NCBI GenBank assembly: GCA_903821905.1
Contig: CAIJMQ010000073.1
Location: 1-32,805 of the forward strand
DNA length: 32,805 bases
Source: an uncultured bacterium
GTDB lineage: Bacteria; CAIJMQ01
Direction of reading: 5' to 3'
In this document: in pieces, positions 1 through 32,805 of the stretch
How the letters are laid out: each line of letters opens with the position of its first letter
Position numbering within the stretch: the first letter of the stretch is position 1
The notes under the pieces: model-generated
The model's input: only the letters and a program-made list of their open reading frames with translations
Database searches by the model: none
Told to the model about the DNA's origin: nothing
Position numbers and translations under genes: made by a program

Positions 1-609
1 GGTCACCGCAGTTCAGGCAGGGATATAGGGCTCATAATCCATCTTTCAGGAAGTACTTCTTTAAGTCCTGAACCCAACGCTAAAGTAGATGTTTGCACCG
101 TTGAAGAAGCTATAAAGTTAGGTGCAGATGCGGTATCAGTACATGTAAACCTGGGAGATTCTTCTGACGGGATTATGCTCCGCCACATGGGAGAAGTGTC
201 TAATCAATGTCAGCAGTGGGGCATGCCTTTAATAGCAATGATGTACACTAGGGGAGAAAAAATTAAAGACCAATTTGATGTGAAATATGTAAAACATGCA
301 GCAAGAGTTGGCGCGGAATTAGGAGCAGACTTGGTTAAAGTCAATTACACAGGAACTCCTGAAAGTTTCCAAGAAGTAGTCGAAGGTTGTCCTGTGCCTG
401 TCCTTATTGCCGGAGGGGAAAAATTAGAAACAGAAATGGACTTGTGGGAAATGATAGAAGGTGCACTTTCTGCAGGTGCAGCCGGTGTTTCTATAGGAAG
501 AAATATTTTCCAGCACGAAAGTCCAAGTTTAATAATAAAGACCATTTGCAGGATGGTGCATCAGCATCTTCCTTTAAAAGAAGCTATCAAAATAATGGAT
601 AAGAAATGA
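1..609 (+). CDS. DhnA/class I FBA-like aldolase, probable 2-amino-3,7-dideoxy-D-threo-hept-6-ulosonate (ADTH) synthase, 5' truncated by window edge
   Basis: Frame 1 is open from base 1 ([57 protein letters not shown]...) to the stop at 609; TIM-barrel motifs [33 protein letters not shown]; overlaps a DHQ synthase II gene by ATGA. Confidence 0.85.
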
Positions 610-1598
610 AAAAACTCTGGATTAAGGTAATCCCCTGGAATAAAGAGTTAGTTACCATTGCCTTAGAGAGTGGAGCGGATGCAGTATGGGTAGGGGAAGG
701 AATGAGTGAAAAAGTAAAACAACTTGGAAAAATCACTACTATTGCTACAGACGGAGATATTAAGTTAAATAAAGATGTGGTCTATTTAAAGATAAACAGT
801 GAAAAAGACGAGAAAAAAGCACTTCAAATAAGTAAGTCAAAGACAGTAATTCTTTCTACCCCGGATTGGAGTATTATTCCTCTGGAAAACCTTATTGCGC
901 AAACCAAAGGAATAATAGCTGAAGTGGACAGTTTAGAAAAAGCCAAAACAGCTCTACAGATATTAGAGAAAGGCGTAGACGGAATCTTACTTGATACTAA
1001 AAATTTAAACGAAGTGAAGAAAACAGCTAATCTAATAAAGGGTATCTCTGAAAAAATGGAATTAGTTGCTGCCAAGGTTGTCAGTACTAAAGTTTTAGGT
1101 ATGGGAGATAGGGTATGCATCGACACTTGTTCAAAAATGAAGTTGGGTGAAGGGATGCTGATAGGTAATAGCAGCGGTGCCATGTTCCTAGTCCATTCTG
1201 AAACCATTAAAAACCCATACGTAGAAACAAGACCTTTTCGAGTTAATGCTGGCGGTTTACACGCCTACACATTATTACCGGAAGGTAAAACTAAATATCT
1301 CTCTGAACTCAAAAGCGGTGATGAAGTTCTCATTGTTAATTCAAAAGGTAAAACCCAAACTGCAATAGTTGGCAGGGTCAAGATAGAAAGACGTCCGATG
1401 ATGTTAGTGGAAGCAAAAGCAAAGAATAAAAATATCTCATTAATATTGCAGAATGCCGAAACAGTTCATCTTACTCAACCTGCCAATTCCCCAATATCAG
1501 TAGTTTCTTTAAAGAAAGGTTCTGAGGTTCTTGCTTATATAGAAGAAACAGGACGGCATTTCGGAATAAAAATAGAAGAGACTATTGAAGAAAGATAA
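606..1598 (+). CDS. 3-dehydroquinate synthase II (archaeal-type AroB')
   Basis: 330 aa; motifs GMGDRVCIDTCSKMKLGEGMLIGNSSGAMFLVHSET and NPYVETRPFRVNAGGLHAYTLLPEGKTKYLSELKSGDEV are characteristic of DHQS-II. Confidence 0.92.
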   Translation: MKKLWIKVIPWNKELVTIALESGADAVWVGEGMSEKVKQLGKITTIATDGDIKLNKDVVYLKINSEKDEKKALQISKSKTVILSTPDWSIIPLENLIAQTKGIIAEVDSLEKAKTALQILEKGVDGILLDTKNLNEVKKTANLIKGISEKMELVAAKVVSTKVLGMGDRVCIDTCSKMKLGEGMLIGNSSGAMFLVHSETIKNPYVETRPFRVNAGGLHAYTLLPEGKTKYLSELKSGDEVLIVNSKGKTQTAIVGRVKIERRPMMLVEAKAKNKNISLILQNAETVHLTQPANSPISVVSLKKGSEVLAYIEETGRHFGIKIEETIEER

Positions 1599-1639
1599 TT
1601 GCATTCTTAAAGTTTCCTAGTTTAAATCTAATTATAGAC

Positions 1640-2779
1640 ATGAAAAATAAACTCATAATGATAATTGCAGGTGAACCTTCAGGCGACCTGTATGGTGCCA
1701 ATCTCATAAATGATTTGAAAAAACTGGATAATTCCCTGGAGTTTATAGGAGCCGGCGGGAAAAAGATGAAGCAGGCAGGACTTAAAGGCATAACAGACAT
1801 GGATGCGCTCGCAGTTGTAGGGTTTAAGGAAGTTTTGGGAAAAATCGGCGATTTGAGAAAAACTTTCGATATTCTTTTCGAAACGATGAAGCAGGAAAAG
1901 CCTGACTGCTTAATACTGATAGACTATCCTGGTTTTAATTTGAGGATGGCAAAAGTTGCCAAACAAGAAGGTTTCCCGGTTTTCTACTACATCTCTCCTC
2001 AAGTTTGGGCTTGGGGCAAAGATAGAATTGAAAAAATTAAAAGATATGTAAATAAGATGTTTGTAATTCTTCCTTTCGAAAAAGAGTTTTATGCACAACA
2101 CAATATAAACGTAGAATTTCTTGGTCATCCTCTTCTCGATATAGTAAAACCCAGTTTAAGCAAAGAAGATGCTTTCTCTCATTTTAATTTTAATCCTAAA
2201 AATAAACTTATAGGTGTTTTGCCGGGCAGCAGATGGGAGGAAGTTAAACTCTCCATGCCGATTATGGCAGATGCTTGTAAAATAATTTCTAAAGAAATCC
2301 AGAACGTGCAATTTGGGATTCTAGTTTCTGAAAATATAGATGTGAGCAAGCTTGAATCCTTATTAGCCAAGAAGGACCAACAATTCCAGCTGATTAAAGA
2401 CAAAAGTTATGACTTTATGAATATATGTGATTTATTGCTGGTCAATTCCGGTACTGCAAGTTTGGAAATTGCTATTCTTGGCAAACCTATGATAATCATT
2501 TATAAATTTTCTGTATTATCGTGGCTATTGGTAAAAATGCTCGTAAAAATACCTTATTTCGGGCTGGTTAATCTGGTAAAAGGAAAGAAGATTGTACCGG
2601 AATTTTTTCAGTTCGAAGTAACTGCTTCCGGAATAGCACAAGAAGCTTTAAACATATTATCGGATGAGAACAGAATAAAACTGATGCAAGAAGGTTTTTC
2701 GGAAGTAAAGATGAAACTCGGGAAAGAAGGCGCTTCTCCAAGAATTGCACAAGCTATTTTGAAAGAACTTTCAGCATGA
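1640..2779 (+). CDS. lpxB: Lipid-A-disaccharide synthase
   Basis: IIAGEPSGDLYGANLI N-terminus, FYYISPQVWAWG, FLGHPLLD, GVLPGSRWEEV motifs. Confidence 0.95.
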   Translation: MKNKLIMIIAGEPSGDLYGANLINDLKKLDNSLEFIGAGGKKMKQAGLKGITDMDALAVVGFKEVLGKIGDLRKTFDILFETMKQEKPDCLILIDYPGFNLRMAKVAKQEGFPVFYYISPQVWAWGKDRIEKIKRYVNKMFVILPFEKEFYAQHNINVEFLGHPLLDIVKPSLSKEDAFSHFNFNPKNKLIGVLPGSRWEEVKLSMPIMADACKIISKEIQNVQFGILVSENIDVSKLESLLAKKDQQFQLIKDKSYDFMNICDLLLVNSGTASLEIAILGKPMIIIYKFSVLSWLLVKMLVKIPYFGLVNLVKGKKIVPEFFQFEVTASGIAQEALNILSDENRIKLMQEGFSEVKMKLGKEGASPRIAQAILKELSA

Positions 2780-2780
2780 A

Positions 2781-3440
2781 ATGAAAAAAAATATCTTAAA
2801 AAAACTAAAAGTAAGTTTATTCCCTCCTATAATCTGGTTGTTAATGTATCTCACCGGTAAAACAACAAAATTTACTGTCATTGGCGAAGATAACTATAAC
2901 AAAATAAAAGGGCCTGTCATTTTTGTATTCTGGCATAATAGAATATTTCTATCCGTTTTTTATTACCGTTATGTCCTAAAAAGAAAAAATATATGTGTAT
3001 TAGCCAGTCCTTCAAGGGATGGGGAAATCCTGACGAGAATACTCAGCAAACTCGGATTCTCTTTGGCAAGAGGTTCAAGTAGACACTACAGTAAAAATGC
3101 CCTAACAACAATGATTGAATCTTTTGAAAAAGGTTTCGATGGAGCAATAGTCCCCGATGGTCCGCAGGGGCCCAAATGTAAGGTAAAAGAGGGGGTTATC
3201 CGCATTGCAAGAAAAACAGGCCTTCCTCTGATTCCCGTAGCTTATAATACTTCAAGAAAAAAGGTTTTATCTACTTGGGATTCATTTTTATTACCCTTGC
3301 CATTTTCACGTGCAGTTTTAATCTATGGAGAGCCTTTAAAAGTATCTGATGATATGACAGATGAAATATATAGAACTTTACTTGAGGAAAATCTTCAAAA
3401 AATAACCAAACAAACCGATGAATTCTTTAGTACCCGATAA
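2781..3440 (+). CDS. Lysophospholipid acyltransferase family protein (DUF374-like)
   Basis: FVFWHNRIF, SRDGEILTRILSKLGFSLARGSSRHYSKNAL, GAIVPDGPQGPKCKVKEGVI; directly follows lpxB. Confidence 0.88.
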   Translation: MKKNILKKLKVSLFPPIIWLLMYLTGKTTKFTVIGEDNYNKIKGPVIFVFWHNRIFLSVFYYRYVLKRKNICVLASPSRDGEILTRILSKLGFSLARGSSRHYSKNALTTMIESFEKGFDGAIVPDGPQGPKCKVKEGVIRIARKTGLPLIPVAYNTSRKKVLSTWDSFLLPLPFSRAVLIYGEPLKVSDDMTDEIYRTLLEENLQKITKQTDEFFSTR

Positions 3441-4002
3441 AAAAATTCTTCTTCATATTTGTTGTGCCGTTTGTGCAGGAAGTGCTATAGAACAATTAAG
3501 AAATGAAGGATGGATTGTTGAAGGGTTCTTCTATAATCCCAATATCCACCCGGAAGAAGAATATAAGAAAAGATTGGAAGATATGCGGTCTCTGCTCGCC
3601 AAACTGGATGTCTTGTTCATTGATGGGAAATACGATAAAGAAAACTGGTTTAAACAAATTGACGGATTAGAAAAAGAACAAGAGGGCGGAACACGCTGTC
3701 AGATATGTTTCCAGATGCGGCTTAAAGAAACTTTTCAAGAAGCAAGAAGAAGAAATATTAAATATTTTACCACCACTTTAACTATAAGCCCGCATAAAAA
3801 CAGTCAGGTTATTAACAACATTGGACAAGATATTGATAAAGATTCTTTTATCATCAAGGATTTCAAGAAGAAAGATGGTTTTAAAAGAGCTATACAGTTA
3901 AGTAAAGAATATAATCTTTACCACCAACATTACTGCGGTTGTGTTTTTAGTGAATCCTTTTCCAGTACAGCACGTAAAAAAATCATACCAACCGACAACT
4001 GA
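3418..4002 (+). CDS. queH: Epoxyqueuosine reductase QueH
   Basis: KILLHICCAVCAGSA, FYNPNIHPEEEYKKRL, RCQICFQMRL, TTTLTISPHKN, YCGCVFS; cysteine pattern typical of QueH (DUF208). Confidence 0.9.
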   Translation: MNSLVPDKKILLHICCAVCAGSAIEQLRNEGWIVEGFFYNPNIHPEEEYKKRLEDMRSLLAKLDVLFIDGKYDKENWFKQIDGLEKEQEGGTRCQICFQMRLKETFQEARRRNIKYFTTTLTISPHKNSQVINNIGQDIDKDSFIIKDFKKKDGFKRAIQLSKEYNLYHQHYCGCVFSESFSSTARKKIIPTDN

Positions 4003-4778
4003 GCAGCAACCAGTTGCCACGGTGAAATCCCATTTTGCTGAGAAACATAACAACTACCAACTAAACCATAACGAGAAAATTTTAATAAGGTTGAATTTGG
4101 ATAATCTCTAAATCGTGTCATTGTATCAAAAGCTTCTCGCATCTTTGGATGGGGATAAGCCTTTTTAATGTGAAAACCAAAGGTTTTCAAGCAGTTTCTG
4201 GATATCTGGCATAAATTGGGGTCAATAGGTTCCGAAACCATCATATATACAGGAATAGCTTCACCGGAATAATACTCATCATGCAGGGAATAAGTGAATA
4301 TAGGATGCAATGATTCGGCATATTTAAGGATTGCTGTCGTCTCCGTACGAGGGTTGTTTACACACCAATCCACCTCATGAATCTGGGGATTCCTAACCAC
4401 ACGCTCCAATTTGATACCCTCGTTGGGTTGGTCGTCGAAGTTTAGGCAAGTAATAAAATGCCATGTAAGATTTAATGAATCCAAGTACTGATTATATTGT
4501 GACAAACCACGCAGTAAAGAAAGAATAGTCATTCCTCCGACTGCTTCACCAGGACTAGGGAAAGCATATAGAAGAACATGCTTTTTACCATTCCCGAATT
4601 CGTAGGCATCTATAGCATGTCCGATTTCAGTATTTCCAATTTCAATTTTACGGATACTGTTATTATATCTGGCAAGAGAGTCACATTCGCATATTGCAGC
4701 AAGAGGTGGCAGTATCTCTGTAACCCAGGATGATAAAGATTTAGCTACATCAGTAATGACTTCAGTTTCATGTTCCAT
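3930..4778 (-). CDS. M14-like (zinc carboxypeptidase fold) protein with altered metal/catalytic residues
   Basis: AFPSPGEAVGGMTILSLLRGL aligns by eye to the M14 HPNE/HPGE...G motif; SLHDEYYSG resembles the third-ligand motif. First ligand His position reads Ser (AGT). Confidence 0.6.
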   Translation of the reverse strand: MEHETEVITDVAKSLSSWVTEILPPLAAICECDSLARYNNSIRKIEIGNTEIGHAIDAYEFGNGKKHVLLYAFPSPGEAVGGMTILSLLRGLSQYNQYLDSLNLTWHFITCLNFDDQPNEGIKLERVVRNPQIHEVDWCVNNPRTETTAILKYAESLHPIFTYSLHDEYYSGEAIPVYMMVSEPIDPNLCQISRNCLKTFGFHIKKAYPHPKMREAFDTMTRFRDYPNSTLLKFSRYGLVGSCYVSQQNGISPWQLVAAQLSVGMIFLRAVLEKDSLKTQPQ

Positions 4779-4808
4779 CGTAATCTTATAGTAGTATCAA
4801 ATAACCAC

Positions 4809-6455
4809 TTATTTGGTTGTGATTTTTAAAACGATGGTGTAATTGCACGGTTTATTCTGAGGTAGTTCGATGGTCAAAAATTGCTCTGTCTGCGCCCACC
4901 GGATTTTTTCATTGCTCCCAAGCAGTTGTATATTTACAATTGGTGTATCAAGCAGTTTTGCCGCAGTACCTAGCGATTTGATTTGCAAACTCTGTGTCGG
5001 ACAGCCAAGAGAAGTAGCATAGATAGTTTTGCCTTTCATTGTAAAACGAATGTCCTGTGCTGAAAAGGGTTTATTTTTCCCCTCATTCCATCCCTGTGCC
5101 TTGATTGGTTCAACAGTTTCCGATGCCGGTCCCTCACCAAAAACCTTCCAAGGACGAGTGCCGAAAATGCTTTCTTTGTTAATATCCATCCAAGAAGCAA
5201 TGTCTTCAAGAATTTTTTCTTCATCAGAATCTATAGTGCCGTCACCTTTCACCGGGATGCTGAGCAATAAATTGCCGTTTTTGCTGACAATATCTACAAG
5301 CATTTGGATAACAGTTTGAGCATTCTTATAACGATGGTCTTCAAAAATTCCCTTGTCATAATGCCAACTTCCGATACAGGTACACGTTTGCCACGGTAGC
5401 GGCTCAATCTCGTTACTCTGACCACGCTCAATATCCCATACCATACATTTGCGCTGCTCAGGATTTAGAATTTTACCGTTCATAACGGCATCTAACTTGC
5501 CTGAATGCCATTGCATATTGCTGTTATAAAAATGCGCAGCAAGTTTTAATCCCACATCACTTATCGGATAAAGCGGAAGCACCGTATCATCAAAATATAT
5601 CAGGTCAGGGTGATACTTATTAATAAGGTCAATCGTACGATTATAAAATTTATCACAATAGGCAGTATCGGGCACGCTGCTACCTTGGCTGGCATCCCAT
5701 TCCCACTGTAATTTACCAGGGATGTGGTTTTGAGCATATAAATCCTGCGGGTCGAATCCTTCCCACCATAGACCTTTGCCGTCAGCTTTTGTGAGTTTTC
5801 CGTCGTAGGGCACACCTGCAAATTCTCCTGTCTTGTCCGCCCCCTGTGCAACTTCATACCAACTCCAAGCGTGTGCAGCATGAACACTAACGCCAAACCT
5901 TAAACCATTATTCTGTGCCGCTTTTGCCCAGCCGGCTATCAGGTCTTTTTTCGGACCCATATTCACAGAATTCCAGGGCTGATACTTGCTGTCATAGTTA
6001 TCAAAATTGTCGTGGTGATTTGCCATTGCTACAAAATATTGTGCCCCAACATGTTTATATAATGCCACTAATTTTTCGGGATCCCAATTTTCGCCTTTCC
6101 ATTGATTAATAATATCCTTGAATCCAAATTTGGATGGATGTCCGTAATTTTCAAGATGTAATTTATACTGCCAACCATCTTCTTCATACATTCCGCGGCC
6201 ATACCAATCGCCCCGTTCAGGTTGGCATTGCGGTCCCCAGTGAGCCCAAATACCGAATTTAGCATCTCTGAACCAGTCAGGTGTCTGGTATTGTTTAAGC
6301 GATTCCCAAGTAGGTTCGAATTTTCCTGTTTGCATCGGCTCAACCTTATTTTTGGTTACGTTAATCATCTGTGACTCATTTGCCATACAAGATTGTACCA
6401 AAATCGGCATAATTGCAACCACAATAAAAAGCGGGACTATTTTCCTAAATTTCAT
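4809..6455 (-). CDS. Alpha-L-fucosidase (GH29 family), lipoprotein
   Basis: N-terminal hydrophobic segment with lipobox-like ILVQSC; WFRDAKFGIWAHWGPQ, YFVAMANHHDNFDNYDSKYQPWNS, DLIYFDDTVLPLYP, NGNLLLSIPVKGDGTI are GH29 motifs. Confidence 0.9.
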   Translation of the reverse strand: MKFRKIVPLFIVVAIMPILVQSCMANESQMINVTKNKVEPMQTGKFEPTWESLKQYQTPDWFRDAKFGIWAHWGPQCQPERGDWYGRGMYEEDGWQYKLHLENYGHPSKFGFKDIINQWKGENWDPEKLVALYKHVGAQYFVAMANHHDNFDNYDSKYQPWNSVNMGPKKDLIAGWAKAAQNNGLRFGVSVHAAHAWSWYEVAQGADKTGEFAGVPYDGKLTKADGKGLWWEGFDPQDLYAQNHIPGKLQWEWDASQGSSVPDTAYCDKFYNRTIDLINKYHPDLIYFDDTVLPLYPISDVGLKLAAHFYNSNMQWHSGKLDAVMNGKILNPEQRKCMVWDIERGQSNEIEPLPWQTCTCIGSWHYDKGIFEDHRYKNAQTVIQMLVDIVSKNGNLLLSIPVKGDGTIDSDEEKILEDIASWMDINKESIFGTRPWKVFGEGPASETVEPIKAQGWNEGKNKPFSAQDIRFTMKGKTIYATSLGCPTQSLQIKSLGTAAKLLDTPIVNIQLLGSNEKIRWAQTEQFLTIELPQNKPCNYTIVLKITTK

Positions 6456-6457
6456 CT

Positions 6458-7552
6458 TTATTTCAAAACCTTCTTAAGTGATTCAACGAATTTTTTGTTT
6501 TCAGATGGTTTACAAATTGTAACCCTTAGGAAATTTGGCAAATCATAATTGTCTACAGGCCTTACAATAACACCTTCTTTTAAGAGTTGTTCGTATACCT
6601 TTCTGCCATCTCTTTCTACATTCACTAGAATAAAATTAGCCGCAGTAGGCACATACTCAAGACCCATAGATTCAAATTCTTTATAGAGAAATTTTTTCCC
6701 CTCTTCATTCATCGCTATGGATTTTTTGACATGCTCACTGTCATCCAATGCAGCAATAGCTGCAACTTGAGCGATTCTGTTCACATTAAATGGCTGACGT
6801 ACCCTGTTCATTTCGACAAGCATTTCTTTCCTTGCTATGCCGTATCCAACTCTCAAGCCTGCAAGCCCGTATATCTTAGAGAAAGTTCTTAAAATTATCA
6901 CATTCCTACCTTGTTTAAAGTATTGGAATGTCTGCGGGAAATCCTCGTTGGCATATTCATAATACGCTTCATCAAATACCACAATTACGTCCTCCGGGAC
7001 TTTTTTCATAAAAGATTCAACTTCATCTTTATTGACCATCGTTCCGGTAGGATTGTTGGGATTTGCAATGAAAATCAATTTTGTCTTATTAGTCACTGCT
7101 TTAAGCATTGCTTCTAAGTCGTGTGTATAATTCCTTAAGGGAGTTCTTTTTAATGTACCATCCATTACATCGGTGGCAATAGAATAAACAACAAACCCGG
7201 GCCAGGCAATTACTACTTCCTCGCCGGGGTTAAGAAAAGTTTCGGTAATAACCCTTATTACCTCGTCAGTACCGTTACCTAATAATATTTCATCTGCGTT
7301 TACACCTAACTTTTGGGCTAATTTCTGCTTTAGATAATATGCATTACCATCGGGATAAAGGCTAACGGTGTTAGCTGCCTTTTTTATAGCTTCAATCGCT
7401 TTTGGAGATGGACCCAAAGCATTCTCGTTTGAAGCCATTTTGATAACTTCTTTTAATCCAAATTCCCGTTTTACATCCTCTATAGGTTTACCTGGAGGGT
7501 AGGGTTGGATATTTACGATATTCGGTCTTATTAAATCCCTTATCTTTTTCAT
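6458..7552 (-). CDS. hisC: Histidinol-phosphate aminotransferase (PLP, fold type I)
   Basis: MASNENALGPSPKAIEAI, YPDGNAYYLKQKLA, LGNGTDEVI, ANPNNPTGT, TFSKIYGLAGLRVGYG. Start MKKIRDLIRPN chosen over the upstream ATG in the ORF track (7579). Confidence 0.92.
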   Translation of the reverse strand: MKKIRDLIRPNIVNIQPYPPGKPIEDVKREFGLKEVIKMASNENALGPSPKAIEAIKKAANTVSLYPDGNAYYLKQKLAQKLGVNADEILLGNGTDEVIRVITETFLNPGEEVVIAWPGFVVYSIATDVMDGTLKRTPLRNYTHDLEAMLKAVTNKTKLIFIANPNNPTGTMVNKDEVESFMKKVPEDVIVVFDEAYYEYANEDFPQTFQYFKQGRNVIILRTFSKIYGLAGLRVGYGIARKEMLVEMNRVRQPFNVNRIAQVAAIAALDDSEHVKKSIAMNEEGKKFLYKEFESMGLEYVPTAANFILVNVERDGRKVYEQLLKEGVIVRPVDNYDLPNFLRVTICKPSENKKFVESLKKVLK

Positions 7553-7613
7553 AGGATTAAATTTTAGATGAATCACCATTTACAGTCAAACCTGCCAATG
7601 ATAAACTAACGCC

Positions 7614-9614
7614 GTGAAATATGTAAAGGTTATTCTTGACCTGCCGTTTGATAAAATTTTGACTTACCACGTGCCTGTTTCACTTAACGATAAAGTGCAA
7701 ATAGGGATGAGATGTTCTGCCCCAGTGGGTAAAAGAAAATGTCAGGGTTTTATCACCGGTATAATCAGTAAATCTCCTCCGTTTCCAACCAAACCAATAA
7801 TTGATATCCCCGACGAGATTCCTGTTTTTTCAGATGCAATGTTCAAATTTACCAAAGAATTAGCGGAATATTACTTTATGCCATGGGTAAAAGTATTAAA
7901 AGCGGCTCTACCACCGGCATTGAGTAATAAAAAAGGATTGAGGCTTGAAATAGATTCTAAAGATATTCCAACTCTTTCTTATCAACAGCCACCTTATTCT
8001 TTAAGTAAAGACCAGAAAGATGCCATATCACAGATACATTCATCTATTGATAAGAAAGAACATGAAATATTTTTAATCCACGGTGTTACAGGCAGCGGCA
8101 AGACGGAGATTTATCTTGAAAGTATTTTCCATTCCCTTAAACAGAAAAGGGGCGCTATTTTCCTCGTTCCCGAAATTTCGCTAACACCCCAAATGATAAA
8201 AAGTTTCAAAGACCGTTTCGGAGAAAGGTTAGCTCTTTATCATAGCGGCCTTACTTCCAGCCAGAGACGTAATGAATGGTTAAGAATAAAAACTGGTAAA
8301 GCGGATATAGTGTTGGGAGTGAGGTCAGCTATATTTGCGCCGTTGGAAAATTTGGGCGTTATCGTAATTGATGAAAGCCACGAGACAACATACTCACAAC
8401 AGGAAAAATTTAAGTTTAGTGCTCTTCAAGCCGCTTTCATAAGAGGCAAACTCCAGAAATCCGTTGTAATAATGGGTTCAGCTACTCCTTCCATAGAAAC
8501 TTATTATCACGCAAAGAAAAACAAATACAATCTGATAAAGATTACTTCCAGAGTAGATAACAAACAACTTCCCGAGATAATCGTTGTGGATATGAATAAG
8601 GAAAAAATGGAAGGAAATAAAAATATCATGTCCAGAAGATTGCAAAGTGCAATTAAACAAACAATCGAGCAGGGAGAACAGGTGATTTTGTTCATGAATA
8701 GACGTGGCTTTTCCTCAGTAGTGATGTGCCTTATCTGCGGGCATATAGAAAAATGCAAAAACTGCAAAGTATCTTTGGTCTACCATACATCTTCAAATAT
8801 GCTAATTTGCCACCATTGCAATTATTCAACAGAAATTCCTCCCATATGTCCCAGATGCCATAGGTCATATTTACGTCCTGTAGGGATAGGAACTCAGAGA
8901 GTGGAAAAAGAGATAAAGAAATTATCCTCAGATTTCGTTGTCCAGAGAATGGATAGCGATATTATCACTGGAAAATCCACAACCCATAAAAAAGTCTTTG
9001 ACGATTTTCTTGAAAAGAAAATAGATATACTTGTCGGTACCCAGATGATAGCAAAAGGACTGCATTTCCCGGATGTTACTTTGGTGGGGATTATATCGGC
9101 TGATACACAGCTTAACCTGCCCAATTTCAGAGCCGGTGAATTCACCTTCCAATTATTAACACAGGTTGCAGGCAGAGCGGGTAGGGGAGAAAGAACAGGA
9201 AAAGTGGTTGTCCAGACACACTATCCCGAACATTATAGTATACGCTCTGCCGTACACTACGATTTTGAAAAATTCTATGAAAACGAGTTGGATTTCAGAA
9301 AAGAACTTAATTATCCCCCCTTCAGCCAACTTGTCTCTCTGACCATTAAAGGCTCAAGCGAAAATAATGTAAGAAAAGATGCCGTTGTTCTTGCCAATAT
9401 GCTAAAACAAAATAATAAGGCAGTTGAATTCATAGGCCCGGGTCCCTGTCCTGTAGACAAAATAAGAAACAAATACAGATGGAGAATAATAATAAAAAGT
9501 AAAAACAGAGAAAATTTAAATAAACTGATGCCTAACCTCAAAGATTATTGGAACAAAATCCCCCATAAACAAGAAACTCTCTCCATAGATTTAGACCCGG
9601 TGGATATGTTGTGA
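7614..9614 (+). CDS. priA: Primosomal protein N' (replication restart helicase PriA)
   Basis: GTG start; HGVTGSGKTEIYL Walker A, VIDESHE, GSATPSIETY, Zn-binding CLICGHIEKCKNC...CHHCNYS...CPRC, VAGRAGRG. Confidence 0.96.
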   Translation: MKYVKVILDLPFDKILTYHVPVSLNDKVQIGMRCSAPVGKRKCQGFITGIISKSPPFPTKPIIDIPDEIPVFSDAMFKFTKELAEYYFMPWVKVLKAALPPALSNKKGLRLEIDSKDIPTLSYQQPPYSLSKDQKDAISQIHSSIDKKEHEIFLIHGVTGSGKTEIYLESIFHSLKQKRGAIFLVPEISLTPQMIKSFKDRFGERLALYHSGLTSSQRRNEWLRIKTGKADIVLGVRSAIFAPLENLGVIVIDESHETTYSQQEKFKFSALQAAFIRGKLQKSVVIMGSATPSIETYYHAKKNKYNLIKITSRVDNKQLPEIIVVDMNKEKMEGNKNIMSRRLQSAIKQTIEQGEQVILFMNRRGFSSVVMCLICGHIEKCKNCKVSLVYHTSSNMLICHHCNYSTEIPPICPRCHRSYLRPVGIGTQRVEKEIKKLSSDFVVQRMDSDIITGKSTTHKKVFDDFLEKKIDILVGTQMIAKGLHFPDVTLVGIISADTQLNLPNFRAGEFTFQLLTQVAGRAGRGERTGKVVVQTHYPEHYSIRSAVHYDFEKFYENELDFRKELNYPPFSQLVSLTIKGSSENNVRKDAVVLANMLKQNNKAVEFIGPGPCPVDKIRNKYRWRIIIKSKNRENLNKLMPNLKDYWNKIPHKQETLSIDLDPVDML

Positions 9615-9622
9615 TTTAAAAA
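9585..9622 (+). repeat. Direct repeat copy 1 (priA 3' end and stop)
   Basis: atagatttagacccggtggatatgttgtgatttaaaaa; matches 10484-10521 at 37/38 positions. Confidence 0.95.
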
Positions 9623-9646
9623 CTTAATATTAAAGGGGAATACCCG

Positions 9647-10462
9647 ATGCAGAACTTAATAGAAAGATTTAAAACTTGGCTCAAGTACGGCAAATCCTTG
9701 AGATATCTTGTAAATGGAAAATTTGACTTAGCAGTACGTTTATTCGAAGAGTGTGTAAAAGATGAACCTTATGATTGGAGAAGTTACAAGATGTTGGGAA
9801 TAACTTATGTACACAAAGAGGATGCTAAAAGGGCAATTCAGAATTTGAATAAAGCATTGGAGATAATTTCACAGTTGCAAATCAAGAGAATAGATAGCGA
9901 TATATATGCTTATTTGGGATATTGTTATTTAATAGAAAAACAAGCAGACCAAAGTATTGCTGCATATAAAAAAGCTCTCGAATACTGGAAATCTGGTGGA
10001 GATATAGGAAAAACAAGTATATTCTACGATTTAGCTAATGCATTGGATGAAAAAGGAAACTATACAGAAGCGATAAAGTATTACAAGGAAGCTATCAAAC
10101 TCAACAATAAGAATCCCGATTATTATTCTGGATTAGCATCCTGTTATTACAAAAAAGCAGATTACTCAGAAGCGGTAAAATATTACAAGGAAGCAATTAC
10201 GCTTAATGATAAAAATTCTCACTACTATTATGGATTAGGTTTATCTTATCAAAGAACAGAAGATTATTCAGAAGCAATAAAATATTTTGAAAAGGCGATT
10301 GAACTGGATGGTAAGCAACCAGGGTATTACTATAATTTAGGACGTTGCTATTATGCTTCTAAACAAACTGAAAATGCTCTTGACGCTTTTCAAAACGCAG
10401 TAAAACTTGACCCAAAATTAAGTGAAGACAAGACAATAAAAGAAATCATAAATCAAAACTAA
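9647..10462 (+). CDS. Tetratricopeptide repeat protein
   Basis: Repeated ~34-aa units, e.g. YTEAIKYYKEAIKLNNKNPDYYSGLASCYYKKADYSEAVKYYKEAITLNDKNSHYYYGLGLSYQRTEDYSEAIKYFEKAIELD. Confidence 0.9.
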   Translation: MQNLIERFKTWLKYGKSLRYLVNGKFDLAVRLFEECVKDEPYDWRSYKMLGITYVHKEDAKRAIQNLNKALEIISQLQIKRIDSDIYAYLGYCYLIEKQADQSIAAYKKALEYWKSGGDIGKTSIFYDLANALDEKGNYTEAIKYYKEAIKLNNKNPDYYSGLASCYYKKADYSEAVKYYKEAITLNDKNSHYYYGLGLSYQRTEDYSEAIKYFEKAIELDGKQPGYYYNLGRCYYASKQTENALDAFQNAVKLDPKLSEDKTIKEIINQN

Positions 10463-10483
10463 CCTCTTACCAGCGGTGACTAT

Positions 10484-10521
10484 ATAGATTTAGACCCGGT
10501 GGATAGGTTGTGATTTAAAAA
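10484..10521 (+). repeat. Direct repeat copy 2 (displaced priA 3'-end remnant)
   Basis: atagatttagacccggtggataggttgtgatttaaaaa; single t/g difference from 9585-9622. Confidence 0.95.
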
Positions 10522-10576
10522 TCGAGAGTAAAAATGCAAAAAGAGAAAAAATGAACAAATGAAGATAGGAGGAGAA

Positions 10577-10915
10577 ATGATACCAATAGAAAAAATATTC
10601 CCCTTTGGTTTTATTCTGTTAATACTATCTGTTATCTTGGGATTCTTTTTGAATTATAAACTTTTCTCCATATTAAAAGAAAAACACCCTCAAAAATGGG
10701 AAGAACTGGGAAGACCATCATTATTGATGAATAACAATATAAGGAATAATATTTCTGTGCTAAATTTCTTAAACAAAAAAGAGTATCTGAAAATGAATGA
10801 TAAACAACTTACGAAACTAGCTGGTTTCTTGCGAATTTTTAGCTTAATTTACATAGTTTTTTTCATATTTTTACTATGCTTATTTATGATTGTGATTTAT
10901 TCAAAAAGAACATAA
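10577..10915 (+). CDS. Small membrane protein with two predicted TM segments (loosely UspB-like)
   Basis: RBS aggagga before ATG at 10577; hydrophobic segments FGFILLILSVILGFFL and LIYIVFFIFLLCLFMIVIY; WEELGRPSLL motif. Confidence 0.65.
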   Translation: MIPIEKIFPFGFILLILSVILGFFLNYKLFSILKEKHPQKWEELGRPSLLMNNNIRNNISVLNFLNKKEYLKMNDKQLTKLAGFLRIFSLIYIVFFIFLLCLFMIVIYSKRT

Positions 10916-10946
10916 TGTAGAAAACAATGGGGTCAAGTCTTGCATT

Positions 10947-11066
10947 CCCCCCTTGATTTCTCCACCCGCTGATTTCTGCGAAATCAAAATGCGGGTGCAA
11001 GTCGAAATCAAAACAGGGGGGACTCCGCACTCCTCTAATTTTAAGTGAAATTTAGAATGGGAGTGC
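10947..11066. repeat. Composite hairpin element A (REP/MITE-like, untyped)
   Basis: Outer arms ccccccttgatttc (10947-10960) / gaaatcaaaacagggggg (11004-11021); nested hairpin cacccgctgatttc-tgc-gaaatcaaaatgcgggtg (10963-10997); second hairpin gcactcc...ggagtgc (11027-11066). Confidence 0.75.
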
Positions 11067-11130
11067 TTCGTGTAGATGTTAAATTGTATATATGGTATAA
11101 TTCCAACCGTTTTGAAAGGAGAAATAAAGA

Positions 11131-12069
11131 ATGTTTGATGCAGAAATGTTGCTCTTTTCCGGTAATGCCAATAGAAAGTTAGCGGAAGAGATAGCAGTAT
11201 ATTTAGACACGAGTCTTTCTCCTGTAGAAATAACAAATTTTGTAGATGGTGAGATATTTTTAAAAATACTTGAAAATGTGCGCGGAGCTGATGCTTTTGT
11301 AATCCAGCCGACTTGTCCTCCTGTCAATGATAATCTGATGGAGCTTCTGCTTATGGTTGATGCTTTAAAGAGAGCATCCGCCAGAAGAATAACCGCCGTC
11401 ATACCTTATTATGGATATGCACGGCAGGACAGAAAAACAGAGCCGCGTGTTCCTATTTCTGCCAAAGTGGTTGCCAATCTTATTACTGTCGCCGGCGTAA
11501 ATAGAGTTCTTGTCATAGATTTACATGTAGGGCAGATTCAGGGTTTCTTTGATATCCCTGTAGACCATATGTTTGCAGCTCCTTTAATGATTGAATATAT
11601 AAGGAAGAAACAATTGAAAGATTTAACGATTTTGTCTCCTGACCCGGGCGGCGTAGAAAGAGCCAGAGCTTTTGCAAAACGATTAGATGCCAACTTGGCA
11701 ATTGTAGATAAAAGAAGACCCGAAAGAAATGTGGCAGAATTAATGCATATTGTCGGGGATATTGAAGGTAGAAATGTTGTTATAGTGGATGATATGATTG
11801 ATACCGGCGGGACGATTATTCAGGCTGCCGATGCTATTAAAAAGGGCGGCGCAAAAGATGTTTATGTATGCAGTACTCACGGTGTATTTTCAAAGGATGC
11901 CCGTGAAAAACTAGAAAAATCGGTTTTGAAAGAGGTTATAGTCACAAATACTATTCCTCAAAAAGACGGTAAATATAGTAAGATTAAGATGCTTTCCATT
12001 GCATCTTTATTAGGTGAGGCTATAAAGAGAATACACAATGAAAGTTCTGTGAGTTCTCTATTCGTATAA
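11131..12069 (+). CDS. prs: Ribose-phosphate pyrophosphokinase
   Basis: FSGNANRKLAEEIA, FVDGEIFLKILENVRGADAFVIQ, YYGYARQDRK, DLHVGQIQGFFDIPVD, VVIVDDMIDTGGTI. Confidence 0.96.
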   Translation: MFDAEMLLFSGNANRKLAEEIAVYLDTSLSPVEITNFVDGEIFLKILENVRGADAFVIQPTCPPVNDNLMELLLMVDALKRASARRITAVIPYYGYARQDRKTEPRVPISAKVVANLITVAGVNRVLVIDLHVGQIQGFFDIPVDHMFAAPLMIEYIRKKQLKDLTILSPDPGGVERARAFAKRLDANLAIVDKRRPERNVAELMHIVGDIEGRNVVIVDDMIDTGGTIIQAADAIKKGGAKDVYVCSTHGVFSKDAREKLEKSVLKEVIVTNTIPQKDGKYSKIKMLSIASLLGEAIKRIHNESSVSSLFV

Positions 12070-12095
12070 TACTTGATTATAGGGGGTAATATTTT

Positions 12096-12863
12096 ATGAG
12101 AAAAGTTGACCTTGATGTTGAAGAAAGAAAAGAAGCAGGTAAAGGCGAGATTGGAAGATTAAGAAAAACAGGTTTTGTCCCGGGCATAGTATATGGTGAT
12201 GAAAATAATCCTTTGCCTGTTAAATTGGAAAGAAAAAAACTTATTCATTTTTTTCACAGCATAGGCGGAGTGAATGTATTGACAAACCTGAAAATTAAAG
12301 GTGAAAAGGGATCCTCTGACCAGCTCGTTATTATAAGAGATATGCAACGTGACCCTGTTACCGATAATTTGATTCATTTGGATTTCCAGCGCGTTTCTTT
12401 GAAGAAGAGAATAACTTCCGAAGTCAATATCGTATTAAAAGGAATACCTGAAGGAGTAACAGCAGGCGGTATTTTGGACCACGCATTGAGAATTGTAGAA
12501 GTCGAAAGTTTGCCTCTAGATATGCCGGAGCTTATTGAATTAGATATATCCGGTTTTAAAATCCACGATTCTATACACGTTAAGGATTTGCCTCTGCCTC
12601 CTAATGTAAAGATGAAGACTGACCCAGAAAGAGGCGTCCTTTCTATCCTTCCTCCAAGGAAGATAGAGGCTGAAGAAGAGACTGCAAAAGTTGAGGAAGG
12701 CCCAGAAGTAATAGGCGCAAAGGGCAAGGAAGAAGCTGCAGTTGAAGGAGAAGAACCAAAAGCAGGAGCAGCACCAGGAGCGCCGGCAGCAGCTACAGCT
12801 GAACCACAGAAAGATAAGAAAGAACAGCCTAAAGGTAAAGAAGAAGCAAAGAAAGAAAAATAA
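12096..12863 (+). CDS. rplY: 50S ribosomal protein L25/general stress protein Ctc with acidic/Ala-rich C-terminal tail
   Basis: GEIGRLRKTGFVPGIVYG, IIRDMQRDPVTDNLIHLDFQRVS, and the C-terminal TL5-type domain; low-complexity E/K/A/P tail. Confidence 0.92.
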   Translation: MRKVDLDVEERKEAGKGEIGRLRKTGFVPGIVYGDENNPLPVKLERKKLIHFFHSIGGVNVLTNLKIKGEKGSSDQLVIIRDMQRDPVTDNLIHLDFQRVSLKKRITSEVNIVLKGIPEGVTAGGILDHALRIVEVESLPLDMPELIELDISGFKIHDSIHVKDLPLPPNVKMKTDPERGVLSILPPRKIEAEEETAKVEEGPEVIGAKGKEEAAVEGEEPKAGAAPGAPAAATAEPQKDKKEQPKGKEEAKKEK

Positions 12864-12909
12864 TCCTCACATTAAAATTTGCGGTGGGGCGAAAAGGCAG
12901 CTCTCTTCA

Positions 12910-13476
12910 ATGCATCTGATATTAGGATTGGGTAATCCGGGCAAAGAATACAAGTACACAAGACATAACGTAGGATTTATAGTTATAGATGCATTAGCCG
13001 AAAAATTAACCGCCCAGTTCAAGAAAAGAGAAGATTATTTTTGGATTAAAACTGCAATAAATGATAATCCTGTAGTAATCGCCAAGCCAAGAACTTTTGT
13101 AAATCTATCCGGAAGAGCTGTTAAAAAACTGGTAGCCGAGTTCGGGGTAGATAATGAAAAAATAATAGTTGTTCACGATGATGCTGACCTGCCCTTAGGA
13201 ACCCTCAAGGTAAAGAAAAATAGCAGTTCAGGCGGACATAACGGTGTTGAATCTATCATCCAGGCACTTGGAAGCAAAGATTTTGCAAGAATAAGAATAG
13301 GCATTGGCAGAGACCGTGAAGATTTGAAGGATTATGTATTAAGCGAATTTTCCTCTTCCGAAGAAAAGGTTATCGAAAAAGCAGTTGAGTTGTCTATAGA
13401 TGCCATATACAAACTTGTGGATGAAGGCATCGAGAAAACTATGCTTCATTTCAACAAGCGGATAAAAGTAATATGA
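12910..13476 (+). CDS. pth: Peptidyl-tRNA hydrolase
   Basis: LILGLGNPGKEYKYTRHNVGF, KPRTFVNLSG, VHDDADLPLGTLKVKKNSSSGGHNGVESI. ORF track start 12742 is upstream read-through of rplY; ATG at 12910 chosen. Confidence 0.95.
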   Translation: MHLILGLGNPGKEYKYTRHNVGFIVIDALAEKLTAQFKKREDYFWIKTAINDNPVVIAKPRTFVNLSGRAVKKLVAEFGVDNEKIIVVHDDADLPLGTLKVKKNSSSGGHNGVESIIQALGSKDFARIRIGIGRDREDLKDYVLSEFSSSEEKVIEKAVELSIDAIYKLVDEGIEKTMLHFNKRIKVI

Positions 13477-14531
13477 AAGTCGGTATAGTTGGCTTGCCAA
13501 ATGTCGGAAAATCCACAGTGTTCAATGCCTTAACCGGCGGACACGCTCTCTCATCAAACTACCCCTTCTGCACAATAGAACCTAACGTCGGAATCGTAGA
13601 AGTCCCCGACAAAAGATTAGAAGATCTCGCAACATTTGTTAAAGCTAAAGATAAAAAATACGTAACAGTTGAGTTTGTAGACATTGCAGGGCTCATAAAA
13701 GGCGCTTCTCAGGGCGAAGGATTAGGAAACAAATTCCTATCGCATATCAGAAACGTGGATATCATTCTCCAGGTGGTAAGATGCTTTGAAGATACTCAAG
13801 TTTCTCACTCTTTTACCGAAATCGACCCGGTTAGAGACGTAGACGTAATAAATATGGAACTCCTGATTTCGGATATGGAAATATTGAATAACGCAATAGC
13901 AAAAGCTAAAAAAGCCAATACCAAAGATAAAGAAGTATTAGAAAGAATAGGGGAGAAGTTGAACCAGGGTAAGCTTATCAGAAATATTCCGTTAACGGCG
14001 GAAGAAAAAGATATATTAAAAGGCTTCCAGTTCCTCACCTTAAAACCTTCCGTTTACCTTGCAAATATCAAAGAAGAAGACGAAAAATCCAAAGCATTCG
14101 CAAAACAGTTAGAAGCCAAGGCAGAGCAGGACGGTTGTGTATCAATTTGTCTCCCCGCAAAGCTAAACGAAGAGGTTGCCCATCTGTCCGACGGGGAAAA
14201 AGAAGAGTATCGCAAAGAGTTTAATATAGAGGATGGCTTGAAAAAGCTCATCAATCTCTGCTACAATAGCTTCGGTTTTATCACTTTTTATACTATAGCA
14301 AACGATAAAGCAGCAGCGTGGGCTATTATAAAAGGCTCAACAGCAGTGCAGGCGGCCGGTAAGATTCATTCGGATATGGAGAAGGGCTTTATAAAAACCG
14401 AAGTCATCCCATTCTCGGAACTTACAGGGTTTACCGCTAATGAAGAAGCAAAGAGCAAAGGTAAAATGCGTATCGAAGGCAGAGATTACATTGTAAATGA
14501 CGGAGAAGTGCTTTATTTTAAATTTCACTAA
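13473..14531 (+). CDS. ychF: Redox-regulated ATPase/GTP-binding protein YchF
   Basis: VGIVGLPNVGKSTVFNALT, NYPFCTIEPNVGIV, DIAGLIKGASQGEGLGNKFLSHIR, TGS-like C-terminal domain. Confidence 0.96.
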   Translation: MKVGIVGLPNVGKSTVFNALTGGHALSSNYPFCTIEPNVGIVEVPDKRLEDLATFVKAKDKKYVTVEFVDIAGLIKGASQGEGLGNKFLSHIRNVDIILQVVRCFEDTQVSHSFTEIDPVRDVDVINMELLISDMEILNNAIAKAKKANTKDKEVLERIGEKLNQGKLIRNIPLTAEEKDILKGFQFLTLKPSVYLANIKEEDEKSKAFAKQLEAKAEQDGCVSICLPAKLNEEVAHLSDGEKEEYRKEFNIEDGLKKLINLCYNSFGFITFYTIANDKAAAWAIIKGSTAVQAAGKIHSDMEKGFIKTEVIPFSELTGFTANEEAKSKGKMRIEGRDYIVNDGEVLYFKFH

Positions 14532-14554
14532 CTTTTTAATGACTGGAGATAAAT

Positions 14555-14875
14555 ATGCAGAAATATGAAGGTTTCTTTATTTTTCATCCTCAGACAGAAG
14601 AGGACGGTTTAAAGAGGAAGATTGAAGAAGTAGAAAGATATATCATATCCCAAAAAGGTACGGTCGAAAAAAGCAAAGACCCTTTCAGAGAGAGATTACC
14701 CTATCCGATAAAGAAATGCCAGGAAGGGATATATTTCATTTCCAGTTTCGAAATACCCTTAGAAGCAGTTGACGGACTAAAGAAAAAATACCTTAAAGAT
14801 GAAAATGTTTTAAGATACACCATCATAAGAAAACCGAACATAAGAAAGCCAAAAGCAAAAGTTAAAGCTAAATAA
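14555..14875 (+). CDS. rpsF: 30S ribosomal protein S6
   Basis: YEGFFIFHPQTEEDG, RLPYPIKKCQEGIYFISSFE; upstream of ssb and rpsR. Confidence 0.93.
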   Translation: MQKYEGFFIFHPQTEEDGLKRKIEEVERYIISQKGTVEKSKDPFRERLPYPIKKCQEGIYFISSFEIPLEAVDGLKKKYLKDENVLRYTIIRKPNIRKPKAKVKAK

Positions 14876-14898
14876 TCTAGGAAAAAGGAGGTTGTTGG

Positions 14899-15369
14899 AT
14901 GCCAAACTATAACAAAGTATTATTAATGGGAAACTTAACAAGAGACCCCGAGCTTAGATTTACAACTTCAGGAGCTCCTGTTACAAACTTGAGAATAGCT
15001 ATAAACAGAGTGTACACCGACGGAACCGGTGAAAGAAAAGAAGAAGTCTGTTTCCTTACAGTCGTCGTCTGGGGCAAACAAGCAGAAAGCTGCGCCGAAT
15101 ACCTGGCAAAAGGCAGGCCCGTATTTATCGAAGGCCGTCTTAGAACCAGAAGTATTCAGAACCCCAATCCCGAAGAAAAAGCTAAAACCGTCCTGGAAGT
15201 AATAGCAGATAGAGTTCAATTCCTGGGAAGACCCAAGAGCGAATCCACTACAACACCGGGCGCAGAAACAGAATCTAGCGAAGAAAAACACAAAAGCAAA
15301 GAAACAACTGAAGAAGAACCTATCGATATAGGAAACTCATTTAAAGAAGAAGATAAAGAAATATCTTAA
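14899..15369 (+). CDS. ssb: Single-stranded DNA-binding protein
   Basis: NKVLLMGNLTRDPELRFTTSGAPVTNLRIAINR, WGKQAESCAEYLAKGRPVFIEGRL. Confidence 0.96.
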   Translation: MPNYNKVLLMGNLTRDPELRFTTSGAPVTNLRIAINRVYTDGTGERKEEVCFLTVVVWGKQAESCAEYLAKGRPVFIEGRLRTRSIQNPNPEEKAKTVLEVIADRVQFLGRPKSESTTTPGAETESSEEKHKSKETTEEEPIDIGNSFKEEDKEIS

Positions 15370-15394
15370 ATTAAAGAAAACAAGGAGATAGAAA

Positions 15395-15676
15395 TTGACT
15401 ACTTTAAAACAAAAAAGAAAAAAGAGAGATGAAGAACGAGATGCATCCAGGAAATTGCGCGATATGTTTGCAAGGAAGAAAGTATGCAAATTCTGTGTAA
15501 AGAAAATTAAAGACATAGATTACAAAGAAGCATCATTCCTAAAAGGCTTCATGGCGGAAAGCGGCAGAATACTTCCACGCAAAAATACCGGCAACTGTCC
15601 TAAACACCAGCGCCTAACAGCTAAAGCTATCAAACGCGCACGAAATGTGGGACTTCTTCCGTTTATGAATAGATAA
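15395..15676 (+). CDS. rpsR: 30S ribosomal protein S18
   Basis: TTG start with aaggag RBS; KVCKFCVKKIKDIDYKEASFLKGFMAESGRILPRKNTGNCPKHQRLTAKAIKRARNVGLLPFMNR. Confidence 0.95.
   Translation: MTTLKQKRKKRDEERDASRKLRDMFARKKVCKFCVKKIKDIDYKEASFLKGFMAESGRILPRKNTGNCPKHQRLTAKAIKRARNVGLLPFMNR
15617..15676 (+). repeat. Direct repeat copy 1 (rpsR 3' end)
   Basis: acagctaaagctatcaaacgcgcacgaaatgtgggacttcttccgtttatgaatagataa; aligns without gaps to 17352-17411. Confidence 0.9.
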
Positions 15677-15692
15677 AAGGGGTTGGCTTCGT

Positions 15693-16586
15693 TCATAAAT
15701 TATTTTTATTCTGATTTACACCAATCTTCCAAACGCCTTTTTCAAGAAAAGCCTCTATAGTTTGGCGATTCGCTTTATTTATCAAATTAGAGTGCGATTC
15801 TTTATACTCTTTAGCATATTCGGCAAGCGTAATAATACGCGCGCCCTCCAGATACGCAAGACGCTTGTAATAACTGTTCGTAAGCGCCCTGCCTACTATC
15901 TCCTCCATAATTCCCGTAGCACCTTTTTCATTAAACTCCTTAAACGCTTCATAATACATTTCCTTGTCAATGAATTTAATATTCACAGGCACAAAACCCT
16001 CGCGTATCAGTAAATAATTATTTATTACTCTTCCTATGCGGCCGTTGCCGTCAACAAACGGATGCGTCTGCTCAAAAGTAAGATGCAGTAAAGTAATGCG
16101 CTTTATAATATTTTCGTGGCTGGCTGCATTATACCCCGCAAGCATTTTCTCCAACCTTCTTGTTATCTCTTCCGGCCCCGGAGCTATATGGTTTGAAACT
16201 CGAACATACTCTCCTGCCTTACGAAATCTTCCGGCAACATCATCTCGGATATTCGCCATAAGCATTTTATGAAGCAGCAGAATAACATCAAGAGTGATCT
16301 CCTGTTCTTTGGCTTTAGTATCGATATATGAAACTACGCGCGCAAGATTTTTCGCTTCAAAAATTTCTCGCTCGGAAATATATCTGTCTAAGTTTATCTG
16401 CAAAAGGATTTTTTCCGTATCCTCAAGCGTAAGAGTACTGTTCTCGAGGGCATTGGAGTTATACACCTGCTCGGCAACCTCTGCTTCACTCAATATTTTT
16501 ATAAGCGATTCCTTGCCGAGGGATGCGGCATAATACCGCTCTCTTAAACGGCTTATTGTATTAAAAACATATAGTATCTTTGACAT
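15693..16586 (-). CDS. Fic family protein (probable AMPylase, N-terminal inhibitory helix)
   Basis: HPFVDGNGRIGR catalytic motif; N-terminal SNALEN fits the [S/T]xxxE[G/N] inhibitory motif of class II Fic proteins. Confidence 0.93.
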   Translation of the reverse strand: MSKILYVFNTISRLRERYYAASLGKESLIKILSEAEVAEQVYNSNALENSTLTLEDTEKILLQINLDRYISEREIFEAKNLARVVSYIDTKAKEQEITLDVILLLHKMLMANIRDDVAGRFRKAGEYVRVSNHIAPGPEEITRRLEKMLAGYNAASHENIIKRITLLHLTFEQTHPFVDGNGRIGRVINNYLLIREGFVPVNIKFIDKEMYYEAFKEFNEKGATGIMEEIVGRALTNSYYKRLAYLEGARIITLAEYAKEYKESHSNLINKANRQTIEAFLEKGVWKIGVNQNKNNL

Positions 16587-16592
16587 GCCTAA

Positions 16593-16664
16593 ATTATATA
16601 CCTTTTCACGTTTTTGTCAACATAACCGTGAAAAACTATACCAAAAACACCAATTTTCACGGTT
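16593..16664 (-). promoter_or_regulatory. Putative sigma70-type promoter of fic with three cgtgaaaa boxes
   Basis: Minus strand TTGACA (16615-16620), 16-nt spacer, TATAAT (16593-16598). Boxes: ttttcacg 16603-16610, aaccgtgaaaa 16624-16634, ttttcacggtt 16654-16664. Confidence 0.7.
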
Positions 16665-16775
16665 TTGAGCTATAAGTAGTTAGCAAAGTGCGGAACAATG
16701 GGGATTAACGGGTTGATAGTTTAATCATTAAAGGGGAATAGAAATTAGGTGGGGACAAGAAAAAGACTTATTACT

Positions 16776-16818
16776 AAAAAGAAGTAGGGGAGAGCACAAA
16801 AAACCTCTACTTCTTTTT
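16776..16818. terminator. Hairpin with 12-bp perfect arms, possible bidirectional terminator
   Basis: aaaaagaagtag (16776-16787) / ctacttcttttt (16807-16818) with A/T tracts at the arm ends. Confidence 0.5.
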
Positions 16819-16950
16819 CTTATTCCCATCCCTTCTTCTCCACATTTTCAAATGGGTTTATTTCCTCTAATCAAACCTGCCACACCATCAAATAAGCTTG
16901 ACATCGGGCTTATAATCAAATGGTGTAGAGGAACTGAGGAGGTAATTAAA

Positions 16951-17175
16951 ATGTTTATCAGAGTAATAGGGAGAAGAGAAGACCCCGACACAAAGATAAA
17001 CACCCATTACATGCTTAGCGACGGCTACATCTACACAAGAGAAGAAATCATAGATATGTGGCGACACCGCTTATTGCCGGGATACCGTGTATGTAAAATA
17101 AATGACGTAGAAGACATCTGCGACAATCCCCATACCAAAGAAAGCGATACAATAAAAAATCAACCTTTGATTTAA
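16951..17175 (+). CDS. Small DUF3892-like protein
   Basis: RBS gaggaggt before ATG at 16951; MFIRVIGRREDPDTKINTHYMLSDGYIYTREEIIDMWRHRLLPGYRVCKIND resembles DUF3892 layout. ORF track start (16852) is probably too far upstream. Confidence 0.5.
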   Translation: MFIRVIGRREDPDTKINTHYMLSDGYIYTREEIIDMWRHRLLPGYRVCKINDVEDICDNPHTKESDTIKNQPLI

Positions 17176-17196
17176 AATCTCTCTTGTGAGTCTCCC

Positions 17197-17273
17197 TTGA
17201 TTTCACTTGATGAAATCAAAAGCGGGGGCTCCACGATTTTTTGTATGGGCGAATACCCTTCATTCTCCCATAC
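17197..17273. repeat. Composite hairpin element B, related to element A
   Basis: ttgatttc-acttgat-gaaatcaa (17197-17219), then agcgggggctcc; second hairpin gtatggg (17243-17249) / cccatac (17267-17273). Confidence 0.65.
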
Positions 17274-17351
17274 CGGCAGGGTCCGACCTAAAGATTCAAA
17301 ACTGCATCTGCCAAATAGAGAAAGAATCAAACATTCAACATCCAGAGCATG

Positions 17352-17411
17352 ACAGCAAAAGCTATTAAACGCGTCCTAAATGTGGGATTATTTCCGTTTA
17401 TGAATAAATAG
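17352..17411 (+). pseudogene. rpsR 3'-end remnant
   Basis: Translates TAKAIKRVLNVGLFPFMNK* versus rpsR TAKAIKRARNVGLLPFMNR*; about 50/60 nt identical; no intact 5' portion upstream. Confidence 0.9.
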
Positions 17412-17463
17412 GCAGTTAGTATAGGGGGAGATAGATGCAAAACCTGAGCCCATTTTGATAAAT

Positions 17464-17790
17464 TTATAAACCTATTTTCTTTTTAATCCATTCGCCTGAT
17501 GCAGCATCAATCATCTCTTTCCAATTTTTAAATTTTGTGTTACTCGCTATAAAATTATCCCATTCTTTATCTGGTATCTTTTTAAAATCTTCTTGAGAAT
17601 TAACTGTGAACCCACTATGTTCAAACATATCCTCAATATTCTGAAAAGTAGTATTTTTTCTTATAAAATCCTGCGGGAAAAGTTCACTAAAGGGAATTGC
17701 ATGTTCACCATCAATATTCTTAATACGCTTCTGTAGAGTATCTAACTTCCTTTGAAACTCATCAAGCCCTTTCATTTCAAATTTAAACAT
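17464..17790 (-). CDS. Hypothetical protein downstream of hsdS (phage/R-M-associated style)
   Basis: 108 aa ORF, MFKFEMKGLDEFQRKLDTLQKRIKN..., same strand and adjacent to hsdS, with an aggagg-type RBS. Confidence 0.6.
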   Translation of the reverse strand: MFKFEMKGLDEFQRKLDTLQKRIKNIDGEHAIPFSELFPQDFIRKNTTFQNIEDMFEHSGFTVNSQEDFKKIPDKEWDNFIASNTKFKNWKEMIDAASGEWIKKKIGL

Positions 17791-17803
17791 TTCTTTACCT
17801 CCT

Positions 17804-19003
17804 TTATTTCACTAACTCCCCTTTCATTGTTTTATCAAGACAGGAATCAAAGAGTTCTTGGAGTTTTTGTTTTTGCTCAAGGAGTTTCTTTTTATAATCT
17901 TGGGCTGCTTGAAGTTTTTCCACAATTTGTCTCTGGATTCCAAGTGGTGGCAGAAAGATCTTTATTTCTTTTATAATCCTCATACTTAAACCGCTTCGCT
18001 GGTTATCACCTGTGATATTTCTTATTTTGTTATACATATCTTTTAAACCAAAATACAAAAATTCTGACTTTAACTGTTCTTTATTTTGGGAGTCTATAGC
18101 AACTATGGACTGATTACATGTTGCCTTTGTTCTCAGCAATGCAACTGTTCCCCTAGTTTTTCCTTGGCCATTTAAAGCAATCAAAACAGAATTTACAGGC
18201 AGATATTTAGCATTAGAATTTTCCATCCCTTTCTGGGTAATTCTAAAAGGGCAGTCGTATATTTCGCCCTGATGTATGTCGCCTGAAACCAACCATTTTA
18301 TGTCACCATTCTCATAATATTCTTTCACGGTTGATCTCGGAGTCCCCCCAGTCATTAAATTACAAACATTACCTATCTTCACTATCTCCCATTGTTTTCC
18401 CTTTAAATGTAATTCGTTATGTAGCAAACTCTGAAAAAGTTCATCAGTTAAAACGATCTGTTGAGCATTTAACTCCTGCGCCTTTTTAATAGCATCCAAC
18501 CGTCCTACTATTTGGTGCTGGATATGTAATGAGGGAGTGGGAATTTTTGCTTTCAAGTAAAGATTTAGATTTAGATTACGTATACCTGTTGTTTGACTCT
18601 GCAGTCTTAGAGTTGTCCCAATTTTATAGAGATAGAAAAGATAATGGAATAAAAAACGACTATTGATTATATCTTTGTTTGATCTTAATCTCTGAATAAA
18701 ATTTGCAAATGTATAAATCTGATTATCTGGTGCGATAAAATATGATACTCTTCCAACAGGTTGCTCTGGACCACCGCCCGATTTTTCTAATAAAATGTCA
18801 CCATCCTGCAATTGTAAATTTTCAATTTTATCCTTAGGAATTTTTCGCTTAGCAATATTGCTGAAATCTAGTAACCCATCGTTCTCAAAATTTGTTGAGC
18901 GTAGAATCAAAATTCCTTTTTCATTGTTGTGAATAGGTTCGCCCCAAATGCCAGTATCATTTGTTATTAATAATTCACCTAATTTTTTTGTTGGCCAAGA
19001 CAT
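17804..19003 (-). CDS. hsdS: Type I restriction-modification specificity subunit
   Basis: Two TRD halves each followed by conserved helices (PSLHIQHQIVGRLDAIKKAQEL; LPPLGIQRQIVEKLQAAQDYKKKLLEQKQKLQELFDSCLDK). Confidence 0.93.
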   Translation of the reverse strand: MSWPTKKLGELLITNDTGIWGEPIHNNEKGILILRSTNFENDGLLDFSNIAKRKIPKDKIENLQLQDGDILLEKSGGGPEQPVGRVSYFIAPDNQIYTFANFIQRLRSNKDIINSRFLFHYLFYLYKIGTTLRLQSQTTGIRNLNLNLYLKAKIPTPSLHIQHQIVGRLDAIKKAQELNAQQIVLTDELFQSLLHNELHLKGKQWEIVKIGNVCNLMTGGTPRSTVKEYYENGDIKWLVSGDIHQGEIYDCPFRITQKGMENSNAKYLPVNSVLIALNGQGKTRGTVALLRTKATCNQSIVAIDSQNKEQLKSEFLYFGLKDMYNKIRNITGDNQRSGLSMRIIKEIKIFLPPLGIQRQIVEKLQAAQDYKKKLLEQKQKLQELFDSCLDKTMKGELVK

Positions 19004-19008
19004 AGATT

Positions 19009-20526
19009 TTATAGCAGTTTTTTAATATGTTCAAAGTTTCTATCTAATTCTTTATTGGTTTCCTCTATTTCTTTCAATATCTCCTCCGACTCTCTATGTT
19101 TTACTTTTTCTACTCCAATATTGGGATTATATGCATTAGCTGCAAGAATATAATCATTCTCAACTATCTCTTTTACCGGTGTAAGCCAAGATTGGTCTGA
19201 TACTTTGCGCTGAGAGAATTTTGAAAGCAAATCGGGTATATCATTTTTATATTGTGAACCAAATTTTTTAGCAGCAGAAAGAGATGAACCATCGCCAAGC
19301 ATATTATAAAACCAGATTTTCTCTTCGGAATTTAACTTTGGGACTGCTTTCTTTTTAAAGATTAGAACTGAAGTTTTTACTCCTGCATAAGGCTGGAATA
19401 TTCCACCAGGCATTGAGACAACTGCCTGAAGTTCTGTGTTTTCTAAAAGATAGCGACGGATTTCTGTGCCGTCGCGATTTGTGCCGAAAAGTATGCCTTC
19501 AGGCAAAATTATTCCTGCTTTCCCATTTGGTTTTAAAGCATCTATAACATAACCTAAAAACAGAACTTGGGTTTTGGTTGATTTGATAGGTAAGGACTTC
19601 TTGATTCTTTCCTTGTCAACTTTACCGGCAAAAGGCGGGTTAGTCATTACTACATTGTATCTTCTTAAATCTTCCTCATCTTCAGCGCCTGCAACTGTAT
19701 CTCGTCTTTTTATATCTGATTCTTGTAAGCCATGAAGAAAGAAATTCATTAAAGTTAGACGAGTCATTTCGGGGTCAACATCTTGGCCTAAGAAAGTTTC
19801 ATTTTGTAAAAAGTTCCATTGTTTTTTGCTTAACTTATCTCCAGGACCTCGTTTTGTACCGTTATATCCTTCGATGAGTTTAGAATCTGAATTCTGAAGT
19901 TTAATCCATTCATAAGCCGCCAATAAGAATCCGCCCGAACCACAAGCAGGGTCAAAGATTGTTTCACCAATTTTGGGATTGACCATTGTCACCATATAAC
20001 GAATAATATGACGAGGAGTCAAGAATTGACCCAATTCTCCTGCTGCTTCTATCTGATTAAGTAAATCCTCATAGAGGTCACCTTTTACATCGCTGTCCAA
20101 ACGAGAAAAGTCAATCTCATCAATAATATCTAAAGCTCTTTTTAGAGTAACTTCATCAGGAATTAAAAGTTTTGCACCAGAGAACATTCTTCGGATATTT
20201 TCTTTGCCATTAGAAAGAGTCTCCATAAAAGGAAAAACTTCATCCCTGATGAATTTGTAGAGTTCCTTTCCGCTCTTATGAACCCATTCTAACCAGCGAT
20301 ATTGTTCGGTCTTTCCTTTAAAAATAGAATTGTAAGTCCTCTTAGTCAATTGAGCTTCTTTCTCTAAAGCCGTATCTTGCTCCTCCAGCATTTTAAGGAA
20401 GAAGAGAAAACTCATTTGTTGGATTCTTGTTACAGGGTCTTTTAAACCTGCACCCCAAAGATAATCGTTTAAGCGGTTTAATTTTTGTCTATATTCTTCC
20501 TTTAACTGTAAGACTTGCGGGTCCAT
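19009..20526 (-). CDS. hsdM: Type I restriction-modification methyltransferase subunit
   Basis: GELGQFLTPRHIIRYMV, DPACGSGGFLLAAYEWI, NVVMTNPPFAGKVD. Confidence 0.96.
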   Translation of the reverse strand: MDPQVLQLKEEYRQKLNRLNDYLWGAGLKDPVTRIQQMSFLFFLKMLEEQDTALEKEAQLTKRTYNSIFKGKTEQYRWLEWVHKSGKELYKFIRDEVFPFMETLSNGKENIRRMFSGAKLLIPDEVTLKRALDIIDEIDFSRLDSDVKGDLYEDLLNQIEAAGELGQFLTPRHIIRYMVTMVNPKIGETIFDPACGSGGFLLAAYEWIKLQNSDSKLIEGYNGTKRGPGDKLSKKQWNFLQNETFLGQDVDPEMTRLTLMNFFLHGLQESDIKRRDTVAGAEDEEDLRRYNVVMTNPPFAGKVDKERIKKSLPIKSTKTQVLFLGYVIDALKPNGKAGIILPEGILFGTNRDGTEIRRYLLENTELQAVVSMPGGIFQPYAGVKTSVLIFKKKAVPKLNSEEKIWFYNMLGDGSSLSAAKKFGSQYKNDIPDLLSKFSQRKVSDQSWLTPVKEIVENDYILAANAYNPNIGVEKVKHRESEEILKEIEETNKELDRNFEHIKKLL

Positions 20527-20535
20527 ATAAATTCC

Positions 20536-22848
20536 TTAATTAACAAAAACTGTTGTGTTCAATTCTTCAACTGTGCTCTGTATCTCTTTTTCTCCAAAAA
20601 TCTTAATGATATTCTTTAATCCACCAAATTGATTGAAGAGTGGCTGATTAAAGATAGAAATATCAACTTTTTCCTTATTGGCTAAATATTGGTTTTTTAT
20701 TATCCTCATAACCTTTGCCTGCTGGCTATTAAAGTTCTTAGTTAATAGCCAAGATTCAAAAAGGTCGGTTATCTTCTTTTCTTGAAGCTGTTCTTCGGTA
20801 GGTAATCCATAGATTTTTAAAGCGGCTTTGATGAATTCAGAGAGAGTGCCTTGAGGATATTGGTAAGCCGCCCTTAAATTTGCTTCGTTAAAATAGAATT
20901 CTGGAGTATTAAGTTTTCCAGCTAATTCTTGGACTTCGTCATCTGTAAGTTCTTCACCGGATTTAACTTTCTTAATTAGAGGATCTACATCAAGAAGCGA
21001 TTGAACTATTTTCTCCCATTGATATTGATAATCATCTATATCTACTTTTTCTCCTTCTGGGCCAACTTCAACACATTCCCTTTTTACAACCAAATCAACA
21101 TTCTCGGGTGCATTTTCAGGAACTTGTATGAATAGGCGCTCAAAAACTTCTCTCTTTTTCTTTTCTTCTTCTGTAAGCTCCTGTTCTTCCGTACCCCAAG
21201 GAATACCTCGTTTCAATCTCGATATTTCTGAATAAGGATTATATCCTTCATCATTAAAAGCTTTTGTATTCTTTACAAAATCATAAATTCTAAAGGATGT
21301 TTTCCCAATTTTGGTACAAAGACGACTACCTCTACCTCGCATTTGTTGGTAAAGTGTAGGCGATTTTGTCGGTCTAATCATTACGATGTTTTCTGCTTCT
21401 GGACAGTCAAAACCAGTATCGAGCATACCTACCGATACTGCAACATAAGGAAACTCTTCTCGTTTAAATCTCTTAATGGCTCTATCAACATCAGGAACAT
21501 TTGAAGTAATAACTTCGGCGAAGCGACCTTTAAATTCTGGGTATATTTGATTGAAATAATAAGCTAATTGTGCAGCATGCCTTTGTGTAACAGCGTAAAT
21601 AATTGCTTTGCGATTTCGGAAAGGTTGACGCTTTTTTTCTTCCTGTCTGTAAGAAGTTGCAACCAGTTTATTGGCTGCCGGCACGTTAATCTTTCGCTCT
21701 AAATCTTCAGGATTATAATCTTCACCTTCAAAAGTAATACCCTCAAGACGTGTTTTTGTATCAATTTTGACGATATCATAACCAGCAATATAACCTTCTT
21801 CGATACCTCGACGTATACCATAGGCAAAGGTAGGTATTCCTTTTTGCTCTAAGATATTCCAACAATCAAAAAGCTTATATGTGTTTCGGTCTATAAACAT
21901 AGAAGGAGTAGCAGTAAGACCAATCTTTATAGCATCAAAATGGGTTAAGACAGCACTATAAACAGAATATATAGAGCGATGTGCTTCGTCTGAAATCACT
22001 AAATCAAAATAACCACTCGTAAAGCTATTTAATTGGGAATACATAGTAGGTAATGTACCAATAATGATTGAACTCTCTCTTTTAACTTTGCCGCCATAGA
22101 GAAGTTCTGAAGGATAGTCTTTTAGATAGTCATTGAAAGTCTCCTGTGCTTGTTGCCCTAATTCGATTCTATCAACAAGGAACAATACCCTCTCTATCAA
22201 GCCAGCTTCGAATAGACGTTTTATTTGCATAGCAACAGTTAAGGTTTTACCAGTCCCAGTAGCCATTAAAATAAGCATTTTTCTTCTGCCTGATTCGATG
22301 GTCTTGTCCATTACCTGTATTGCTTCTCTTTGATAGGGACGAACTTTCTTGGTTTCGCCTTGGACAAAGACTTGAGTCGGAATAGGGATAACCGATAATG
22401 GCTTTCTTGATTTTCTTAAAATGGAAATTTTTTCGAGGTCTCTTTGGGAAAAGAAAGTAGCAACTTTTTGCTCTGGTTTTTCTATGTGGTCCCAGAAATA
22501 AATATCTTCACCATTACTAAGAAAAATAAAATCTGTTTTCACGTCTTTTGCATATTCTAAAGCCTGCTGTTTACCAGCTTCAGGATCAATTAAGAAACGT
22601 TTTGCTTCAATGACTGCCAAAGGTCTACCGCGTCTATCTTTTAATAAATAATCAGCGCGACCTGTTTTTGTAGATTCTTCGGTTGTTACTTGATTTTTAT
22701 CCTCAATATCCCAACCAGCTTCGCGCAGTTTTCTATCAATAATTATACGAGTATCGCTTTCTCGGAGTATTGAACCTGATACGAGTTTCTCTTCTTGCGG
22801 TTTATAGTCTCTTTCCATGAGGAACTTTTGAATTTTTATTTCCCCCAT
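20536..22848 (-). CDS. hsdR: Type I restriction endonuclease subunit R
   Basis: N-terminal nuclease-like GRADYLL...AVIEAKRF; ILMATGTGKTLT Walker A; ISDEAHRSIYS; QMRGRGSRL. Confidence 0.95.
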   Translation of the reverse strand: MGEIKIQKFLMERDYKPQEEKLVSGSILRESDTRIIIDRKLREAGWDIEDKNQVTTEESTKTGRADYLLKDRRGRPLAVIEAKRFLIDPEAGKQQALEYAKDVKTDFIFLSNGEDIYFWDHIEKPEQKVATFFSQRDLEKISILRKSRKPLSVIPIPTQVFVQGETKKVRPYQREAIQVMDKTIESGRRKMLILMATGTGKTLTVAMQIKRLFEAGLIERVLFLVDRIELGQQAQETFNDYLKDYPSELLYGGKVKRESSIIIGTLPTMYSQLNSFTSGYFDLVISDEAHRSIYSVYSAVLTHFDAIKIGLTATPSMFIDRNTYKLFDCWNILEQKGIPTFAYGIRRGIEEGYIAGYDIVKIDTKTRLEGITFEGEDYNPEDLERKINVPAANKLVATSYRQEEKKRQPFRNRKAIIYAVTQRHAAQLAYYFNQIYPEFKGRFAEVITSNVPDVDRAIKRFKREEFPYVAVSVGMLDTGFDCPEAENIVMIRPTKSPTLYQQMRGRGSRLCTKIGKTSFRIYDFVKNTKAFNDEGYNPYSEISRLKRGIPWGTEEQELTEEEKKKREVFERLFIQVPENAPENVDLVVKRECVEVGPEGEKVDIDDYQYQWEKIVQSLLDVDPLIKKVKSGEELTDDEVQELAGKLNTPEFYFNEANLRAAYQYPQGTLSEFIKAALKIYGLPTEEQLQEKKITDLFESWLLTKNFNSQQAKVMRIIKNQYLANKEKVDISIFNQPLFNQFGGLKNIIKIFGEKEIQSTVEELNTTVFVN

Positions 22849-22950
22849 TATATTCCCCTCTTGAACCTATAACAACCACAGAAGAAAGCTTATTACTTTT
22901 ACTACACATGATAAATTATCTATAATGACTATCTAATGAAAGGAAAATCT

Positions 22951-23946
22951 ATGGCAAAGAAGATACGATGGGGGATTGTAGGTACTGGTGGCATAGCACA
23001 TAAGTTTGCAATAGGGTTGAGTGTACTTCCGGATGCAGAGCTTGTTGCAATAGAATCACGCACAAAAGAGTCCGCTCTAAAGTTCGCTACGGAGTTTAAT
23101 GTACCAAACAGGCATGTTGGAGTAGGGGCTATGGCAGGGGATAAGGATGTTGATGTGGTATATATTGCAACACCGCATCCAAATCATAAGGATGAGACGA
23201 TTAGCTGTCTTGAAGGCGGCAAGGCGGTGCTCTGTGAGAAGCCATTTGCTATGAATATTTCGGAAGTCACACAGATGATTGAGTGTGCGAAAAGTAAGAA
23301 GTTGTTTCTGATGGAGGCGATGTGGATGTATTTTTTCCCGGCGATGGTAAAGGTTAGGGAGCTCATTTCAAGCGGTGCTATAGGAGAAGTTCGGCTACTT
23401 CAAGCCAATTTCTGCTTTAAGTGCGAGGGTGGCCCGGAACACAGGTGTTTTAATCCTGCGCTTGGCGGCGGGGCATTATTGGATGTAGGTGTTTATGATA
23501 TTGCGCTGGCGCAAATGGTATATGGCAAGGAGCCGGTACGAATCAGCAGTATGACGAATATAGGGCAAACGGGGGTTGATGAGCAGTCGTCGATGATATT
23601 GGGTTATGAAAACGAGGCAATGGCTGTGCTTACTTGCGGGATTCACTTAAGCACTATGAGTGAAGCGATTATTTACGGCACTAATGGTTTTATCAGGATA
23701 CCGCATATGTTTTGGCAACCTGACAGGATTGTTGTGAAGATGGGACAGGATGAGGAAAAGGAAATTTCGTTTGAGCGCCTGGGAAACGGATATAGTTATG
23801 AGGCGATGGAAGTTATGAGGTGTTTGCGGGAAGGGAAATGGGAAAGTGAAGTTGTGCCGCTGGATACGAGTATAGCGATGATGAGGACGATGGATAAAAT
23901 ACGGAGGCAGTGGGAGCTGGTGTATCCGATGGAGAAAAAGAAGTAA
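22951..23946 (+). CDS. Gfo/Idh/MocA family oxidoreductase
   Basis: RWGIVGTGGIAHKFA, DVVYIATPHPNHKDE, GKAVLCEKPFAMN, GGGALLDVGVYDIALA. Start at 22951 preferred over 22936 because of gaaagga spacing. Confidence 0.9.
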   Translation: MAKKIRWGIVGTGGIAHKFAIGLSVLPDAELVAIESRTKESALKFATEFNVPNRHVGVGAMAGDKDVDVVYIATPHPNHKDETISCLEGGKAVLCEKPFAMNISEVTQMIECAKSKKLFLMEAMWMYFFPAMVKVRELISSGAIGEVRLLQANFCFKCEGGPEHRCFNPALGGGALLDVGVYDIALAQMVYGKEPVRISSMTNIGQTGVDEQSSMILGYENEAMAVLTCGIHLSTMSEAIIYGTNGFIRIPHMFWQPDRIVVKMGQDEEKEISFERLGNGYSYEAMEVMRCLREGKWESEVVPLDTSIAMMRTMDKIRRQWELVYPMEKKK

Positions 23947-23968
23947 GAATAATTAGGGACAATCTTGG

Positions 23969-24283
23969 TTATCTTAGGTTCAATGCAAATTTTATTGCTT
24001 CATCCACCATTGTAATTTTTTCAGGGGATAGGGTGGTGAGATGTCCACTTAAGAGATTTTTGGGGATGGTCATGATTGTATCTACATTAATTACGCATTT
24101 CTTGGGCATTCCGTCTTCTTTGTTTAGTTCTACTTCTACAGGTATTTGGCGTATGATTGAAGTAATCTCTGCTACTGTTACTGCGTTTCGGACTTCATAA
24201 GCTTTATTTCTGGAGAGGAGAAGCACAGGTCTACGACCGGCGGGAGCCGGTAAATTCGCCCACCAAATTTCGCCTCGCTTCAT
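23969..24283 (-). CDS. MazF/PemK-like toxin
   Basis: MKRGEIWWANLPAPAGRRPVLLLSRN..., DGMPKKCVINVDTIMTIPKNLL, LSPEKITMVDEAIKFALNL. Confidence 0.92.
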   Translation of the reverse strand: MKRGEIWWANLPAPAGRRPVLLLSRNKAYEVRNAVTVAEITSIIRQIPVEVELNKEDGMPKKCVINVDTIMTIPKNLLSGHLTTLSPEKITMVDEAIKFALNLR

Positions 24284-24528
24284 TACCAGTTTTCCTTTTT
24301 AAGTACGCTGGAAGCTAATTTTGCGGAAACTTCGGCTACCTTTACTTTTTCAGGTGTTTTCTGATAACCCTTGACGTAAGTATTATCTTTTTCCTGTTCT
24401 TCTAAACTTTTGATGAGTTGCTGGCAAGCTTTTCTGATGAAATCAGAACGGTTTTTGAATCTTGAATGAGCTTTTTCATCGATTGTCTTTAAGAGTCCTT
24501 CTTCTATGGGGACTTGAATTGTTTTCAT
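24283..24528 (-). CDS. Ribbon-helix-helix (CopG/MazE-like) antitoxin
   Basis: IQVPIEEGLLKTIDEKAHSRFKNRSDFIRKACQQLIKSL; abuts the toxin gene. Confidence 0.88.
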   Translation of the reverse strand: MKTIQVPIEEGLLKTIDEKAHSRFKNRSDFIRKACQQLIKSLEEQEKDNTYVKGYQKTPEKVKVAEVSAKLASSVLKKENW

Positions 24529-24661
24529 TACACACCTCCATCTCTAAGAAACTATACAATATATTCCACATGTTTGTCAATATGTTTAATCTAGAGTTTA
24601 GAGAATATAACTGATATCTATAGCCAACAGGTTTTTCCTGATATAATTACTGCATAAGAAA

Positions 24662-25063
24662 ATGAAATTCAAGATATTTATAAAAAGATTGTTTAAGTAT
24701 TTTATTGGCGGTGGGGTTTCGGTCGTTACGGACTTTTCGCTGTTGTGGTTTCTTACGAGTATATTGCACGTATTTTATCTGATTTCCGGGACTATCTCTT
24801 TTGTGGCTGCAACTACTACGGGGTACTTTTTTCACAGGAATTTAACATTCAAAGGAACAACGAGAAAAAATTTAGAAGGTTATGTCTATTTCTTTGTAAC
24901 GGGGATTTTGGGTGTTATTATAAATGTATCTCTTCTTGCTTTATTCGTAGAGGTCTTTCACTTTTATTATCTCGTGGCAAAGGTTTTTACGGGAGCAATT
25001 GAAGGTACTTTTCATCTGTGCACAAGTTTCTTCGTGACTTTCAAGATGCCCAAAGAGGAATAG
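24662..25063 (+). CDS. GtrA family protein
   Basis: Four hydrophobic segments; FIGGGVSVVTDFSLLWFLT, RNLTFKG pattern. Confidence 0.88.
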   Translation: MKFKIFIKRLFKYFIGGGVSVVTDFSLLWFLTSILHVFYLISGTISFVAATTTGYFFHRNLTFKGTTRKNLEGYVYFFVTGILGVIINVSLLALFVEVFHFYYLVAKVFTGAIEGTFHLCTSFFVTFKMPKEE

Positions 25064-25080
25064 AGAAGGTTTTATCCCGC

Positions 25081-25704
25081 CTATTTTTTCAGAATTCCAG
25101 CTATTGCGAGGGCTCTTATCTGGGTTAAGATGAATAATGTCAAAAGGGAAATGAAGATGATGTGCAGGAATTTGTATTTTCCTTTTTGATTTAATTTTCC
25201 GTAGGATAGGGGAATCATCCGCGGGGTTTGGTGCCTATATTGTAAGTATTCTTCTCCAAATCTTGCAGTTAATTTTTTCTCTTCAAAAATTCCGATATAG
25301 ACAAGAATAAACAGGGATACTAAAACGGATGAGAGCACCAGAAGAAAGAAGGAATGCAGAAAGATAGAAGTGCCTATTAAAAGCAATAAGTATCCGAAAT
25401 ACAGGGGATTTCTGCAATATGAATATGGGCCTTCTGTCACCAATTTGCATGTGGGATTATGAGTCGGGAGCATGGTGCCATTGCCTTTTCTTGTCAGGGT
25501 AAAGTAGGAATCGAATGTGAAGAATAATCCCAGACAGAAGAAAGAGACTGCAAAAAGAATATCAAAATGTGAGCGGGGTAGGTAAAGGTTGAATTTTTTG
25601 TCCAGAAGAATGCTTATAAAAATAAAGAATGCGGGGATGATGAACCACTGCCACGATACTGCCAATATGTGGATTAGGGTATTTTTTATTTTCTTTTCAT
25701 TCAT
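25081..25704 (-). CDS. Isoprenylcysteine carboxyl methyltransferase/phospholipid methyltransferase-like membrane protein
   Basis: EGPYSYCRNPLYFGYLLLLIG and EEKKLTARFGEEYLQYRHQTPRMIP motifs plus several TM segments. Confidence 0.85.
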   Translation of the reverse strand: MNEKKIKNTLIHILAVSWQWFIIPAFFIFISILLDKKFNLYLPRSHFDILFAVSFFCLGLFFTFDSYFTLTRKGNGTMLPTHNPTCKLVTEGPYSYCRNPLYFGYLLLLIGTSIFLHSFFLLVLSSVLVSLFILVYIGIFEEKKLTARFGEEYLQYRHQTPRMIPLSYGKLNQKGKYKFLHIIFISLLTLFILTQIRALAIAGILKK

Positions 25705-25758
25705 AATTGGTTTTTATTATATTCCTACAACGAACCCAGAGCAACTTATAACTACAGC

Positions 25759-26625
25759 TTATTGTGGTGGTTGTTCCTGTGATGTGCCTGGCGGCCTTCC
25801 TTGCTGCCCTGTTCTACCACCAAAGAAGCTGAAGGGTGAGTTTGTTTGTGAGAGTTCCTGGGCGCGTTTTATGAATTCGTCGGTATTTGTAATGCCGAAT
25901 TCTTTGCTAAGTGATTGCCACTGGTAGGTATTGTAATCCTGAGATAACTGCCCCAATGCTCTGCGTTGTTGGTTCATTTGGTCTCTAAGCGCGGCTCTTT
26001 CTTCTTCTGTTGCGGCAGTTCTGGATTTCTCTTGAAGTTGATACATATCGTCATATGCTTGTTTGATGTTGGTTAATAAGCCGGCTTCGTATTCTGTTTT
26101 TGCTTCTGCGATACGGCTATCTAAGGTTTGGGAGGTTCTTTCCATCATAGATGTTCTCATTTGGTCCATTTGTTCTTGTGTGGGTCTTTGTCTTCTTCCG
26201 GTATCTTCGGACTGCTGCTGGGTAGGGGTGGCAAGTCCTTCTTTCATTAAGTCGGTATATGCACTGTTTAGTAAAGTATTTTCTTCTTTTAGCTTGTTAT
26301 ATTCTTTTTCTTTTTGGGCTAGGGCTTCTTTCAGTTGCGCTGCTGATTTTTGGTCTTTATCTTCAGATGTCTGTAATTGCATGAAATCGTCCATTTCGGA
26401 TTTGAGTTGTTTGTTTTGGGTTTCCAGTTTTGAAGATGAAAGTTCAAACTCGTTTAATTTTGTCTGAAGAACTCTGTTTTGTTCCTGCAGGTCGGAGACG
26501 ACAGATTTATAATTCTTGATGGATTGTATCTGGGTGATTTTAATGAGAATTAGATCGCTTGCAATAAATGCCACTGCGATTATGCCGATAAGCAAATACA
26601 GTTTTAAATTTTTTATCTTGCACAT
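25759..26625 (-). CDS. Membrane-anchored coiled-coil protein with Pro/Gln/Gly-rich C-terminus, last gene of the mla operon
   Basis: N-terminal TM (LYLLIGIIAVAFIASDLILI), long E/K/Q coiled coil, tail FGGRTGQQGRPPGTSQEQPPQ. ATG at 26625 has a gaggtgg RBS. Confidence 0.75.
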   Translation of the reverse strand: MCKIKNLKLYLLIGIIAVAFIASDLILIKITQIQSIKNYKSVVSDLQEQNRVLQTKLNEFELSSSKLETQNKQLKSEMDDFMQLQTSEDKDQKSAAQLKEALAQKEKEYNKLKEENTLLNSAYTDLMKEGLATPTQQQSEDTGRRQRPTQEQMDQMRTSMMERTSQTLDSRIAEAKTEYEAGLLTNIKQAYDDMYQLQEKSRTAATEEERAALRDQMNQQRRALGQLSQDYNTYQWQSLSKEFGITNTDEFIKRAQELSQTNSPFSFFGGRTGQQGRPPGTSQEQPPQ

Positions 26626-26653
26626 ATTCCACCTCTGATAAAAACTAGGGGAC

Positions 26654-27724
26654 CTATCGGCCAACCGGTTTTCTTACAGGTGCTTTACCCTGTTGTTGCT
26701 GGGTTGTCAGTTCTTTTGTTGATTTTTGTATGGTTTGGAGGTTTTGGATTAGAGCACGGATTTCGGCTAAGTCCGCATCGGAAACTTTTTCATTTTTCTC
26801 GCTTAATGTTTTTAGGTTAGATTCCGCTTCTTTTAATCCTACGATAGCATCCTGAAGTGCGTATTTTTCTACGTCTTCTTCTTTGGATTTCCAGACCATT
26901 TTCCAAGGATGGCGTTTTAAGTCAGCTGATAGTATATAAAGGTTATCTGTTATTGTTTCGACATTGGTTGCGATGTCTTTTATTGACTTTCTGTTTTCTG
27001 CAAGGATATTTTCCATATTGTCGGTTATTTTAACGATGTTTCCTGTTATCTGGTCTACTTTTTGAATCTGTTCAGTGTCTGTCATTTCCGAGATATTGGC
27101 AAGGACAGTATTAAGTTTGCCTGTAATTCCGTCAAGGTCTCTGTTTAAAGATTGAGTAATTCCGTTTACATTTGAAATGATGGTTTTGATTTGGTCTTTG
27201 TCATTGGCGACTGTTTCTGAGATTGTAGCAACATTTTTAAGGGTTTTATCAAGGCTGTCTAAGCTTGAAGTTATTTTGTCGCTTGAGACCAAGTCTTTTA
27301 TGCTGCTTACCACTTCTTCTATTTGCTGGGTAATACTGGCATCGCTGCCCTGTATTGTTTCACCTGACTGGACAATATCGCCCTTGCCGGGAGTTATCTC
27401 TATGTAGGAATCTCCCATTACGTTAGCGCCGATTTTAATATCGGAATTTCTTTTTATATTTACACCTTTTGCCAGTCTAAGGGTGATATAGACATTGTCT
27501 TGTTCATCTACTGTTATTTTGGAGACTGCGCCTGATTTGACTCCCGCATAGTAAACAGCACTATTGAGTTTAACACCTCTTGCGTTACTGAATTTTACCG
27601 TGATTTCGGTTTTGGGCTGAAAAGATTCCTTGAAGTTTCCGGCTTTGAAAATTAGCCCAAGTAATAGGAACATACATACTAAAACAAAAATTCCTGCTAC
27701 AATCTCGTTTCTATCGTATTTCAT
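26654..27724 (-). CDS. mlaD: MlaD/MCE family lipid-transport substrate-binding protein
   Basis: N-terminal TM; ITVKFSNARGVKLNSAVYYAGVKSGAVSKI MCE domain; MGDSYIEITPG; helical C-terminal region. Confidence 0.92.
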   Translation of the reverse strand: MKYDRNEIVAGIFVLVCMFLLLGLIFKAGNFKESFQPKTEITVKFSNARGVKLNSAVYYAGVKSGAVSKITVDEQDNVYITLRLAKGVNIKRNSDIKIGANVMGDSYIEITPGKGDIVQSGETIQGSDASITQQIEEVVSSIKDLVSSDKITSSLDSLDKTLKNVATISETVANDKDQIKTIISNVNGITQSLNRDLDGITGKLNTVLANISEMTDTEQIQKVDQITGNIVKITDNMENILAENRKSIKDIATNVETITDNLYILSADLKRHPWKMVWKSKEEDVEKYALQDAIVGLKEAESNLKTLSEKNEKVSDADLAEIRALIQNLQTIQKSTKELTTQQQQGKAPVRKPVGR

Positions 27725-28550
27725 TTTTTCTCACTCCTTCCAATAGGTCTTCATAAAAATCTTTACTTGATACTCTTAATGGTATTGGGCCGTCTGCAAG
27801 GCCCTGGATAAACTGTTGGACAAATTTGTCTTTTGAGTTTTTTATTTCGTCCGGTGTACCTGCAGCAATGACCTCACCTTTGTATAGCATAATGATTCTG
27901 TGTGCTGTTCTATAGGCGCTGTTCATATCGTGGGTGATAACAACTGAGGTCATATTCATTTTTTCGTTTAGTTCAACGATTAGTTTGTCGATTACAGCAG
28001 TCATAATAGGGTCTAGTCCGCTTGTGGGTTCGTCGTAGAACAGTACTTCAGGGTCGAGCGCGATTGCTCTGGCAAGGGCTACTCTTTTCTGCATTCCGCC
28101 GGAAAGTTGGGATGGCATAAGGTTATGAAAATCTCTTAAGCCAACCAGCTCAAGTTTAACTTTTACCATAATATCTATAACTGATTCGGCGATATTAGTA
28201 TGTTCTCTTATAAGGAGTGCTACGTTTTCTCCGACTGTGAGTGAGTTGTAAAGCGCGCCGTTCTGGAAAAGGATACCGAATCTTTTGCGTATCTCGTCCA
28301 TCTTTTTTTCATCTTTTAAGCCGACCAGTTCTGTGCCGAAAAACTTTAAGCTTCCGGAATCTGCCTGGTGGACATTGATAAGGCATCTTAGAAGCGTAGA
28401 TTTACCGCAACCACTACCGCCGATTATGATTAACCGCTCACCTTTGTAAACGTCCAAGTTGATATCTTTAAGCACGGTGCGGCCGTTAAAAATCTTGGAT
28501 AGATTTCTTACGGATATTACTGCTTCACGTTTTTTCTTTTCTTCCGGCAT
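27711..28550 (-). CDS. mlaF: ABC transporter ATP-binding protein, MlaF type
   Basis: IIGGSGCGKSTLLRCL Walker A, LSGGMQKRVALARAI signature, VLFYDEPTSGLDP Walker B. Confidence 0.94.
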   Translation of the reverse strand: MPEEKKKREAVISVRNLSKIFNGRTVLKDINLDVYKGERLIIIGGSGCGKSTLLRCLINVHQADSGSLKFFGTELVGLKDEKKMDEIRKRFGILFQNGALYNSLTVGENVALLIREHTNIAESVIDIMVKVKLELVGLRDFHNLMPSQLSGGMQKRVALARAIALDPEVLFYDEPTSGLDPIMTAVIDKLIVELNEKMNMTSVVITHDMNSAYRTAHRIIMLYKGEVIAAGTPDEIKNSKDKFVQQFIQGLADGPIPLRVSSKDFYEDLLEGVRKNEIR

Positions 28551-28559
28551 TTTTTTATA

Positions 28560-29354
28560 TTAAAAAGCTTCAAGGTATATGTTATAGAACATAGAAAAAA
28601 CTAAATTCGCAAGTATAATAAATATCATTGAAAATACAACAGAGTTTGTTGTTTCCTTACCTACGCCTTCTGCGCCGCCTCTGACTTTAATGCCATAGTA
28701 ACATGCCAAAGAAGCAATGATTACTCCGAACGTAAAAGATTTAATAATTGAATATACTAAGATTCTGATTTCAATTGCTTCGAAGGTAAGCTGAAGATAT
28801 AGAGCAGGGCTGACATTCAATAGTAATTTACTGGTTAATAAGCCTCCGGTAATTCCGGCAATATCGGCTATTATTACAAGACAGGGTAAAGCTATGGCTG
28901 TAGCCAGAACACGCGGTACAATAAGAAAATAGACAGGGTTTAGGGCCGATGTTTCAAGAGCCATTAATTCTTCGCTTACATTCATTGTTCCTATTTCTGC
29001 CGCAATTGATGCGCCGGCAAATCCACTCATTACTAGTGCCGTCAAAAGTGCCCCTATTTCTCTTGTAATCGAGACAGCTATTATATTGGCTATCAAAGAA
29101 GGAACACCAAAACGCACAAGAAGCGGCGACATTGCAACTGCCAGTATCATTCCAACCAAGAAAAGCACAAGACAAATTATAGGTATGGCTCTGATTCCAA
29201 CTCTGATAATTTGGTAAGCAGCACTCTTCATTCTGATTTTTTTGCCTCTGAAGGGGGCGACAATTGTCCAATACAAAATATCGCTCATTAGGAAATAGAA
29301 ATTGCTTACTTCTTTCAGGAAACCTATTGCAGCTCTGCCGAGTTTTCCTATCAT
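28560..29354 (-). CDS. mlaE: MlaE-type ABC transporter permease
   Basis: ITREIGALLTALVMSGFAGASIAAEIGTMNVSEELMALETSALNPVYFLIVPRVLA motif; multiple TM segments. Confidence 0.94.
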   Translation of the reverse strand: MIGKLGRAAIGFLKEVSNFYFLMSDILYWTIVAPFRGKKIRMKSAAYQIIRVGIRAIPIICLVLFLVGMILAVAMSPLLVRFGVPSLIANIIAVSITREIGALLTALVMSGFAGASIAAEIGTMNVSEELMALETSALNPVYFLIVPRVLATAIALPCLVIIADIAGITGGLLTSKLLLNVSPALYLQLTFEAIEIRILVYSIIKSFTFGVIIASLACYYGIKVRGGAEGVGKETTNSVVFSMIFIILANLVFSMFYNIYLEAF

Positions 29355-29359
29355 AGTTT

Positions 29360-29662
29360 CTATTCAAAAGTAAAAATTTTATCTAATCGTGCAATCATAA
29401 AAATATCTTTGCAGGTTTCATTGAGGTTTGAAAGAATAAGTGCGCCGTCGTATGCTTTTGTTATTTTTAAGCATTCGATGAAAGTGGCAATTGCTGAAGA
29501 ATCTAAATATTCGACACCTTTCATGTCTATGTATATTTCTTTTATCTTTTTCTTGCTCAAACTAACCAGAACAACTCTTAATTCGTTTGAATTTTTGAAT
29601 GTAATCGTTCCGACTATTGTAACAGTTGTTCTTTTCCCCAATTCATCAGTTTTTATATCCAT
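29360..29662 (-). CDS. STAS-domain protein (anti-sigma-factor-antagonist/MlaB-like)
   Basis: VTIVGTITFKNSNELRVVL...IYIDMKGVEYLDSSAIATFIECLK; conserved DSS phosphosite region of SpoIIAA/RsbV-like proteins. Confidence 0.9.
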   Translation of the reverse strand: MDIKTDELGKRTTVTIVGTITFKNSNELRVVLVSLSKKKIKEIYIDMKGVEYLDSSAIATFIECLKITKAYDGALILSNLNETCKDIFMIARLDKIFTFE

Positions 29663-29669
29663 AGTTATA

Positions 29670-31379
29670 TTATTTCACCTTTTTGATTAATCTTAGTTCG
29701 TTACCGTCCTTTACGGGGAGGTATTCTACAGAATCCATAATCTCTTTTATAAAGTGAACTCCCAGTCCGCCGGGCCTTATATCTTTTAGGTCTCTGGATA
29801 CAATTTTTTCTTCATCTACTTTTTTCCCGTAATCCCTTAATAAAACTTTCAATGTTTTTCCTTCTCCGGATACGCTGACTTCTATTTTACCAATTTCTCC
29901 GCCATATGTATATTTAATAATATTAGAAAGCGCTTCCAGAACAGCTACTATAATAAGATTGGTGTCCTTTTTATTGAAACCTACTTTGGTCGCTATTTGT
30001 AAGATTATTTTTCTTAACTGTACGGTATTGTCCTCATCTGTAAATATTAATATTTCGTTATGTGTAAAACGATAATCGGGTAGGGGAGAGCGGAAAATAC
30101 TTATCATGGTGATATCGTCAGGTTGACCGGTTTCTTTTATGCGACTATCTATCTCTTTAAGGAAATCGCCCTTAAAATCAGCCGAAGTGCTGTGTTTTTC
30201 AGCTATTTTTTTAATACCATCTATCCCGATTAATATTCCTTCTTTATTTTTTATATCTGTTAAGCCGTCGGTTATAAGAATAACTCTTTCCCCCAGTTTT
30301 AATATAAATTCTTGAGTTTTAAAATCTATTCCTTTAATTATACCAACAGGTGGATTTTCACTTCTGGTAAAGATATTAGCTGTTTTCTCTCCTAAAATTA
30401 AAGGGGAAATATGTCCTGCATTGAACACTTTTACTTTGCCTGTTTTTAGTTCTATTATAAGTAAAAGCAATGTTATGAACATTCCTCTTGTGCTTCTTTC
30501 CAGTATATGATTGTTGATTTTTTCTATTACTGTTAGCTGGTCTTTTTCATTTTCAAGGAGGAATCGCATGTCTGAACTCATTTTGGACATAAACAGAGCT
30601 GCTGGGATGCCTTTCCCGGATACATCAGCAATATAAACAGCAATTCTATTATTTTTTAAAGGAACAATATCATAAAAATCACCGCCTACTTCTTTTGCGG
30701 AAAGATAGAATGCGTCAAAATAGTAATCTTTGGTCTGAGGTATAACTTTTGGTAGAAAGTTTTGCTGGATTGAACGGGCATAATCCAAGTCTGCCTGCAA
30801 CTGTTCTTGTTCGTCTTTATGTTTTAGAAGTTGCTGGTTTCTTATGGCAATGGCACTCAAATTACAGAAATGGGTGAATATCTCTGCATCCTTGTTAGTG
30901 AATTCACCTTTTCTTTTATTTAATACCTGGACGGTTCCGATTACAGTGCCGTTAAATGTCTTAAGCGGCATGCACAAATAGGAACGAGTCTTAAATCCTG
31001 AAGCTTTATCAAAAGAGGGGTCAAATCTTGGGTCTTTATAGGGGTCATTTAGTATTAAATATTCACCGGTTTTGGCAACCCAACCGCAAATCCCCTGTCC
31101 GAGTTTTATCGATATACCTTTGATTATCTGGCCGGCTTCGCCTCTGGCAACAGCGAACTTCAAATCCCCCGTTTCCTCATCCAATAAAGTCAAAGATGAG
31201 GTTTCAGCATTCATGATTTCTTCAGCCATCCTCATAATTACTTCAAGGAGGTCCTGGACATTAGTGGCAGAAACTATAATTTCCGCTACTTTAAGTAGTT
31301 TTGATAGGCTTTTGATCTCTTGATTGGCTTCTTGTAGGGATTTGTTTTGTTTATTGAGGAATTTATTATCTCTTAGCAT
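29670..31379 (-). CDS. GAF - SpoIIE/PP2C phosphatase - HATPase_c_2 (RsbW-like kinase) fusion protein
   Basis: GAF region; EVGGDFYDI, IADVSGKGIPAALFMS, ITDGLTDIKN, GQPDDITMISI (PP2C/SpoIIE); VAVLEALSNIIKYTYGG and PGGLGVHFIKEIMD (HATPase N-box and G-box). Confidence 0.92.
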   Translation of the reverse strand: MLRDNKFLNKQNKSLQEANQEIKSLSKLLKVAEIIVSATNVQDLLEVIMRMAEEIMNAETSSLTLLDEETGDLKFAVARGEAGQIIKGISIKLGQGICGWVAKTGEYLILNDPYKDPRFDPSFDKASGFKTRSYLCMPLKTFNGTVIGTVQVLNKRKGEFTNKDAEIFTHFCNLSAIAIRNQQLLKHKDEQEQLQADLDYARSIQQNFLPKVIPQTKDYYFDAFYLSAKEVGGDFYDIVPLKNNRIAVYIADVSGKGIPAALFMSKMSSDMRFLLENEKDQLTVIEKINNHILERSTRGMFITLLLLIIELKTGKVKVFNAGHISPLILGEKTANIFTRSENPPVGIIKGIDFKTQEFILKLGERVILITDGLTDIKNKEGILIGIDGIKKIAEKHSTSADFKGDFLKEIDSRIKETGQPDDITMISIFRSPLPDYRFTHNEILIFTDEDNTVQLRKIILQIATKVGFNKKDTNLIIVAVLEALSNIIKYTYGGEIGKIEVSVSGEGKTLKVLLRDYGKKVDEEKIVSRDLKDIRPGGLGVHFIKEIMDSVEYLPVKDGNELRLIKKVK

Positions 31380-31397
31380 TGTTAATATGAGATTATA

Positions 31398-31420
31398 TTG
31401 ATTAATCTTAAATTAATCAA
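31398..31420. promoter_or_regulatory. Perfect 9-5-9 inverted repeat upstream of the phosphatase gene
   Basis: ttgattaat-cttaa-attaatcaa, ending 19 nt upstream of the ATG at 31379. Confidence 0.6.
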
Positions 31421-31805
31421 ATCTCTGAGGGGAAACCCCAAAATATCATATAAAAGACGATTTCTAGAGAATAGGGTAGTTTTACCCATAAAAAGTCTTT
31501 TTTTTCAGGACACAGGCATAATATAGTCATAACAAGATAATTCCTCTCCAAATCCCCTTTTGAGGTTTAAAACTCCCCTTTTGGGAATTTGAAATTGCTA
31601 TTTGGATATATTTTCATCCACATTATCCCCAATTGGTGAAAATTCAAGTGAGTACAGACAATCGTAAATTCAATATATACATAACTAACATTACTTTAGT
31701 TGATAATTATTATAGTAAAGTTGGCACCCTGTGGATAAGCTGGGTTTTGATATCAATAAGTTAACATAATATATCTTATAACTCCTGACATTATAGGATA
31801 AATGT

Positions 31806-32060
31806 TTAAGTTTGCGATTTTCCGGAAAGACTGTTTTTATGACTTTTCCACCACAGGTTCTCGTTTTTAGGTTTAGATTCGAGGATTTTTAGCACATGTA
31901 CAATTTTGTCCACCGACTTACTGCTTACTGTTTTTCCTTGTTCAAATCTTAAAATAGTTCTATAAGAAATCTCGGTAACCTTTGCAAAGTCGTTTTGGCT
32001 GATATTTAGCGCCATTCTTCTATCTTTAAACTCTTTTTTATCCATTTTTTCGTTTTCCAT
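31806..32060 (-). CDS. XRE-family helix-turn-helix regulator
   Basis: RRMALNISQNDFAKVTEISYRTILRFEQGKTVSSKSVDKIVHVL. Confidence 0.88.
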   Translation of the reverse strand: MENEKMDKKEFKDRRMALNISQNDFAKVTEISYRTILRFEQGKTVSSKSVDKIVHVLKILESKPKNENLWWKSHKNSLSGKSQT

Positions 32061-32216
32061 TGTTATAAATCGATATGCTCAGAAGCTAAACCTTCCAAAT
32101 TTCGTTTTATAGGGGATTTCGAAGATGAGGATGGCTGATTATATGTGTTTTTTTCGGGTTTAGTGGTTATCTTACACATAATTGGCTATTTTAAGTTTAT
32201 TCTAAGGTATATTACA

Positions 32217-32411
32217 TTATTTACTGTGGATCTGTATAAACTTCCCTATTGAACGATCATAAGTTCTTTCTATATCGTCCGGGAAACAACAAGCAGGTAA
32301 TTCGCTGTTTCTCAAATGATAACTTATACATTCACAGCAGAGACCTTTTCTACTACATGGTTCATAGGAACAATTGCATTTTTTCTTATTCTGTATAGAT
32401 TTACATTCCAT
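32217..32411 (-). CDS. Small cysteine-rich protein, DUF6485-like
   Basis: [54 protein letters not shown]; 9 Cys in 64 aa. Confidence 0.75.
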
Positions 32412-32475
32412 ATTTTCTCCCTTAGAGAGTTTTAAATTATAACAAAATATAAGGTTGAAGATATATTATTGATTT

Positions 32476-32805
32476 TTACTCATGAATAAACTGCAGTATT
32501 TTTTCCACTGAAATTTGCTCAAGGATAAGATCTGCTTTTTTTAATTTCTCTCGGGGTAACGTATGAACAACAGCTATGCATTTCATTCCAGCACTTTTTG
32601 CAGCTTCGATCCCAACAGGAGAATCTTCTATAACGATGCATTCCTCAGGTTTTAGTGTCATTTTTTCTGCAGATAAAAGATAAATATCAGGTGCAGGTTT
32701 TGGGTTTGATATATCATTAATTGTAAGAATATATTTGAAATAGGATATAAGATTAGCGTTTTTTAGAATTTTAAAAATAAATCTACTGTCTGAATTCGAA
32801 GCAAC
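32476..32805 (-). CDS. HAD-superfamily hydrolase (beta-phosphoglucomutase-like), 5' truncated by window edge
   Basis: Frame continues open past the internal Met to the window edge: VASNSDSRFIFKILKNANLISYFKYILTINDISNPKPAPDIYLLSAEK-MTLKPEECIVIEDSPVGIEAAKSAGMKCIAV. Confidence 0.92.
   Translation of the reverse strand, partial: VASNSDSRFIFKILKNANLISYFKYILTINDISNPKPAPDIYLLSAEKMTLKPEECIVIEDSPVGIEAAKSAGMKCIAVVHTLPREKLKKADLILEQISVEKILQFIHE

Follow-up and report, generated by a model that had tools for sequence, protein, structure and literature searches.

A predicted partner-switching kinase and phosphatase beside a probable RsbV-like MlaB and an Mla-type lipid transporter in an uncultured bacterium and other bacterial families

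The closest described relative of the transporter considered here is the E. coli MlaFEDB complex (Thong 2016, PMC5016091; Kolich 2020, PMC7367683), in which MlaE, MlaF and MlaD are accompanied by a free STAS protein, MlaB, that carries a Ser/Thr at the SpoIIAA phosphosite, and in which a C-terminal extension of MlaF provides aromatic-Leu-Leu contacts. Both papers put forward phosphorylation of MlaB as a possibility, and neither names a kinase (PMC5016091, PMC7367683), with Kolich et al. calling the regulation of MlaB an open question (PMC7367683); in the literature such phosphorylation appears only as speculation, and we found no paper describing an operon of kinase/phosphatase, STAS and mla genes. 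A STAS protein with a phosphosite serine, a GHKL kinase and a PP2C phosphatase make up the Bacillus SpoIIAA-SpoIIAB-SpoIIE and RsbV-RsbW-RsbU/P switches, and in Rv1364c (PDB 3ke6) and Pseudomonas PA3346/HsbR the PP2C phosphatase and the RsbW-like kinase share one polypeptide, with PA3346 phosphorylating the STAS protein PA3347 (PMC8256260). The known or proposed outputs of these two fusions are sigma/anti-sigma or motility regulation (PMC8256260 and general knowledge). Finally, STAS-MlaE fusions such as Brucella MpcE (PMC12436622) pair STAS with an MlaE-type permease by joining the two in one protein.

The window, by which we mean the whole stretch of 32,805 nucleotides analysed (contig CAIJMQ010000073.1, from an uncultured bacterium), contains a locus with elements of these systems side by side, and its features are as follows:

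29670-31379, minus strand: GAF-SpoIIE(PP2C)-RsbW-like HATPase fusion of 569 aa that is predicted to combine sensor, phosphatase and serine kinase in a single chain (Pfam)
30843-31259, minus strand: GAF domain of the fusion, residues 41-179 (Pfam GAF, E 9e-21)
30096-30653, minus strand: SpoIIE/PP2C phosphatase domain, residues 243-428 (Pfam SpoIIE, E 2.5e-39)
29682-30032, minus strand: RsbW/SpoIIAB-like kinase domain, residues 450-566 (Pfam HATPase_c_2, E 7.5e-20)
29360-29662, minus strand: STAS protein, 100 aa, RsbV-like, in the MlaB position (Pfam STAS, E 4e-16)
29498-29500, minus strand: codon of Ser55, predicted phosphosite of the STAS protein (alignment)
28560-29354, minus strand: MlaE permease, 264 aa (Pfam MlaE, E 6e-65; MlaE tree)
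27711-28550, minus strand: MlaF ATPase, 279 aa (Pfam ABC ATPase; best NCBIfam model MlaF)
27714-27791, minus strand: MlaF C-terminal extension GPIPLRVSSKDFYEDLLEG..., with F/L/L at the positions of E. coli MlaF Tyr261/Leu265/Leu266
26654-27724, minus strand: MlaD, long form, 356 aa (Pfam MlaD/MCE domain, E 6e-14)
25759 to about 26625, minus strand: TM coiled-coil protein downstream of mlaD, family unassigned

All six minus-strand open reading frames that a sequence-only reading had grouped into one unit are present, with MlaE, MlaF and MlaD together in one predicted operon by gene order and Pfam/NCBIfam assignment, and with gaps of 7, 5, 9 and -14 bp from the fusion through STAS, MlaE and MlaF to MlaD. 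The grouping holds for these five genes; the sixth, for which an ATG start is favoured over an upstream TTG, matches no Pfam family, and the sister genus lacks it at the corresponding place after mlaD, so that it probably lies outside the conserved unit, and we have dropped it as a member. Compared with E. coli MlaFEDB, the STAS protein is RsbV-like, lies upstream of mlaE and adjoins a candidate kinase and phosphatase, whereas no kinase is known for E. coli MlaB; moreover, MlaD is long, and MlaC was not found in the window's phylum. Unlike the Bacillus switches, the operon is without a sigma factor, none being adjacent to the switch or mla genes (as had also been read from the sequence), and an ABC transporter takes the place of fourth partner. 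It differs from Rv1364c and PA3346/HsbR in having a GAF domain as sensor and a lipid transporter as putative output, and from the STAS-MlaE fusions, which have no adjacent kinase and in those examined a tail-less MlaF, in that its STAS protein is free.

The fusion had been credited with both opposing activities in one chain, and its motifs agree with this: the kinase N-box E/N, G1 D-x-G and G2 PGGLG and the PP2C metal-binding aspartates are all intact and are conserved in relatives. The predicted fold of the kinase domain matches SpoIIAB/RsbW, and the GAF domain is PDE/CyaB2-like by sequence and carries the N-K-F-D of the NKFDE motif. Within the window's genome, the fusion holds the only SpoIIE domain and the only strong match to an RsbW-type kinase (HATPase_c_2), and the adjacent STAS protein is likewise the only one. 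The predicted structure of the latter corresponds to RsbV of the RsbV/RsbW complex (TM 0.94, with 0.70 to MlaB), and the phosphosite region noticed earlier is present as D54-S55-S56, with Ser55 at the alignment position of SpoIIAA Ser58 and of Thr52 in E. coli MlaB. All 26 Mla-linked STAS proteins in the alignment have D-S-S; we reject conservation of the serine by itself as proof of phosphorylation, since kinase-free STAS-MlaE fusions retain D-S, and this conservation may be structural. R29, S56, A59, T60 and E63 are positions on helices 1 and 2 that separate Mla-linked STAS proteins from the STAS proteins of partner switches unconnected with Mla, and that fall within the MlaF-binding face of MlaB as given in PMC7367683. 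In Mla transporters with MlaB, the STAS protein touches MlaF through helices 1-3.

A putative counterpart of this face lies in MlaF, whose C-terminal extension in the window has F/L/L at the MlaB-contact positions of the E. coli protein. Of 24 free-STAS loci, 23 encode a tail with an aromatic residue where E. coli MlaF has Tyr261, and one has Leu there; the tail is absent from fused-STAS MlaF and from nearly all STAS-less MlaF; the genome's second, STAS-less MlaF paralogue (G000:C22) is also without it. The co-occurrence of a free STAS gene with an MlaB-binding tail backs the STAS-MlaF link at the level of sequence, and from the tail and the Mla-specific STAS residues we infer that STAS contacts MlaF.

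Conservation of the arrangement was surveyed in 393 genomes. It is kept in 4/4 genomes of the window's family (81-96% complete), each of which has its only STAS, its only SpoIIE and its only strong HATPase_c_2 together beside MlaE. In the main sample, which comprised the 40 closest MlaE relatives outside the window's phylum and was counted by assessable loci, an RsbW-like kinase, separate or phosphatase-fused, lies directly upstream of STAS at 21 of 22 free-STAS loci, mostly at short spacing, and at none of the six STAS-MlaE fusions or the 11 STAS-less loci (0/17 together), an association of free STAS with the kinase for which Fisher p is 3.5e-10, uncorrected for kinship. A kinase-anchored search yielded two further loci (L094 and L095), and in a held-out search of another phylum the Mla-linked unit turned up in 8/15, bringing the total to 31 loci from 20 families besides that of the window, with kinase and phosphatase split in some and fused in others. 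The arrangement is known, then, from at least 21 bacterial families in at least three phyla and is not peculiar to the window's organism; the loss of conservation beside mla that had been named beforehand as counting against a phospho-switched Mla transporter is not what the genomes contain, and that reading gains support from the conserved gene order and the MlaF-tail co-occurrence.

The pattern has its exceptions. SpoIIE is not nearby in 6/23 loci, and one locus (L064) has a free STAS and the MlaF tail, yet no kinase within 7 kb. In two families of one other phylum (f271/f272), 7 of the 15 held-out kinases have SpoIIE but no adjoining STAS or Mla, and the notion that every RsbW-like kinase of this type serves Mla was rejected on account of these stand-alone pairs. 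A STAS/SpoIIE cluster in another family (f2; L017-L019), which sits beside a sensor kinase and an NtrC-like regulator, was likewise set aside as a separate system and not Mla. In the MlaE tree the STAS-MlaE fusions make up a single clade, nested in a larger group to which nearly all kinase-linked systems belong; these kinase-free fusions may derive from ancestors with a switch that was later lost.

We consider it probable that the locus encodes a partner-switching module, complete in itself, that acts on an Mla-type lipid ABC transporter and not on a sigma factor. The domain make-up, the kept catalytic residues, the conserved order, the predicted RsbV and SpoIIAB/RsbW folds and the MlaF tail together indicate that the STAS protein is most likely an RsbV-type MlaB that would control MlaFE through its Ser55, to which the kinase would add a phosphate and from which the phosphatase would remove it. 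In such a cycle, the RsbW-like domain would phosphorylate Ser55, or a complex with the kinase would hold STAS, taking STAS away and lowering transport; the SpoIIE/PP2C domain would take the phosphate off STAS and restore transport; and a ligand on the GAF domain would control the SpoIIE/PP2C domain. We infer the sign of this effect, the role of a GAF ligand and the lipid nature of the cargo. In E. coli, two substitutions in MlaB speak for this reading: T52E lowers MlaF binding (PMC7367683) and T52A abolishes ATPase activity (PMC5016091). A variant with the reverse logic, compatible with the overall claim, has phospho-STAS acting on MlaF, or the kinase domain contacting the transporter: phosphorylation of BtrV promotes BtrV-BtrW binding (PMC8256260), and E. 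coli MlaB T52A keeps MlaF binding yet is inactive (PMC7367683), an outcome at odds with simple control of binding. We nevertheless regard this variant as unlikely, given that T52E lowers MlaF binding (PMC7367683) and that canonical SpoIIAA/RsbV are active when unphosphorylated.

It is more doubtful still that the module is an ordinary sigma-factor switch, with the kinase as anti-sigma factor, STAS as its antagonist and the mla genes merely co-transcribed or a regulated output. Whereas sigmaB and sigmaF are roughly 250 aa long, the sigma-factor open reading frames of the window's family (f1) are of ECF size, 171-203 aa, the exceptions being a protein of RpoD size and a fragment of 66 aa. Such a switch would accord with the fold of STAS and kinase, which are nearest to RsbV and SpoIIAB/RsbW, with the ECF-size sigma factors encoded elsewhere in the family's genomes (three Sigma70_r2 matches in the window's own, G000) and with related kinases that accompany STAS and SpoIIE without Mla at other loci; but besides the missing neighbour, the 25 commonest families of 116 flanking genes include no family of sigma factors, and the MlaB-binding MlaF tail that follows free STAS is not something a sigma switch predicts. 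Least probable of all is a STAS that acts as a constitutive MlaB-like assembly factor, with the kinase/phosphatase directed at another protein (MlaF or an unknown one) and the gene order historical, for although E. coli MlaB does its work with no kinase known to act on it (PMC7367683), STAS-MlaE fusions have none beside them and the f271/f272 pairs do without STAS or Mla, the family's genomes hold no other STAS, the kinase adjoins STAS so consistently in the main sample, and the two predicted folds are those of an established kinase and its substrate.

Returning to the partner-switching reading, we lean, on balance, towards a widespread class in which lipid transport through the envelope is under post-translational control, with an RsbW-type kinase and a PP2C phosphatase, both dedicated to the task, gating it by way of an RsbV-like MlaB. 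A survey of 1083 genomes, based on an E. coli-type MlaB profile and synteny, described MlaB as sparse and mostly proteobacterial (PMC10665443), and RsbV-like MlaB proteins may have escaped it. The gene cluster names a candidate kinase and phosphatase for an MlaB-type STAS protein, so that the question of MlaB regulation becomes testable in vitro, and, if the reading is true, partner switching extends to the control of an ABC transporter.

The genome that carries this contig, C73 (G000; 1.3 Mb, 84% complete), has relatives labelled Ca. Ratteibacteria or Omnitrophota, and the features that concern us here are the following:

31379 down to 26654, minus strand: five-gene unit (ORFs, Pfam), in order a GAF-SpoIIE-HATPase_c_2 fusion, STAS, MlaE, MlaF and MlaD
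28 bp past mlaD if the ATG at 26625 is used, minus strand: sixth ORF, a transmembrane coiled-coil protein without a Pfam match
25081-25704, minus strand: PEMT-type phospholipid methyltransferase-like gene, next downstream of the coiled-coil gene and possibly a lipid-related neighbour of it
23969-24528, minus strand: PemK/MazF-type toxin gene, overlapped by one base by a small upstream partner gene
17804-22848, minus strand: Type I restriction-modification-like genes; translation points to HsdS-like and HsdM-like products, and Pfam (HSDR_N, ResIII, EcoEI_R_C) to an HsdR-like one

Successive genes of the five-gene unit are spaced by 7, 5, 9 and -14 bp, and all five are conserved in the sister genus, where no ORF like the sixth follows mlaD; the six tightly spaced genes of the sequence-only reading are thus reduced to five, the sixth being left out of the unit. 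On contig C22 the same genome has another MlaE-MlaF pair, which lacks a STAS, and no MlaC was found in the window's phylum.

The neighbourhood survey proposed in that reading was built on an MlaE search of 393 genomes, mostly of different families, with about 7 kb examined on either side of 40 of the best MlaE matches outside the window's phylum. A free STAS gene lies directly upstream of mlaE in 23 of the 40 loci, one of which (L093) is cut by a contig end, and an RsbW-like kinase gene or domain lies directly upstream of STAS in 21 of the 22 assessable free-STAS loci, versus none of the 17 others (0/6 with STAS fused to MlaE, 0/11 without STAS; Fisher p = 3.5e-10 for kinase versus free STAS, uncorrected for kinship). 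The commonest gene order is SpoIIE, kinase, STAS, MlaE, MlaF, MlaD, with phosphatase and kinase fused in L066, L072, L073, L076, L081, L084 and L095 and encoded separately elsewhere, and with sensor modules that are GAF in most loci, FHA-GAF and CHASE2 also occurring. At L063 and L068, in both genomes of family f26, a ribulose-phosphate 3-epimerase gene precedes the kinase-STAS-Mla genes and no SpoIIE lies nearby.

When the search was anchored instead on an alignment of 14 Mla-linked kinases, the first 17 ranks were all Mla-linked, L094 and L095 being new among them, while lower ranks held further Mla-linked kinases together with others whose neighbours are STAS and SpoIIE genes but no Mla genes. 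In one other phylum, searched across its 44 genomes, 15 kinases not used before were found, 8 adjoining free STAS, MlaE and MlaF and 7 with SpoIIE only (families f271 and f272); Mla genes were absent from the short stretches fetched around the STAS genes of f271/f272 genomes. Pairs of GAF-SpoIIE and Mla-type RsbW kinase with neither STAS nor Mla adjoining occur at L117, L119, L120, L123 and L126-L128. Outside the window's own family the total is 31 loci in 20 families. The kinase-STAS-Mla loci come from three or more phyla: the phylum of genome G237 was listed in full, and most carriers lie outside it.

The MlaE tree (52 rows) has a supported branch (99/96). One side of it holds almost every kinase-linked system, the two STAS-only rows, all STAS-MlaE fusions and two STAS-less rows, as well as L094, a third row labelled NONE that is actually kinase-linked. 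The opposite side has the majority of STAS-less systems, the paralogue in the window's genome among them, and one kinase-linked exception (L069). The STAS-MlaE fusions form a single clade (97/91) nested within the first side.

Within the window's own family, each of the four genomes (G000-G003, 81-96% complete) has one STAS, one SpoIIE and one strong HATPase_c_2 protein (71-80 bits; runners-up at most 28), all in this operon and adjoining MlaE (4/4), and the operon STAS is the kinase's STAS substrate, provided that the sequenced portion of the genome encodes one. In the sister family (three genomes) the Mla system is solely of the STAS-less type; their sole SpoIIE and sole STAS (about 155 aa, L017-L019) adjoin a sensor kinase and an NtrC-like regulator away from Mla, and this cluster was set aside as a different one.

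The window STAS is RsbV-like in sequence and model, yet occupies the place of MlaB: its closest sequences are TM1442 and B. subtilis RsbV, and its model (pLDDT 93.5) scores TM 0.94 against RsbV taken from its complex with RsbW, compared with 0.70 against E. coli MlaB. Ser55, the predicted phosphosite, aligns with Thr52 of E. coli MlaB and with Ser58 of SpoIIAA. The D-S-S noted earlier in the window is invariant in 26/26 aligned Mla-linked STAS proteins, and three added later read I-S-S-A, retaining the central Ser. STAS domains fused to MlaE keep D-S and mostly lack the second Ser, so the phosphosite Ser may have a structural role as well. R29, S56, A59 (also Ala in E. coli MlaB), T60 and E63, in helices 1 and 2, separate Mla-linked from non-Mla partner-switch STAS, and are only supportive of a link to MlaF because the comparison set holds 14 proteins, 12 of one type.

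Both opposing activities of the fusion look catalytically intact from their motifs, as the sequence-only reading held: R17, E43, A44, N47, Y53, D77, G79, P97-G101 and D110 are invariant across 14 kinases, and the phosphatase aspartates (GGDFYD, ADVSGKG, TDG, DD) are conserved. The kinase-domain model (pLDDT 86.3) finds SpoIIAB and RsbW as its best structural matches. The GAF domain is nearest to cyclic-nucleotide GAF domains in the PDB and retains the NKFDE-motif residues N, K, F and D, which suggests a cyclic nucleotide as a candidate ligand.

The window MlaF ends in GPIPLRVSSKDFYEDLLEG, with F, L and L at the positions of E. coli Tyr261, Leu265 and Leu266, by which the MlaF tail holds MlaB. 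Of the 24 MlaF rows that come from free-STAS loci, 23 have an aromatic residue at the Tyr261 position; no such tail occurs in the aligned rows from fused-STAS loci or in the window genome's own paralogue, and among STAS-less rows a short tail with F at this position occurs once and a different tail twice. This pattern is unexpected under the main rival, a sigma-factor switch. The sigma factors of the window's family are, besides one RpoD-size protein and one 66-aa fragment, of ECF size only, and none adjoins the operon, in agreement with the earlier remark that no sigma factor lies next to the fusion.

Most likely, then, unphosphorylated STAS would dock on MlaF and support its ATPase, the kinase would phosphorylate Ser55 or sequester STAS, and the GAF-controlled phosphatase would undo the kinase's effect. 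That the unphosphorylated form is the active one is the likeliest direction, given SpoIIAA/RsbV logic and the lowered MlaF binding of E. coli MlaB T52E (PMC7367683). A switch through binding alone may be an incomplete account, since MlaB T52A binds MlaF though inactive (PMC7367683, PMC5016091). The open-access literature searched yielded no paper on MlaE together with RsbW and nothing relevant on MlaB together with partner-switching; a review of STAS proteins leaves Mla unmentioned (PMC8256260), a 2007 mce operon survey notes both STAS genes and STAS fusions and no adjoining kinase or phosphatase of this kind, and a 2023 Mla survey found MlaB sparse (PMC10665443). As the component parts are known and MlaB phosphorylation has already been published as a hypothesis, what appears to be new is the operon-level evidence.
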